Source: Microbacterium halimionae
Lineage (GTDB): Bacteria; Actinomycetota; Actinomycetes; Actinomycetales; Microbacteriaceae
Assembly (NCBI RefSeq): GCF_011761265.1
Contig: NZ_JAAOZB010000002.1
Coordinates: forward strand, 1,054,001-1,118,000
DNA length: 64,000 bases
Direction of reading: 5' to 3'
Shown: in pieces, positions 1 to 64,000 of the stretch
Position numbering within the stretch: position 1 is the stretch's first letter
Layout: each line of letters starts with the position of its first letter
The notes under the pieces: generated by a model
Databases searched by the model: none
What the model was told of the DNA's origin: nothing
What the model saw: only the letters and a program-made list of their open reading frames with translations
Program-made: the position numbers and the translations under genes

Positions 1-172
1 AGCCTGCCGATGTGAGTGTCATGTGAATGACAAGAGCATCGTTCTCGTCATCCCACGCGAGATCATAGATGAGGCCAAGGTCCACGATGTTGATCCCGAG
101 CTCGGGATCCATCACGTCTTTTAAGGACTCCGTGACTTCGTCAAACTTGTCCGGGCTAAGTGTCGCCGTCAT
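1..172 (-). CDS. sufT: SufT-like metal-sulfur cluster assembly factor (DUF59/MIP18), partial
   Basis: This is the N-terminal part of a gene that runs off the left edge of the window. Reading down from the ATG at 172, the protein contains the DPELGINIVDLGLIYDL segment typical of the DUF59/MIP18 family, followed by the start of the MTLTSAG strand just before the usual catalytic-type Cys region, which is not visible here. In the family this protein helps mature or transfer Fe-S clusters. Its start lies 9 nt after the sufC stop, so it is the last visible gene of the suf operon. The family call is firm; the exact role in this organism is inferred from position. Confidence 0.9.
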   Translation of the reverse strand, partial: MTATLSPDKFDEVTESLKDVMDPELGINIVDLGLIYDLAWDDENDALVIHMTLTSAG

Positions 173-181
173 GATGCGATT

Positions 182-952
182 CTACGCGTCCGCGTCAACA
201 ACGGGCTCGAGAAAGCGGTCGTAGCCTTCGTCTTCGAGCCGTGCAGCCAGCTCCGGGCCACCCTGCTCAGCAACTCGGCCCGCGACGAGCACGTGCACAT
301 GATCAGGGGTGATGTATTTCAGGATGCGGGTGTAGTGCGTGATCAGGAGTACGCCGAGTCCGGTTTCTTCCTTCGCGCGGTTGACACCTTCTGAAACGAT
401 CTTCAAAGCGTCAACGTCAAGTCCCGAATCAGTTTCATCGAGTACTGCGAACCGTGGTTTGAGCAGCTCCAACTGGAGAATCTCATGGCGCTTCTTCTCG
501 CCACCAGAGAAACCTTCGTTGACGTTACGAGACGCGAACTTCGGATCCATTCGCAGCCCCTTCATCGACTGCTTAACGTCTTTTGTCCACGTACGAATCG
601 AGGGGGCTTCACCGTCGATCGCTGTCTTGGCAGTGCGTAAGAAGTTTGTCACCGTGACGCCAGGAATCTCCACTGGGTACTGCATAGCAAGGAAGAGTCC
701 TGCGCGTGCCCGCTCATCTACGGTCATCGCCAGCACGTCTTCGCCGTCGAGGGTGATCGATCCGCCAGTGACCGTGTACTTCGGGTGGCCGGCGATCGTA
801 TAAGCAAGCGTGGACTTGCCAGAACCATTCGGCCCCATGATGGCGTGCGTCTCCCCCGTACGGAGGGTGAGCGTGACGCCGTTGAGGATCGGCGTGGTTC
901 CTTCTTCCGTGTCGACCGTGACGTGCAGGTCGCGGATCTCGAGGACAGACAT
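182..952 (-). CDS. sufC: Fe-S cluster assembly ATPase SufC
   Basis: SufC is the cytoplasmic ABC-type ATPase of the SufBCD scaffold; it binds SufB and SufD and drives Fe-S cluster assembly rather than transport. The 256-residue protein has a Walker A motif GPNGSGKST at 40-48, the Suf-type signature FSGGEKKR at about 148-155 and a Walker B FAVLDETDSGLD at about 168-179. No membrane segment is present. The stop of the Rieske gene overlaps its ATG by one base and the sufT start follows 9 nt after it, so the genes are translationally coupled. Length and motifs are normal for the family. Confidence 0.97.
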   Translation of the reverse strand: MSVLEIRDLHVTVDTEEGTTPILNGVTLTLRTGETHAIMGPNGSGKSTLAYTIAGHPKYTVTGGSITLDGEDVLAMTVDERARAGLFLAMQYPVEIPGVTVTNFLRTAKTAIDGEAPSIRTWTKDVKQSMKGLRMDPKFASRNVNEGFSGGEKKRHEILQLELLKPRFAVLDETDSGLDVDALKIVSEGVNRAKEETGLGVLLITHYTRILKYITPDHVHVLVAGRVAEQGGPELAARLEDEGYDRFLEPVVDADA

Positions 953-1278
953 CAGATTTCCTTCTTCACAGTGGGATCGATGAGCACGTCATCGCCGTCG
1001 ATGACGACGGCGTATACGGGTACTGGCTCATACGCGGGTAGATTAAGGGGTTTGCCGGTAAGAAGCGAGAATGCAGAACCGTGCGCCCAGCACTCCAGAG
1101 TTTCGCCTTCTACGAAACCGTCTGCGAGTGAGATGTCACCGTGAGTGCAGACATCACCGATGGCGTGCACGTCACCCGCGGAATCGAGAACTACAGCGAT
1201 CGCGACGCCATCGACTTCGACGCGAGTGGCCGCATCCTGTTCGAGCTCGCTAAGGGCGCACACGCGAGTCGCGGTCAT
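952..1278 (-). CDS. Rieske-type [2Fe-2S] ferredoxin in the suf operon
   Basis: This 108-residue protein has a compact Rieske fold with the ligand pattern C44-T-H46 and C63-W-A-H66, which holds a [2Fe-2S] cluster by two Cys and two His. It resembles the ferredoxin subunits of non-haem iron oxygenases, but no oxygenase gene is nearby. It sits between sufD (4-bp overlap) and sufC (1-bp overlap), so it is made together with the Suf scaffold. It could be an electron donor or cluster acceptor for the Suf machinery, which is inference. No signal peptide or membrane segment is seen. Confidence 0.9.
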   Translation of the reverse strand: MTATRVCALSELEQDAATRVEVDGVAIAVVLDSAGDVHAIGDVCTHGDISLADGFVEGETLECWAHGSAFSLLTGKPLNLPAYEPVPVYAVVIDGDDVLIDPTVKKEI

Positions 1279-2458
1279 TGCACGACCTCACGTGTGAGTT
1301 CGGCCTCAATCGCTGTCATCAGCTCAGCCTCAAGCGAGTCGATGCCAATCTTCTGAACGATCTCGGTCAGAAAGCCCATCACAACGAGACGTCGAGCTTC
1401 TTCTTCGGAGATGCCGCGGGCCTGCAGATAAAACAACTGCTCGTCGTCGAAACGACCAGTAGCGCTGGCGTGGCCGGCCCCTCGGATATCGCCAGTCTCG
1501 ATCTCCAGGTTTGGGATCGAATCTGCCCTAGCGCCCTCGGTCAAGACGAGGTTTCGGTTCGCCTCGTAAGAGTCGGTGCCGGTGGCATCCGGGCCGATGA
1601 GAACATCGCCGATCCACACCGTGCGGGCGCCCTCGCCTTGAAGTGCGCTCTTGAAAAGCACATCGCCGCGAGTCTGAGCACCCTTGTGGTGAAGATAAAC
1701 CTGACTTTCGAGATGCTGGCCAGCGTCTGCATAGCTCAGACCGAACATCTCTCCGTGAGATCCGGTGCCCGAAAGCTGGAGGCTGGGGTTGACCCGGGTG
1801 AGCGCTCCCCCGAAACTCACGGTCGTGTGACGGAGAGAGGCGTCTTTATCCACACGTGCCTGATGGGATGCCGCGTGAACCGCATCATCGTCCCATTGCT
1901 GGACCGAGACAACCTCGAGGTGTGCGCCGTCGCGAACGATAATTTCAACGTTCTCGCCGAAAGCGAGTGTTCCGTGGTGCCGAAGTACAACTTTTGCCCG
2001 GGACTGCGGCTCTGCAACGAGCACGACATGCGCGTGTGCAACGCCGCCGTGGCCCTGCACGGTGATGACGACCGGCTCAGCGGTTTCGACGCCGCTCGGA
2101 ACGCGGATGTACGTCGCGTTGTCATCTTGCTTCCACGTCACGGCCGCGATGCGGTCTTCAGGGACGAAAAACTCGCCTCGGGGAGACTCACCCGATGCCA
2201 GAGTCCCTACGCTGACGACACTCGGCGCGTTCACCGTGATCGTTACGGCGTCAGAGCGGTCGGAAACGTCTTGCAGAAGAGGTTCGATAATCCGCTGCGG
2301 TGTGTGCTTCCAGTTGACCTCACGGCCAGTCGGAATGCCGAAATCATCAGGCTCAAACGACGTTGGACGCGCGGATCTTGTTTGAACCGGTACGAACGCC
2401 GCGGCAGGGTCGATATGACCCTCCGCAACGCTCACGGGGGTCTGAGTCGCAGAACTCA

Positions 2459-2459
<1 letters not shown>
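1275..2459 (-). CDS. sufD: Fe-S cluster assembly protein SufD
   Basis: SufD is the scaffold partner of SufB in the SufB-SufC-SufD complex. The 394-residue protein has the SufBD core, a long right-handed beta-helix, with the conserved C-terminal stretch around GAGHASATGRFDDEQLFYLQARG that marks the family, followed by a helical tail. The N-terminal part is a short variable helical region. It starts one base into the sufB stop and overlaps the Rieske ferredoxin by 4 bp, so it is translated from the same message. Length is typical for actinobacterial SufD. Confidence 0.96.
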
Positions 2460-3877
<1,418 letters not shown>

Positions 3878-4000
3878 TGCGTCTCACTCTCCTTTCGGTA
3901 CCCAACGGTTTCAGCCGTGCCAACATTCCTTACCTTCTTTGGAGTGCGAAGGGGAATGCTGCTTGTGGGTCCGCTCATTCGGCGCTGGCTTCGACGCGCC

Positions 4001-4006
4001 TAGACT
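4001..4006 (+). promoter_or_regulatory. Putative -10 box (TAGACT) upstream of ctaA
   Basis: TAGACT lies 7 nt before an ATG at 4014 that is in frame with ctaA. That is the leaderless layout seen at many genes in this window. It could start a 40-residue longer CtaA, or simply give a message with a 120-nt leader in which the ATG at 4134 is used. Confidence 0.4.
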
Positions 4007-4133
4007 GTCTGTGATGCGGAACGCTTTTGCGTTGCATCCCGACACGACCGATTCTACAGGTAACGCCCCTTCGCCGGGCCGCCGCTCTTGCGTGGCACGC
4101 TGCGCCGGACGCACCTCCAGGAGGCAAGACACG

Positions 4134-5105
4134 ATGTCTGCGCAGCCCACATCTTCCCCCGCAGTGTCGAAATGGCGACGCATCGCGCGCTGGCTTCCCG
4201 CGCGTGTCGACAGAAGGGTCATCACTGCGGCCTGGGTCACGCTCGTCGTGCAGATCGGCATCGTCGGCACAGGCGGGCTGGTACGACTTACGGGCTCCGG
4301 ATTGGGATGCCCGACGTGGCCCCGATGCACAGACGGTTCATTTGTTGCCACCGAGGAGATGGGGATCCACGGCGTCATCGAATTCGGCAACCGGCTTCTG
4401 ACGTTCGTGCTAGTCATCGTTGCGATCGTGACCTTCTTATTTGTCGTGCGGATGCGTCGACAGCGACGCGACCTGTTCTGGCTGGCCCTCATCATCGGGC
4501 TGTACGTGCCGCTGCAGGCAATCATCGGCGGGATAACAGTTCTCTCGAACCTCAACCCCTATGTAGTTGGCTTGCACTATCTGGCGTCAGCGCTTCTCGT
4601 TGCTTTCGCTGCCGCGCTCGTTGCGCGGGTTTATGCAACTCCTGGGCCGCGTATTCGAGCGGTGCCGAGATGGTACGCCGCTTCCGTGCACCTCACGAGC
4701 GCGGCCGTGGCCATTACTGTCATCGTTGGTGTGCTGGTAACTGGATCCGGACCACACTCCGGGGACGGCGGCGCGAGCCGAAATGGACTGGATCCCGCTT
4801 TCATGCAGCACGTCCACTCCTGGCCCGCGTACGTTACTTTGGCGCTGACTCTCATTCTTTTAGTGGGATCCTGGCGTACGCCGGCAGCTCTTCGGCTGCG
4901 GTTATGGACCGGACTCCTGCTCGCGACTGAGGCCGTGCAAGTTGCGGTGGGGTTGTGGCAAGCTCGGACCGCACTCCCTATTGTCCTGGTCAACATCCAT
5001 ATGGTTCTGGCGATGGTCCTCGTGGCCGCCATGGTCGCTGTCGTGATGCACATCAAAGAACCAGCAACGAAGGCCGCGCCCGAGCGGATCAACGCGAATG
5101 CATAA
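4134..5105 (+). CDS. ctaA: Haem A synthase CtaA (COX15 family)
   Basis: CtaA oxidises the C8 methyl of haem O to give haem A for cytochrome aa3 oxidase, and is an integral membrane protein. The 323-residue product has about eight hydrophobic helices. It has the conserved extracytoplasmic Cys pair in SGLGCPTWPRC and His residues in HGVIEFGNRLL, GLHYLAS, QHVHSWP and NIHMVLA that fit the family haem ligands. The start at 4134 was chosen because AGGAGG ends 9 nt before it. A longer in-frame start at 4014 has a leaderless-type -10 box but would add 40 residues with no family resemblance. ctaB, which makes its substrate haem O, is close by. Confidence 0.95.
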   Translation: MSAQPTSSPAVSKWRRIARWLPARVDRRVITAAWVTLVVQIGIVGTGGLVRLTGSGLGCPTWPRCTDGSFVATEEMGIHGVIEFGNRLLTFVLVIVAIVTFLFVVRMRRQRRDLFWLALIIGLYVPLQAIIGGITVLSNLNPYVVGLHYLASALLVAFAAALVARVYATPGPRIRAVPRWYAASVHLTSAAVAITVIVGVLVTGSGPHSGDGGASRNGLDPAFMQHVHSWPAYVTLALTLILLVGSWRTPAALRLRLWTGLLLATEAVQVAVGLWQARTALPIVLVNIHMVLAMVLVAAMVAVVMHIKEPATKAAPERINANA

Positions 5106-5141
5106 CGCACAGTAAATGCATAGCTGATCCATCGATCCTGC

Positions 5142-5147
5142 TATAAA
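5142..5147 (+). promoter_or_regulatory. Putative -10 box TATAAA for a leaderless leader ORF
   Basis: TATAAA is a near-consensus -10 element and lies 6 nt before a GTG at 5154. This matches the leaderless spacing seen elsewhere in the window. No clear -35 element was seen. Confidence 0.5.
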
Positions 5148-5153
5148 GCTGCA

Positions 5154-5216
5154 GTGAACATAGAAAACATGCGTCGGCGGAATGCGCTGACCACACCAAT
5201 GAGAGGCCCTCAATGA
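5154..5216 (+). CDS. Putative 20-residue leader peptide
   Basis: A GTG at 5154, 6 nt after a TATAAA box, opens a 20-codon frame rich in Arg, Asn and Met. Its TGA at 5214-5216 overlaps the ATG of the next gene (ATGA at 5213-5216). This is the geometry of a leaderless upstream ORF that couples translation of the downstream gene, and it may make expression depend on how the short frame is translated. No known leader peptide is recognised. The coding status is inferred from layout alone; chance cannot be excluded for so short a frame. Confidence 0.4.
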   Translation: MNIENMRRRNALTTPMRGPQ

Positions 5217-5620
5217 ACAACCGTCCCCGTCTGTACCGCAGCATTCCCTACTGGGTGCTTGTCATCGCGTCCGTTGCGGCAATTGCCTATGGCGCATGGT
5301 TGACCGTCGACAAACTTTCAATCATGACTGCAACGCTCGCTGACGGAACAGCCACGGGTGTAGAGGTTTACGCCGGACAGGCATGGGTCGCGTTTGCCGC
5401 GGCATTCGTCGCAGCCGGCCTCATTGGTCTCGTATCAGCCCTTTCGCTCGCTGTCGCACGCTCCGTGTTCGCGTCGCCGGCAGCTGCTGTTGTCGACGTC
5501 GTCGAAATCGTCGAAGAGCCCGCTTCCGAGTCCGTCGAGAGCGTTGAGCCCACCAACGATGCAAGCGACTCGGTCGAGCAGCCCGTCGAAGAAGTCAGCG
5601 ACAGCTCAGCTCAGCGCTGA
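5213..5620 (+). CDS. Small two-helix membrane protein with acidic tail, unknown function
   Basis: This 135-residue protein is not assigned to a characterised family. It has a short basic start, one hydrophobic helix at about 13-30, an external-looking loop with TLADGTATGVEVYAGQ, a second helix at about 57-82, and then a tail of about 50 residues rich in Glu, Val, Ser and Asp. Similar proteins in Microbacteriaceae carry the uninformative label dinucleotide-utilizing enzyme (recalled), which nothing here supports. It has GAGAGG upstream of its ATG and overlaps the stop of a short leader ORF. A strong hairpin terminator follows. Its position between ctaA and ctaB suggests, weakly, a link to respiratory membrane assembly. 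Confidence 0.75.
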   Translation: MNNRPRLYRSIPYWVLVIASVAAIAYGAWLTVDKLSIMTATLADGTATGVEVYAGQAWVAFAAAFVAAGLIGLVSALSLAVARSVFASPAAAVVDVVEIVEEPASESVESVEPTNDASDSVEQPVEEVSDSSAQR

Positions 5621-5630
5621 TCCCGCGACT

Positions 5631-5657
5631 CGCATCGCATCGCATCGCATCGCATCG
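5631..5657 (+). repeat. Short tandem repeat, five copies of CGCAT plus CG
   Basis: Five perfect copies of the 5-mer CGCAT run from 5631 to 5655 and end in CG, directly after the stop of the small membrane protein and one base before the hairpin terminator. The repeat is non-coding in the current reading. Confidence 0.85.
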
Positions 5658-5699
5658 ATAAGAAGTGCCCCTCACCGCATGGTGGGGGGCACTTCTTAT
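5658..5699 (+). terminator. Bidirectional hairpin terminator
   Basis: A 19-bp stem (one G-U pair) runs from ATAAGAAGTGCCCC on the left to GGGGCACTTCTTAT on the right with a GCAT loop. A/T-rich ends give short T runs on either strand. It lies between the convergent 5213-5620 gene and ctaB and can serve both. Confidence 0.88.
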
Positions 5700-5712
5700 T
5701 GTGTATCGGTAC

Positions 5713-6645
5713 TTAGAACGGAAGCAGCGGGTCGATCGCTATCGCGACGAAGAGAAGCGTCAGGTAGGTAATCGACGCGTGGAATACGCGCATGGGACGT
5801 GGCTCGTTGCCTCGAACAGCGCGTGCGTAAAGACGATGTGATTCGTAGATGAACCAGCCGCCGAAAACCAGAGCAGAAACGCTGTAGACGAGGCCCATGT
5901 GCGCTACAGGAATCAGCAGCAGCGAACAAGCAATCGTTGCCCACGCATACAAGATGACCTGAAGACCGACCTGCGAGCCGGACCGGGTGGAACCGAGCAT
6001 GGGAACGTCGACATCGTCGTACTGACTTTTGTACTTCATTGACAACGGCCAGTAATGCGGCGGTGTCCAGAGGAAGACGAGCACAAAAAGTATGACGGCG
6101 CTCCAAGAAAGCGAACCTGTCACCGCAGACCAACCGATAACGACAGGGAAGCACCCGGCGATTCCACCCCACACGATGTTCTGCTCCGTGCGCCGCTTGA
6201 GCAAGATGGTGTAGATGACGACGTAGAAGAAGATCGCCGCTGCCGAGAGCGCCGCGGCGAGCCAATTGGTCGTTATCAAGAGCCACACCGTGGAAAAAAC
6301 CGTGAGCGTCCAGGCAAAAACTAGCGCGCCGCGCGGCGTAACTTCTCCTGTGACGAGCGGACGATTTATCGTCCGCTGCATGTGCGCATCGATATCGCGG
6401 TCGAGATACATGTTGAACGTTGCCGCCGCGCCAGCGCTCATCGAGCCACCAATGACCGTAGCGAGAACCAACCAAATGTTCGGAAGTCCGCGTTCCGCGA
6501 GAATCATCACGGGCACGGTCGTCACGAGCAAGAGCTCGAGCACACGAGGCTTGGTCAGCGCGACATACGCGCGAATTTTCCGTCCAAAAGAGGAACCGGG
6601 TGATGCCTCGATTGCCGACGTCGTCGTGATGTCCATCGTCCCCAC
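5713..6645 (-). CDS. ctaB: Protohaem IX farnesyltransferase CtaB (COX10 family)
   Basis: CtaB transfers a farnesyl group from farnesyl diphosphate to haem B, giving haem O, the substrate of CtaA. The 310-residue membrane protein belongs to the UbiA prenyltransferase family. The first Asp-rich motif N78-M-Y-L-D82-R-D-I-D86 is intact and a second polar loop, [13 protein letters not shown], follows the central helices. About nine hydrophobic segments are seen. The start is uncertain between the GTG at 6645 and an ATG at 6636, and neither has a clear Shine-Dalgarno sequence. The gene is divergent from tkt. Confidence 0.95.
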
Positions 6646-6897
6646 TATCGGCTGTTACAAAGTCCATCCAAGTCTATTGCATCAAGGTTCTTCACTGGCA
6701 CGACTATCGTGCTGCCCCGCGACCCGAGAGAATATTGCTGAGCGACGCAAGATGCGGAACCCTCAACCGAGGCGTGGTCGCTATGCTGAAAACACAGGCG
6801 CACCTCGCGCAATCCCGATTTCTCCAATATCGCTCCGGCGTGCGGGAATAACGGATGCCGCAGGCGCGCTCCCTCTTCTTTAGGAAAGGTGGTCCGT

Positions 6898-8994
6898 GTG
6901 TCGGAACTGCAATGGGATGAGATCGACCAGCGCGCTGTGGATACAGCTCGCGTGCTCGCGGCGGATTCCGTCGAGAAAGTGGGAAACGGCCACCCCGGGA
7001 CAGCCATGAGCTTGGCACCCGCGGCGTATCTGCTCTACCAGCGGGTTCTTCGCCACGATCCAGCCGATACGCATTGGCCTGGACGCGACCGTTTCATTCT
7101 CTCCGCCGGTCACTCATCGCTAACACAGTACGTCCAGCTGTACTTGGGCGGCTTCGGACTCGAGATCGATGATCTGAAGTCCCTTCGTACGTGGGGTTCG
7201 CTCACGCCGGGACACCCGGAATACGGCCACACCAAGGGTGTGGAGATGACAACAGGGCCACTCGGCCAGGGACTGTCCTCGTCGGTTGGCTTCGCATACG
7301 CAGCTCGCTACGAGCGCGGCCTCTTCGACCCAGAGACTCCTGCAGGCAAGAGCCCCTTTGACCATTTCGTCTACGTCATTGCATCCGACGGCGACCTCGA
7401 AGAAGGCGTCACCAGCGAAGCCTCATCGCTCGCCGGACACCAGCAGCTCGGCAATCTGGTCGTCATTTACGACTCCAACCAGATCTCGATCGAAGACGAT
7501 ACGAACGTTGCGTTCACCGAGGATGTCGCAAAGCGATATGACGCCTATGGCTGGCACGTTCAGACTGTCGACTGGAAGAAGACCGGCGAGTACGTCGAGG
7601 ATGCTGCTGAGCTCTACGACGCGATCGAAGCTGCCAAGGGCGAGAGCTCGAAGCCATCCATCATCATCCTGAAGACCATCATCGGCTGGCCTTCACCGGG
7701 CAAGCAGAACAGCGGAAAGATCCACGGTTCGGCACTCGGCGCCGACGAGCTCAAGGCCACGAAAGAGGTCCTTGGCTTCGACCCCGAGAAGTCATTCGAA
7801 GTCGACGAAGACGTTCTATCACGTACGCGTTCGCTTGCAGACCGGGCATCCGAGGACCGCGCATCCTGGCAGAAGGCCTTCGACGAGTGGGCTGCGGCGC
7901 ACCCTGATCGCAAGGCTCTCTTTGATCGCCTTCAGGCCCGCGAGCTGCCCGCGGACATCGAATCCGCACTTCCGAAGTTCGCGGCAGGCAAAGACGTATC
8001 GACCCGCGCGGCGTCAGGCCAGGTCATCAATGCTCTTGCGGAACAGCTCCCCGAGTTGTGGGGTGGCTCAGCCGACCTCGCAGAGTCGAATTTGACCACG
8101 ATCAAAAACGCACCTTCGTTTATTCCTGAAGAGTGGTCGACACACGAATGGAACGGAAGTCCTTACGGTCGCGTGCTCCACTTCGGAATTCGCGAGCACG
8201 CAATGGGCGCGATCATTAACGGCATCGTTCTCCACGGTCCGACGCGCGCCTTCGGCGGAACTTTCCTCATCTTCAGCGACTACATGCGGCCGCCCGTGCG
8301 TCTCGCGGCGCTGATGAACGTGCCGTCTATCTTCGTCTGGACCCACGACTCGGTTGCACTGGGTGAAGACGGCCCAACTCACCAGCCCATCGAACAGATC
8401 GCGGCGCTTCGCGCCATCCCGAACTTCGCGCTGGTGCGTCCGGCTGACGCCAACGAGACAGCAGAAGTCTGGCTCGAAATGTTGCGTCGGCACGCTGGTC
8501 CGTCCGGAATTGCGCTCACACGCCAGAACATCCCGGTATTCGAGCGCGGCGAGGGCGCAGCTTCAGGCGAAACCTTTGCCGCCGCTTCGGAAGCTGTCAA
8601 GGGAGCATACGTTCTCGCAGAAGCGCCTAACGGAAAGCCTGACGTGATCCTCATCGCGACCGGCTCTGAAGTCCAGCTTGCTGTCGACGCCCGCGAAGCG
8701 CTGAAGAGCGAAGGCGTCAATGCGCGTGTTGTTTCGGCGCCCTCGCTTGAGTGGTTCGCCGAGCAAGACGCTGAGTACCGCGAAAGTGTTCTTCCGGCGT
8801 CTGTGACGGCGCGTGTATCTGTCGAAGCGGGTACAGCTCTCAGCTGGCGCGGCATCGTCGGTGATCGCGGACGGTCTGTCTCGATCGAGCACTTTGGCGC
8901 TTCCGCTGACTACAAAACACTTTTCCAGAAATTCGGCATCACAACCGAAGCCGTTGTTGAAGCGGCACGCGAAACTCTTAAGGAGAACGCATGA
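6898..8994 (+). CDS. tkt: Transketolase
   Basis: Transketolase moves two-carbon ketol units between sugar phosphates in the non-oxidative pentose phosphate pathway, using thiamine diphosphate. The product is about 698 residues with the N-terminal substrate loop [12 protein letters not shown], the thiamine diphosphate and metal motif [19 protein letters not shown] with SNQISI, the middle pyrimidine-binding region [14 protein letters not shown], and a C-terminal domain. The GTG at 6898 is preferred over 6889 because AGGAAAGG ends 8 nt before it. It is the first gene of a six-gene pentose-phosphate operon and overlaps tal by 4 bp. Confidence 0.97.
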
Positions 8995-10109
8995 GCACCC
9001 CCACCGAACAACTTGCAGCCGCCGGCGTCAGCATCTGGCTCGACGATCTGTCACGTGAACGTATCGCTACCGGTAACCTCCAGGGACTAATCGTCCAGCG
9101 GAATGTCAGCGGCGTGACGACCAACCCCACTATCTTCGCTGGCGCTCTTGCCAAAGGTGAGGCCTACCAAGACCAGGTGAACGCGCTTGCAGCCTCTGGC
9201 GCAACTGTTGACAGCGCGATCTTCGAGATCACGACCGATGACGTGCAAGCGGCATCCGACATCTTCCGCCCGGTGTACGACGCGACAGGTGGCGTCGATG
9301 GGCGCGTGTCAATCGAGGTCTCCCCCGACGTCGCGCACGACACCGAGGTGACAATCTCGGACGCCAAGAAGCTTTGGGCGAAGGTTGATCGTCCCAACGC
9401 TCTGATTAAGATTCCTGCGACGAAGGCTGGCCTTCCGGCCATCACCGAAGTTATTGGTGCTGGCATCAGTGTCAACGTGACCTTGATCTTCAGTCTCGAG
9501 CGTCACGCGGCTGTTATTGACGCCTACCTTTCGGGACTCGAAAAGGCGCAGGCAGCGGGCATCGACCTGTCGACCATCCATTCGGTCGCATCGTTCTTCG
9601 TGTCACGCGTCGACACGGAGGTTGACAAGCGTTTGACGGCGATCGGCACGGATGCAGCGATCTCCCTCAAGAGTGCGGCGGGCATCGCAAATGCTCGCCT
9701 TGCGTTTGAGCTCTACGAGGCTGAGTTCGCAACTCCTCGCGCCAAGGCGTTGTTGGCTGCTGGCGCGAACGCTCAGCGTCCGCTCTGGGCATCGACCGGC
9801 GTCAAGGATCCCGCACTGCCGGACACGCTCTACGTGACCGAGCTGGTCACCGCTGGCACCGTTAATACCATGCCCGAAAAGACGCTCGAGGCAACATATG
9901 ATCACGGTGAAATTGCAGGTGACACGATCACCAATAATTACGCGGACGCGCATGGCGTGTTTGACCAGCTCGCGTCGGTCGGCGTTGATTTCAACGACGT
10001 CACGCAGGTGCTCGAGGACGAGGGCGTAGAGAAATTCATCGTCTCGTGGCACGAGCTGCAAGAAAGTGTTAAAACAGCGCTGAGTGGCGCAGCAGAGGGA
10101 AACCGATGA
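8991..10109 (+). CDS. tal: Transaldolase
   Basis: Transaldolase moves a dihydroxyacetone unit between sedoheptulose 7-phosphate and glyceraldehyde 3-phosphate through a Schiff base. The 372-residue protein is of the longer actinobacterial and cyanobacterial type. It shows GVTTNPTIF at about 41-49, the Schiff-base lysine K140 in [11 protein letters not shown], and ASFFVSRVD further on. Its ATG overlaps the tkt stop and its own stop overlaps the pgi start (ATGA in both cases), so the three genes are translationally coupled. Family and length are unambiguous. Confidence 0.97.
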
Positions 10110-11728
10110 GCTTTGAGCTCAAGTTGACGGGGCACGTGAAGTCGGTCGTAGACCACACGCTTCCGGGCCTCGTCGCCTCTCTCGTCGCTTCTGGGATAAC
10201 CGCCCAAGACGAAACTCTCTGGGGACTCACGGCGCAGGAAGAGGCTTCTCACCGACTGGGGTGGGTGAACGCAGTCAGCGTTTCTCGCCCCTTGGTTGCA
10301 GAGATTGAAGCGCTCCGCGAAGTACTGCGTAGCAACGGGGTCACTCGAATTGTTCTCGCTGGAATGGGCGGCTCGTCGCTTGCGCCTGAAGTCATAGCGC
10401 AAACTGCGGGGGTGCCGTTGGTCATTCTCGATTCGACAGCACCAGGTCAGGTTCTCGCTGCGCTCGATGGTGATGCCGAAGCTGGCGGTCTCGCGCAAAC
10501 AGCTCTCGTTGTGTCGTCGAAGTCGGGTTCAACCGTTGAAACTGACTCTGCGAAACGTGCGTTCGAGACGGCCTTCCGTGATATCGGCATCAACCCCGCT
10601 GAACGCATCATCGTTGTGACTGACCCGGGATCTCCTCTTGACACGTCAGCACGGAGAGACGGATACAAGGTCTTCAACGCGGATCCGACTGTCGGTGGAC
10701 GGTATTCAGCTCTGACCGCATTCGGACTGGTCCCAGCTGGCCTTGCAGGCGTGGACATCAACGAGCTGCTCGACGAGGCAGATGCGACCCTCCTTGAAGT
10801 CGCGATTGACTCCCCCGAAAACCCTGCGCTCGTGCTAGCAGCAGCGATTGCCGGCGGCGAACCACGGCGCGACAAGCTCGGTTTGGTGAGCGACGGCACT
10901 CACATCATCGGTCTGCCCGACTGGATTGAACAGCTGATCGCTGAGTCCACGGGCAAGGGCGGAACCGGCATCCTGCCTGTCGTCCTTCTTCCGGTCTCCC
11001 CCGAGCTGGAAAGTAAGCCCGCGGACCTTCAGACTGTGCGGTTCGTGAGTGACGCTCACGAATTTCATCTCTTTGCGCACCATGAAGGCGAAGTCCTCAT
11101 CAGCGGTTCGCTGGGCGCGCAGTTCATCGTGTGGGAATACGCGACCGCGATAGCCGGTCGTATTCTCGGCATCAATCCGTTCGATCAGCCCGATGTGGAG
11201 TCAGCGAAATCCGCGACGCGCGGCCTTCTCGACTCTCGCCCAGAACCGACGCCGCCGGCGTTTGCTCTCAACGGAGTCGAGGTTCGAGTATCTGATCCCG
11301 CACTTGCAGCTTCAGGAACAGTCTCCGGAGTGCTGGAAGCGCTCTGGGCGCTTGTCCCCTCAGACGGCTACGTAGCGGTTCAGGCGTACGTCAATCGACT
11401 CGAGCTTTCTCAGATTCGAGGATTGCGCGAACTCGTGGCAGCTGACTCTGGGCGCCCCACGACGTTCGGGTGGGGACCGCGTTTTCTCCACTCGACGGGG
11501 CAGTTCCACAAGGGTGGACCCGCGAACGGTGTATATCTGCAGATTCTTGAAAGCACCGACGTTGATCTCGAGGTTCCCGGGCGACCATTCACTTTCGGTG
11601 AGTTGATCCGGGCACAGGCGGCCGGCGACGAGGCAGTTCTGGCGAATGAGCACGGTCGTCCAGTTGTGACCTTGACGCTGACGGATCCGCAAGCCGATGT
11701 ACTTTCTTTATTCGAAGCGGCGCAGTAG
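10106..11728 (+). CDS. pgi: Glucose-6-phosphate isomerase
   Basis: This enzyme interconverts glucose 6-phosphate and fructose 6-phosphate. The 540-residue protein belongs to the divergent Pgi branch that in many actinobacteria follows, or is fused to, transaldolase. The sugar-phosphate binding SIS motifs [11 protein letters not shown] and [12 protein letters not shown] are clear, and the C-terminal [15 protein letters not shown] segment carries the catalytic His and Lys region. It overlaps tal by 4 bp and precedes zwf by a few bases, linking glycolytic fructose 6-phosphate to the oxidative branch in one operon. Confidence 0.95.
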
Positions 11729-11740
11729 GAGCAGTTGGTA

Positions 11741-13291
11741 ATGGTGGTAGAAATTTCGCGCGGCAACAATCCGTTGCGCGACCCAGATGATCGTCGCCTC
11801 AATCGTATTGCTGGCCCCAGCGCGCTCGTGATCTTCGGCGTAACAGGAGATCTGTCGCGCAAAAAGCTGATGCCCGCCGTATACGATCTCGCAAACCGCG
11901 GGCTTTTGCCACCGGGCTTCGCTCTCGTCGGGTTCGCTCGGCGTGACTGGGAAGATCAGGACTTTGCCAACGTCGTCTATGACGCTGTCAAAGAACACGC
12001 ACGCACAGAGTTTCGTGATGAGACATGGCAGCAGCTGCTGCAAGGCATCCGTTTCGTTTCGGGAGAGTTCGGCGACCCGGATGCTTTCCGCCGCTTGCGT
12101 GAAACTGTCGAGAAGCTTGACGTCGAACGCGGCACGATGGGCAACCACGCGTACTACCTGTCGATACCTCCGAAGGGCTTTGCTGAAGTTGCCAAGCAGC
12201 TGAAGGATTCCGGTCTGGTCGATGAGACTGCCGACAATCCAGAGGGCTGGCGCCGAGTCGTCATCGAGAAGCCTTTCGGCCATGACCTCGCTTCGGCACG
12301 CGAACTCAACGACTCGCTGCGAACTGCTTTTCCCGCAGATTCCATCTTCCGCATCGATCACTACCTCGGTAAAGAAACAGTTCAGAACATCTTGGCGCTT
12401 CGTTTCGCGAACGAACTTTACGAGCCGCTGTGGAACCGCAACTACGTCGATCACGTACAGATCACGATGGCCGAGGATATCGGCGTCGGTGGCCGCGCTG
12501 GCTACTACGACGGAATCGGCGCCGCGCGTGACGTCATTCAGAACCACCTTCTTCAGCTTCTGGCGCTCACAGCAATGGAAGAACCCATCACGTTTAACGC
12601 GGCGGACCTCCGCGCCGAGAAGGAAAAGGTACTCGCGGCCGTCTCGCTCCCGGAAGATCTGTCTGAGGCAACCGCGCGCGGTCAGTATGCGGGTGGATGG
12701 CAGGGCGGCGAGCACGTCCCCGGCTTCCTAGAAGAAGATGGAATGGATCCGGAGTCCGCTACTGAGACGTACGCTGCGATCAAGCTCGAAATCAACACTC
12801 GACGATGGGCGGGGGTTCCGTTCTACCTTCGCGCTGGAAAGCGCCTCGGTCGCCGAGTGACCGAAATTGCTGTTGTTTTCAAACGATCGCCCGAGCACCT
12901 CTTCAGCCGTAGTCAGACATCTGGCCTAGGACAAAACGCGCTCGTCATCCGCGTGCAGCCCGATGAGGGCGTCACGATCCGTTTCGGCTCGAAGGTTCCT
13001 GGCGCTGGTACTCAAGTACGCGATGTGACGATGGACTTCGGCTACGGGCATGCTTTCACCGAGGCGAGCCCCGAGGCGTACGAGCGTTTGATCCTCGATG
13101 TACTTCTGGGCGACCCGCCCCTCTTTCCTCGGCACGAAGAAGTCGAGTTGAGCTGGAAGATACTCGATCCCATCGAAGAGTTTTGGAGCGCTCAGGGTGG
13201 ACCCCTTGAGCAATATTCCCCGGGATCGTGGGGTCCGGCAGCAGCCGATGAGCTCCTCGCCCGTGACGGCCGTACTTGGAGGCGCCCATGA
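11741..13291 (+). CDS. zwf: Glucose-6-phosphate 1-dehydrogenase
   Basis: Zwf oxidises glucose 6-phosphate to 6-phosphogluconolactone and reduces NADP. The product is about 516 residues. The N-terminal Rossmann motif is [19 protein letters not shown], the catalytic segment is [13 protein letters not shown], and the EKPFGHD motif precedes it. The ATG at 11741 is chosen because AGGAG lies 9 nt upstream; the frame is open to a TTG at 11735 and a GTG follows at 11744. The stop overlaps the opcA start (ATGA). opcA next door encodes its assembly factor, which is the usual actinobacterial pairing. Confidence 0.97.
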
Positions 13292-14229
13292 TCGTCGATA
13301 TGCCCGACACGAATGTCAGCAAGATCACTCGTGCGCTCGTCAACGTGCGAGAAGAAGGTGGTGCGGTTGCACTCGGAAGAGTGCTCACGCTCGTGATTGT
13401 GACGCGTCACGGCGCCGAAGAAGAAGTGATCGAAGCTGCGAATGACGCTTCGCGTGAGCACCCGATGCGCGTGATCGTCCTGATGATCGGCGAGAGCGAC
13501 GAAGAAGCGAGACTTGACGCTCAAATTCGAGTGGGTGGTGACGCCGGCGCAAGCGAGGTCGTTCTCCTCAGCGCCCATGGTGCTACCGGGTCGAATGCCG
13601 AGAGCCTGGTCACAGGTCTCCTCCTCCCCGATGCTCCGGTGGTGGCCTGGTGGCCGACGCGCACGCCCGATCAGCCCTCGCGCTCGTCGGTAGGCAAGAT
13701 TGCGCAGCGCCGTATCACCGATGCCGCCACTCAACCTGATCCTTCCGCGTGGGTGGGCGCATTGGGGGCCCACTACAGCCCGGGCGACACCGATTTTGCA
13801 TGGACCCGCATCACGCGTTGGCGCGAGCAGCTCGCGGCAGTTCTGGATCAGCCGCCGTTCGAGCCAGTCACTCAAGCCGAAGTGCTGGGAGCGGCGGATT
13901 CGCCCTCCACTCCCCTGCTCGCGGCTTGGTTGCGACTCAAGCTCGGGGTTCCAGTCGAATGGCGCTACCTCTCTTCCGAAGAGTGGGTGAGTGGAATCAA
14001 ATCAGTGCGGCTCACACGCGAGAGCGGCGACACCCTGTTGGAGCGCCCAGACGCGTCTACTGCGGTTTTGACACAGCCGGGCCAGCCCAGTCATGAACTC
14101 GCTTTTCCACGGCGAACACTGCGAGAGTGCCTTGCAGAAGAACTACGAAGCCTCGATCCTGACATCCTGTACGGTCGAGTGATCACGGACGGGTGGGACC
14201 TTTTGTCAGCCTCACCCACGGAGGAATGA
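13288..14229 (+). CDS. opcA: Glucose-6-phosphate dehydrogenase assembly protein OpcA
   Basis: OpcA is needed for assembly or activity of Zwf in actinobacteria and cyanobacteria and has no known catalytic role of its own. The 313-residue protein has the family N-terminal region with [25 protein letters not shown], the [11 protein letters not shown] segment, and [13 protein letters not shown] in the middle. The ATG at 13288 was taken because GGAGG precedes it and it overlaps the zwf stop by 4 bp. It is followed after one base by pgl. Length is normal for the short actinobacterial form. Confidence 0.95.
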
Positions 14230-14230
14230 C

Positions 14231-15010
14231 ATGACGAATGCTGTCAGCGAAAAACGCGTCATCATAAGTCCCGACCAGGAACATCTTGCCGCCACGGTAT
14301 CGAAAAAGTTCCTCAATCGTGTCGTACGTCGAATCGAGGGCGACCGCCTCGCTCATATCGCGCTTACTGGCGGATCTATGGGTGGAGCGGTCCTCGCTGC
14401 AGCCGCAAAAAATCCGCTCGCGCAGGAGATCGATTGGTCGAAGGTTCACTTCTGGTGGGGTGACGAGAGGTTCGTTGCAGCCGCAGACCCCGACCGTAAT
14501 GATGTTCAAGCGCGCTCCGCATTCCTCGACTCGATCGACATTCCCAGATCGAATATTCATTCCGTTGCGTCAACCGATTCCGGACAAGACATCGATGCTG
14601 CCGCCGCGGCGTACGCCGAGGAGCTTGCGCAGTTCTCGACCGGTGAGCAAGCGTGGCCTAGTTTCGATATATGTTTCTTAGGCGTCGGCCCGGACGCGCA
14701 CATCGCGTCGCTCTTCCCAGACCGCGCTGAGATTCAGGTGACTGATCGCTCAACTGTCGCAGTTCGTGACTCTCCGAAGCCTCCGCCCAACCGCGTAAGT
14801 CTGACTCGACCCGTGATCAATTCGGCAAAGCGAGTGTGGCTTGTGATGTCCGGGCCCGACAAAGCTGCGGCTCTCGGGCTCGCGTTAGCTGGGGCGAGCT
14901 ATGAGAGTGTCCCCGCAGCGGGTGCAAAGGGTCGCCGACGCACCGCGTTCTTCGTCGACGAAGCAGCAGCATCGCAGGTTCCGCCCGAACTGATCGATGG
15001 CGAATACTGA
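14231..15010 (+). CDS. pgl: 6-phosphogluconolactonase
   Basis: Pgl hydrolyses 6-phosphogluconolactone, the Zwf product, to 6-phosphogluconate. The 259-residue protein belongs to the SIS-like lactonase family. It has the phosphate-binding motif LTGGSMGGAVLAA near 50-62 and the active-site segment FLGVGPDAHIASLFP at about 151-165, in which His is the catalytic base. GGAGGAATGAC lies immediately upstream of its ATG. It closes the six-gene pentose-phosphate operon and is followed by a perfect hairpin terminator. The gene for 6-phosphogluconate dehydrogenase is not in the window. Confidence 0.95.
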   Translation: MTNAVSEKRVIISPDQEHLAATVSKKFLNRVVRRIEGDRLAHIALTGGSMGGAVLAAAAKNPLAQEIDWSKVHFWWGDERFVAAADPDRNDVQARSAFLDSIDIPRSNIHSVASTDSGQDIDAAAAAYAEELAQFSTGEQAWPSFDICFLGVGPDAHIASLFPDRAEIQVTDRSTVAVRDSPKPPPNRVSLTRPVINSAKRVWLVMSGPDKAAALGLALAGASYESVPAAGAKGRRRTAFFVDEAAASQVPPELIDGEY

Positions 15011-15022
15011 GCGCGTGCGGCT

Positions 15023-15070
15023 GATATGAAGAAGAGCGGATGCCTGACGGCATCCGCTCTTCTTCATATC
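15023..15070 (+). terminator. Perfect 22-bp bidirectional hairpin terminator
   Basis: A perfect 22-bp inverted repeat (GATATGAAGAAGAGCG... paired with ...CGCTCTTCTTCATATC) has a 4-nt TGAC loop. It lies between convergent pgl and rbpA and can end both transcripts, although the T tracts are short. Confidence 0.9.
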
Positions 15071-15084
15071 AATGATGACGTGGG

Positions 15085-15444
15085 TCAGCTTGGCTGTCCC
15101 CGCCGTTCACGAAGCTGCTGAAGCGCGTCGCCGAGAAGGGTCTCTGCCTCTTCATCGGTACGGCGCTCTTTGACGTAAGCCAAGTGCGTTTTGTAAGGCT
15201 CGTTTCGTGACAACGCGGGAGGGTTCGCACGATCGCGTCCCGCAGGAAGACCAGAATGCGGCGAGTCGATCGTCTCTGGAATCTCTTCTTCTGCGATTCC
15301 GGCGGCGAAATGACGCACTGTCTCATTGCCTAGGGCGTCCCAATATGAAATCGACACGCGATCCGCATGAAAGCCGCGGTCCTGCTCTCCCATGGGCCCC
15401 GCCCCGACCCGAGTCCCACGAATAGCGTTTCCCCCAGTTGCCAT
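15085..15444 (-). CDS. rbpA: RNA polymerase-binding protein RbpA
   Basis: RbpA binds RNA polymerase and the principal sigma factor and stabilises the open promoter complex; it is found only in actinobacteria. The 119-residue product begins MATGGNAIRGTRVGAGPMGEQDRG, matching the RbpA N-terminal tail, and contains the core region with HADRVSISYWDALGN and the C-terminal sigma-interaction helix with KTHLAYVKERRTDEEAE. Two or more of the Cys ligands seen in streptomycete RbpA are absent, as in other Microbacteriaceae (recalled). The ATG at 15444 lies 2 nt after the secG stop, so it is probably co-transcribed with secG. Confidence 0.93.
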   Translation of the reverse strand: MATGGNAIRGTRVGAGPMGEQDRGFHADRVSISYWDALGNETVRHFAAGIAEEEIPETIDSPHSGLPAGRDRANPPALSRNEPYKTHLAYVKERRTDEEAETLLGDALQQLRERRGQPS

Positions 15445-15446
15445 GG

Positions 15447-15695
15447 CTAAATCCCTTGAAACTTGGTGATGAGGCCGAGGGCCACGATGGATGTGAACCA
15501 CGCGAGCGCGAGGATCACCGTGAAGCGATTGAGGTTACGCTCGGCGAGACCGGAAGAGCCCAGGGCCGAGCTCATACCTCCGCCGAACATGTCGGAGAGA
15601 CCCCCACCGCGCCCCTTATGGAGCAAAATGAGAAGGGTCAGCAAGAGGCTCGTGATGCCTAGAAGCACCTGGAGGACGAACTCGAGGATCTGCAC
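15447..15695 (-). CDS. secG: Preprotein translocase subunit SecG
   Basis: SecG is the small non-essential subunit of the SecYEG protein-export channel. The 82-residue protein has two membrane helices, at about 5-25 and 56-77, joined by the Gly-rich cytoplasmic loop LHKGRGGGLSDMFGGG, which is diagnostic. The start is GTG at 15695, with GAAAGG about 10 nt upstream. In actinobacteria secG commonly follows tpiA, as here. A hairpin at 15764-15799 separates the two, and a TATACT box follows it, so secG-rbpA may also have their own promoter. Confidence 0.95.
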   Translation of the reverse strand: MQILEFVLQVLLGITSLLLTLLILLHKGRGGGLSDMFGGGMSSALGSSGLAERNLNRFTVILALAWFTSIVALGLITKFQGI

Positions 15696-15743
15696 AGTCT
15701 TTGCGGCCTTTCAGTGCGCCACCGTCGAAGCGCACGGTGTTCA

Positions 15744-15749
15744 AGTATA
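15744..15749 (-). promoter_or_regulatory. Putative -10 box (TATACT) for secG-rbpA
   Basis: TATACT on the minus strand lies about 50 nt upstream of the secG GTG and downstream of the hairpin after tpiA. No convincing -35 element was seen at 17 nt. Confidence 0.35.
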
Positions 15750-15763
15750 CGGGTAGACGCGTC

Positions 15764-15799
15764 GCGATCTGTGACCAAACTTCGCTGGTCACAGATCGC
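15764..15799 (-). terminator. Hairpin terminator after tpiA
   Basis: A 14-bp perfect stem (GCGATCTGTGACCA paired with TGGTCACAGATCGC) with an 8-nt loop starts 7 nt after the tpiA stop on the minus strand. No long T tract follows, so it may attenuate rather than fully stop transcription into secG. Confidence 0.65.
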
Positions 15800-15805
15800 T
15801 CAGCA

Positions 15806-16594
15806 TCAAACTCCGACGTGCTTTTGGAAACGAATGATTGCGGCGAACTCGTCGGCGACCAAACTGCCGCCTCCAACGAGTGCACCATCAACATCGGGCT
15901 CACGCATGAAGCTCGCAATGTTGTTGGACTTTACCGACCCACCATAGAGCACGCGTGTACGCTCGGCCGCGTCAGCACCGAGCGTCTCAGCTACAACCGA
16001 ACGCAACGTCGCGCAGACATCTTGCGCTTGCTCGGGTGTGGCCGCCTGCCCTGAGCCAATGGCCCAGACGGGCTCGTACGCAACGACAATGTCGCCCGTT
16101 GCGGGAACATTCTCCAAAGCAATCTTGAGCTGCCCGACGGGCACCGCACTCGCACCGAACTTCTCGAGATCTTCGGCCGTTTCACCAACGCAGATCACGG
16201 GTACTACTCCGTGACGCAATGCCGCCTGAACCTTGCTTGCCACGACCTCGTCAGTCTCGTTGTGGTGCTCGCGCCGCTCAGAGTGACCAATGATCACGTA
16301 TGAGCAATCAAGTTTTGCAAGAAACGCACCCGATATCTCACCGGTGTAAGCGCCCGAGTCGTGAGCGGAGATGTCTTGCGCGCCGAGTGCGAATGGAATC
16401 TTGTCAGCATCCACCAGCGTCTGCACTGTGCGCAGATCGGTGAACGGAGGAAAGAGCGCGACCTCGACAGTGTCCGATTCGTGCTTCGCATCTTTCAACG
16501 CCCAGTGCAGTTTCTGAACGAGAGCCACAGACTGGAGATGATCGAGGTTCATCTTCCAGTTGCCTGCGATGAGAGGCTTTCTGCTTACGACCAT
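15806..16594 (-). CDS. tpiA: Triosephosphate isomerase
   Basis: This enzyme interconverts dihydroxyacetone phosphate and glyceraldehyde 3-phosphate. The 262-residue TIM barrel carries the active-site residues N12 and K14 (AGNWKMN), H104 in GHSERR, and E174 in YEPVWAIGSG, followed by the flexible loop 6. The pgk stop lies inside its first codons, a 10-bp overlap, so translation is coupled to pgk. A hairpin follows the gene. It is the last enzyme of the gapA-pgk-tpiA set. Confidence 0.97.
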   Translation of the reverse strand: MVVSRKPLIAGNWKMNLDHLQSVALVQKLHWALKDAKHESDTVEVALFPPFTDLRTVQTLVDADKIPFALGAQDISAHDSGAYTGEISGAFLAKLDCSYVIIGHSERREHHNETDEVVASKVQAALRHGVVPVICVGETAEDLEKFGASAVPVGQLKIALENVPATGDIVVAYEPVWAIGSGQAATPEQAQDVCATLRSVVAETLGADAAERTRVLYGGSVKSNNIASFMREPDVDGALVGGGSLVADEFAAIIRFQKHVGV

Positions 16595-17799
16595 CCGAGC
16601 ACTTCCAATCCGGGGAGTTTCTTGCCCTCGAGGAATTCGAGGCTCGCGCCACCGCCGGTCGAGATGTGGCCGAATGCCGCATCCTCGAAACCGAGTTGGC
16701 GTACCGCTGCTGCTGAATCGCCGCCGCCGACGACGCTCAGTCCGTCGACTTCGGTGAGTGAACGAGCGACCGTTTTAGTTCCAGCGGCAAACGCCTCCAT
16801 CTCGAACACACCCATCGGTCCGTTCCAGAAGACAGTCTTCGATCTGCGAATTACGTCCGCGAAAAGCTCGGCTGTCTGCGGTCCGATATCGAGACCGATC
16901 CCCGATGCGCCGAACGGAGTCGACTCGAGAGATTCCGCGCCAGCAACGACGTGGTCCGCGTCGGCAGCAAATGCCGAAGCTACGACAGCATCCACAGGAA
17001 GGACGATCTCAACCCCGCGCTCTTTTGCGTCGGCGAGGTAGCCGCGAACGGTGTCGAGCTGGTCTTTCTCCAACAAGCTCGCCCCCACGGCGTATCCCTG
17101 CGCAGCGAGGAACGTGAACATCATCCCGCCGCCAACAAGGATCGTGTTGACCCGAGGAAGCAGGTGTTCGATGACGCCCAACTTGTCGCTGACCTTTGAG
17201 CCGCCGAGAACGACCGCGTATGGGCGTTCCGGATTCTCGGTCAGACGGTCGAGAACCTCGACCTCTTTCTCGATCAAATATCCGGCCGCGGACGGGAGGA
17301 GCTCCGCGAGCTCATAGACGCTGGCTTGCTTACGGTGCACGACACCAAAGCCGTCCGAAACGAGAGCGTCACCGAGGGCCGCAAGCTGATGAGCGAAGGC
17401 GCGACGCTCGTCTGCATCCTTCGACGTCTCGCCTGGATTGAAGCGCAGATTTTCGATGACGGTGACGTCGCCGTCTTCGAGTGCGGCGACGGCTTCAGAA
17501 GCCGACTCCCCCACGGTGTCGCGGGCAAACGCAATCGGCTTGCCCAACAGCTCAGATAGCCGCTGTGCCACGGGTTCGAGACTGTATTTCGCGTTGGGCT
17601 CGCCATCAGGCCGGCCAAGGTGCGAGCAAACAATCAAACGAGCGCCCTGGTATATCAGGGCGTTGAGGGTTGGAAGCGTCGCCCGTACGCGACCATCGTC
17701 CGTGATGACCCCGTCCCGCAAGGGGACGTTGAGGTCAGCACGGACGATGATCCGCTTACCAGCGAGCGAACCCAACGAGGCGAGGGTGCGCAGTGACAT
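16585..17799 (-). CDS. pgk: Phosphoglycerate kinase
   Basis: Pgk transfers phosphate from 1,3-bisphosphoglycerate to ADP in glycolysis. The 404-residue monomer shows RADLNVPL near 21-28, the substrate-binding SHLGRPDG near 58-65, the EVEVLDRL region between domains, VLGGSKVSDKL and the C-terminal GGGDSAAA nucleotide loop. It lies 9 nt after gapA and overlaps tpiA by 10 bp, so the three form an operon. Length is normal. Confidence 0.97.
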   Translation of the reverse strand: MSLRTLASLGSLAGKRIIVRADLNVPLRDGVITDDGRVRATLPTLNALIYQGARLIVCSHLGRPDGEPNAKYSLEPVAQRLSELLGKPIAFARDTVGESASEAVAALEDGDVTVIENLRFNPGETSKDADERRAFAHQLAALGDALVSDGFGVVHRKQASVYELAELLPSAAGYLIEKEVEVLDRLTENPERPYAVVLGGSKVSDKLGVIEHLLPRVNTILVGGGMMFTFLAAQGYAVGASLLEKDQLDTVRGYLADAKERGVEIVLPVDAVVASAFAADADHVVAGAESLESTPFGASGIGLDIGPQTAELFADVIRRSKTVFWNGPMGVFEMEAFAAGTKTVARSLTEVDGLSVVGGGDSAAAVRQLGFEDAAFGHISTGGGASLEFLEGKKLPGLEVLGWS

Positions 17800-17808
17800 G
17801 GTCGAGTC

Positions 17809-18837
<1,029 letters not shown>

Positions 18838-18922
18838 TTAGCGCTTTAGCGCCTTCGTTCCCCGGGTGGACGACCCGGAGATGGGGGGTCGTGCGGGTGC
18901 GACAACTCCCCGTAAGAAGGTA

Positions 18923-18956
18923 GCCTCGGAGCCTCGGTGAGCGAGGTCTCCGAGGC
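18923..18956 (-). terminator. Hairpin terminator after sodA
   Basis: A GCCTCGGAG / CTCCGAGGC stem of 9 bp is extended by an inner CCTCG / CGAGG stem around a short loop. It starts 13 nt after the sodA stop on the minus strand and precedes the gapA leader. Confidence 0.75.
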
Positions 18957-18968
18957 ATCCTTACCTAG

Positions 18969-19595
18969 TTACGACACTACCAGCAGACCCGCTGCCTTCT
19001 CGCGAGCTGTGACAAAACGCTCTTGGACGTTGGCCCAGTTAGCGATGTTCCAGAACGCTTTCACGTAGTCCGCGCGAACGTTCTTGTAATCGAGGTAGTA
19101 CGCGTGCTCCCACACGTCGAGCAGCAAAACCGGAATCGTGCCGGCGGCAAACTGCGCCTGCTGGTCGAAGAACTGCTGGATGATGAGGTTCTCACCGATG
19201 GAGTCCCAAAAGAGACCTGCCCAGCCGGAGCCCTGAACGCCGAGCGCCGCGGCGGTGAAATGAGCCTGGAACTTGTCGAACGAACCAAAGTTATCGTCGA
19301 TTGCGGCCTGAAGTTCACCGGTCGGCTTGTCTCCACCGTTGGGCGAGAGGTTCGTCCAGAAGATCGAGTGGTTGGTGTGTCCACCGAGATTGAACGCAAG
19401 GTCCTTCTCGAGCTTGTTCACGTTCGAAAGGTTGCCTGAGTCACGAGCTTCTGCGAGCTGCTCAAGCGCGGTGTTCGCGCCAGTCACGTAGGCCTGGTGG
19501 TGCTTACTGTGGTGCAGCTCCATGATCGTCGCGCTGATGCTGGGCTCAAGCGCTGAGTAGTCGTAGGGGAGTTCGGGCAGCGTGTATGTCGCCAT
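18969..19595 (-). CDS. sodA: Superoxide dismutase (Mn/Fe family)
   Basis: SodA converts superoxide to hydrogen peroxide and oxygen. The 208-residue product has all four metal ligands of the Mn/Fe family: H28 and H76 (in NHSIFW), D160 and H164 in [16 protein letters not shown]. Whether it uses Mn or Fe cannot be settled from sequence alone. The ATG at 19595 is chosen because AGGAAG lies just upstream and the family begins at [16 protein letters not shown]; the open frame extends 60 residues further without resemblance. The gene lies between whiA and gapA, an unusual place in an otherwise conserved order, and has its own terminator. Confidence 0.96.
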
Positions 19596-19722
19596 TATCT
19601 CTTCTTCCTGTCGGCGCCGCGCAAGGAGATCCTCGCGCGGCGAGGGGGACTTAGTCATCCTACCGAGCACCAACGACAGACGTGGGGGCTTGATTCCCGC
19701 AATGCGCAGGTATAGCGAATCG

Positions 19723-20691
19723 TCAGTCTTCAGCGCCGATGGGAACGGCGGACTCAGTGCCGGGTATGCCGTCAATCTCCGCCTTCTTATCGGCCATCGC
19801 CAACAAGCGCCGGATGCGCCCGGCGACAGCGTCCTTGGTCAGCGGCGGGTCGGCGTGGTGACCCAGTTCATCGAGACTGGCGTCACGATGTGCAAGTCGG
19901 AGATCGCCCGCTTCGCGGAGATGATCAGGGACGGTGTCAGCAAGTATTTCGAGCGCCCGCTCCACACGAGCACAAGCAGCAACCGCCGCCTGTGCGGATC
20001 GGCGAAGATTCGCGTCATCGAAATTAACAAGTCGGTTCACGCCCGCACGAACTTCGCGCCGCTGCCGAAGCTGATCCCACTCCTCGGCGGCCAACCGAGC
20101 GCCCATTTCGTGAAGCGTCTGACGAATTGCTTCGCCTTCTCTCACAACAACGCGAGGTACACCACGAACTTCACGAGCTTTAGACGGCACACCGATGCGG
20201 TGCGCGGCACCGACCAAAGCCATCGCTGCCTCGGGAGCAGGGCATGAAATCTCGAGAGCTGCGGACCGACCCGGATCGCTTAAAGTCCCCGCCGCCAGAA
20301 AAGCGCCACGCCAGATAGCCGCGAGATCTGCGGGTGCGCCCGTCGTGAGCTTGTTGGGTAGACCGCGAACAGGTCGCCTGCGCTGATCGAGCAAACCGGT
20401 CTGGCGCGCAAGGGTCTCTCCCCCATCGATCACCCGCACCGCGAAATGGCCAGCGCCAGATGACTGCACTGCAGCCAGCTGTGGGCGAACTCCGTAGATC
20501 TCAACGAGGTCTCGCGCAACACGGCGTGCGAGGAGGTCAGAGTCAAGCTCCGCCTCGACTGCAACACGACCAGCGATCGAGTGAAGTCCTCCGGAAAATC
20601 GCAAGATTGTTGTCAGCTCGGCGACTCGCGCGCTCGGGCGGGGGTCGCGCACCCGCAGCAGTTCTGCCTTTACGTCGGCGGTCAGGGGCAC
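19723..20691 (-). CDS. whiA: DNA-binding protein WhiA
   Basis: WhiA is a conserved Gram-positive regulator that controls sporulation septation in Streptomyces and is linked to cell division in other species. The 322-residue product has the N-terminal LAGLIDADG-like domain lacking nuclease residues, including [15 protein letters not shown] and [14 protein letters not shown], and a C-terminal helix-turn-helix with [20 protein letters not shown] and [16 protein letters not shown]. The GTG at 20691 is supported by AGGAGA just upstream and by the family start PLTADVK. It follows rapZ after 41 nt; the yvcK gene usually found between them is missing. Confidence 0.95.
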
Positions 20692-20732
20692 GGCTCTCCT
20701 CGGGGTCTTACGATTCTCATTGACGTTCCAGC

Positions 20733-21614
20733 CTACTCGCGACCGAGGTCGCGATGTTTGACTCGGATGGCGACGCCTGGAGTATCTCCAAGGAGGCGGG
20801 CAAGCTCTTGCGCGACAGCGACGGACCGATGTTTGCCCCCCGTGCACCCCACAGCAACAACGGAGTGGCGCTTGTTCTCCCGCTGATATCCCGCAAGAAC
20901 CGGGCTCAGCGCGGCCGAATAGGAGTCAAGAAAAGCTCTGGCTCCTTCTTGAGAAAGCACGAAGTCACGCACAGCGGTGTCTTCGCCCGTCAAGCTACGG
21001 AGCTCTTCTACCCAGTAAGGATTCGGAAGAAATCTCATGTCAGCGACGATGTCGGCGTCGGGCGGCAGCCCGTACTTGAATCCAAAACTCATGATTGTAA
21101 GCGTGTGCCGCGCTGACCCCTGCGCGCTAAAGAGGTCGTACACGTGAGATGCAAGTTCGTGCACGTTATATGTGGATGTGTCGATGACGATATCCGCGTT
21201 TTCCCGGATAACCGCCAATCGCTCGCGCTCGCGGCGAATACCATCGATGATCGTGCCGTCACCCTGCAAGGGATGCGGGCGGCGAACAGCTTCAAAGCGA
21301 CGCACGAGTACACCGTCAGTAGCGTCCAGAAAAACTGTGCGCGTCTGGCGTCCATCGCGAAGTGATCGAATTTCGCGAGGAAGCTCCGTGAACAGACCGC
21401 GGCCACGAACGTCCACGATCGCTGCGACTCTCGGCAACGCTCCCCCGGCTCGCTCGGTGATATCAAGCAGCGGGGTGAGCATCTGCGGCGGAAGATTATC
21501 TACGACGTACCAGTCGAGATCTTCCAAGGCGTTGGCCACCGTCGATCTGCCCGCGCCCGACATGCCGGTCACGACGAGTACTTCGCCGGCTTGCTGAGGC
21601 CCCTCGGCCATCAC
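20733..21614 (-). CDS. rapZ: RapZ/YvcJ family nucleotide-binding protein
   Basis: In enterobacteria RapZ guides RNase E to a regulatory RNA for amino-sugar control; in Gram-positives the role is less clear. The 293-residue protein has a Walker A-like GMSGAGRST at about 17-25, with Arg replacing the usual Lys as in other actinobacteria (recalled), the VDNLPP motif, and the C-terminal domain with CTGGKHRSV. It lies 46 nt after uvrC and 41 nt before whiA. GAGGAAG is a good Shine-Dalgarno sequence before its ATG. Confidence 0.94.
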
Positions 21615-21627
21615 ACTTCCTCCTCAC

Positions 21628-21657
21628 GGACGCACAGCGTCGCCCTTCGGTGCGTCC
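21628..21657 (-). other. Small hairpin between uvrC and rapZ
   Basis: GGACGCAC and GTGCGTCC form an 8-bp stem around a 14-nt loop in the 46-nt spacer. It may modulate read-through from uvrC into rapZ. No T tract is present. Confidence 0.35.
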
Positions 21658-21660
21658 AGC

Positions 21661-23562
21661 CTACTGATCGGCTAAGTGCTGCTGAACCGAAGCGGCAAGT
21701 TTCGGACCGATACCCGGCAACTCAGTAATCTGCTCGACTGTGGCACCACGAAGTGCTGAGACCGAACCAAAGTGACGCAATAACGCGCGTATCCGCGACG
21801 CACCAAGTCCGGGAACGTCCGAAAGAACGGTGGTGATGTCTCGCTTGCGACGCTTGCGCTGGTGGGTGATCGCGAAGCGGTGAGCCTCGTCACGTAGTCG
21901 CTGCAGAAGATAGAGCGACTCCGACGCGCGCGGCAAGATCACTGGATAATCCTCACCGGGTAGCCACACTTCTTCGAGGCGCTTCGCGATGCCGCAGAGC
22001 GCTATCTCGGTGTGCCCGGAGTCTTCGAGCGCACGCGCTGCAGCAGCAACTTGAGGCGCGCCTCCATCTACAACAAGAAGTTGCGGACGATAGGCGAAGC
22101 GTGGTCTGGGCGCCGGGGGAATTGAGACGCCTTCGACGTCGACGGTCGGATCAGGCGGCGAAGCTTCCGGCTCGTCGCGCCCATCGAGATGCGCCAATCT
22201 GCGAGTCAATACCTGATAGATAGAGTCGGTGTCGTCGGTCGTCTCCGGAATCGAGAACGATCGATACTGATCTTTTCTCGGAAGTCCGTCCTCAAAAACC
22301 ACCATCGAGGCGACCACATTTGTTCCAGATAGATGGGACACGTCGAAACACTCGATGCGCAGGGGTGCCTCTTCGAGCGCGAGTGCTGACTGGAGGTCGG
22401 TGAGTGCCTGCGTGCGCGCAACGTAATCACTCGTGCGTCGAGTTTTGTAGAGCATCAGGGCTTGACGCGCGTTGAGTTCGGCGGTCTTCATCAGTTCAGC
22501 TTTATGTCCGCGCTGCGCTACCTGAATGGTGACGTTCTTGCCTCTTTTGGCGCGAAGCCACTGCGTGAGTTCGTCGATGTCGTCTGGAAGCGAAGGCACG
22601 AGGACTTGCTTTGGAATATCGGATGCCGCGGCGTCACCGTATGTGCGCTGGATTATCTGATCCACCAAATCAGCGCCCGAAATATCTATCTCTTTCTCGA
22701 TTGTCACCGCCTGCACTCCGCGTACGCGTCCGCCGCGCACGACAAAGTGCTGCACTGCAGCCGCTAGCTCGTCTTCAGCGATACCGAAAAGGTCTGCTTC
22801 AGTTTCGTCCGGCAACACGAGGGCGCTTCGAGAGAGCACGGCATCAATGGCCTGAAGCTTGTCGCGGTAAGAACCGGCAGCCTCGTAATCCATGGCGGCG
22901 GATGCCTCCCGCATCCGTGCCGTCAGCTCCTTTGCGAAACGCTGGTCGCTGCCCGACATGAAAGCGACGAAGTCATTGACGATCGCCCGGTGCTCGTCGA
23001 TCGTTACACGCATCGAACAGGGCCCACCGCATCGGCCGATTTGACCGGGGAAACAGGGCCTTCCGGTCGCCATCGCCTTTTTGTATGAGGAATCCGAGCA
23101 GGTGCGAATCGGGAATACCTTGATCATGAGATCGATGGTGTCGTGAACGGCCCAGATCTTCGGATAGGGCCCGAAGTACTTCGCCCCTTTGATCTTGCGA
23201 TTGCGGGTGACGATCACTCGTGGAGCCTCGTCTGCCAGAGTGATTGCCATGAACGGGTACGACTTGTCGTCCTTGTACCTGACGTTGAACTGCGGCGAGT
23301 ACTCCTGGATCCACATGTACTCCAGTTGGAGAGCTTCGACATCGCTGCCCACCACTGTCCATTCGACAGACGAGGCAGTTGTCACCATCCGCCTCGTGCG
23401 CTCGTGAAGAGTGCGAAGCGGAGCGAAGTAGTTAGAGAGCCTCGCGCGCAGGTTCTTCGCTTTGCCGACGTAGAGCACTCGACCCTCTGCGTCGCGAAAA
23501 CGATAGACGCCAGGGTCGGTGGGAATCTCCCCCTGTTTCGGCTTGTACGGAAGCTGAGACAC
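21661..23562 (-). CDS. uvrC: Excinuclease ABC subunit C
   Basis: UvrC makes the dual incisions around DNA damage in nucleotide excision repair. The 633-residue protein has an N-terminal GIY-YIG nuclease domain ([27 protein letters not shown], 17-43), a [13 protein letters not shown] cluster, a UVR motif near 205-235 that contacts UvrB, an RNase H-like endonuclease domain with [10 protein letters not shown] and VVDGG, and a C-terminal helix-hairpin-helix pair. Its GTG at 23562 shares a base with the uvrA stop, so it is coupled to uvrA. Confidence 0.97.
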
Positions 23563-26459
23563 TATCCCGCCTCGCGTTGTGCCTGAGAGCCGAGCACCTC
23601 CGCGAGGAATACTCCTGTGTAGCTGGCCTTTTCTTTGGCCACCACCTCTGGCGTGCCGGTTGCAACGATTGTTCCGCCGCCAGAGCCACCTTCGGGGCCA
23701 AGATCAATGACCCAGTCGGCAGACTTGATGACGTCGAGGTTGTGCTCGATAACTACGACAGTGTTGCCTTTGTCGACAAGGCTGTTCAGCACACCCAAGA
23801 GAAGCGAGACATCTTCAAAATGCAGGCCTGTCGTCGGCTCATCGAGCACATAGATCGAGCGCCCATTGCTTCTCCGCTGCAGCTCGGTCGCAAGTTTGAC
23901 GCGCTGGGCCTCTCCTCCAGAAAGAGTGGTCGCTGACTGACCGAGCCGCACATATCCGAGGCCAACATCGACAAGCGTCTTCATGTAGCGATAGATCGCT
24001 TGGATGGGCTCGAAGAACTCTGCTGCTTCGGCGATCGGCATCTCAAGGACCTCGGCAATATTCTTGCCCTTGTAGTGCACCGAAAGAGTGTCGCGGTTGT
24101 AGCGCTTACCCTGACAGACCTCACAGTCCACATAAACGTCCGGCAAGAAGTTCATCTCGATCTTGATCGTTCCGTCGCCCGAACAGGCTTCGCAGCGACC
24201 GCCCTTGACGTTGAAGCTGAAGCGACCCGCTTGATAACCCCGTGCTTTCGCCTCGGGAGTATCGCTGAAGAGGTTACGGATGCGATCGAAGACGCCCGTG
24301 TATGTGGCCGGATTCGATCGCGGCGTACGACCGATAGGCGCCTGATCGACGTGGACGACCTTGTCGAGGTTGTCTAGTCCCGTCACACGGGTGTGCTTAC
24401 CGGGCACGCGACGTGCACCGTTGAGCCGTGAGGCCAATACCTCGTACAGGATGCCGTTCACCAAAGACGACTTACCCGAGCCACTCACTCCGGTAACCGC
24501 CGTCAGCACGCCGAGAGGAAAGTTCGCGGTGACATTTTGCAGGTTGTTTGCGCGAGCCCCAACGACCGAGATTTGGCGCTTCTTGTCGATCGGTCGTCGT
24601 TTCGCTGGCAAATCGATCTGTCGGCGTCCAGACAAATAGTCGGCGGTCAAAGATTTCGATTCAGCGAGGAGCTGCGAGTACGGCCCCGAGTGCACGACGT
24701 TTCCGCCGTCCACACCCGCGCGTGGACCGATATCAACAACCCAGTCAGCTGCCTGGATTGTCTCTTCGTCGTGTTCAACGACGATGAGCGTGTTTCCAAG
24801 ATTCTTGAGCGCCAAGAGCGTGTCAATCAATCGCCGATTATCGCGCTGGTGAAGGCCGATTGAAGGCTCATCGAGCACGTAGAGCACGCCGGTGAGTCCG
24901 GAACCGATTTGCGTTGCGAGACGGATGCGCTGGGCCTCGCCACCCGAAAGTGACCCTGCCGCTCGCGACAAACTGAGGTACGTCAGACCCACCTGAATAA
25001 GGAAGTCGAGCCGCGCACGAATCTCCCGCAGTACCGCAGCGGCAATCTTGGCTTCCCGATCGGTGAGCTGAAGCTGGGCGAAGAAGACTTGAGCGTCAGC
25101 CAGGCTCAAACTCGCGGCATCCGCGATCGAGTGTTCGTTGACCATAACGGCGAGCACTTCTGGCTTGAGTCGTGCGCCGTTGCACGCAACGCATGGAATT
25201 TCACGGAGGTACTCCGCCCAACGCTGTCGAGCGCCGTCTGACTCGGCCTGCTGATACTGCCGCTCGATGTACGGAGCGACGCCTTCGAATCCCGAGGTGT
25301 ACCGCATCTCGCGACCGAAGCGGTTTTTCCATTTCACGGAAACTTTGAAGTCATTGCCGTGCAATACGGCATCTTTTACCTCTTGAGGAAGCGACTTCCA
25401 CGGTGTGTCGAGTGAGAACTCGAGGTCTGCCGAAAGGCCTTCGAGAAGTCGCTCGTAGTACTGAAAGAGGCCCTTACCCTGAGTCGTCCAAGGAATCACG
25501 ACCCCCTCGTTAATCGACAAGTCTTCGTCGCCGAGCAACAGTTCGATATCGACCGACATGCGCGTTCCGAGCCCCGAGCACGTGGGGCACGCGCCGAACG
25601 GCGCGTTGAAGGAAAATGTCCGAGGTTCGATTTCGGTGAGCTGGAGCGGGTGGCCGTTCGGGCAGGCGAGTCTCTCGCTGAAGTTCTGCCACGCCTCGTC
25701 GCCCTCTTCGTCCACGAAATTCACCTGGAGCGTGCCACCGGCGAGTCCGAGAGCTGTTTCGACCGAGTCGGTGACACGGCTCAGGATTTCGGAACTGGCC
25801 ACGAGACGATCGACCACAACCGCAATGTCGTGCTTATAGCTTTTCTTCAGGGTGGGGGGCTCGGCCAGTTGCACGAGATCGCCATCCACGACCGCGCGCG
25901 CATATCCCTTCGCAGAAAGCTCTTTGAAGAGGTCGACGAACTCACCCTTCTTCTGCGACACGATGGGCGCAACGACCTGATAGCGCGTGCCATCGGCGAG
26001 CTCCATCAACTGATCTGCGATCTGCTGCACAGTTTGGCGCTGAATGATTTCGCCACACTCTGGACAGTGGGGAACACCGATGCGGGCCCATAGCAGACGC
26101 ATATAGTCGTATATCTCGGTGATAGTACCGACGGTGGAGCGCGGGTTGCGGTTGGTCGACTTCTGATCGATGGAGACAGCGGGGCTGAGTCCTTCGATAA
26201 AGTCAACATCGGGTCGATCTACCTGTCCAAGAAATTGACGTGCGTACGCACTCAAAGATTCGACGTAGCGACGTTGGCCTTCAGCGAAAATGGTGTCGAA
26301 CGCCAGGCTCGACTTGCCGGAACCGGAAAGACCCGTGAAAACAACGAGAGAATCTCGCGGGATATCGAGGTCGACGTTCTTGAGGTTGTGGACGCGAGCA
26401 CCACGAACACTGAGCGTTCCAGTGTTGTGGCCGAGGTCAGAAACAGGCACGATGGGCAC
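23562..26459 (-). CDS. uvrA: Excinuclease ABC subunit A
   Basis: UvrA is the ATP-dependent damage sensor that loads UvrB. The 965-residue protein has two ABC modules, each with a Walker A ([14 protein letters not shown] near 45 and [13 protein letters not shown] further on) and LSGGEAQR signatures, plus zinc-binding Cys pairs such as [14 protein letters not shown] and CEACSGDG. The start is GTG at 26459; TAGACT lies exactly 6 nt upstream and no Shine-Dalgarno sequence is present, so the message is probably leaderless. uvrC is coupled downstream and uvrB lies 0.8 kb away. Confidence 0.97.
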
Positions 26460-26465
26460 ACCACA

Positions 26466-26471
26466 AGTCTA
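26466..26471 (-). promoter_or_regulatory. Leaderless-type -10 box (TAGACT) of uvrA
   Basis: TAGACT is separated by TGTGGT (6 nt) from the uvrA GTG. No ribosome binding site is present, so transcription should begin at or next to the start codon. Confidence 0.6.
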
Positions 26472-26512
26472 GAGCGACCCTCCGACATCGGCTCCGGGGA
26501 GGTCGCCTCGGC

Positions 26513-26947
26513 TTACTCTCTTCGCTGTGATGCGAACGGTGCGAGTCCATCACGAAGCTGCACAAGAGCAGCCTCATCCACTCCAACGCGTCGCATGATT
26601 TCGGCGGGGATGCCGAGCGCCGCAGTTCTCAACTCCGCGCCCGACGACGTGAGTGAAATATCAAGTACACGTTCGTCCGCAGCCCGGCGAGTTCGCTTGA
26701 CCCTCCCCTGCGCCTCGAGACGTTTGATTAGTGGGGACAGGGTCGCCGGTTCCATCGCAAGATCGCTAGCAATATCGCCGAGCGATCGAGGTGAGCGTTC
26801 CCACAACGCCAGCATTACTAGGTATTGCGGGTGCGTGAGTCCCAATGGTTCCAACACCGGTCGGTAGATCGACACGATGTTTCGCGCTGCGGTCACGAGG
26901 GCGAAGCACACCTGGTTTTCGAGACGGAGTGCGTTTTCGTCTGACAT
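26513..26947 (-). CDS. MarR family regulator, OhrR-like
   Basis: This 144-residue winged-helix repressor belongs to the MarR family. The N-terminal LENQVCFALVTAARNIVSIYRPVLEPLGLTHPQYLVMLALWE resembles the peroxide sensor OhrR (described over several segments), and the single Cys14 is at the position of the OhrR redox Cys. The wing and recognition helix lie at MEPATLSPLIKRLEAQGRVKRTR with RAADERV. GGGAGG precedes its ATG. It is divergent from a small zinc-ribbon gene, with a palindrome between them. No ohr gene, the usual partner, is in the window. OhrR-type redox sensing is inferred. Confidence 0.85.
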   Translation of the reverse strand: MSDENALRLENQVCFALVTAARNIVSIYRPVLEPLGLTHPQYLVMLALWERSPRSLGDIASDLAMEPATLSPLIKRLEAQGRVKRTRRAADERVLDISLTSSGAELRTAALGIPAEIMRRVGVDEAALVQLRDGLAPFASQRRE

Positions 26948-26965
26948 TTATCGCCTCCCGGAAAT

Positions 26966-26987
26966 TAATTAGTACACTAAGTAATTA
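26966..26987. promoter_or_regulatory. Putative MarR/OhrR operator (palindrome)
   Basis: The core TTAGT-AC-ACTAA at 26969-26980 is a perfect inverted repeat with a 2-nt centre. It is flanked by TAATTA at both ends, giving a partly symmetrical 22-bp A/T-rich site that reaches the start codon of the plus-strand gene. A TACACT -10-like box lies inside it. The site is well placed to control both divergent genes. Confidence 0.65.
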
Positions 26988-27229
26988 TGGCAGATAGAAA
27001 TGACCCGGCCGCCAAGCGCTCGTTTCGCACAAGGATCCGCGAAGCCGGTGGCTGGTACGCGTGGATCAACGCGACATTAATAAAAGCCGCAGGCCCGGCC
27101 TCGGTCGGCCCGTATGAGACTTCTCCTGAACCGACGCGCACTGCGAGACCGTGCCCGTTATGCGGCGCTCCGATGGACGCTCACACATTCGACCGCAGCG
27201 GTCCGAAGCCGCTCATGCACTGCCCCTAG
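26987..27229 (+). CDS. Small protein with C-terminal zinc-ribbon-like motif
   Basis: This 80-residue protein has a basic, helical N-terminal half and a C-terminal C56-P-L-C59 ... H78-C79 arrangement that could bind zinc. It is not assigned to a characterised family, though similar short proteins seem common in Microbacteriaceae (recalled). Its ATG lies at the edge of the palindrome shared with the MarR-type gene, so joint regulation is likely. Its TAG overlaps the uvrB TAG on the opposite strand by 3 of 4 bases. Coding status is supported by the promoter layout and codon use. Confidence 0.7.
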
Positions 27230-29301
27230 GCGTGGCCGGCACGTTCCATCGCTCGCAAGTCTTTCTTCATATCTTGGACTTCATCGCGAAGCCGAGCCGC
27301 TAGCTCGAATTTCAATTCGGATGCCGCGGTCAGCATTTGGTCCGACAGATCAGCGATCGTGGATCTCAGCTGGTCGGCACCTTCAGATGCAATACCGCCG
27401 CTACGAAGGTTCGGGGTCGGGGCTTTCTTCTTTCCTTTTCCAGCTGACTCGCTTCGCGCCAACATCGCTTTGGTGTCTGCACCTTCGCGCAGGAGCGCAT
27501 CGGTGATGTCAGCAATCTTCTTGCGGAGCGGTTGAGGGTCTACCCCGTGCTCTGTGTTGTAGGAAATCTGTTTCTCACGACGACGATCGGTCTCATCAAT
27601 CGCCTTACGCATCGAATCGGTTATCTTGTCGGCATACATGTGGACTTGTCCCGACACATTTCGCGCCGCACGACCGATGGTCTGGATCAGCGAGGTTCCA
27701 GAACGAAGGAAGCCCTCTTTGTCGGCATCCAAAATCGAAACGAGCGAAACCTCAGGCAGGTCGAGCCCCTCACGTAGCAGGTTGATGCCAACGAGTACGT
27801 CGTAAACGCCAGCACGAAGCTCGGTGAGCAATTCGACACGGCGGAGCGTATCGACATCCGAATGCAAGTAGCGCACTCGCACGCCGTGCTCGCTCAGAAA
27901 GTCAGTCAGCTCTTCTGACATCTTCTTTGTCAACGTGGTGACCAATACGCGTTCATCACGCTCGACACGAAGCCGAATCTCTTCGAGAAGATCGTCAATC
28001 TGGCCCTTCGATGGCTTAACGACAATCTCCGGGTCAACCAAGCCCGTCGGCCGAATGATCTGCTCGACAATTCCGTCAGCGATGCCCATTTCGTAGCGCC
28101 CGGGTGTGGCGGAGAGGTAAACGGTCTGACCGATTCGATTCTTGAACTCGTCCCAGCGAAGTGGGCGATTGTCCATGGCGCTGGGCAGACGGAATCCGTG
28201 CTCCACGAGCGTGCGCTTGCGCGAGGCATCGCCCTCGTACATTGCACCGATCTGCGGAACGGTTACGTGAGACTCATCAATTACCAACAAGAAGTCGTCT
28301 GGAAAAAAGTCCAGAAGTGTGTGGGGTGGCTCCCCCGGCTCACGCACATCGAGGTGTCGTGAATAGTTCTCGATTCCGGAGCAGAATCCCAGTTGCTGAA
28401 GCATTTCAAGGTCGAATGTCGTTCGCATCCGCAACCGCTGCGCTTCCAACAGTTTTCCCTGGGATTCGAACTCTTTGAGTCGCTCAGCGAGTTCTTCTTC
28501 AATAGTCCCAATTGCGCGCTGCACAACGTCTGCTCCTGCAACGTAGTGTGACGCAGGAAAAATGGGCACAGACTGCATCTTTTGGACCACGTCACCCGTC
28601 AAAGGATGCAACATGTAGAGCGCCTCGATCTCGTCGCCGAAGAGCTCGATACGAATCGCGTATTCCTCGTACACCGGAATAATCTCAATCGTGTCGCCAC
28701 GTACACGGAAATTGCCGCGCGAAAAATCGACATCATTGCGGTTGTACTGCATCGAAATGAACTGTCGAATCAATGCGTCACGGTCGTATCGCTCCCCCAC
28801 TTGGAGCGCGACCATCGCACGAAGGTACTCCTCCGGCGCGCCGAGACCGTAGATACACGAAACCGTCGAAACCACCACGACGTCTCGTCGAGATAGCAGG
28901 GAGTTCGTTGTGGAGTGACGCAGCCGCTCAACTTCTGAGTTGATCGACGAGTCTTTCTCAATGAAGGTGTCGGTCTGTGGAACGTACGCTTCCGGTTGGT
29001 AATAGTCGTAGTACGAGACAAAATACTCAACCGCGTTGTGAGGAAGTAGCTCGCGAAACTCGTTTGCAAGCTGCGCAGCCAGCGTCTTATTGTGCGCGAG
29101 TATGAGCGTTGGCCGCTGAACCTGCTCTACAAGCCAAGCCGTCGTCGCTGACTTTCCGGTGCCCGTGGCTCCGAGCAAGACGACATCTGTTTCGCCAGCG
29201 TTGACGCGTGCCGCAAGGTCTGCGATCGCCTTCGGCTGGTCACCTGAAGGTTCATAGTCGCTGACGACCTCGAAGGGACGTACGGAACGAGTCGGCTGCA
29301 T
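27226..29301 (-). CDS. uvrB: Excinuclease ABC subunit B
   Basis: UvrB is the helicase-like damage verifier that UvrA loads and UvrC uses for incision. The 691-residue protein has a Walker [12 protein letters not shown] near 44, the beta-hairpin segment [17 protein letters not shown] at about 96-112, helicase motifs such as DESHVT and the motif VI region QTIGRAARN, and a C-terminal UVR motif that contacts UvrC. The ATG at 29301 has TAACCT exactly 6 nt upstream and no Shine-Dalgarno sequence, so it is probably leaderless. Confidence 0.97.
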
Positions 29302-29307
29302 AAAACT

Positions 29308-29313
29308 AGGTTA
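29308..29313 (-). promoter_or_regulatory. Leaderless-type -10 box (TAACCT) of uvrB
   Basis: TAACCT is followed by AGTTTT (6 nt) and the uvrB ATG; no ribosome binding site lies between. Confidence 0.6.
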
Positions 29314-29380
29314 CGGCGGGGTTCCGACATCAGCGTCGCCGTTCGCGTGGAGCGCATCGGACCTCAACGCAAATCACACG

Positions 29381-29986
29381 TCAATGTGAGATCTGCGCAA
29401 GTTGGGTCCACAGGCGCTCGACTTGTGAGGTCGTCTCAGCGATGGAGCCCGTCGTGTCAATGATCACATCTGCGACAGCAAGTCGATCTTCGTCCGCAAC
29501 TTGTGCCGCAATACGCTCTTCAGCGTGACGTCTTTCCATCCCACGAAGATGCACGAGTCTCTCGATGCGCATTGCGGCCGGTGCGTGCGTGACCACAATC
29601 AGGTCCCACGGATCGTCCACGCGTGCTTCGACCAACAACGGCACGTCGTAGACCACGATTGCTCGTGAGTTCGATGCGAATGCGGCAGCGAATCTTCGCT
29701 GCGATTCTTCACGAACCGCAGGGTGCACAATCGCGTTGAGCTTCGAGAGGGCGTCTGGATCGGCGAACACACGCGAGCCGAGCGCTGCCCGATCAAGCGA
29801 GCCATCTGGACTGACCATGTCTGCCCCGAAGTCAGAGGCGATCCTCGCAAGCACCCCTGATCCGGGTGACTGAACATCGCGCACGATCTGGTCGGCGTCG
29901 ACGATGACGGCCCCTTTCTCCTCGAGCAATCGTGCAACTGTCGATTTTCCCGAGGCGATCCCGCCCGTCAATGCAACTAAAGGCAT
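29381..29986 (-). CDS. coaE: Dephospho-CoA kinase
   Basis: CoaE phosphorylates the 3'-hydroxyl of dephospho-CoA in the last step of coenzyme A synthesis. The 201-residue protein has a P-loop LTGGIASGKST at about 5-15, the VDADQIVRD motif that follows, and the PLLVEAR lid segment. It is the simple single-domain form, without the GrpB/UPF0157 domain fused in mycobacteria. The ATG at 29986 was chosen because the family begins at PLVALTGG; CATGCT lies 6 nt upstream and may be a leaderless promoter. The gene follows the GGDEF-like gene on the same strand. Confidence 0.95.
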   Translation of the reverse strand: MPLVALTGGIASGKSTVARLLEEKGAVIVDADQIVRDVQSPGSGVLARIASDFGADMVSPDGSLDRAALGSRVFADPDALSKLNAIVHPAVREESQRRFAAAFASNSRAIVVYDVPLLVEARVDDPWDLIVVTHAPAAMRIERLVHLRGMERRHAEERIAAQVADEDRLAVADVIIDTTGSIAETTSQVERLWTQLAQISH

Positions 29987-29992
29987 GTCTCG

Positions 29993-29998
29993 AGCATG
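29993..29998 (-). promoter_or_regulatory. Possible leaderless -10 box (CATGCT) of coaE
   Basis: CATGCT lies 6 nt before the coaE ATG. The first base deviates from the TANNNT pattern, so this call is weaker than its neighbours. Confidence 0.4.
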
Positions 29999-30020
29999 GC
30001 ACGTGTAAGGCGGAACGACG

Positions 30021-31208
30021 TTACCCGCTCGTATGCGGGATGGTTGCTGGGGCAGCAAAAAGCACAGAAGCTTCGGCGCTTGTCGCCGCCCGTTTGGCAG
30101 CGTCCCTTGCGGCCCGGATCATTCCGCGTGGATCGTAGCCAAAATCACTACTAAGCGCGACCCCGACGCCCACGATGGGCATGACATCGGGCGCTACCGT
30201 GGCGAATGCGTCGAGAAGTCCGCGGTACACAGTCGCCGCATATCTCCGGGCCTCCGCTGCTGTTTCGGGGCGTGCGCAGATAAGCAGCCCAGCCTCACCA
30301 TCTTCTCCCACCACTGATGTCGACGGCGCGAAGCGACGGACACCCTGCCGAGTGACATTGACGAGGTCACTACCGAGATCGGCGCCGAAAGCTCGAGACA
30401 ACTCGGTGACATCGTCGACTCGGATAGAGATCACGCTGATAAGTTCGCTACGCCACCGGGCACGTTCGGCGATGTCACGCATGGCCCCCACGAACGTTGG
30501 GCCTAACAAAATGCCATCCGAGGCGACCCCATCAGCGCTGAGCCAGGCATATCCGCGCACCTGCAACCGAGTAGCCCTCAGCACCGATGTGACCACAAGC
30601 CCAGTGATCGTGAGCGTCATGACCAGGATGCTCGTCGCAACTGTGCCGAAGTATGCCTGGAAAAATGGACTATCGACTCCCCACGCAATATAGAAAATGA
30701 TTCGCGTCAGAAAATAGACCGCTTCCAGTGCGAAGACCAGACTCAGCGTCCATGCGCTCGAAACTCGTACCATCGGCGAACGCAAGCTTTCGTAGCACGC
30801 AGCTATGGCGAAAAAGACAAGTGCCGCGAAGAGCACAACAGAACCTGCCCAGTAGCCGGCATCCGGACCTTCGAGCAAGACTGCGCTCGCGACCACCACA
30901 CCAATCGAAGCAACGAGCACGCCGGGCCATAAGAGCGAACGGTCGTTGAATCGGCGGGCGCCGAGCCATAAAAATCCGGTCGTGAATGCGAAAAGCGCAT
31001 TTCCAACCGCGATGACAGCGAAACTTTCGCCGCCTGAAGACCAAATGATGTAAGAAATCGTTGTCGACATTCCGCACAGATACGCAAAGGCCCACACGCG
31101 CCCTGGGCCGTCGTCACGACGGATCAGGGTTTCTGATATGAAAAGTACTCCAGCGACCACACCGACCAGGCCGGACATCACCGACACCGTCAAATCATCG
31201 AGGATCAC
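30021..31208 (-). CDS. Membrane protein with degenerate GGDEF-like domain
   Basis: The 395-residue protein has about six to seven N-terminal membrane helices (to about residue 210) and a C-terminal domain laid out like GGDEF. SVISIRVDDVTELSRAFGADLG matches the substrate strand and loop and VGVGVALSSDFG the later strand. The GGDEF active site itself is replaced by GEDGE at about 301-305, so diguanylate cyclase activity is unlikely. It overlaps the histidine kinase gene by 4 bp and should act with it, perhaps as a sensor or GTP-binding partner (inference). Confidence 0.7.
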   Translation of the reverse strand: MILDDLTVSVMSGLVGVVAGVLFISETLIRRDDGPGRVWAFAYLCGMSTTISYIIWSSGGESFAVIAVGNALFAFTTGFLWLGARRFNDRSLLWPGVLVASIGVVVASAVLLEGPDAGYWAGSVVLFAALVFFAIAACYESLRSPMVRVSSAWTLSLVFALEAVYFLTRIIFYIAWGVDSPFFQAYFGTVATSILVMTLTITGLVVTSVLRATRLQVRGYAWLSADGVASDGILLGPTFVGAMRDIAERARWRSELISVISIRVDDVTELSRAFGADLGSDLVNVTRQGVRRFAPSTSVVGEDGEAGLLICARPETAAEARRYAATVYRGLLDAFATVAPDVMPIVGVGVALSSDFGYDPRGMIRAARDAAKRAATSAEASVLFAAPATIPHTSG

Positions 31209-32929
31209 GACGTGATCTCGCTCTCAGAGTGTCGCAATCCGCTCAGACTCGCCGCGCGCGGCGGCAAATGCACTGTGAACGAAGAGCCAGAACCGAGGTC
31301 GGTCGAAAACGAAATGTCCCCGCTATGGGCTCTCACTATGTCCCGGCTAATCGATAGGCCAAGCCCCGTACCACCGGTTGTGCGACTCTGCCCACGGAAG
31401 AAGCGGTCAAAAAGTCGCTCTTGGGCCGCGAGTGGAACTCCGCTTCCCGTGTCGTGCACGGTCACCGTGGTTCCCAATTCGCTGTCTTCGTGTGACACCA
31501 CAGTGACGAGACCACCATCCCGATTGAACTGGATCGCGTTACTTATCAGGTTGTCAAAGACTTGACGCAGTCGAACGGGGTCACCGCACACACGAGCAGA
31601 GTGAACACCATCCGTATTGATAGTTATCGCACGTTCGTCCGCCGCCGCGCGCCACTCTTCTGCTGTTCGCAGAAGCAAGCGCGCCACATCAAGATCCTCA
31701 GGTGACATATTCATATCGAGCGAAAGTCGAGACGTTCGGGATGCCGTCAAAACCTCTGCGACGATCTCGCCGAGGCGATCTCCACTGCGTGCGGCAACCG
31801 TGAGATTCTCCCGCGCGCGCGTAGAGAGGTCAGCATCATCGAGCGCGAGGTCAAGATGACCCATCAACGAAGTCAGCGGGGTTCTCAACTCATGGGAGAT
31901 AGAGGCCACAAGTTCGTCTCGCGCGCGCTGGGCAGTGAGCGCAGCTGTCACGTCCTGCACAATTACCACCGTGCCAGCGTCGACGCCGCGCTCATCCCGG
32001 ATCTTTCGAGCTGTGCTGCTCACAGCCCAACGTCGCTCATTCGGCGCACCGTGCCAGAGAACGTCACGATCGAAAACCTCGCCTCTAAGTGCACGCGCGA
32101 TCGAGCTGGCGGTTGCCGAGACTTCAGTCGTTCCGTCCGAGGCGTAGAGGTTCGCTGCAGTGATGTTCGGGTCAGCGAACCCGGGAATCATGTCAACAAG
32201 ACGGCAGTACGCATCGTTCATGAAGGCGGTATCGCCGCCCGCAGTAAAACGAACGACGCCGAAATCGACAGAATCGAGAACATCTGTGACGAGTTGTTCG
32301 TGCCGCTGCGCGCGAGCCAAAGCACCAGCCAGCACTTCTGATCTCGAAACAGTGAGGACGCGCTGCGCTCCGCTGCGCCGGGCCGCGGTAAAACTCGCGA
32401 AAGAAACCGCGGCGATCACAGCAGGGAGAACAAACGCGGAGAACAGCCCGAAGGCCGCATTCGAGAGCACCAGCAGCACCCAGTACAGCGGCGGTATCAC
32501 GACAAGGCTCGTTATCATCGTCGCCAATCCAAGCGAACCCAGCCACATCGCAGGGAACACCCACAGCAACCCATATCCGCCGGCGGGACTGGCGGAACGC
32601 AGAATCGCAATCGCGAATATGTCGATGATCGGGATGACCGCGATCAAAAGAGCACTGCCACGATTCCACGGCACGATCAGGGTCGCACCGGCAGACGCGA
32701 AGATGAGTAATACCCCGAGGAGAAAGAAGCCGGGGTCAGTGGTCGCACCGACAGCGAATTCAAGAACAAGAATCACAAGAACGACGGCGCAGAGCGGTAC
32801 TTGATTCAACAGTGCGCTACGCGCGCGATCTGCGTCCGCGTACGTGCCAGGCTGACGTCCAATGTGGGCCAATGCCCACGTGCCGCGCGAAGTCTCCCCC
32901 GACGCAACGTTGCCCTCAGCACGCTTCAT
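31205..32929 (-). CDS. Membrane sensor histidine kinase with PAS domain
   Basis: The 574-residue protein has about six membrane helices in the first 180 residues, a PAS domain at about 210-325, a HisKA dimerisation domain with the phospho-acceptor H346 in SISHELRTPL, and an HATPase domain with NLISNAIQFN, DTGSGVP and TGLGLSIS. No response regulator gene is adjacent, so it is an orphan kinase. It overlaps the degenerate GGDEF gene by 4 bp. Its ATG has TACCGT exactly 6 nt upstream and no Shine-Dalgarno sequence, pointing to a leaderless message. Confidence 0.93.
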   Translation of the reverse strand: MKRAEGNVASGETSRGTWALAHIGRQPGTYADADRARSALLNQVPLCAVVLVILVLEFAVGATTDPGFFLLGVLLIFASAGATLIVPWNRGSALLIAVIPIIDIFAIAILRSASPAGGYGLLWVFPAMWLGSLGLATMITSLVVIPPLYWVLLVLSNAAFGLFSAFVLPAVIAAVSFASFTAARRSGAQRVLTVSRSEVLAGALARAQRHEQLVTDVLDSVDFGVVRFTAGGDTAFMNDAYCRLVDMIPGFADPNITAANLYASDGTTEVSATASSIARALRGEVFDRDVLWHGAPNERRWAVSSTARKIRDERGVDAGTVVIVQDVTAALTAQRARDELVASISHELRTPLTSLMGHLDLALDDADLSTRARENLTVAARSGDRLGEIVAEVLTASRTSRLSLDMNMSPEDLDVARLLLRTAEEWRAAADERAITINTDGVHSARVCGDPVRLRQVFDNLISNAIQFNRDGGLVTVVSHEDSELGTTVTVHDTGSGVPLAAQERLFDRFFRGQSRTTGGTGLGLSISRDIVRAHSGDISFSTDLGSGSSFTVHLPPRAASLSGLRHSESEITS

Positions 32930-32935
32930 AGTCTG

Positions 32936-32941
32936 ACGGTA
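32936..32941 (-). promoter_or_regulatory. Leaderless-type -10 box (TACCGT) of the histidine kinase operon
   Basis: TACCGT is followed by CAGACT (6 nt) and the ATG; no Shine-Dalgarno sequence is seen. Confidence 0.55.
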
Positions 32942-32973
32942 CCGCTAGATGTCGAGGCGCGGCGACGGCGAAT

Positions 32974-34572
32974 TTAGGGCGCTGCCATCGCATCCTGCTT
33001 TTCATAGCCTATGAGCAACTCTTTTTCGTGCTCATGGGATGGCACAAAGATAGCGATCAAAGCGGCACCTACAACAATCGCGATCGCCCCCACGAGGTAG
33101 GCGCCGAGAGCACCCGCAACCAGACTCTGGGTCGCGCCCGCGAGAATTTGATCTTTGAACTGTGGGTACTGCTCAGCTACATGGAGCGCAGACGAGTAGG
33201 ACGCTTGAAGCGCACGGGTAACCTCCGCTGTCACAGTGGTCGATTCCGAGCTAGCCGCGATGAGATTACCGAACGAACGCGCGAAGCCGGCAGCGAGGAT
33301 CGCGCCGAGCAACGCTTGCAAGATGGAGCCACCCAGATCACGCTGAAGGTCGGATGTCGCGGATGCCATACCGATGCGATGAATCGGCGTCGAGTCGGTC
33401 AGTGCGCGAGACGCCGGTGTCATGGCGAAAGCCACTCCGCATCCGATGACGAAAAACCCGGCGCCTACTAGCCAATAGGGAGTGTGTTCGCGCCAGAACA
33501 ACGTCGTGACGAACCCCACAAGCACAAGTCCGTAACCTGTGAGCATCGTTACCCGGGTGCCTCGCGTCGAGACGAGGCGCGCTGAGAAAGGTGCGAAGAG
33601 GAGCAAGCCGACAGCTGCTGGTATTGCCGCGAGTCCAGCATCGAGAGTGCCGTATCCCAAGATGTCTTGCAGGAACTGCTGCGCGACGAACATGAATCCC
33701 ATGAGCGCGCCGAAAACAATCATGCCCGCCACAGCAGGCACCCAGAACATTCGCCGCCGCGCGACCTTGAGGTCGTATAGCGGGTTCACGGCCGTCATCT
33801 GACGCCAGGCAAAACCGACGAGGAACACGACGGCGACAGAGATAAGGGTGAGGCCCGCTGCCCCATCCCCGGGAGCGAAGACGATACCGATACCCAACAC
33901 CAGTGTCGCGACAGCGAATACCGAGAGAACTCCACCGAAGTGATCCACTTTCTCTTTCGACTCTGCAACATGCGAAGGAACAAAGAGGAATACCAGGATG
34001 AAGCCGAGCGCTGCGATTGGAGCCGCGAGAAGAAAAGCAGACCCCCACCAGAACTTTTCGAGGAGAAGTCCAGCCAAAACTGACCCGATGACCGTTGACA
34101 TGGCGGAAACGCTCGACCACAGCGCGATCGCGGTAGTTCGCTGTTTTCCTTGCGCCCACAGCGCTGTAATGAGCGAAAGCGTCGTGGGGTAGGCCATTCC
34201 GGCAGCAATCCCGGTGAAGAGCCGAGCAACGATAAGGAGCTCAATAGACGGGGCGAAGGCGGCAAAGAAGCTGACAATAACCGTCAATGCAAGCCCGAGG
34301 AGTAAAAGCTGTTTACGTCCGTATCGATCGGCTAAAGCTCCGAGATAGAGCACTGACATCGCAAGCCCGAGCGAACAGCCCAGCGCGACAAGATTTAGCG
34401 ACGTTTGACCGGCACCAAAGGCATCCCCAATTTCCGGCAGCGCAATATTGGCCGCGGCGAGGTTGATATTGCACACCAGCGCGGCGAGTATCAGAGCCGA
34501 GAGCACGAGTACCGGGCGTTTGGGCGCTTCGGGAGCTATCGACGTAGCTGTGCTCGCAGCGGGGTCGTTCAT
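32974..34572 (-). CDS. MFS transporter, DHA2-type drug exporter-like
   Basis: This 532-residue integral membrane protein has about 14 hydrophobic segments. The motif A region GALADRYGRKQLL lies in the loop after the second helix and the motif C-like SVLAGLLLEKFWW in the fifth, which places it in the major facilitator DHA2 group of proton-coupled exporters. The substrate cannot be predicted. The first 20 residues form a polar cytoplasmic tail. TAGGGT lies 6 nt before its ATG without a Shine-Dalgarno sequence. It is divergent from the methyltransferase gene, and their promoters are only some 70 bp apart. Confidence 0.88.
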   Translation of the reverse strand: MNDPAASTATSIAPEAPKRPVLVLSALILAALVCNINLAAANIALPEIGDAFGAGQTSLNLVALGCSLGLAMSVLYLGALADRYGRKQLLLLGLALTVIVSFFAAFAPSIELLIVARLFTGIAAGMAYPTTLSLITALWAQGKQRTTAIALWSSVSAMSTVIGSVLAGLLLEKFWWGSAFLLAAPIAALGFILVFLFVPSHVAESKEKVDHFGGVLSVFAVATLVLGIGIVFAPGDGAAGLTLISVAVVFLVGFAWRQMTAVNPLYDLKVARRRMFWVPAVAGMIVFGALMGFMFVAQQFLQDILGYGTLDAGLAAIPAAVGLLLFAPFSARLVSTRGTRVTMLTGYGLVLVGFVTTLFWREHTPYWLVGAGFFVIGCGVAFAMTPASRALTDSTPIHRIGMASATSDLQRDLGGSILQALLGAILAAGFARSFGNLIAASSESTTVTAEVTRALQASYSSALHVAEQYPQFKDQILAGATQSLVAGALGAYLVGAIAIVVGAALIAIFVPSHEHEKELLIGYEKQDAMAAP

Positions 34573-34578
34573 GCGCCT

Positions 34579-34584
34579 ACCCTA
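34579..34584 (-). promoter_or_regulatory. Leaderless-type -10 box (TAGGGT) of the MFS gene
   Basis: TAGGGT is followed by AGGCGC (6 nt) and the ATG of the transporter. The site sits in a short divergent promoter region. Confidence 0.55.
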
Positions 34585-34631
34585 CCGGTGGCAGGAAGAC
34601 CGCTCGCTCCGATGGCACCGGACCTCGACGC

Positions 34632-34637
34632 TATCCT
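34632..34637 (+). promoter_or_regulatory. Leaderless-type -10 box (TATCCT) of the methyltransferase
   Basis: TATCCT is followed by TCAGATT (7 nt) and the ATG at 34645. This decides the start over the upstream in-frame ATG at 34612 and GTG at 34588. Confidence 0.5.
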
Positions 34638-34644
34638 TCAGATT

Positions 34645-35490
34645 ATGAACGGGGACGATGCCGACATCGAGTGGTCGGACGCAAGAGATGCGAATCTCAA
34701 GAATTGGAACGATCGCGTCGCGATCCACGAGGAAGCATATGAGCTCGGGAGGTTCGACGACCCGCACTATATTTCGCGCGTGGTCCAAGACGACCTTCCG
34801 GTGCTTTCGCGGTTCCTGCCCGCGCAATCGCTGCGTGGGCTTGAGTTGTGTCATTTGCAGTGCCACATCGGTACCGACACGGTTTCGCTCGCCCGTTCTG
34901 GTGCCACGGTCACCGGTGTCGACTTTTCGGCCCCTGCACTTGAGTCCGCCGAGCGACTGGCTGACCGCGCGCAAGTGCCCGCGTCCTGGGTCTTGACCGA
35001 TGTTCTCGACGCGGCAGCCGCAGTGCGCGCCACGTTTGATGTTGTCTACACAAGCATTGGGACAATCACCTGGCTCGGTGATCTAAACAAATGGGCCAGG
35101 CAGATCGCCTCCCTCCTCAAACCCGGAGGCGTATTCTTCATCCGGGATGGGCATCCGATCCTCTATTCGCTCGACGAGAGTGCTCCCAGTTTGCAGCTGC
35201 GATATCGCTACTTCAACGTCGGCCGTGCGCAGGAGTGGGACGACGAATCGACGTATGCTGGCGACGGCAAAATCACGAATACGCGCACCTACGAGTGGCC
35301 GCATCCGTTGTCGCAGATCGTCATGTCGCTCATCGCGGCTGGGCTTCGCATCGAGTTCTTCGACGAGGGCGATACTTTGCCCTGGCGGTTCAGCGACCGC
35401 ATGATCGAGGTAGACAGAGCGTACGTGTGGCCAGCGCCGGAGCGGGATGTCGTGCCCTGCACTTACACGATTGTTGCGCGGAAAAACTGA
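34645..35490 (+). CDS. Class I SAM-dependent methyltransferase
   Basis: This 281-residue cytoplasmic protein has the class I methyltransferase fold. Motif I is GLELCHLQCHIGTDTVSLA, where HLQCHIG replaces the usual Gly-rich loop as in a known subset of the family (recalled); motif II is TVTGVDFSAPAL; motif IV is DVVYTSIGTITWL, and LLKPGGVFFIRDGHP follows. The substrate is unknown. The start at 34645 rests on a TATCCT box 7 nt upstream; the frame also has an ATG at 34612. It is divergent from the MFS exporter, so a shared role in modifying and exporting a compound is possible but unproven. Confidence 0.87.
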   Translation: MNGDDADIEWSDARDANLKNWNDRVAIHEEAYELGRFDDPHYISRVVQDDLPVLSRFLPAQSLRGLELCHLQCHIGTDTVSLARSGATVTGVDFSAPALESAERLADRAQVPASWVLTDVLDAAAAVRATFDVVYTSIGTITWLGDLNKWARQIASLLKPGGVFFIRDGHPILYSLDESAPSLQLRYRYFNVGRAQEWDDESTYAGDGKITNTRTYEWPHPLSQIVMSLIAAGLRIEFFDEGDTLPWRFSDRMIEVDRAYVWPAPERDVVPCTYTIVARKN

Positions 35491-35598
35491 CGAGCGCTAA
35501 CAGCTCGATAGCGAGCCTAGGTAACTTCTACCTATCGACGGGAGAAAAAGTTCAGTGCACGCTCTAAATGAATAGTCATTCGGAGAGAGGTTCAGACG

Positions 35599-36084
35599 GT
35601 GTCGGACACACGTGCAACGAAATTCGCTGAAATAGCCGTTATCACGGTCATCGCCGCAGCCTAGTCTGGTTGCATGGCCAACCCTATTGATCAGCTCGTT
35701 CAGGGTGGAGCTGAGATTCTCGTAGCGCAAGCAGTAGGGGGCGCGAGCGGTGCGGACGTCGATATCGACGTCAACGGCGGTTCAGATATAGGTCCGCCAG
35801 ATGGGTGGCCTGGCCTCCCCATGCCAGAGGGAGAAGTGATATCCGCGATGCGGATTGATGACTCATACTCCGCGACCATCTTGACGGCTGATGAACGAAC
35901 CGTGGAAGACACCATCGCTGACTTGAATGCTCTCGGCTACGCAGAAGTCACTACGGCCGACCTGGGTGGATTCAAAACAGTGAGCGTCGCCGATGACGAC
36001 CTGACAATTCTGTTGTCGTGGTTTCAGGATGAAGAAAACGGCGGGTATTCAGTCAGTTACTCAGTGGTCGCGACCCAGTCATAG
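35599..36084 (+). pseudogene. Probable lipoprotein with amber stop in its signal peptide, or shortened leaderless gene
   Basis: From GTG 35599, with GGAGAGAGG 8 nt upstream, the frame reads SDTRATKFAEIAVITVIAAA, then TAG at 35662-35664, then SGC and on without a break to 36084. A sense codon such as TTG there would give a canonical lipoprotein signal ending LSGC. The mature part, rich in Asp and Gly with the segment PDGWPGLPMPEGEV, resembles small Microbacteriaceae lipoproteins (recalled). The TAG is also the start of TAGTCT, which lies 6 nt before ATG 35674. The cell may therefore now make a 136-residue cytosolic form (35674-36084). No function is known. It is read here as an interrupted lipoprotein gene with moderate confidence. 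Confidence 0.6.
35662..35667 (+). promoter_or_regulatory. Leaderless-type -10 box (TAGTCT) before ATG 35674
   Basis: TAGTCT is 6 nt before the ATG, and TTATCA at 35639-35644 lies 17 nt upstream as a 4-of-6 match to a -35 box. The same TAG interrupts the upstream frame. Confidence 0.45.
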
Positions 36085-36162
36085 CGCGAGTTCCGTCCGT
36101 GGTAGCTGAGCGCTCCAAGTTAGCGTTGCTGCGCCCCTCACCCTCTCGCTACTCTCAGAGCG

Positions 36163-36243
36163 ATGGGGAACATCGTAGCGATCCGGCGTCCTGGCCGTTG
36201 CTTGCGCGCGGCGCACTCGTTGCCCACATCATCAGCGCAGTGA
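36163..36243 (+). other. Possible short leader ORF inside the regulator N-terminus
   Basis: TACTCT at 36150-36155 lies 7 nt before an ATG at 36163 that opens a 26-codon frame in the +1 phase. Its TGA at 36241-36243 overlaps a GTG (36240) in the regulator frame. The layout copies the leader ORF at 5154, but starting at 36240 would drop the conserved WPLLAR segment, so this may be chance. Confidence 0.25.
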
Positions 36244-37365
36244 CACGGCGTCCTGCACGTTCGCAGCTCATCCGCGGTCCGAGCGGAATCGGCAAAACCA
36301 CAATCGCGGCCCACGCTGCGCGAGCACTCTCCGAACGCGGTTTGCGTGTCGTGCCGATCGTGGGTCTTGCTGAGCTCACGCACGTACCGCTCGCAGCTCT
36401 AGCTCCACTTCTCGCCACGGCCCCAGCATCTGAGAAGCGCATCGATCTGCGCGCGCAGTCCCTGGTGACGCTGATCGGCGCGGCGCCGAACGAGTACATT
36501 TTGGTCGTCGATGATGCACCCCTTCTTGACGATATCTCGGCGAGCACTCTGTATCAGCTCATAAGAGTGTTCGGAGTCGCCGCGGTGATGACGGCTCGTG
36601 ACGAGCACAAGATTCACGGCCCGTTGGAAAGGCTGCATCACGAGAATCTCCTCGATGTGATCGACGTGCCACCACTGTCAGCCGTGGAAGTCGAAGAGAT
36701 CGTCGAACGTTACCTCGACAGGCCACTTCAGCCCGATATGGGGGCAACTCTGCAGCGACACGTTGAGGGCAATCCCCTCTACCTTCGTGAAATTGTCTTC
36801 GAGGCCCAGCACGCGGGGCGAGTGCTGGCGAAGGACTTCGGTGTCGTAATCGAGCCAACTTCTCTTCCGCGATACTGGCTCGACAACGTGCGAACACGAA
36901 TAATCGACCTTCATCCTGCAGCGCGCCAACTGGCGCAACTGCTCAGTGTGTCGCAGCCCTGGCCTGCATCCTTGGCGTTGTCCATGGGTGCTGATGCACT
37001 CGACGAACTGCGACGCCGAGCGGTTGTGTCAATAGCGCCAGACGAACGGCAACTCGTTCGTCTGGCGCATCCATTCTTTACGGAAGCGATTGCTGGTGAC
37101 ATGAGCACCACCGTTCACAAGGAAACTGTGCGCCGGGCCGCCGCCGCGCTGCGCTCCACGGGCGTCGACTCTGATCGTTTCACCGCCGCGCATCTCCTCC
37201 TCGGAGAGCCCGAAACGGATGTCCGAGAATTGGAGTGGGCTGCGAGCTTTGCTCGCGACGCCCGCGACGCGGCAGCCGGGTTACGGCTCGCACGCGCTGC
37301 CCGATACCGCGGAGGAGACTTCACGACAGACTTCATTCTCGCCGTAGCGGCGCCTGCTGTCGGGG

Positions 37366-38772
37366 ATGTCACGGAAGCAGAAGAAGGATTCGCGTCATCG
37401 ATGTTGGCGGCGCCGTCCGATGAGGATCGCGCTCTCGTTCTACTCCGATGGGGACAGCATGAGGCTTACAGAATGCGCCGGCCTGAGCTCGCGATCTCGC
37501 GATCTCGCGATCTCGCGAACAACGCTCAGCCTTCCCGCGCTCTCTGCAACGGCGAGAGAGATCGTGCTGCCCGAACTCATCAAGTGGCGATTGATGGCAG
37601 GAGAGCAAGCGAATCTAGGAGAACTGAACGGTAGTGCCCGAACCGACGCACTCAGCGCGGTATCCCACGGTTTGGTCCGGCCATGGTCGCCACCATGGCC
37701 GGACATTCGACGGATGCTGTGGCCGCGGATCTCCGCGACACGGGCAATGTTGCCGCAAACACACAAGGATCTGCCGCACGCGTCGGATTTGCTTGATCTC
37801 TCTGAGTTTCTCGTCGCCGTCGCCGATGGTCGAATTGTCGACGCTCATGACTTTGCGGCATTGCGCCGAGCGAGTGGGCCGACGGAAGCGGCCGGTATCT
37901 GGGCGTACACTCTCGCCCTCATCCATGTGCATGCCGGCGCCCACGGCAAAGCTGAAGATCTTGCAGAGTTGGCAGTGCGCCAACTTGAGTGGCGAGACTC
38001 CACCGGCCTCGTTGGGTGCGCTCGAGCCCTTTCTGCAACGACAGCGGCGCTCGTAGGTGACGTAGATCTCGCCCGCACGCGCTTAGCTGAGCTACCTGCG
38101 GCGTCCTTGCAAGATGTGAAAACTGTCCTCCAGCGAGCTGAAGTCCTCGCCTGGCTAGATGTCTCCGCGGGTAGGCGCGAAGAGGCCGCGCAACGCCTCC
38201 GCGCGGCTGTCGAGCAAGCGCTCGCGCAAGAGCACGACGTGCTGGCGGCCATCACCGCGACTATCGCGATCCGGATAGGAATGCCGAATGCTGTGTTCGA
38301 CGTCTTGAAGAAATCCACCTCCGAGCGCTCATCGGAAATATTTACCGCCGTATGCCAAGCCGCCGATGCAGCATCGCGAGAGGATCACGCTGTCGCTGTA
38401 TCGCTGACTTCGAGGTTGCGCGCTGCCGGTCTCGATGCTTTCGCGCTTCACCTCTGCAGCGTCGCTGCCGCCCAATCCTCCGATGCCATGATTCGCCGCA
38501 GAACTCTGCTTGTCTGTGCGGAGCTCAACGAAAGCGCCTCGGCAGATCCGGCACTGCGGCAATCGCAAACGAAAACACTCAGAGTTGGGCTGTTATCACG
38601 ACGAGAACTTGAGATTGCTCACCTCGCGGCGCGGCGAATACGCAGCCGACACATCGCCGAACAGCTCGGCGTTTCAGTGCGAACTGTTGAGAATCGCCTC
38701 GGGAATATCTACCGCAAGCTCGAGGTGAATGGTCGCGAAGAGCTCGCGGCTCTCGAGGTCAAAAGTCCCTGA
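37366..38772 (+). pseudogene. LuxR/LAL-type regulator, C-terminal half with LuxR helix-turn-helix (frameshifted)
   Basis: This frame holds the rest of the regulator: a long run of helical, TPR-like repeats and a C-terminal LuxR DNA-binding domain with LLSRRELEIAHLAARRIRSR and VSVRTVENRLGNIYRKL. Genuine homology starts in the repeat near 37490-37520; the codons upstream of it are read out of frame and the first ATG at 37366 has no meaning. If translated on its own from an internal start (for example ATG 37459) it would be a DNA-binding fragment without the ATPase. Frame phase relative to the N-terminal half is +1. Confidence 0.82.
37488..37518 (+). repeat. Tandem 8-bp repeat CTCGCGAT, 3.9 copies, at the frameshift point
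   Basis: CTCGCGAT occurs at 37488, 37496 and 37504, followed by a 7-base partial copy ending at 37518. The unit is not a multiple of three. One more copy (+8) or two fewer (-16) would join the two halves of the regulator into one frame, reading LAISRSRDLAISRTTL or LAISRTTL respectively. Slipped-strand change in copy number would switch the gene on or off. Confidence 0.9.
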
Positions 38773-38803
38773 CTTCCGTTGGCGGCCCATCGACATGCAA
38801 GAA

Positions 38804-38837
38804 AAGAGGGCCGGAACCAAACGGTTCCGGCCCTCTT
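38804..38837 (-). terminator. Perfect 15-bp hairpin terminator of rpsA
   Basis: AAGAGGGCCGGAACC pairs perfectly with GGTTCCGGCCCTCTT around an AAAC loop. On the minus strand it is followed by TTTTC. It lies between the convergent regulator and rpsA. Confidence 0.9.
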
Positions 38838-38853
38838 CAGAATGCTACGAAGA

Positions 38854-40317
38854 TCAGCGACCCGCGAGCTTCTCGCGGAGTGCCGCGAGGGCCTCGTCAT
38901 CTGCCAGCGTGCCAGCGGAGCTCGAAGAGCTCGCCGGAGCTGCAGAGCTGGAGACGCTCATGTCTTCACCGATCGGGTTAGCTGCCTCGGCTTCTGCTGC
39001 CTTGGTGACAGCTGCCTTGTGCGCTTCCCAACGGCCCTGTGCAGCAGCGTATTCCTGCTCCCAAGCCTCGCGCTGGGTGTCGAAGCCTTCCTTCCAGGCA
39101 TTGGTCTCGGAGTCGAAGCCCTCGGGGTACTTGTACTCCCCGTTCTCGTCGTACTCGGTGACCATGCCGTAGAGGGCGGGATCGAACTCGGTGCCGAACG
39201 GGTCGACTGCCTCGTTGGCCTGCTTCAGCGAGAGCGAGATGCGGCGACGCTCGAGGTCAATGTCGATGACCTTGACGAAAACCTCTTCGCCAACCGAAAC
39301 GACCTGCTCAGCGAGTTCAACGTGCTTGCCCGAAAGCTCCGAGATGTGCACGAGGCCCTCGATGCCGTCGGCGACGCGAACGAAAGCGCCGAAGGGAACG
39401 AGCTTGGTGACCTTACCGGGCGCGACCTGGCCGATTGCGTGGGTACGCGCAAATACCTGCCACGGGTCTTCCTGCGTTGCCTTAAGCGAGAGCGATACAC
39501 GCTCGCGGTCCAGGTCAACCTCGAGGATCTCGACAGTAACTTCCTGGCCAACTTCGACAACCTCAGAAGCGTGCTCGATGTGCTTCCAGGAGAGCTCAGA
39601 GACGTGAACAAGACCGTCGACGCCGCCGAGGTCAACGAACGCACCGAAGTTAACGATCGACGAAACGACACCCTTGCGGACCTGGCCCTTGTGAAGGTTG
39701 TTCAGGAAGCTGGTGCGCGACTCGGACTGCGTCTGCTCAAGCAATGCGCGACGCGAGAGCACAACGTTGTTGCGGTTCTTGTCAAGCTCGAGAATCTTCG
39801 CTTCGAGTTCCTGGCCGAGGTAAGGCGTGAGGTCACGAACACGACGCAGCTCGATGAGCGATGCGGGAAGGAAGCCACGGAGCCCGATGTCGACGATCAG
39901 GCCACCCTTGACGACCTCGATAACCGAACCGGTGACGACGCCGTCGTCTTCCTTGATCTTCTCGACGTCTCCCCATGCACGCTCGTACTGTGCGCGCTTC
40001 TTGGAGAGGATGAGGCGGCCTTCTTTGTCTTCCTTCTGGAGAACAAGAGCTTCGACCTCGTCGCCGACCTTGACAACCTCATTGGGGTCAACATCGTGCT
40101 TGATGGAAAGTTCGCGAGAGGGGATGACACCCTCAGTCTTGTAACCGACATCGAGGAGGACCTCGTCGCGATCGATCTTGACGACGGTGCCTTCAATCAG
40201 GTCTCCGTCGTTGAAGAACTTGAGGGTCTTCTCGACCGCGGCCAGGAAGTCCTCAGCAGATCCGATGTCATTGATGGCGACCTGCTTGGTGGCCGGGGCG
40301 GTCGTTGCGGTAGTCAT
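38854..40317 (-). CDS. rpsA: 30S ribosomal protein S1
   Basis: S1 binds mRNA on the small ribosomal subunit and aids initiation on structured leaders. The 487-residue protein has four S1 RNA-binding domains, the normal number in actinobacteria: first GDLIEGTVVKIDRDEVLLDVGYKTEG, then DDGVVTGSVIEVVKGGLIVDIG, then two matching copies with GAFVDLGGVDGLVHVSELS and GAFVRVADGIEGLVHISELS. The C-terminal tail is acidic and Ala/Ser-rich. The ATG at 40317 with AAGGACA upstream was chosen; the frame extends 37 residues further without resemblance. A leader of up to 196 nt separates it from rnhA. Confidence 0.96.
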   Translation of the reverse strand: MTTATTAPATKQVAINDIGSAEDFLAAVEKTLKFFNDGDLIEGTVVKIDRDEVLLDVGYKTEGVIPSRELSIKHDVDPNEVVKVGDEVEALVLQKEDKEGRLILSKKRAQYERAWGDVEKIKEDDGVVTGSVIEVVKGGLIVDIGLRGFLPASLIELRRVRDLTPYLGQELEAKILELDKNRNNVVLSRRALLEQTQSESRTSFLNNLHKGQVRKGVVSSIVNFGAFVDLGGVDGLVHVSELSWKHIEHASEVVEVGQEVTVEILEVDLDRERVSLSLKATQEDPWQVFARTHAIGQVAPGKVTKLVPFGAFVRVADGIEGLVHISELSGKHVELAEQVVSVGEEVFVKVIDIDLERRRISLSLKQANEAVDPFGTEFDPALYGMVTEYDENGEYKYPEGFDSETNAWKEGFDTQREAWEQEYAAAQGRWEAHKAAVTKAAEAEAANPIGEDMSVSSSAAPASSSSSAGTLADDEALAALREKLAGR

Positions 40318-40513
40318 GTAGTGGGTTGTCCTTGTTGGGTTGGGTGTCAGGCTGCGACACACGGGCAAAATGATGCCAGGGCACACAGCGAAGCGGATTT
40401 TTGTTGCGATATCACGGTTGCACGCCAAAACAGACGAAAATCGTGACGTCTAAGGCTATCAGAATCCACGCATGCACTACAGGCAGAGCAGGACACGCGT
40501 AACAATCCGTTTC
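40318..40513 (-). other. Leader and promoter region of rpsA
   Basis: This 196-base region lies between the rnhA stop and the rpsA ATG. Two -10-like hexamers (TAGCCT and TAGACG on the minus strand) occur about 130 nt before the start. No riboswitch or clear S1 autoregulatory hairpin was recognised. Confidence 0.35.
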
Positions 40514-41080
40514 TTAGCGGCGGCCAGCCTTATCAGCAGCACTCTTCGGAGGATCCACAGTCACCTCGAGCGGGTGCAGTCCTCGTGCCGATGACCAGAT
40601 CAGGCGCTCACCCTTTGCTGCATGCTCGGATGCTCGAACAGCACGCTCGTCGGCCCAGCTGTTGAGACGATGTCCGCTGTGACCGCGCACGTGCTCCAGG
40701 ATGACATCAGGCATCCCACTGGCGCGTCGTTCGTCACGCGCCACAATGAGCTGCTCCAAAATGTCCCGGTTCGCGGTGGGCTTCTTTGCACTCGTCAACC
40801 AGCCCCGGCGGGCATGACCGTCCATCCATTTGGAGTATGTATCGATTGCGTACATCGAATCCGCCTGAACTGTGAGGCGACGTACGTGCGGGTGATCAGT
40901 AATGGCGTACAAGAGCGCGAGCAGCTCACCGATATTGTTCGTGCCTTCCGGGATTGACCCGGCAGACCAATGTCCGTCTTCGCCTACCCAGGCCCATCCC
41001 GCAGGGCCAGGGTTCCCCTTGCACGCACCATCAGTGGCGAGGGTATAGGTATCAATCTCGGTCGTGTGATGCTCGGGCAT
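40514..41080 (-). CDS. rnhA: Ribonuclease HI family protein
   Basis: RNase HI cleaves RNA in RNA-DNA hybrids. The 188-residue protein has the four acidic catalytic residues D17 (ATDGACKGNPGPAGW), E52 (NNIGELLAL), D74 (VQADSMYAID) and D144 (NSWADERAV), with H134 nearby in HVRGHSGH. A polar tail of about 35 residues follows the core. AAGAAT lies 6 nt before the ATG and no Shine-Dalgarno sequence is seen, so the message may be leaderless. It precedes rpsA on the same strand but has no obvious link to it. Confidence 0.94.
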   Translation of the reverse strand: MPEHHTTEIDTYTLATDGACKGNPGPAGWAWVGEDGHWSAGSIPEGTNNIGELLALLYAITDHPHVRRLTVQADSMYAIDTYSKWMDGHARRGWLTSAKKPTANRDILEQLIVARDERRASGMPDVILEHVRGHSGHRLNSWADERAVRASEHAAKGERLIWSSARGLHPLEVTVDPPKSAADKAGRR

Positions 41081-41114
41081 CCGCCAATTCTTTCAGCATC
41101 ACCAAGGGTCGATG

Positions 41115-41160
41115 CACATGAAGAAGGCCTCGGACCACACTCCGAGGCCTTCTTCATGTG
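41115..41160 (-). terminator. Perfect 20-bp hairpin terminator after the 41171 gene
   Basis: CACATGAAGAAGGCCTCGGA pairs perfectly with its reverse complement around a CCACAC loop. It lies 11 nt after the stop of the oxygenase-like gene on the minus strand, ahead of rnhA. Confidence 0.88.
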
Positions 41161-41170
41161 GAATGCGAGG

Positions 41171-41956
41171 TTATGCCTCGCTCATTGCTGTCTTCTCGGC
41201 CTGGCCCTTTGCGGCGTAATATGCGGCGCGAGCGGCCAGACGGCGAGACTGCTCGGCCTGACCTGCATCGAGCACGTCCTGCGGAACGTCAACGCTCTCG
41301 ACATGCGAGACACCGTTGTACTTCTCGATGTAGGCGTCCAGCTCGGGGCCAGACGTCCACGATGTGATGAGGCAGTAGCGTGCTTCATCACCGGGGTGAG
41401 TGGCCGCGTGCCACAAGCGCTGCGTGTCGACGATCAGCTGCGCACCAGCAGGCAGTGCGATACGCACTTCACCCTCCGGGTCGGTGCGGTTGTGACGCAA
41501 AACGAAGTAGCTATCTTTATCGTCGGTGAGGTTGAAGAACCCCCGTACGACCCAACCGGTCCCGTCCGGATTCAAGCGATTGTTGTCGTCCTGGTGAAGG
41601 TTGTAAAGGCAGTCCGCGTAGGTGTTGGGCTGCAGCTCGATCACGCGACAACGACCCACGTTCGCGCCGGGCTCCTGTGCGCGACGGGTGAGTTCGGGTG
41701 CCTTCTCTACCTGCGAATCGATCCAGACACCGTCTTTGTCGGTACGCGGCGGCTTGTGATTCCAGAAGCCATTGCACTCGATGTCGCCGAAGGCGCTTGC
41801 CAACGGAGCAAAGCGAGTATCGCCCGACGACTTCCAGTCGTTGTATTCGATATCGAGCCACTCTTTGGGGTCGAGTTCCCTGTTGTAGGAGTCGAGAACG
41901 ACGTAGCCGGTCTCTTCGAGAGCGGCGGATTTGATATAACCCATGAGGTAAATCAT
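41171..41956 (-). CDS. Fe(II)/2-oxoglutarate dioxygenase-like protein, uncharacterised
   Basis: This protein of about 260 residues is not assigned to a named family with certainty. It has a pattern expected of Fe/2OG oxygenases: H121-Q-D123 (LHQDDNNR), a distal His in RLWHAATHPG (H183 or H187) and R193 in EARYCLITSW as a possible 2-oxoglutarate anchor, set in a beta-rich region. No signal peptide or membrane segment is seen. A DtxR/IdeR-like box overlaps the expected -35 region, so iron limitation may control it. The start may be ATG 41944 rather than 41956, since AAAGG is too close to the latter. A strong hairpin ends the gene. Confidence 0.65.
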   Translation of the reverse strand: MIYLMGYIKSAALEETGYVVLDSYNRELDPKEWLDIEYNDWKSSGDTRFAPLASAFGDIECNGFWNHKPPRTDKDGVWIDSQVEKAPELTRRAQEPGANVGRCRVIELQPNTYADCLYNLHQDDNNRLNPDGTGWVVRGFFNLTDDKDSYFVLRHNRTDPEGEVRIALPAGAQLIVDTQRLWHAATHPGDEARYCLITSWTSGPELDAYIEKYNGVSHVESVDVPQDVLDAGQAEQSRRLAARAAYYAAKGQAEKTAMSEA

Positions 41957-41991
41957 GCCTTTCGTAGGGGGCCAGCGAAGTTTTTACAGGC

Positions 41992-42012
41992 CCAGGTAAG
42001 GTCAGCCTACCG
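41992..42012 (-). promoter_or_regulatory. Putative DtxR/IdeR-type iron box
   Basis: AGGTAAGGTCAGCCT at 41994-42008 matches 12 of 15 bases of the recalled actinobacterial iron box AGGTAAGGCTAACCT, and the wider site is partly palindromic (GGTA...TACC). It lies about 40-65 nt upstream of the oxygenase-like gene and would overlap the -35 region of a TAAAAA -10 box at 41981-41986. Confidence 0.55.
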
Positions 42013-42072
42013 ATGCTCCGGTTGTCGCCACCGAGAACCGCCCGGGAATAAAACCGCTGCATCCGGATCAAC

Positions 42073-42078
42073 TAAACT
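42073..42078 (+). promoter_or_regulatory. Putative -10 box (TAAACT) of the DUF262 gene
   Basis: TAAACT lies about 66 nt before the ATG at 42145, which has an AAGGAG Shine-Dalgarno sequence. This would give a conventional leader. No clear -35 box was seen. Confidence 0.35.
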
Positions 42079-42144
42079 CGCCGGGGCCGCGAAGCACCGC
42101 CGAGTTCGCGCGGAACCGATGAAGGCAAGGAGTGAAGCCGAATC

Positions 42145-44151
42145 ATGGGCACTGCCACAAACGTCGACGCCACAGCGGTCAATACGATCGACTGGCTCTC
42201 TACTCCCGGCACGACGATCGTCGTCCCCGTGTACCAGCGGCAATACCGCTGGGACATCGGCGGGTGCGAGCAGCTCCTCGGCGATGTTCGAGCCGTTGCC
42301 GATTCTGATGAAAGCCACACCCACTTCATCGGTTCGATTCTTTCAACGCAGGCATCCAAAGCGGATGCCGCCGAGCTTGTGTTGATCGATGGGCAGCAGC
42401 GAATCACGACGCTGATGCTCTTGGTCGCGGCCGTGCACCATGCGGTGAAAGATAGCGATCCGGAGATGGCCGCGGAACTTGCGCGCGTGCTCATGCACGA
42501 CCCGGATGAAGCAAAAACGAAGTTGCGACCCCACAAGGCATGGGCAGACGTGTTCCAAAGCGTCGTACTGGATCGCCGCGCGCCCGGTGATGAGGATCGC
42601 TCGTCGCGATTTGATGACAACTATGCGTTCTTCCGCAGTCAGGTTGGCACATCGGAAGCGCCTCGCATTTGGCGGGGTCTGAAGAAACTCGAGCACGTCT
42701 CGATCTCTCTCGGCGCCGATGCAAACGCGCAACAGACATTTGAGAGCCTGAACTCGACCGGCGAGCCGCTACGCGACCACGAGCTGATTCACAACTACGT
42801 ACTCATGGGGCTGACTCACGCAGAGCAGACCGAGATTGAAGAACTCTTCTGGGTGCCGCTCGAACGGAACACCGGTGAATCGATCGGGGGCTTCTGGCAG
42901 CACTATCTGATCATGACGACAGGTAGAGAGGTCGCTATCGCGGGCGAACGCGGAGTTTACGACGCGTTCCGCAACAGTTTTCCGCGGCTCACAATCGACA
43001 CGCTTCGCGGTCACGCAGCGCAGTGGCTGAGCTATTCCGAGGTCTATCGGACCTTACTTGACCCCTCCGAGGCAGAAGACGGCGAAATCGCGGCCCATTT
43101 GATTCACATCAACACCTTCGCACGCGGCATGTATCCGCTCGTCATGCGGGTGTACCGGGAGTATCTCGATGGGCTGCTCACGAAAGAAGCTGCGATAGAA
43201 ACCCTCGAATACGTGCAGGCGCTGCTCCTACGTCGCGCGGTCGTCGGCATCAGCAACGACAGGCTCGTTGCCCGCCTTTGCCGGGCCAGAGAGGACGGCC
43301 CCGATGCGCTCCGGCATGCAGTAGCGCGGATCACTCCATCAGATGAACGCGTCAAAGTAGCGCTTAAATACGGTCAGCTCCCTCACGCGCTGTATGTTCT
43401 CGGACGCCTCGCCGGGGCCACCGACCTCTCAGAGTGCGATGTCGAGCACATCTTCCCGCTCGCTCCCGGAGATAACTGGAGCGGAGATGGCAAGCGCGAG
43501 TGGGCCGATTACACCGACGATGAGCAAAACAGCCACCGCGCTCTCGCGCCGACGCTGGGAAACCTCACCCTTTTGGAGGAGTCGCTCGCCGAGCGCGCAT
43601 TCGACAGGTCATTCCACGAGAAGCAGCCCACCTACGGCGCGAGCGGATTTCTTATGACATCCGATCTCGCCTCTGAGGGGTCCTGGGGAACCGCAGCGAT
43701 CGCTGCCCGCACAGCGCGACTGACGGAGAAGTTCCTGCAGATCTGGGCGCGGCCGGTGACGGTCGGAATCGACGACGACGACCTCACCCCGATCCTCGAC
43801 GCGAAACGCCGCCGAGGCTGGCCGAGAGGCTGGGAGCGGGAATTCGACTACGTGGAATACCGCGGAGAACACTGGGAAGTCCACGACGTGAAATATCTGT
43901 TTCACCGCATTTTCACGAGACTGTGGGCAGACTCGCGAGCCGAAGTGGTCGCGTTCAGTGCGCGACGCGGGGGTCCGATCTTTGACGCTCAGGCGTGGAA
44001 TGGCGAGTGGGACGCGCTCGACGAATCCCACTTTCTGTACATGGGATGGGATTCGAAGTACATGCTCACCGCTGTCCAAGGTCTACTCGACGAAGCGGGC
44101 TTTGCTCCCGAGGTCTTCGTGAAGTATTCCTACTTCGGCGCGGTGATGTGA
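42145..44151 (+). CDS. GmrSD-like DUF262/DUF1524 nuclease, candidate phage defence protein
   Basis: This 668-residue protein combines an N-terminal DUF262 domain, with YQRQYRW at 30-36, DGQQR at 82-86 and FESLNSTGEPL at 199-209, and a DUF1524 HNH-type nuclease region with VEHIFP at 433-438, LGNLTLL at 471-477 and the following F487 and K493. This is the architecture of single-chain GmrSD enzymes, NTP-dependent type IV restriction systems that cut modified DNA. A C-terminal part of about 120 residues rich in Trp and aromatics is not recognised and may read the target. It stands alone, with no methyltransferase or partner. AAGGAG lies 12 nt before its ATG. Activity is inferred from the family. 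Confidence 0.85.
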   Translation: MGTATNVDATAVNTIDWLSTPGTTIVVPVYQRQYRWDIGGCEQLLGDVRAVADSDESHTHFIGSILSTQASKADAAELVLIDGQQRITTLMLLVAAVHHAVKDSDPEMAAELARVLMHDPDEAKTKLRPHKAWADVFQSVVLDRRAPGDEDRSSRFDDNYAFFRSQVGTSEAPRIWRGLKKLEHVSISLGADANAQQTFESLNSTGEPLRDHELIHNYVLMGLTHAEQTEIEELFWVPLERNTGESIGGFWQHYLIMTTGREVAIAGERGVYDAFRNSFPRLTIDTLRGHAAQWLSYSEVYRTLLDPSEAEDGEIAAHLIHINTFARGMYPLVMRVYREYLDGLLTKEAAIETLEYVQALLLRRAVVGISNDRLVARLCRAREDGPDALRHAVARITPSDERVKVALKYGQLPHALYVLGRLAGATDLSECDVEHIFPLAPGDNWSGDGKREWADYTDDEQNSHRALAPTLGNLTLLEESLAERAFDRSFHEKQPTYGASGFLMTSDLASEGSWGTAAIAARTARLTEKFLQIWARPVTVGIDDDDLTPILDAKRRRGWPRGWEREFDYVEYRGEHWEVHDVKYLFHRIFTRLWADSRAEVVAFSARRGGPIFDAQAWNGEWDALDESHFLYMGWDSKYMLTAVQGLLDEAGFAPEVFVKYSYFGAVM

Positions 44152-44161
44152 GTAACGCGTT

Positions 44162-45064
44162 CTACGCCGCGTGCGCGCGCTCGCACCTCGGCGCGCCGGC
44201 GTGGCTGCAATCGGCACACTGAACGACCCGGCTCTGGCAATTCGGATCAGCACAGTTCACCATGCGAGATTCGGGCACCCCGCATCCGCTGCACTTTCCG
44301 ATGACCGCTGCATCGGGGCCAAACGTCAGAGCCTCACGCGCGTCGAAGACGTAGAGCGAGCCTTCCCACAGTCCGGAGTTTCCAAAGCGCTCGCCGTATC
44401 GAACGATGCCGCCATCGATCTGGTAGACCTCCGAAAAACCCCGCGAGATCATGAGGCTAGAGAGCACCTCGCAGCGCACTCCGCCCGTGCAGTACGTGAC
44501 GATTGGCTTGTCTTTGAGGTGATCGTACTGACCGGAGTCGATCGCGGTCACAAGGTCACGTGTGGTTGCGGCATCCGGGACGACGGCGTCCTTGAACTTG
44601 CCGATTTGGGCCTCGAAGGAGTTTCGGCCGTCGAAAAACACCACTTCGTCCGCACGTTCAGCCACCAATTCGTTGACTGCCTCGGGCGAAAGGTGAGTAC
44701 CGCCACCGCGCACGCCACCTTCGTCAACCCGAAGCTCGTCAGGTGCACCGAAGCTCACGATCTCATCCCGCACCTTTACGACCAATCGCGGAAAATCGTT
44801 GCTGAGCCCGCGAGCGTCGAGCTCCGATCCCTCCGACCATTTGAAGTCAGTTTCAGCGAAAGGTGCGTATGCGCGCATCTTGCGCCAGTAGGTTTTAACG
44901 GCCTTCAGCTCGCCGCCGACCGTGCCGTTGATCCCGTCTTTGGAGATCAGGATGCGGCCGCGAAGCCCCAAGAGCTCGCACAGGTCGCGCTGCCACACAC
45001 GAATAGCCTCAGGGTCGGCGATCGGTGTGAACCGGTAATACAGGAGAATCTTAGAGACGGCCAC
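44162..45064 (-). CDS. trhO: tRNA uridine 5-hydroxylase TrhO, rhodanese family
   Basis: TrhO (YceA) uses oxygen to hydroxylate U34 of certain tRNAs to ho5U. The 300-residue protein has the N-terminal acylphosphatase-like domain ([21 protein letters not shown]), a rhodanese domain with the active Cys in YCTGGVRCE, and a C-terminal cluster of Cys pairs (CSGCGV, CADPNC, CADC) that probably binds a metal. The start is GTG at 45064; TACCAT lies 6 nt upstream, without a Shine-Dalgarno sequence. It converges on the GmrSD-like gene with 10 nt between the stops. Confidence 0.92.
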
Positions 45065-45070
45065 CGAACA

Positions 45071-45076
45071 ATGGTA
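45071..45076 (-). promoter_or_regulatory. Leaderless-type -10 box (TACCAT) of trhO
   Basis: TACCAT is followed by TGTTCG (6 nt) and the GTG of trhO. Confidence 0.5.
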
Positions 45077-45117
45077 GGCCGTGCGCGACGACAGAGTTCG
45101 TTGTTGAAAGGAACCCA

Positions 45118-45507
45118 GTGGCTAAACCATCATCGGCGCGGGCTGTTTCGACAGCACTGGCGCTCGACGTTGTGCTCGTTGTGCTCTTCGCCTTGATTGG
45201 ACGAGCGAGTCATGATGAGGGTGTTTTTGGCGCGAACGGGTGGGGCCTCGCCACGACCGCGTGGCCCTTTCTCGTCGGGCTCGCGGTGGGTTGGCTCATC
45301 ACCGTCGCGTGGCGGCGGCCCACAGCACCCGTCCGCACAGGTCTCGGGCTCTGGATGACGACAGTTGTCGTCGGGATGCTGCTGCGCGCTGTGAGCGGTC
45401 AAGGCACAGCCTTAGCATTCATCGTCGTTGCGACGATTACCCTCTTGGTCTTCCTGGTGGGCTTGCGAGCCCTCGCCTCGGCTTTCAGCCGCCGCCGGCG
45501 CGCCTAA
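45118..45507 (+). CDS. DUF3054 family membrane protein
   Basis: This 129-residue protein consists of four hydrophobic helices, at about 10-28, 42-62, 72-92 and 98-118, ending in a basic tail SRRRRA. The layout and the [16 protein letters not shown] start fit the DUF3054 family, whose function is unknown. The start is GTG at 45118, with GAAAGGA about 7 nt upstream. Its TAA overlaps the stop of the alcohol dehydrogenase gene on the other strand (shared CTAA at 45504-45507). It is divergent from trhO. Confidence 0.85.
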
Positions 45508-46559
45508 GCGCTCGGCTTCAGCATCACTTTCGTCGCACGACGCTCATCCATGGCTGCGTACGCTTCGGCTGCTTCTTCAAGCGGAAGCACCAGGTCGAAA
45601 ACCTTGCCAGGAGTGATCTTTCCAGAACGCACATCGGGCAACAGCTCGGCGATATAGCCGCGGACAGGGGCAACGCCGCCGTTAACTCCAACGTTTCGTC
45701 CAAACATCGCCTGCACCGGAAGTTCTGGGCCCCCGTTCGGAACTCCGACGTAGCCGACCATTCCGCCGGGGCGAGTCGAGCGAAGCGCCTGGTCCATCGA
45801 TTCCTTCGTTCCGACGCATTCAAGCACCCGATCTGCGCCGATTCCTCCAGTGAGCTCCCGCACTCGCTCCACACCCTCATCTCCGCGCTCTGAAACGATG
45901 TGAGTGGCACCGAATTCGCGAGCAAGAGCTTGACGCTCGGGATGCCGCGACATCGCGATGATCGTGCTCGCACCGAGTCGATGGGCCGCGATGATGGCGC
46001 ACAGGCCAACAGCGCCGTCTCCAACGACCACCACAGCGTCTCCTGGCTCTACGCCAGCCGACACCGCGGCGTGGTGCCCAGTTCCCATCACGTCGCTGAG
46101 GGTGAGGAGCCCGGGAATTTCGGAATCTGCTACCGGGCCTTCGACGACTGTCAGCGTTCCGTCCGCGAGAGGAACACGCACGAACTCGCCCTGCCCGCCA
46201 TCGGCGAATCCGCCTTCACGGTCCTCGCTCCCCCACCAGCCGCCGTTGAGGCACGACGTACTCACGCCATTTCGGCAGTTCGCGCATGTGTTGTCACACA
46301 CGTAAAAAGGAGCGATCACAAAATCGCCGGGCGAAACAAGAGCTACGTCGTCACCGACGCTCTCGACGACTCCGACAAATTCATGACCAATACGGTGCGC
46401 GGACTCGGTCGGCGTCACACCGCGATAGGGCCAGAGATCAGAGCCACAAACGCACGCGGCAACGACACGCACTATGGCATCGCGCCCTGTGGAGAGCTGG
46501 GGAGTGGGTACGTCTTCAACGCGAATATCTCGCGGAGCATGAATCACTGTGGCACGCAT
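45504..46559 (-). CDS. Zinc-dependent alcohol dehydrogenase family protein
   Basis: This 351-residue medium-chain dehydrogenase has the catalytic zinc motif CVCGSDLWPYRG with GHEFVG, a structural zinc cluster from the segment CDNTCANCRNGVSTSC, and the NAD(P)-binding GDGAVGL at about 172-178. The substrate is unknown; the wide loop GGWWGSEDREGG is distinctive of a subgroup in actinobacteria (recalled). The ATG at 46559 was chosen because the family begins MRATVIH and TACGCT lies 6 nt upstream; the frame runs 114 residues further without resemblance. Confidence 0.93.
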   Translation of the reverse strand: MRATVIHAPRDIRVEDVPTPQLSTGRDAIVRVVAACVCGSDLWPYRGVTPTESAHRIGHEFVGVVESVGDDVALVSPGDFVIAPFYVCDNTCANCRNGVSTSCLNGGWWGSEDREGGFADGGQGEFVRVPLADGTLTVVEGPVADSEIPGLLTLSDVMGTGHHAAVSAGVEPGDAVVVVGDGAVGLCAIIAAHRLGASTIIAMSRHPERQALAREFGATHIVSERGDEGVERVRELTGGIGADRVLECVGTKESMDQALRSTRPGGMVGYVGVPNGGPELPVQAMFGRNVGVNGGVAPVRGYIAELLPDVRSGKITPGKVFDLVLPLEEAAEAYAAMDERRATKVMLKPSA

Positions 46560-46565
46560 ATTTTC

Positions 46566-46571
46566 AGCGTA
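46566..46571 (-). promoter_or_regulatory. Leaderless-type -10 box (TACGCT) of the alcohol dehydrogenase
   Basis: TACGCT is followed by GAAAAT (6 nt) and the ATG; there is no Shine-Dalgarno sequence. The box lies just downstream of the DUF427 gene stop region on the same strand. Confidence 0.55.
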
Positions 46572-46585
46572 CGCCCGCTTTTCAC

Positions 46586-47107
46586 TCACCAGCTGTGAGA
46601 GCCTGGAATCCCTTTGAAAGGTCCGACGATCCCTGACGTGATCCATCCGCCGTAGAACTCGCCCGGCTGCGGAATAACCGTCTCGCCGTTCACCGTGCAT
46701 CGATCCATCAGCTGCGGATAGACGGCCACGCGATTGCGCAGTAGTTCGAATCCTGGCATCGGGCGCGCGTAACCCCACGCGGCGCGTGGCACTACGACCG
46801 GCCGCGCATCGGGCGTAGCGCGGCCGGCCGAGACCACATCGAAATAGTGCGCGGCACCCTTCCATTCGCACATCGATGACCCCGCCGCCGAGACGAGGCA
46901 TCCGCTTTCGAATGCATCTTCCGGCAGGTAATACACGGGAGGATGGCTCGTTTCAAGCACTCTGAGAACGTCGTCGGTGTCGACGATCTCAACACCGCCG
47001 AGAGTGATCTTTATCCGTGCATTCTGCCGCTCAAGGCGCGGAGGTCGTGGGTAGTCCCACACTGACTCCTGCCCAGGCTTTACCCGGTCTGGCGTTGGCC
47101 GTCGCAT
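46586..47107 (-). CDS. DUF427 domain-containing protein
   Basis: This 173-residue protein has a single DUF427 domain: VEIVDTDDVLRVLETSHPPVYYLP, then CEWKGAAHYFDV, then AWGYARPMPGFELL, and a C-terminal part with YGGWITSGIVGPFKG. The family has a compact beta fold and no established function. The ATG at 47107 was chosen because the upstream 39 residues of the frame do not match; TAAGTT lies 7 nt upstream but also overlaps the stop of the preceding gene, so it may instead be co-transcribed with it. Confidence 0.87.
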   Translation of the reverse strand: MRRPTPDRVKPGQESVWDYPRPPRLERQNARIKITLGGVEIVDTDDVLRVLETSHPPVYYLPEDAFESGCLVSAAGSSMCEWKGAAHYFDVVSAGRATPDARPVVVPRAAWGYARPMPGFELLRNRVAVYPQLMDRCTVNGETVIPQPGEFYGGWITSGIVGPFKGIPGSHSW

Positions 47108-47117
47108 ACTCGAAAAC

Positions 47118-47762
47118 TTAGCCGCGAAGAGCCTCAGCGATAAGCGTTTCTCCGGAACCGAACCGAATCGTTCGACGGATCGTCGAATCATCTTCGAGAG
47201 AGGCGGCGAGCACAGCTGCAACATCCGCGCGGGGAACCTCGCCGTTCCCTTCCGGGTTCAGCGTGATTTTTCCGGTGCCGTCGTCGAGTGTGAGCGTGCC
47301 CGGCCCGAAAACTGTGTAGTCAAGTTCGGATGCCGTCAGGTGCTCATCTGCGGCAAGTTTCGCGTCGGCGTAGGCGAAGAAGTCGTCGTCTTCGGGAACG
47401 CCGTGATCGGGACGTGAACCAATCCACGAGACCATCAGGTACCGCTTCACGCCCGCAGCTTTCGCGGCGTCCATGGTGCGGATTGCGGCGTCTCTATCGA
47501 TGGCATATGTGCTCTCGGCAGAGCCACCGCCAGCGCCGGCAGACCATACGACAGCGTCGTGGCCCGCTATGAGATCAGCTAGCGCATCGACATCGAGTGC
47601 TGCAACATCGGCGACGTGAGGCGTTGCGCCAGTCTCCGAAACTTCTGCGGACTGTTCGGGCTTGCGGATAACAGCTGTGACTTCGTCTCCTCGCTTCGCG
47701 AGCAGGGGTGCCAAAAGCATCGAAACGCGGCCGTGGCCGCCGAAAATCAGAATTCGCGACAT
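47118..47762 (-). CDS. NAD(P)H-binding SDR-like oxidoreductase
   Basis: This 214-residue protein is an atypical short-chain dehydrogenase. The Rossmann motif is IFGGHGRVSMLLAPLL near 6-21 (a GxxGxxS type), followed by the VWSAGAGGG segment and YADAKLAADEHL, where Tyr and Lys take the usual active-site spacing. It resembles the YwnB/biliverdin reductase-B group, which have broad or unknown substrates. AAAGGAT precedes the ATG at 47762. The DUF427 gene starts 10 nt after its stop, suggesting one transcript. Confidence 0.88.
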   Translation of the reverse strand: MSRILIFGGHGRVSMLLAPLLAKRGDEVTAVIRKPEQSAEVSETGATPHVADVAALDVDALADLIAGHDAVVWSAGAGGGSAESTYAIDRDAAIRTMDAAKAAGVKRYLMVSWIGSRPDHGVPEDDDFFAYADAKLAADEHLTASELDYTVFGPGTLTLDDGTGKITLNPEGNGEVPRADVAAVLAASLEDDSTIRRTIRFGSGETLIAEALRG

Positions 47763-47857
47763 GGGTGTTTATCCTTTCGTCGTCCTCACTCCACCCTACG
47801 AACCAGCCATCGGATCAGCGGGGTGCTGGCATCTGCAGCGATCTCGTGTTACGGCCG

Positions 47858-48262
47858 CTACTCAGCCTGCTCGACAACCTCACCATCCAGGTACCACCAT
47901 CGCTCGCTCTGCCAGACGAAACGGCTCCGTTCCGTGAGAATTCCTCGCCGTCCGTGTTCGCGCCAATGCGCACGAAATGCCACATAGCCGCGGCGATCAC
48001 CCGGTTTCCCGGCCTCGACGCTGACAACATCGAGCCCTGTCCAGGTCACATCGGGGTCGAGCGCGAGGTCTGCAGGGCAAGTGCCCGGATGCCAGGACGC
48101 ACGCAGATGGTTGAGGTCACCGAGGACAAAAGCTGTGTACCTCGACCGCATAAGCGCTTCAGCTGTTGGGGCAGGTATGCCGCGAATAATCGCTCCACAG
48201 CACTCCACGAACGCAATATCACTGCCGCATGCGCACGTTTCTGCGTTTTTCACGCTCCCCAC
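47858..48262 (-). CDS. YchJ family protein (SEC-C motif)
   Basis: This 134-residue protein starts with a SEC-C-like zinc motif C-A-C ... ECC in CACGSDIAFVECCG and continues with PTAEALMRSRYTAFVLGD, HPGTCPADLALDPDVTW and YVAFRAHW, which define the YchJ (UPF0225) family, an NTF2-like fold of unknown function. The start is GTG at 48262, 26 bp from the divergent LON-type gene. No Shine-Dalgarno sequence or typical -10 box is seen at the usual places, so a GTG at 48253 remains possible. Confidence 0.88.
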   Translation of the reverse strand: MGSVKNAETCACGSDIAFVECCGAIIRGIPAPTAEALMRSRYTAFVLGDLNHLRASWHPGTCPADLALDPDVTWTGLDVVSVEAGKPGDRRGYVAFRAHWREHGRRGILTERSRFVWQSERWWYLDGEVVEQAE

Positions 48263-48288
48263 ACTCTCATGAGTGCTTGACTGGCCGC

Positions 48289-49011
48289 ATGGAGCAGGTT
48301 GCGATGTTCCCCCTGAGCACAGTGCTTATGCCGCACATGCCGCTCACTGTGCGCATATTCGAAGAACGTTATCAACGCATGCTCGGTGTACTTCTTGAGG
48401 CTGAACCCCCCACAGAGCCGCACTTTGGCGTCGTGCTTATTGAGCGCGGGCACGAAGCTGGCGGCGGGGATAGGCGTTTTCCGATCGGCACGATGGCACG
48501 CATCGACAGGGTCGTGTCGGCCGCACCAGACGATTTTGTTGTGTTCGCCCACGGCACCCACCGGGTCGACGTTGTTTCATGGCAAGAAGACGCACCATAC
48601 CCGCAAGCTCACGTGAGCCCCATCGCAGAGCTGCCGTGGAGCCCAACGCTCGAACCGCTTCGGCATGAGGCTGAACGTGTCGTTCGCCGTGTCCTCACGC
48701 GCGCAAGCGAGTTCGCCGACGTCGGATGGGATCCAGCTATCGAGCTTTCTGACGCTCCAATAGCGTCATCGTGGCAACTTGCTGGCATCGCACCCATTCC
48801 CGATGTAGACCGAATGGCGCTGCTGCGATCCGACAGCCTCGCTGAACTCCTCGCCGGCGTCATCGCGCTGACTCGAGATGCTGAGCCGGCGCTCACGGCC
48901 GCGAGCACCGATGCAGAATTTGCTGATGCGATCGCTCAGCTCCTTGCCGAACCCGGTGACCAGATCGATAAAGACGACCGCGACGACGATCCTGACGAGA
49001 GCAAGTCGTAG
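48289..49011 (+). CDS. LON peptidase substrate-binding domain protein
   Basis: This protein of about 240 residues carries only the N-terminal LON domain, as shown by MFPLSTVLMPHMPLTVRIFEERYQRM and FGVVLIERGHEAGGGD. The ATPase and protease domains are absent. Such proteins bind peptides or act as adaptors, and their role is not known. The C-terminus is strongly acidic. The start is unclear: ATG 48289 has TTGACT 6 nt upstream, while ATG 48304 has GGAG-AGG close by and begins MFPLSTV, which also fits the family. Confidence 0.86.
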   Translation: MEQVAMFPLSTVLMPHMPLTVRIFEERYQRMLGVLLEAEPPTEPHFGVVLIERGHEAGGGDRRFPIGTMARIDRVVSAAPDDFVVFAHGTHRVDVVSWQEDAPYPQAHVSPIAELPWSPTLEPLRHEAERVVRRVLTRASEFADVGWDPAIELSDAPIASSWQLAGIAPIPDVDRMALLRSDSLAELLAGVIALTRDAEPALTAASTDAEFADAIAQLLAEPGDQIDKDDRDDDPDESKS

Positions 49012-49048
49012 CCGCGCGCGTGCACGCGCGCTGGCGGTCTCCCCCGTC

Positions 49049-49054
49049 TAGTCT
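49049..49054 (+). promoter_or_regulatory. Leaderless-type -10 box (TAGTCT) of the 49062 gene
   Basis: TAGTCT is followed by TGGTCGA (7 nt) and the GTG at 49062. Confidence 0.5.
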
Positions 49055-49061
49055 TGGTCGA

Positions 49062-49541
49062 GTGTCAGCTACGTCGCTTCGAATCATCACCCCACGAGGA
49101 AAGCTCGTGATCATCGCTGCGGTGTGCTCGCTCTTCGCAGCAATGGGGGTTGTCACCGTTGCGCTCAGCCCAGAGACGATGCTGAACCTCATCATTGGAG
49201 TCGCTGCGGTCGGCTTCTTCGGTATCGGAGGTGGCATTTCCCTTATATCGCTGTGGCGCCGAAGTCTGCTTCTCGAAGCAGATGCCGACGGCATCCGCTT
49301 CTCGCATCGCACCTTGATCGAGTGGAGTGGTGTTGAGCGTGTGGGCTCAACGTCCTCGCAACTCGGCATCCGGCTGCGAAACCCTGACTCCCTCATCGCG
49401 CAGGATCCACGAGGGTTTTCACGAGACGAGCTTCGCGAGAATCGCCGCAGTTCTGGCGGTTGGGATCTCGTTTTCGCAGATAACCTGCTCGATAGAAGCC
49501 CAGCGGATGCTGCAGCCGCCATCAACGCGCAACGCCCCTAG
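49062..49541 (+). CDS. Small membrane protein with PH-like domain, unknown function
   Basis: This 159-residue protein has two membrane helices, at about 14-35 and 42-64, followed by a soluble part with LLLEADADGIRFSHRTLIEWSGVERV, which resembles bacterial PH-like or STM3941-type domains (weak recognition). The GTG at 49062 is chosen because TAGTCT lies 7 nt upstream. Two bases separate its stop from the FUSC gene, so the two are probably one transcript. Confidence 0.75.
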   Translation: MSATSLRIITPRGKLVIIAAVCSLFAAMGVVTVALSPETMLNLIIGVAAVGFFGIGGGISLISLWRRSLLLEADADGIRFSHRTLIEWSGVERVGSTSSQLGIRLRNPDSLIAQDPRGFSRDELRENRRSSGGWDLVFADNLLDRSPADAAAAINAQRP

Positions 49542-49543
49542 CC

Positions 49544-50620
49544 ATGCAAATCACACGTCGGGTCACTGATCGCCTCAACACAGCAATCCGCGCCCCGCGT
49601 CGTACTCCGCTGCTGCAGGTCTTGAAGTCAGCTATCGCGACAATTGCCGCCTGGTTGACGGCATCGTTGGTGTTCCCCGACGCCACACCAGTCTTTGCCG
49701 CAATCGCCGCCCTCCTGGTGGTGCAGCCAAGCCTCAACCAATCTTTGGCAAAGGCGCTCGAGCGCAGCGCGGGGGTCATCGCAGGCGTCGCCGTCGCGTC
49801 AGGGCTCGGAATCCTATTTGGCGAATCGACGTGGGTTGTCGTCCTCGCAATCGCGCTGGGGCTGCTCATCGCGTGGGCGCTCAAGATGACTGCGGCGACG
49901 GCGAATCAGGTCGCGATCAGCGCGATTCTCGTTATCGCCCTCGGACAAACAACGCCCGGCTATGCCATAGACCGAGTGCTGGAAACAATTCTCGGTGCGG
50001 CGATCGGAGTGATCGCGAACCTTGCGATCGTCCCACCTCTTGCCCTCCAGCCTGCGCGCGAGCGAATCGACGCGCTCGGGAATGAAATCGCGCAGACTCT
50101 CGATCGTCTAGCTGATGCACTAACGACAGAGCACACGCGATCAAATCTCGAGGAACTTCTCCTCACTGCCCGGTTACTTCGGCCGATGCAACAGGGCGCT
50201 CAAACTGCTATCGATGTCAGTGTTGATTCGCTCACGCTCAATCCGCGTGCGCGCGCACACCGCCACGAGCTTCGTGAGCTCAACGCTCAGTTGGAGTACT
50301 TCACTCCGATCGTGAATCAAGTCGTTGGCATGGCGCGAGCCGTATACGACAGGTACGACTCAAGCGTCATCGTCGAACCCGCCGCGCGCGCTATCGCAGA
50401 CCAGCTCCGTCGTGCCGCGCACGACGTTCGCCTCATACAGAGTTCGTCAGATGTCGCTGCGCGCGATAGCGGCGAGGAAAAGATTCAGCAAAGCACTGCA
50501 GAAATTCCGGCCCTCACTACCCCGTTGACTATTCTCATGCCGTCATCCGAAAACTGGATTCTGATCGGGGCACTCATGGAAGATTTGCGGCGCATTCACG
50601 AAACGCTTAGCGATCGATAA
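49544..50620 (+). CDS. FUSC family membrane protein
   Basis: This 358-residue protein has about six N-terminal membrane helices (about 25-165) with PVFAAIAALLVVQPSLNQSLAKALERSAGVIAGV, typical of the FUSC/aromatic acid exporter type, and a helical cytoplasmic C-terminal half. Family members export aromatic acids or other anions, but the substrate here is unknown. It is likely translated from the same message as the small membrane protein upstream. It converges on the zinc-finger gene with 2 nt between stops and no clear terminator. Confidence 0.87.
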   Translation: MQITRRVTDRLNTAIRAPRRTPLLQVLKSAIATIAAWLTASLVFPDATPVFAAIAALLVVQPSLNQSLAKALERSAGVIAGVAVASGLGILFGESTWVVVLAIALGLLIAWALKMTAATANQVAISAILVIALGQTTPGYAIDRVLETILGAAIGVIANLAIVPPLALQPARERIDALGNEIAQTLDRLADALTTEHTRSNLEELLLTARLLRPMQQGAQTAIDVSVDSLTLNPRARAHRHELRELNAQLEYFTPIVNQVVGMARAVYDRYDSSVIVEPAARAIADQLRRAAHDVRLIQSSSDVAARDSGEEKIQQSTAEIPALTTPLTILMPSSENWILIGALMEDLRRIHETLSDR

Positions 50621-50622
50621 CG

Positions 50623-51006
50623 TCAGCTCGCGCAACTCACACACTGAGTCGCGAACGGGCGCACTGCGAGACGATCCGCGGGAATAGGACGACCGCACGT
50701 TTCACAGATTCCATAGAGGCCCGAACTCAATCGTTCTAATGCACGAGAGATCGCGGCGGCTTCGTCTGCCTCGGCGCCCCGGATTGCTTCGAGTCTCGAC
50801 CACTCCGCCGACAACGTTGAACCTTCTGGGTCGTGCTCGTCGTCGGCGACGTCTTCGCCGCGCGCGGCTCGTAGAGCGTGGGCGTCCGCCCCGTGCTCTC
50901 GAATACGCGCACTTAATTCACGCTGACGGCTGAGAAGCAGCGCGGCAAAGTCGACGGGCTCGCCGTCGGGAGTGTTGCCATCGAAATTATTCGCTCGAGT
51001 GGTCAT
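50623..51006 (-). CDS. DksA/TraR-type zinc finger protein
   Basis: This 127-residue protein has a helical N-terminal part and a C-terminal C4 zinc finger, ICETCGRPI...CVSC, of the DksA/TraR family, which includes regulators acting in the secondary channel of RNA polymerase. The acidic coiled-coil tip DxxDA of true DksA is not evident, so transcriptional activity is uncertain. The ATG at 51006 was chosen over a longer frame. TAGCAC lies 7 nt upstream but lacks the final T of the usual -10 pattern. It follows the lipoprotein gene after 10 nt and may be co-transcribed with it. Confidence 0.88.
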   Translation of the reverse strand: MTTRANNFDGNTPDGEPVDFAALLLSRQRELSARIREHGADAHALRAARGEDVADDEHDPEGSTLSAEWSRLEAIRGAEADEAAAISRALERLSSGLYGICETCGRPIPADRLAVRPFATQCVSCAS

Positions 51007-51016
51007 ACTCGCGGTG

Positions 51017-51400
51017 CTACGAGCGTGGTGACACCACAACAGTGAATTCGAGGGGCTGGATTCCACCGTCATCGTTCGTGAGCGTCACGCTTGACTCGCC
51101 GGTTGCAAGAGCCGATACGCCCGGGTTGAACGTGGTGCCATCCTGCTCATACCCCGCGACGAACTCGGCGACTTCTTCATCGGCGACTTCTCCGGTATAG
51201 CTATCGACTGCAAGATCACCCGTGTTGATGTTCAACACCTGACCCACGACGAGATCGACCGTCTTGCCCTGCAGATCGCCAGCATCCATTGTGATTGGCG
51301 CGATGACGTCGCCCGGCTCATCCGACGATGTCGAGCAACCGGAAAGGCCAACGCCTGCCACGACAAGCACGGCGGCGACAACAAACTTGGAGATTTTCAC
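51017..51400 (-). CDS. Small lipoprotein, unknown function
   Basis: This 127-residue protein has a lipoprotein signal peptide with a basic start, a hydrophobic core AAVLVVAGVG and lipobox L19-S-G-C22, followed by a linker rich in Ser, Asp and Glu. The mature part is beta-rich (VDLVVGQVLNINTGDL, LATGESSVTLTND) and suggests an Ig-like or inhibitor-like fold, but no family is recognised. The GTG at 51400 is preferred over TTG 51403 because CATACT lies exactly 6 nt upstream. Confidence 0.8.
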   Translation of the reverse strand: MKISKFVVAAVLVVAGVGLSGCSTSSDEPGDVIAPITMDAGDLQGKTVDLVVGQVLNINTGDLAVDSYTGEVADEEVAEFVAGYEQDGTTFNPGVSALATGESSVTLTNDDGGIQPLEFTVVVSPRS

Positions 51401-51406
51401 CAAGTC

Positions 51407-51412
51407 AGTATG
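51407..51412 (-). promoter_or_regulatory. Leaderless-type -10 box (CATACT) of the lipoprotein gene
   Basis: CATACT is followed by GACTTG (6 nt) and the GTG at 51400, and decides that start over the TTG at 51403. Confidence 0.5.
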
Positions 51413-51435
51413 ACATCGCCAACGTGCCGACAGGG

Positions 51436-52035
51436 TTACGAATCGGTGTCAACCGCGCCGCGAGCGTTGTACACGAGAACGTCGGCTTCGCCGTAGGCGC
51501 GATAAACCTCGAGAGCCGCCTCATGTCCGACGCCGATCGTGACGCGAATTCCTCGGCGCTCGAACTGCTCAGCCCAATCGTCTACGACGGGTCCTTCATC
51601 GAAACCGGTCAGTTCCTCAAGAAGCGGGCCTTCACCAGCAACCACCAAGGAACGGATGCCGCTCCACATCGTCGCGCCGTAGCACATGACACACGGACGC
51701 CAATTGACAACCAGCTCGAGGTCGGCTCCGTCCGCACCCAGGTCCCAGCGCCCGAGGCGTGTCTGGGCCAAGCTCAGCGCTGTGACCTCCGCGTGAGCGG
51801 AACTCAGCCCCGAGCTCAGCACAACATTCACGCCGACAGCGACGATCTCGTCGGTCGCGTTATTCACCACGATCGCAGCGAAGGGGCCGCCGTTGCCCGC
51901 TCGCCAATTGCGATCAGCGAGCTCGTTCACCAGCGCCATTCGTGCTTCGCCGCTCGGGAGCGACTGCGGCAGGGTTTCAAGATCTGCCAGAAGCCATTCG
52001 GGTAGCGCGGCTTGATAGGAGGTTGCGAAAGTCAT
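51436..52035 (-). CDS. Nucleoside deaminase (CDA superfamily)
   Basis: This 199-residue protein belongs to the zinc-dependent cytidine/deoxycytidylate deaminase superfamily. The zinc site is formed by AHAEVTAL (His and catalytic Glu) and PCVMC. It is closest in pattern to guanine and related nucleoside deaminases, given the extra helical C-terminal part with EVYRAYGEADVLVYN, but the substrate is not certain; a tRNA adenosine deaminase is usually shorter. The ATG at 52035 was chosen because the upstream 104 residues of the frame are meaningless. It is divergent from the exonuclease gene. Confidence 0.88.
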   Translation of the reverse strand: MTFATSYQAALPEWLLADLETLPQSLPSGEARMALVNELADRNWRAGNGGPFAAIVVNNATDEIVAVGVNVVLSSGLSSAHAEVTALSLAQTRLGRWDLGADGADLELVVNWRPCVMCYGATMWSGIRSLVVAGEGPLLEELTGFDEGPVVDDWAEQFERRGIRVTIGVGHEAALEVYRAYGEADVLVYNARGAVDTDS

Positions 52036-52101
52036 GAATCCATTGTGCCGACGGAATGTTTCGCCAAATCGCTTTCCCTCGCCAGCGTGCACCCGCCGTG
52101 C

Positions 52102-52107
52102 CAAAAT
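52102..52107 (+). promoter_or_regulatory. Possible leaderless -10 box (CAAAAT) of the exonuclease gene
   Basis: CAAAAT is followed by AACCGT (6 nt) and the GTG at 52114. It keeps only part of the TANNNT pattern, so the call is weaker. Confidence 0.35.
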
Positions 52108-52113
52108 AACCGT

Positions 52114-53037
52114 GTGAATCCCCGACTCATGCTGCTCGACACTGCATCGTTGTACTTTCGCGCGTTCTACGGGGTTCCCGATACTGTGCGGTCTCCCGAC
52201 GGTGTTCCCGTCAACGCAGCACGAGGGCTGCTCGATATCATCACGAAGCTCGTGACCGTCTATGAGCCCACCCATATCGTGGCGTGTTGGGATGACGATT
52301 GGAGACCGCAGTGGCGGGTCGATCTGGTGCCGTCCTACAAGGCTCATCGCGTGGCCGAGATCGTAGCGACCGGACCCGACGTCGAAGAGGTCCCTGATTC
52401 CCTGGAGGCACAGCTCCCCCTTATTCGTGATGCTCTCGCGGTTGTCGGTATCGCAGTACTCGGAGCTCCCGGGTACGAAGCAGATGACGTCATTGGAACC
52501 CTCGCGAGTTCAGCGGAAATCCCCGTCGATATCGTCACAGGCGACCGTGACCTTTTTCAGCTGATAGACGACGTTCGTGACATTCGCGTCATATACACAG
52601 CCAAAGGTATGAGCCACCTCGAAGTCATGACAGAACAAACTCTGCGCGACAAGTACGGGGTCACCGGGGCACAGTACGCCGACTTCGCAACACTGCGGGG
52701 TGATTCGTCCGATGGGCTGCCGGGGGTGCGAGGCGTCGGAGACAAGACCGCGGCAGCACTCCTCAGCGCGCACGGAGATCTAGCAGGCGTCATTTCTGAA
52801 GCGGATCATGGCGATGCACTGAGCCCGAATCTGCAAGCGAAGATTCGGGATGCGGCGGAATACCTCGCTGTAGCACCTCAGGTGGTCGCAGTCGCGCGCG
52901 ACGTACCACTCACAGTGCTCGACACCGCACTGCAGTCGCTCACACCAGAAGAAATGGTGGATGCTGAGCGCCTCGCGAGCCAATGGGGACTCGGTGCCGC
53001 AATCACCCGGCTGACCGACGCTCTCACCCGCTATTGA
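52114..53037 (+). CDS. 5'-3' exonuclease (FEN/Pol I N-terminal family)
   Basis: This 307-residue protein is a stand-alone 5'-3' exonuclease domain like the N-terminus of DNA polymerase I. The acidic metal sites are present: LLDTASLYFRAFYG near 6, WDDDW near 54, YEADDVIG, VTGDRDLFQL and GDSSDGLPGVRGVGDKTAA with its helix-hairpin-helix. It may remove RNA primers or flaps. GTG 52114 is chosen, with ATG 52129 as an alternative. Its stop overlaps that of the convergent MFS gene by 7 bp. Confidence 0.92.
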   Translation: MNPRLMLLDTASLYFRAFYGVPDTVRSPDGVPVNAARGLLDIITKLVTVYEPTHIVACWDDDWRPQWRVDLVPSYKAHRVAEIVATGPDVEEVPDSLEAQLPLIRDALAVVGIAVLGAPGYEADDVIGTLASSAEIPVDIVTGDRDLFQLIDDVRDIRVIYTAKGMSHLEVMTEQTLRDKYGVTGAQYADFATLRGDSSDGLPGVRGVGDKTAAALLSAHGDLAGVISEADHGDALSPNLQAKIRDAAEYLAVAPQVVAVARDVPLTVLDTALQSLTPEEMVDAERLASQWGLGAAITRLTDALTRY

Positions 53038-54326
53038 TTGGCCTTCATCACCGGATTGCGGCCACGGCGAGACGCCGAGATCAGGGCAGCCAGGAGAGCA
53101 AAAGCATAGAGAGATGCAAGCACGATCAGCAGTGACTCTCCCGCCGCCCAGCCCCCGGTAGCTTCATGGAGAGCTCCCACCACGGGGGCGCCCACGGCGC
53201 CCACGGCGTAGCCGCCGCCTTGAACGAATGCTGACATGCCAGCGGCCTCCCGATCAGAGCGCGACACAGCCACCAAGACGGTGAAGATAACGACGAAGCC
53301 TCCCGAGTGCGCGATAGCTCCAAATATCAACCACACCCAGGTGAGACCCGGCAGGGCAAGCATTCCGATAGTGAGCAAGAGCCAGCACACACAAATGACG
53401 CTCGCTGGCACCCAGTGTGGCGCAAACCTGCCGAGGATCGGCACGACGAATGCCCCGAGAATTCCCATCCCTTGAAAAAGGGATGCAAGCGCGCCGGCGC
53501 CCACGCGGTCAAGACCGAGCTCATCCGCGGTGATAGAAGGTAGCCAGGTCGAAAACGCGTAATAGATGGTGGTCTGACAGCTGAACGTTGCTAGCAGCAG
53601 CCAGGCAGTCGGGTTTCGAAAAACAGAACGGGATTTCGTGACCACCGGCAGCGGGCCTGTGACAGTTGCTGGATCAATTCCCCCGGTATTCGAGTCATCC
53701 GAGCTGACACCTGAATATCTCTCACCGGAAAGATTGCCACTTGCGCGGATTCGCCGTAGGTGAACGCCCCATAGAAACAGACCGATGACGGTAATGAAAC
53801 CCCAGAACACAAGTGCCCATGACCAGCCGACGACATCTGCCAGTGGTGCTGTGAGAAGTGACGTGAGCAGCGAACCGGCGTTGAGAGTCGCAACGTATGC
53901 AGCTGTGATCATTCCGACGCGTGGCCCCGGCACATCCCGTCGAATAATCACTGGGATGACGACGTTACCGAGCGTGATGGCCGCCCCGATGACCAGCATG
54001 CCGGTGAGCATCCACCCGAATCCGGGCAGTGCCCGGATGAGAGTTCCAGCCAACACTCCGGAAAGTGACAATAGAAGTGCTCGCTCTGCGCCAGAGCGTC
54101 GAATCACAATCGCGGCGATCGGCGTCAGTAACGCAAACATCAAGACCGGTGCTGTCGTCAGCAAGCCGACACTTGCTGAGCCGAGACCTAAATCCCGCTC
54201 GATGTCACGCAGAACGGGTGTTGGCGCAACGATTGGCCCTCGCAGACTCAACGCAGCGACAAGCACACCTGCGATCACGAGCCACGGGATACCCCGAGAC
54301 GCCACCGAACGGACAGACGAGGTCAT
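53031..54326 (-). CDS. MFS transporter, CynX/NimT-type
   Basis: This 431-residue protein has 12 hydrophobic segments and the family start SLRGPIVAPTPVLRDIERDLGLG seen in the cyanate/nitroimidazole (CynX/NimT) group. A polar loop of about 35 residues rich in Ser and Asp lies between the two halves. The substrate is unknown. Its ATG has TAGACT exactly 6 nt upstream and no Shine-Dalgarno sequence. It follows trpD on the same strand after about 30 nt, but the -10 box between them argues for a separate transcript. Confidence 0.88.
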   Translation of the reverse strand: MTSSVRSVASRGIPWLVIAGVLVAALSLRGPIVAPTPVLRDIERDLGLGSASVGLLTTAPVLMFALLTPIAAIVIRRSGAERALLLSLSGVLAGTLIRALPGFGWMLTGMLVIGAAITLGNVVIPVIIRRDVPGPRVGMITAAYVATLNAGSLLTSLLTAPLADVVGWSWALVFWGFITVIGLFLWGVHLRRIRASGNLSGERYSGVSSDDSNTGGIDPATVTGPLPVVTKSRSVFRNPTAWLLLATFSCQTTIYYAFSTWLPSITADELGLDRVGAGALASLFQGMGILGAFVVPILGRFAPHWVPASVICVCWLLLTIGMLALPGLTWVWLIFGAIAHSGGFVVIFTVLVAVSRSDREAAGMSAFVQGGGYAVGAVGAPVVGALHEATGGWAAGESLLIVLASLYAFALLAALISASRRGRNPVMKANQ

Positions 54327-54332
54327 CGTCTC

Positions 54333-54338
54333 AGTCTA
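54333..54338 (-). promoter_or_regulatory. Leaderless-type -10 box (TAGACT) of the CynX-type MFS gene
   Basis: TAGACT is followed by GAGACG (6 nt) and the ATG of the transporter. Confidence 0.6.
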
Positions 54339-54357
54339 AGAACTCAACTGCCTCGGC

Positions 54358-55419
54358 TCACACCGACAGGGACCGCGTGGTTTCGACCCACTCGTCGAGC
54401 TTTGCAGCGGCGTCGCCGTCGTCGATTGTTCGAGCGGCGAGATCTTTAGCTTCACGAAGTCGCTCAAGAATGGGGCGTTGAACCTGAGAGGCATCCTGCG
54501 AGAGCCGATAAGCCACGATGCCTGCGGCCGCGTTGAGGAGAACGATGTCGCGCACTGCCCCCCTCTTCCCTCCAACCGTCTCTCGCACGATTGTTGCGTT
54601 GAGGCGCGGCTCGCCGCCAATCAAATCTTCGATGCGCGCCAGCGGTATATCCAGATCGCGCGGGTCAATATCGTGCTCATGAATGTCGCCGCGGCTCACT
54701 TCCCAGATGCGAGAGTGGCCGGTGGTTGTGAGCTCGTCAAGACCGTCATCCCCACGGAACACCAACGCGGTCGCGCCCCGGGTGCGGAAAACTCCGGTAA
54801 TCAGCGGAACGCGGTCAAGCTGAGCGACGCCGACTGCGTTTGCTTCGGCCCGAGCCGGATTGCACAGAGGACCCAGGAAGTTGAAAACGGTCGGAACCCC
54901 CAACTCGACACGCGTAGGCCCAGCGTGGCGAAATCCGGGATGAAAAGCGGAGGCGAACGCGAACGTGATTCCGGTTCGTTCCAGCGTTTTTGCGACCGCA
55001 TCCGGAGCCAGAGTCAGATCAATGCCCAGAGCCGCAAGGACATCAGACGAACCTGACTTCGAGCTCGCGGCCTTGTTACCGTGCTTCACGACCGGGATGC
55101 CTGCCGCAGCAGCAACGATCGCAGCCATGGTGGAGATATTCACCGTTCCGAACCGGTCTCCACCCGTTCCGACGATGTCAAGAACGTGCGAGTCGACCGA
55201 AAGCGGAAGCGCCGCTTCAAGGATCGCGTCACGAAACCCAACGATCTCATCGACTGTCTCGCCCTTGGCACGCAGCGCGACGAGAAACCCGGCGAGCTGA
55301 GAGGGTGTGGCGTCACCAGCCATTACGGATCGCATCGCCCACGTCGACTCCGAAACGCTGAGGTCATCACCGTCGAGAAGTGAAGTGAGAATTCCGGGCC
55401 AAGAATAAAGCTCAGTCAT
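54358..55419 (-). CDS. trpD: Anthranilate phosphoribosyltransferase
   Basis: TrpD joins anthranilate to phosphoribosyl diphosphate in tryptophan synthesis. The 353-residue protein has the GTGGDRFGTVNIST motif near 84-97 and the KHGNKAASSKSGSSD segment that bind the phosphoribosyl donor, and HPGFRHAGPTRVELGVPTVFN in the substrate region. The other trp genes are not in the window, so trpD is separated from them, as in several actinobacteria (recalled). The ATG at 55419 was taken because AGGA lies about 10 nt upstream; ATG 55425 is too close. Confidence 0.95.
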   Translation of the reverse strand: MTELYSWPGILTSLLDGDDLSVSESTWAMRSVMAGDATPSQLAGFLVALRAKGETVDEIVGFRDAILEAALPLSVDSHVLDIVGTGGDRFGTVNISTMAAIVAAAAGIPVVKHGNKAASSKSGSSDVLAALGIDLTLAPDAVAKTLERTGITFAFASAFHPGFRHAGPTRVELGVPTVFNFLGPLCNPARAEANAVGVAQLDRVPLITGVFRTRGATALVFRGDDGLDELTTTGHSRIWEVSRGDIHEHDIDPRDLDIPLARIEDLIGGEPRLNATIVRETVGGKRGAVRDIVLLNAAAGIVAYRLSQDASQVQRPILERLREAKDLAARTIDDGDAAAKLDEWVETTRSLSV

Positions 55420-55589
55420 GAGCATTGATCCTACTCAGCGTGAAAAAATCCTCCGACACATTTGGCACCGCCTCGAAGCCGCGTTCTCAGCGGCATGAAG
55501 CAAGTTCATGGGTAGCTCTTAGGCGATCGTAAGTGCGCAGCACGGGTAAATCGGAGGTCGAGGTGCGAGACTCGGTCCCGAACTTCGGT

Positions 55590-55595
55590 CATAAT
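55590..55595 (+). promoter_or_regulatory. Leaderless-type -10 box (CATAAT) of ctaE
   Basis: CATAAT (5 of 6 to TATAAT) is followed by AAGAAT (6 nt) and the GTG of ctaE; no Shine-Dalgarno sequence is seen. Confidence 0.6.
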
Positions 55596-55601
55596 AAGAA
55601 T

Positions 55602-56228
55602 GTGACGACCCAAGCGACGTATAACCAGGCTCTGCGCACAGTAAAGCGCCCAGATCCCGTTGCGGTGGGCACAATCGTCTGGCTCGGCAGCGAAGTCATG
55701 TTCTTCGCTGGCCTCTTTGCGATCTACTTCACACTGCGCAGCACTTCTCCCGAGCTGTGGGCGCAGGAGTCATCGCTACTGAACGTTCCGTTCGCACTCG
55801 TGAACACGATCATTCTGATCGCATCGTCGTTCACCTGCCAGGCTGGTGTGTTTGCTGCCGAAAAGTTCCAGCCCTACCGCGTAGGCAAGTCCCCGCGACA
55901 GTGGGGAATGGTGGAGTGGTTCTTCCTGACATTTGCATTGGGCGCGATCTTCGTGTCCGGCCAGGTGTGGGAATACTCCCAGCTCGTCGCCGAAGGCATG
56001 TCGATCTCGTCGAGCTCCTATGCCTCAGCGTTCTATCTGACAACTGGTTTCCACGCGCTGCACGTTACTGGCGGCCTCATCGCCTTCTTGCTGACCATCG
56101 GACGCGCCTACGCCGTCAAGAACTTTGGACGCAAAGAGATGACCACTTCGATCGTCGTGTCGTACTACTGGCACTTTGTCGACGTCGTGTGGGTCGCCCT
56201 CTTCATCGTCATTTACTTCCTGAAGTAG
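55602..56228 (+). CDS. ctaE: Cytochrome c oxidase subunit III
   Basis: Subunit III is a membrane part of cytochrome aa3 oxidase that stabilises the catalytic subunits. The 208-residue protein has five hydrophobic helices and the conserved segments [28 protein letters not shown] and [14 protein letters not shown]. It is the five-helix actinobacterial form. The GTG at 55602 is chosen because CATAAT lies 6 nt upstream. It starts an operon with qcrC, qcrA and qcrB, the bc1 complex, with which it forms a supercomplex in actinobacteria. Confidence 0.96.
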
Positions 56229-56249
56229 AAAGCGGAGTACCAACTCGAC

Positions 56250-57053
56250 ATGGCACGCCACAACTCACGCCGCAAGAGCGGCAGACGCAGCCCACTTGCC
56301 GCAGCCGCTCTCATCGGAATCGGTCTCCTCATCACGGGCGGAGCATACGCCGGTGCTTCAGCCGCGATGGCTGCAACCAGTGATTCTTCTGTCGCCGCAT
56401 CGACCTTGACGGTCGAAGACGGCCAAAAGCTCTTCCAGGCGAACTGTGCCACGTGCCACGGTCTCGATCTACAGGGAACCGACTCCGGTCCTTCGCTTTA
56501 CGGCGTCGGCGAGCTTGCCGTTCATTTCCAGGTGTCGACCGGACGTATGCCGCTGCAAGCTCAAGGCCCGCAGGCTCTGCAGAAGCCGGTGCAGTTCACC
56601 GAGGAGCAGACGGCAGCGATGGCGGCCTACGTCCAGTCGGTAGCCCCTGGGCCCACCTACCCAGACGAAGATGTTCTCGATGGCAACGGTGACGTAGCCA
56701 ACGGCGCCGAGCTCTTCCGCATCAACTGCGCTATGTGCCACAACGTAGCCGGTGCCGGCGGCGCACTCACCGAAGGCAAGTTCGCTCCGAACCTGCACAG
56801 CACCTCGGCTCTCAACATGTATGCCGCGATGGTGACCGGCCCGCAGAACATGCCCGTCTTCAACGACATGAACCTCTCGGATGACGAGAAGCGCGACGTC
56901 ATTTCAGCGCTTTTGTACATGCAAAACACCGAGTCGCCGGGCGGGTTCGAACTCGGCTCACTCGGCCCTGTATCTGAGGGCTTGTTCATTTGGATCTTTG
57001 GCATCGGCACGCTGATTGCCCTCACGGTGTGGATCACCGCGAAATCCAACTGA
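56250..57053 (+). CDS. qcrC: Diheme cytochrome c subunit of the bc1 complex, QcrC
   Basis: QcrC carries two c-type haems and passes electrons directly from the bc1 complex to cytochrome aa3 oxidase, replacing soluble cytochrome c. The 267-residue protein has an N-terminal signal anchor at about 15-45 preceded by many Arg and Lys, haem motifs C66-A-T-C-H70 and C160-A-M-C-H164, and a C-terminal membrane anchor at about 245-262. It lies 21 nt after ctaE and 41 nt before qcrA. Confidence 0.96.
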   Translation: MARHNSRRKSGRRSPLAAAALIGIGLLITGGAYAGASAAMAATSDSSVAASTLTVEDGQKLFQANCATCHGLDLQGTDSGPSLYGVGELAVHFQVSTGRMPLQAQGPQALQKPVQFTEEQTAAMAAYVQSVAPGPTYPDEDVLDGNGDVANGAELFRINCAMCHNVAGAGGALTEGKFAPNLHSTSALNMYAAMVTGPQNMPVFNDMNLSDDEKRDVISALLYMQNTESPGGFELGSLGPVSEGLFIWIFGIGTLIALTVWITAKSN

Positions 57054-57094
57054 CATTCCGTATCTGACCCGACTTTCAACGCACGAGGAGCACC

Positions 57095-58153
57095 ATGGCA
57101 CACGAGGAAGACCCGCTCGGGCACGAGAGGGCATCCTGGAAGCCCGAATCTGGGCTCGCGGTGGCTGTTCCTGACCCTGTCAAGGGCACTGAACTGCCCC
57201 CGCACCGTGAACGCCTGACGGACAAAGATCCGGCGACCATGAACCGGGCTGTCCGCACGATTTACACCCTGTTCTACTTGTCGGTGGCGGGCAGCATCTG
57301 GGCAGTTATTGCCTACATGATCTTCCCGATCGAAGACGGCTCGATGGTCAGCATCCGCCACAACAACCTCTTTATCGGTCTCGGCATCGCGCTCGCGCTG
57401 CTCGCGATCGGCATCGGTGCTATTCACTGGTCCAAAGCGGTGATGAGTGACAAAGAGCACATCGAGCCACGTCATGCCACGCGCGGTCGCGACACAACGC
57501 GTGAAGGTGCAATCGCTGTCTTCTCAGTAGCGAACGAAGAATCAGGCTTCGGTCGCCGCACGATGATCAGAAACTCACTGTTCGCCGCTCTCGCGGCTTC
57601 TGTGATCCCCGGCGTGACTCTCTTCCGCGGTCTCGCGCCGCAGTATGACAACCCAGCAGAGCTGCTGCGTCACACCATGTGGAAGGCGGGCTCGCGCCTC
57701 GCTCACGATCCCAGCGGCATTCCGATCAAGGCGTCGGACGTAACTTTCGGATCTGCGTTCCACGTCATCCCCGAAGAGCTCGCGGCCCTGAGCCACGAAG
57801 AGGGATACCTCGACGAAAAAGCGAAGGCGATCGTGCTGCTCGTGCGGATGCCGCAGGAGACTCTCACCGAAGCTGATGACCGAAAAGACTGGTCATACGA
57901 CGGCATTGTTGCGTACTCCAAAGTGTGCACTCACGTCGGCTGCCCAGTTGCCCTCTACGAGCAGCAGACACACCACTTGCTGTGCCCGTGTCACCAATCG
58001 CAGTTCGACGTCGCAAACGGAGCCGCTGTCATCTTCGGGCCCGCCGCTCGTCCGCTTCCTCAGCTTCCGATCACTGTCGATGATGAGGGATATATCGTCG
58101 CACGCAGCGACTTCACCGAGCCTGTTGGCCCGAGCTTCTGGGAGCGCCATTGA
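57095..58153 (+). CDS. qcrA: Rieske iron-sulfur subunit of the bc1 complex, QcrA
   Basis: QcrA carries the Rieske [2Fe-2S] centre that takes electrons from menaquinol. The 352-residue protein is the long actinobacterial form with three membrane helices (about 55-75, 90-112 and 152-170) and a C-terminal Rieske domain in which CTHVGC and CPCH supply two Cys and two His ligands plus the structural disulfide Cys pair. A good Shine-Dalgarno sequence, GAGGAG, precedes the ATG. It overlaps qcrB by 4 bp. Confidence 0.96.
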   Translation: MAHEEDPLGHERASWKPESGLAVAVPDPVKGTELPPHRERLTDKDPATMNRAVRTIYTLFYLSVAGSIWAVIAYMIFPIEDGSMVSIRHNNLFIGLGIALALLAIGIGAIHWSKAVMSDKEHIEPRHATRGRDTTREGAIAVFSVANEESGFGRRTMIRNSLFAALAASVIPGVTLFRGLAPQYDNPAELLRHTMWKAGSRLAHDPSGIPIKASDVTFGSAFHVIPEELAALSHEEGYLDEKAKAIVLLVRMPQETLTEADDRKDWSYDGIVAYSKVCTHVGCPVALYEQQTHHLLCPCHQSQFDVANGAAVIFGPAARPLPQLPITVDDEGYIVARSDFTEPVGPSFWERH

Positions 58154-59982
58154 GTACCGCCACCGTCAACGGCGCCATCACTGAGCAGCCGGACGGATCT
58201 GAAAAAGAAAAGCCGCTCGGCGGCCGATTCGTGGGATTCGCCGCGAACTACATTGATGAGCGCACAAGCCTTTCCGGACTCGTTAAGGAACTCGGACGGA
58301 AGATCTTTCCCGACCACTGGTCGTTCATGCTCGGCGAGATCGCACTCTGGAGCTTCGTAGTTGTCTTGATCTCCGGAACGTTCCTGACGTTCTTCTTCCA
58401 GGCGTCAATGGTGCCAACGCACTACGCCGGGGCTTACATCCCCATGCGAGGCATCGAAATGTCGGCTGCGCTCGATTCTTCGCTGCGTATCTCGTTTGAT
58501 ATCCGCGGCGGTCTTCTCGTTCGGCAGATTCACCACTGGGCTGCGCTCACATTTGTGGCAGGTATCGGCGTCCACATGTTGCGCGTGTTCTTCACTGGCG
58601 CGTTCCGTAAGCCTCGCGAAATCAACTGGGTCATCGGCTTCGTGTTGTTCGTGTTGGCAATGGCTGAGGGCTTCACCGGCTACTCGCTCCCCGACGATCT
58701 GCTCTCGGGTAACGGTCTTCGCATCATCGATGGAATGGTCAAAGGAATCCCGCTCATCGGCACGTGGATCTCTTATCTGCTGTTTGGCGGAGAGTTTCCT
58801 GGTGACCAGATTGTGGGACGTCTCTACACGCTCCACATCCTGTTGTTGCCTGCGATTCTCGTAGCGCTCTTGGCGCTGCACCTTGTGTTGATGATCATCA
58901 ACAAGCACACGCAGTTTGCTGGCCCGGCTCGTACCAACAGCAACGTCGTGGGTTACCCGATGCTTCCGGTATACGTCTCGAAGATGGGTGGGTTCTTCTT
59001 CATCACGTTCGGCGTGATCGTGCTGATCGCATCTCTCTTCACGATCAACCCGATCTGGAACTACGGTCCGTACGATCCATCACCGGTATCGGCAGGAACG
59101 CAACCTGACTGGTATATCGGATTCGCGGATGGCGCGCTTCGCCTTGTGCCTCCGCACTTGGAGAGCGTCTTCTGGGGACACACCTGGTCGTGGAACATCA
59201 TCCTCCCGCTTGCGGTTCTGGTGGTCTTCATCGTGATCGTTGCGCTGTATCCCTTCCTTGAGGCTTGGATTACCGGCGACAAGCGTGAGCACCACATCGC
59301 TCAGCGTCCCCGTAACGCGGCGACGCGAACCGCTATCGGCGCTGCCGGTGTCACGTTCTACGCCGCGCTGTGGGCAGCAGCATCGTCTGACATCATTGCG
59401 ACGCACTTCTGGGTCACGATGGAAGGTGTCATACACGTTCTGCAGGCAACCCTCATCCTCGGTCCGGTTCTCGCCTACTTCGTTACGAAGCGCATCTGTA
59501 TTGCGCTTCAAAAGAAGGACCGTGAAATCGCGCTGCACGGTTACGAGTCGGGACGCATCGTTCGACTTCCCGGTGGCGAGTACATCGAGGTTCACCAACC
59601 AGTCGACGAGTACGAACGCTGGAAGCTTGTTGACTTCGAGACATACGCCCCGCTGGTCGTGCGTCCCAATGACAAGGGCAACATCCCCTGGCACCAGAAC
59701 GTTCGCGCATCACTGTCGCGTTGGTTTTTCGAGGATCGCCTGTCCCCCGTCACCCAGGCCGAGCTCGACGAGGCTGTGGCGCACCAGCACCACACGCTTG
59801 ACGATATTGCGCACGAAGAGGCCGAAGAGATCGATGGAGCTCGTCAGCGCGCGATCGAAGACGGAAAACCCGTTGTCGAATCCGGTGTTCGCGCCGAAGT
59901 TGAGCTTCCTCTTCCGTCTTTCCTTGATGACAAAGAAGACGACAAGAAGGATGCCACGGACGGCGACGATCCGCGGAGTTAG
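58150..59982 (+). CDS. qcrB: Cytochrome b subunit of the bc1 complex, QcrB
   Basis: QcrB holds the two b haems and the quinol sites of the bc1 complex. The 610-residue protein has the cytochrome b core with QIHHWAALTFVAGIGVHMLRVF, NWVIGFVLFVLAMAEGFTGYSLPDDLLS and paired His ligands in HILLLPAILVALLALHLVLM, then the PDWYIGFADGALRL segment, and a long acidic cytoplasmic tail of about 110 residues. The only start matching the frame is a TTG at 58150 that overlaps the qcrA stop (TTGA), so it depends on coupling to qcrA. A terminator follows. Confidence 0.95.
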   Translation: MSTATVNGAITEQPDGSEKEKPLGGRFVGFAANYIDERTSLSGLVKELGRKIFPDHWSFMLGEIALWSFVVVLISGTFLTFFFQASMVPTHYAGAYIPMRGIEMSAALDSSLRISFDIRGGLLVRQIHHWAALTFVAGIGVHMLRVFFTGAFRKPREINWVIGFVLFVLAMAEGFTGYSLPDDLLSGNGLRIIDGMVKGIPLIGTWISYLLFGGEFPGDQIVGRLYTLHILLLPAILVALLALHLVLMIINKHTQFAGPARTNSNVVGYPMLPVYVSKMGGFFFITFGVIVLIASLFTINPIWNYGPYDPSPVSAGTQPDWYIGFADGALRLVPPHLESVFWGHTWSWNIILPLAVLVVFIVIVALYPFLEAWITGDKREHHIAQRPRNAATRTAIGAAGVTFYAALWAAASSDIIATHFWVTMEGVIHVLQATLILGPVLAYFVTKRICIALQKKDREIALHGYESGRIVRLPGGEYIEVHQPVDEYERWKLVDFETYAPLVVRPNDKGNIPWHQNVRASLSRWFFEDRLSPVTQAELDEAVAHQHHTLDDIAHEEAEEIDGARQRAIEDGKPVVESGVRAEVELPLPSFLDDKEDDKKDATDGDDPRS

Positions 59983-59996
59983 CTCGCGATGAACGT

Positions 59997-60040
59997 GAAA
60001 AAGGGTCCGCACCTCATCATCGAGGTGCTGACCCTTTTTC
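59997..60040 (+). terminator. Bidirectional hairpin terminator after qcrB
   Basis: GAAAAAGGGTC and GACCCTTTTTC flank an inner 7-bp GCACCTC / GAGGTGC stem, with one C-T mismatch and a 6-nt loop. The T run TTTTT marks it as a strong terminator for the qcr operon. Confidence 0.92.
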
Positions 60041-60095
60041 GTGCAATCACGCCACGCTCTGAGCCGTCTGTAACAGTCCCGTGACAGAGACCGCA

Positions 60096-60101
60096 TAGCG
60101 T
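60096..60101 (+). promoter_or_regulatory. Leaderless-type -10 box (TAGCGT) of the urate hydroxylase gene
   Basis: TAGCGT is followed by TGAGTAT (7 nt) and the GTG at 60109. Confidence 0.5.
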
Positions 60102-60108
60102 TGAGTAT

Positions 60109-61290
60109 GTGCGAATCATCATCATCGGAGCAGGTATCGGCGGCGCAAGCGCAGGTATCGCGCTTAAGCGACTAGGCCACGACGTCACCATTTACGACCA
60201 GATCCGAGAGAACAAACCTGTTGGCGCGGCACTATCGCTCTGGTCAAACGGCGTTAAGGTACTCAACTGGCTCGGTCTCGCCGACGAAGTAGCAGAGCTC
60301 GGCGGCCGAATGGACATGATGTCGTACGTCGACGGCCACACCGGCGAGACGATGTGTCGTTTCAGCCTCGAACCCGTCACGACGAAAACCGGCCAGCGCC
60401 CCTACCCCGTCGCACGCGCCGACCTTCAAGCACTCCTAATGGAGACGTTCGGCATGGCAGACATCCAACTAGGCATGAAGGTCGTCGAGATTGCTGAGAG
60501 TGACGACACCGTCACTGTCACGTTCGCGAATGGCGAGACCGCAACCGGCGACATGCTCATCGGCGCGGACGGTGCACGTTCACTCACGCGCGACTATGTA
60601 ACGGGCGGCGGCATCGAGCGTAGCTACTCGGGATACACAAACTTCAACGGGCTAATCCCCGTTGACGAGCGCGTGAGCGCGCTGGACCAGTGGACCACTT
60701 ATGTCGCCGATGGCAAGCGCATGAGTGTCATGCCGGTGGCTGGCGACCGCTTCTACTACTTCTGCGACATCCCTCAGCCCTCGGGACTCCCCTATGACCG
60801 CTCAGACGGCGCGGCGCCGCTCCGTGAGGCCTTTGCAGGTTGGGCGCCAGCCGTACAGCATCTGATCGATGCTATCGAGCCTGAAGTTTCACTCAATCGT
60901 GTGGAGATCTGGGACATCGATCCCTTTCACACGTGGGTTCGCGGGCGTGTAGCCATTCTGGGAGATGCCGCGCACAACACGGCTCCCGATATCGGCCAGG
61001 GAGCCTGCTCGGCGCTCGAGGACAGTTTTGTTCTGGGCATAGTTTTCGCGACGAACACCATGGGTGTCGAAGATGCTCTCACGCGATACCAGCGCATCCG
61101 TAGCGAGCGGGCGGGAGATCTCGTGCTGCGAGCTCGTCGACGGAGCCAAGAGACGCACGCATACGATGAAGCCGTCACCCAAGCCTGGTACGACGGCCTG
61201 TGGAAAGAGACCGGCGAAGGAGTCATAAAGGGCATCGTCGGCAACATCGTCGGCAGCCCCGTGAATCTCGGCGGCGGCCTACTCGACTGA
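60109..61290 (+). CDS. hpxO: FAD-dependent urate hydroxylase HpxO-like
   Basis: HpxO oxidises urate to 5-hydroxyisourate in purine breakdown without the usual copper-free uricase. The 393-residue protein closely follows Klebsiella HpxO along its length (recalled comparison): FAD motif IIGAGIGGASAG at 5-16, KPVGAALSLWSNGVK, DQWTTYVADGKRMSVMPV and GDAAHNTAPDIGQGACSALED. R204 and Y216, the urate-binding pair reported for HpxO (recalled), are present at the same numbers. No other purine breakdown genes are near. The start is GTG, with TAGCGT 7 nt upstream. Confidence 0.85.
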   Translation: MRIIIIGAGIGGASAGIALKRLGHDVTIYDQIRENKPVGAALSLWSNGVKVLNWLGLADEVAELGGRMDMMSYVDGHTGETMCRFSLEPVTTKTGQRPYPVARADLQALLMETFGMADIQLGMKVVEIAESDDTVTVTFANGETATGDMLIGADGARSLTRDYVTGGGIERSYSGYTNFNGLIPVDERVSALDQWTTYVADGKRMSVMPVAGDRFYYFCDIPQPSGLPYDRSDGAAPLREAFAGWAPAVQHLIDAIEPEVSLNRVEIWDIDPFHTWVRGRVAILGDAAHNTAPDIGQGACSALEDSFVLGIVFATNTMGVEDALTRYQRIRSERAGDLVLRARRRSQETHAYDEAVTQAWYDGLWKETGEGVIKGIVGNIVGSPVNLGGGLLD

Positions 61291-61346
61291 CACACTTGCG
61301 GCAGAAATTGCGCGCATCTTGGCACTCGCTCGCATTCGGTGGCTCT

Positions 61347-61352
61347 TAAGCT
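61347..61352 (+). promoter_or_regulatory. Leaderless-type -10 box (TAAGCT) of the rhodanese gene
   Basis: TAAGCT is followed by GACCGC (6 nt) and the ATG at 61359. Confidence 0.5.
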
Positions 61353-61358
61353 GACCGC

Positions 61359-61772
61359 ATGACCTCGACTGCATACTTTGATGCCAAGCTCGCACACGAA
61401 ACCGATCCGAGCGACGTTTACGCCGACCAGAAGGCGGGATTGGATTTCGTGTTAGTCGATGTGCGAAGTGTCGAAGCGTGGCAGCAGGGCCACATCCGAG
61501 GCGCTCTCCACATGCCCTATCGCGATATCGAGCAACGCGCACCGCAAGACATCTTGCGTTCGACGCCAGTCGTGGTCTACTGCTGGAGCCCAGGTTGCAA
61601 CGCCGGCGCGAAGGGAGCGCGGGGATTCGCGAAGCTGGGTTACGCAGTTAAAGAAATGATTGGTGGCTACGAGTATTGGGCCCGTGAAGGGCAACCCACG
61701 GAAGATTCAAACGGCGACTTGCCCCGAATCTTCGACCCGCTCGTGATGTTGGTTCGAGATGGCAAAGGCTAG
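61359..61772 (+). CDS. Rhodanese-like domain protein
   Basis: This 137-residue protein has one rhodanese domain with VDVRSVEAWQQGHIRGALHMP near 33-53 and an active-site loop CWSPGCNAGAKG in which the first Cys would form the persulfide. It probably transfers sulfur or acts in thiosulfate or cyanide metabolism; the partner is unknown. It follows the urate hydroxylase gene but has its own leaderless-type promoter. Its stop lies 6 nt from that of the convergent phosphatase gene, with no hairpin between. Confidence 0.9.
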   Translation: MTSTAYFDAKLAHETDPSDVYADQKAGLDFVLVDVRSVEAWQQGHIRGALHMPYRDIEQRAPQDILRSTPVVVYCWSPGCNAGAKGARGFAKLGYAVKEMIGGYEYWAREGQPTEDSNGDLPRIFDPLVMLVRDGKG

Positions 61773-61778
61773 AACAAC

Positions 61779-62573
61779 TCAAGCGATCTGCGCATTGGGC
61801 GCTTGAACACTCGCCGCAGACCCGAAGTAGCACGCGTCAGCTTTGAGCGGCAAAAGTCCGGCGTCAGCGACATCGCACACCACTGCTGTGACGTTGTCCC
61901 GGGTACCAGCCTCTAGCGCGAGCGAGACGATGGCGGATGCCGCAGACGCAGCATCACGTGCACGAATCAGGGTGATCGCGATCTCTTCTTCTGGCACGTA
62001 GTCAGTGAGCCCATCGCTGCAGAGCAGCCAGCGATCCCCGACTTGCGTATCGCGCTCTGTCACTGTCACAGCATCCGTCTCAGCGCCACGGAGTGAGGCC
62101 GTGATGATATTGCGCCGCGGGTGGTACGCGGCGTCCTCAGGAGCGAGCAAACCGTGCTCGACGAGCACCTGAACGTACGAGTCGTCCCGCGTCTCTCGGG
62201 TGAAAGCTCCGTGACGCAACAAGTAGCCACGCGAATCGCCGGCATGTGCGAGAAGTAACGACCCCGAGGCCGAGAGGAAAAGCCCGGTGAATGTTGTCGC
62301 CATGCCCTCAAGAGATGCATCCGAGTCGACTAACGAGCGAAGATCCCAGTTCGCATCACTGATCCGCGCTGTGACAGCATCAGCGTTGGCAATGCGCCCG
62401 CCAAGAGCGCCCACCCGCTGCACGAGAGCCGCGGATGCGATATCTCCCGACGGACCCCCTCCAACGCCGTCAGCCACAGCAGCACCCCAGTGCGCCGCGA
62501 AGGCGGCGTCCTGGTTTGTCTGCCGAAACGCGCCGATGTCAGAAACGGCCGTGGCATGGAGCCTCAGCTGCAC
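61779..62573 (-). CDS. PP2C-type serine/threonine phosphatase
   Basis: This 264-residue protein phosphatase has the PP2C motifs TNQDAA, VADGVGGGPSGD, HAGDSRGYLLR, CSDGLTDYV and DNVTAVV, whose Asp residues bind two metal ions. It lacks membrane segments and regulatory domains, as in the soluble PstP-like group, and could reverse Ser/Thr kinase signals. The GTG at 62573 lies 5 nt after the ctaF stop, so it seems to be co-transcribed with cytochrome oxidase genes. No kinase gene is in the window. Confidence 0.92.
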   Translation of the reverse strand: MQLRLHATAVSDIGAFRQTNQDAAFAAHWGAAVADGVGGGPSGDIASAALVQRVGALGGRIANADAVTARISDANWDLRSLVDSDASLEGMATTFTGLFLSASGSLLLAHAGDSRGYLLRHGAFTRETRDDSYVQVLVEHGLLAPEDAAYHPRRNIITASLRGAETDAVTVTERDTQVGDRWLLCSDGLTDYVPEEEIAITLIRARDAASAASAIVSLALEAGTRDNVTAVVCDVADAGLLPLKADACYFGSAASVQAPNAQIA

Positions 62574-62578
62574 GGTAT

Positions 62579-63013
62579 TCAGCGCGCGAAGTATCCGCGA
62601 TAGTACTCGAAGACCCAGCCCACGATTGCGATGACGAAGACGCCAACGCCAACCGGCACCATCCAGGTACCGACAGCGAAGCCAATCATCGCGATACCAG
62701 CAGATCCTGCAAGTACGATGGGCCACCACGACCACGGGCTGAACTCGCCCATCTCGGGATCCCCGTCGTCGATATCTGCCGTGAGGCTATCTTCGGGCAG
62801 CTCACCGCTCTGAGCCTTGTGCACCTGGTTGACGTAGAAACCGATCATCAGAGCCATCAACGTTGCAAAGAGCAGCGCAGTCGAGCCGACCCATTCGACC
62901 GCGTTTACAAACGCGAGGTCAGGGTGCGCGATGACACTCCATACCGTGTACACCACGGCCATGAGGAAAAAGAAGCCGGCGAGAATCCACCAGAGGTTGG
63001 TATTCGTGCGCAC
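62579..63013 (-). CDS. ctaF: Cytochrome c oxidase subunit IV (actinobacterial CtaF)
   Basis: CtaF is the small fourth subunit of the actinobacterial cytochrome aa3 oxidase. The 144-residue protein has four hydrophobic helices (about 8-28, 40-62, 97-113 and 117-137) with the conserved start TNLWWILAGFFFLMAVVYTVWS and the PWSWWPIVLAG segment before the third helix. It follows ctaD after 2 nt. The phosphatase gene follows after 5 nt. Confidence 0.94.
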   Translation of the reverse strand: MRTNTNLWWILAGFFFLMAVVYTVWSVIAHPDLAFVNAVEWVGSTALLFATLMALMIGFYVNQVHKAQSGELPEDSLTADIDDGDPEMGEFSPWSWWPIVLAGSAGIAMIGFAVGTWMVPVGVGVFVIAIVGWVFEYYRGYFAR

Positions 63014-63015
63014 GA

Positions 63016-64000
63016 CTACTTGACCTTTCCGTTTTCAGCGTCCACTACCGGCGCGTCAGGCGCATCCTTGCTGGGTCCGACGCCAACCGTCAACGCTGCT
63101 TCGGGGTGGTTGAGGTCAAAGGCCGGACGCTCGCTGCGAATGCGAGGGATAGAGGTGAAGTTGTGACGCGGGGGCGGGCAACTTGTCGCCCACTCCAACG
63201 ATCCTCCGTAGCCCCACGGATCGTTGACCGTGACTGTTGCAGCTTTGCGAGACGTGATCCAGATGTTGAACAAGAACGGGATCATCGACGCGGCCAAAAT
63301 CATTGCCCCGACTGTCGAAACCTGGTTCTGCCAGGTCCATCCGTCAGCGTTGGAATAGTCAGCGTAGCGACGAACCATGCCATCGACACCCAGCCAGTGC
63401 TGGATGAGGAAGGTCATGTGGAAACCGACGAAGAGCAACCAGAAGTGTATGTAGCCGAGACGCTCGTTGAGCATGCGTCCGGTCCACTTCGGCCACCAGA
63501 AGTAGAAGCCCGCGAACATCGCAAACACAACAGTGCCGAACACGACGTAGTGGAAGTGCGCCACCACGAAGTAGGAGTCCGACAGCGCGAAGTCGAGCGG
63601 AGGCGACGCGAGGATCACACCGGTCAGACCGCCGAAGACGAAGGTCACGAGGAATCCGAGCGAGAACACCATGGGCGTCTCGAACGTCACGGATCCTCGC
63701 CAGAGCGTTCCGATCCAGTTGAAGATCTTCACTCCGGTCGGAACCGCGATCAGCATCGTCATGAGAGCGAAGAACGGCAGCAGCACAGATCCGGTGACGT
63801 ACATGTGGTGAGCCCACACCGCAACGGAGAGCGCAGCGATCGAGATCGTTGCGTACACCAGAGTCTTGTATCCGAAAATCGGCTTGCGGCTAAATACCGG
63901 GAAGATTTCCGACACGATACCGAAGAACGGCAGGGCGATGATGTAGACCTCGGGGTGACCGAAGAACCAGAACAGGTGCTGCCACAGCAGAACTCCGCCA
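63016..64000 (-). CDS. ctaD: Cytochrome c oxidase subunit I, C-terminal part
   Basis: This is the C-terminal part of the haem-copper catalytic subunit; it runs off the right edge of the window. The visible 327 or so residues include [17 protein letters not shown] with the CuB His and the cross-linked Tyr, WAHHMYVTG with the CuB His pair, the K-channel [14 protein letters not shown]-like region (here [15 protein letters not shown]), and [13 protein letters not shown] with the haem a and a3 His ligands. It reduces oxygen to water. ctaF follows 2 nt after its stop. The upstream gene, probably ctaC, lies outside the window. Confidence 0.97.

Follow-up and report, generated by a model that had tools for sequence, protein, structure and literature searches.

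Bacterial lipoproteins of the lipobox type are processed by Lgt and signal peptidase II. Regulators of the STAND/LuxR type are also called LAL-type. In M. tuberculosis, 73% of primary start sites have a TANNNT motif whose centre lies 7-12 bp before them, and SNPs that create a TANNNT often yield new ones (PMC3898074). A second paper also reports new boxes that arose from single changes (PMC6728331). The gene at 35599-36084 of the window (the whole 64-kb stretch of DNA analysed here) is best read, with a probability of about 0.85, as that of an inactivated surface lipoprotein whose neighbouring regulator gene is broken too, the pair representing joint decay of a module with an intact upstream dyad. 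Relatives keep this pair of genes, and the bacterium appears to have lost it. This is ordinary gene decay and not a new kind of gene. The lipoprotein gene has the following parts:

35582-35590, + strand: Shine-Dalgarno-like GGAGAGAGG, 8 nt before GTG 35599 (from sequence)
35599-35673, + strand: lipoprotein signal-peptide remnant, with GTG start, h-region, TAG replacing the lipobox Leu, then SGC (from sequence and homologues)
35662-35664, + strand: in-frame TAG, a leucine codon in the G128 orthologue (from sequence and homologues)
35671-36084, + strand: mature lipoprotein part from Cys 35671-35673 onward, frame open, 84% identity to G128

The frame that begins at GTG 35599 reads VSDTRATKFAEIAVITVIAAA, then the TAG, then SGCMANPIDQ..., such that no uninterrupted frame runs from the start through the lipobox Cys. 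Behind the stop the same frame is open from ATG 35674 to TAG 36082-36084 and has 136 codons for amino acids. The sequence-only reading had described a Shine-Dalgarno sequence and GTG opening a signal peptide that is cut by TAG before SGC, and this observation is confirmed; the interpretation placed on it, that either a base change had cut a lipoprotein and created a promoter for a cytosolic form or the signal-like stretch was due to chance, is partly supported. G128 is the closest relative found, the top hit when 5.1 kb of the window was compared with 198 genomes of the genus. It is collinear with the whole window, with 82% identity overall and 86% around the lipoprotein gene. Its lipoprotein gene is intact and encodes 161 aa with the lipobox LSGC (beginning MPKKRAMKLTEIAVIAVIAAALSGCIANPVDQ...).

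Homologues were collected with one genome per species, and the stop was seen in the one window genome. A genus search with a distant homologue as the query found matches in 21 of 366 genomes (own genome included), and a profile search of the family gave hits in 190 of 398 genomes and 57 of 85 genera; a minority of these genomes were read. The 63 loci examined comprise 20 from the genus search, 29 from the profile search (which returned 30, the thirtieth being the window itself), L126, and 13 further profile matches in which no signal peptide had been aligned (L144-L156; L157 and L107 are one locus). L023 and L024 were left out, as they were judged to match by the signal peptide alone. Lipobox position -3 in L145-L156 was read by eye. 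The earlier search pattern required [GAS]C. This position, the residue before SGC, is readable in 61 of the 63 loci including G128: it is Leu in 59, Val in two (L019 and L154) and never a stop. The nonsense change is thus specific to this lineage and lies in a real lipoprotein gene, which bears out the suggestion that a base change cut a lipoprotein. The lipoprotein pattern, a hydrophobic stretch and then [LVI]-x-[GAS]-C, is likewise present in 61 of the 63 loci, G128 included. The lipobox of L107/L157 is unreadable because the contig ends there. L144 matches only the mature domain, beginning mid-domain, and none of its three upstream frames holds a signal peptide; it may be a fragment or a signal-less member of the family. 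The proposal that the signal-like stretch arose by chance is rejected, since it aligns with the signal peptides of intact homologues. Signal-less homologues starting at the equivalent of ATG 35674 were sought in the 63 loci and none was found. A convergent stop at the same place was also considered and rejected; L111 and L126 carry TAG elsewhere in the protein. Among the matches listed, the in-frame stops of L111, L126 and the window are all TAG.

The conserved and open frame behind the TAG would also be expected if the codon were read through or recoded to yield the full lipoprotein. TAG is, however, an ordinary terminator here (it ends 14 of the 42 window genes with an uninterrupted G128 match), none of the 45 tRNA places found in the genome has a CTA, TTA or TCA anticodon that could suppress amber, ochre or opal stops, and no stop occupies position -3 in the 61 homologues read. 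Readthrough is therefore extremely improbable. The gene has the marks of a pseudogene: a disabling lesion relative to intact orthologues and no intact copy in the genome, where the sole other match (E-value: 0.57) covers only the signal-peptide stretch.

The mature domain of 137 residues is, as judged by database comparison, of no known family. Pfam gave no match over its cut-off for the window protein, and the Pfam and NCBIfam tables for 12 aligned members of the lipoprotein family held none over cut-off. A PDB search with the lipoprotein gave a best E-value of 0.38, and a single-sequence AlphaFold2 model had a pLDDT of 39 and no usable fold. A literature search with crude terms found no paper on the gene or the module among the matches listed.

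The regulator gene that follows the lipoprotein gene is divided as follows:

36099-37634, + strand: 5' part of a STAND/LuxR-type regulator with an AAA/NACHT-like domain, its frame lost at an octamer array
37366-38772, + strand: 3' part of the regulator, read in a different frame, with a GerE (LuxR) DNA-binding domain
37488-37518, + strand: tandem array of the octamer CTCGCGAT, 3.9 copies, +16 nt relative to G128, which is the frameshift

The regulator next to the lipoprotein gene in G128 is intact (874 aa), with an N-terminal NACHT/AAA-like domain and a C-terminal GerE domain. The NTPase and GerE domains thus occur in one chain in G128 and in separate frames in the window. Alignment of the two places 16 extra nucleotides (two 8-bp units) at 37484, followed by smaller, mutually offsetting indels. 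The G128 regulator comes closest to NCBIfam AbsR2, a partial match at 76 bits against a cut-off of 850. The array itself is absent from G128, which is 16 nt shorter at that place, and 20 nt of the array sequence match the window genome at this one place. As gain or loss of units would shift the regulator frame, the array could act as a slippage switch.

Two adjoining genes broken in one genome, one of them at a repeat array of the error-prone sort, might indicate that sequencing or assembly produced the TAG and the octamer expansion as artefacts, the organism itself having intact copies of the two genes. This is quite unlikely. The assembly consists of 3 contigs and is 99.91% complete, and the two lesions are of different kinds and lie 1.8 kb apart. 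Of 58 window ORFs compared with G128, 42 others match it without interruption (coverage 0.89-1.00). The 16 left out of this set are the broken pair (3 ORFs), a methyltransferase with another start and end, and 12 dropped by hand, most of which lack a clear, full or uninterrupted G128 match, while some do have a match (e.g. 5213-5620 and 52012-53037). In the reverse direction, 60 G128 ORFs were tested against the window and 12 were flagged, the only interior breaks accepted being those of the lipoprotein and regulator pair. In five others, stops are confined to the first 37 residues (start set too far upstream), and one has a stop six residues before its end. G128 ORFs 14, 24, 35 and 56 were judged to be shadow frames, with no Pfam match at an E-value of 0.01; ORF 14 overlaps window secG. 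ORFs 5 and 59 have no window match of 60% identity, and ORF 59 lies past the window end. Within the 64 kb, no further gene accepted as real is judged to be broken relative to G128.

Upstream of the lipoprotein gene lies a further element:

35518-35534, no strand assigned: dyad TAGGTA-ACTTC-TACCTA, intact, a candidate operator

The window dyad is identical to that of G128. The pattern TRRGTA-N5-TACYYA, which was defined after its own hits had been viewed, precedes the lipoprotein match by at most about 250 nt in 11 of 48 loci (L028, L097, L098, L101-L106 and L108, besides the window); it is absent from the remaining 153,864 bases of the 48 loci and averages 0.0 occurrences in 200 crude shuffles. 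With up to two mismatches, the dyad has one match in the window (0.09 expected). Genome-wide, at no more than one mismatch, the site at 35518-35534 is the sole match, and the backward control also gives one. A regulator homologue is found near the lipoprotein gene in 17 of 50 loci, the window and G128 included, in flanks that are mostly about 1.5 kb. Eleven of these 17 are closely related to the regulator of G128 or of L102; the remaining six (L004, L005, L007, L008, L009 and L121) are distant (25-30% identity) or match at the DNA-binding end only. The regulator is a neighbour in 10 of the 11 dyad loci and in 6 of the 37 without the dyad (Fisher p 1.2e-5, a value that overstates independence because the dyad loci come from three genera only, with 2, 2 and 7 loci). 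The eleventh dyad locus has its regulator about 7.5 kb away. In 12-kb stretches, a regulator with 38-43% identity over about 850 residues is present in all four dyad loci and in none of the eight without a dyad. The lipoprotein, the regulator and the dyad recur together in this bacterial family, as a module. The regulator would act at the dyad on the lipoprotein gene, and the two genes probably share an operon.

Selection on the pair was estimated from dN/dS relative to G128, which pools the window and G128 lineages, there being no close outgroup for polarising the changes. The ratio is 0.52 in the signal segment (24 codons with few differences), 0.18 in the mature lipoprotein part, and in the regulator 0.17 before the octamer array and 0.32 after it. 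Ten intact control genes give 0.005-0.183 and the methyltransferase 0.08, which puts 0.17-0.18 at the top of the control range. The values of 0.18 for the mature part and 0.17 for the regulator before the array suggest that most of the divergence from G128 arose under constraint. The pattern fits genes whose long-standing constraint was lifted recently, change being greater past the frameshift. The lone stop does not date the inactivation: had half of the observed differences accumulated neutrally, only about 1.0 nonsense change would be expected. The dS relative to G128 at 35599-38769 is 0.32-0.51, below that of the ten control genes (0.73-1.90), perhaps through recent exchange of a segment between lineages.

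The sequence-only reading had also proposed that the same base change created a promoter for a cytosolic form. In its fullest version, the promoter would be leaderless and the cell would now make the mature domain as a functional cytosolic protein. The elements concerned are as follows:

35639-35667, + strand: promoter-like pair TTATCA-N17-TAGTCT (TTATCG and TTGTCT in G128)
35674-35676, + strand: ATG, mature position 2, where reinitiation or a leaderless start is possible; G128 has ATA (Ile)

The distances given for these elements are correct: TTATCA lies at 35639-35644, the spacer is 17 nt, and TAGTCT at 35662-35667 is followed by 6 nt and ATG 35674. TAGTCT fits TANNNT and is centred about 9.5 bp before this ATG, and the idea is physically reasonable given that TANNNT-creating SNPs often yield new start sites in M. 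tuberculosis (PMC3898074). Of the 11 TANNNT-N6-ATG sites in the window, seven have their box and ATG preserved in G128, and five of these seven coincide with predicted starts of genes (29301, 32929, 34572, 54326 and 61359), which makes leaderless-type starts plausible in this organism. The box and ATG of these candidate leaderless genes are at 29299-29313, 32927-32941, 34570-34584, 54324-54338 and 61347-61361. Unlike these five, the box and ATG at the lipoprotein gene are both missing from G128 (TTGTCT...ATA). The box alone is also within chance, since 12 of 100 shuffles reach the 11 sites of the window (7.33 expected), and a sigma-70 promoter scan of 35400-36200 found nothing over threshold. 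The GCC triplet before the box lacks the SRN extension, which is weak evidence as just 49% of TANNNT promoters have it (PMC3898074). The downstream frame is open, with a dN/dS of 0.18, which speaks for the cytosolic form; an open frame would, however, be expected after a recent lesion as well as for a retained short form. The cytosol would be the wrong place for a domain that lies behind a lipobox in 61 of 63 loci, and the broken state of the adjacent regulator favours simple loss of function. Creation of a promoter for a cytosolic form is thus possible, judging from the letters, but unlikely. Reinitiation at ATG 35674, nine bases past the stop, is possible as well. If the cytosolic form were real, a single substitution in a lipobox would be a one-step change of cell compartment.

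The proposed model for decay of the module is as follows. The lipoprotein gene once would have encoded a signal peptide, an LSGC-type lipobox and a mature domain. The nonsense change at lipobox position -3 would end translation after 21 residues, and hence no lipidated, exported protein would be made. The regulator would have been inactivated by the two extra repeat units relative to G128. We infer the loss of function, its recency and the direction of both changes: this copy of the module was probably inactivated recently. The locus is a clear example of lineage-specific decay in which two neighbouring genes, probably partners, carry different lesions and the element upstream of them is undamaged. 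More useful, in our judgement, is the module, which combines an uncharacterised lipoprotein with a STAND/LuxR-type regulator and a rare dyad in three genera and offers a testable set of regulator, site and target.

The locus can be compared with known systems on three counts. It resembles the lipobox lipoproteins in the signal peptide and lipobox found in 61 of 63 homologous loci (LSGC in G128), but the Leu codon of the window lipobox is a stop and the protein has no Pfam match over cut-off. The regulator resembles the STAND/LuxR (LAL-type) regulators in the AAA/NACHT-like N-terminus and C-terminal GerE domain of the G128 orthologue, although that protein scores far below the AbsR2 cut-off and the window copy is split by a frameshift. 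TAGTCT lies at a distance from ATG 35674 that fits the leaderless TANNNT genes mapped in M. tuberculosis (PMC3898074); in contrast to those genes, the box is a candidate read from the sequence, it and the ATG are absent from G128, and the ancestral lipoprotein gene starts by a Shine-Dalgarno sequence at GTG 35599.
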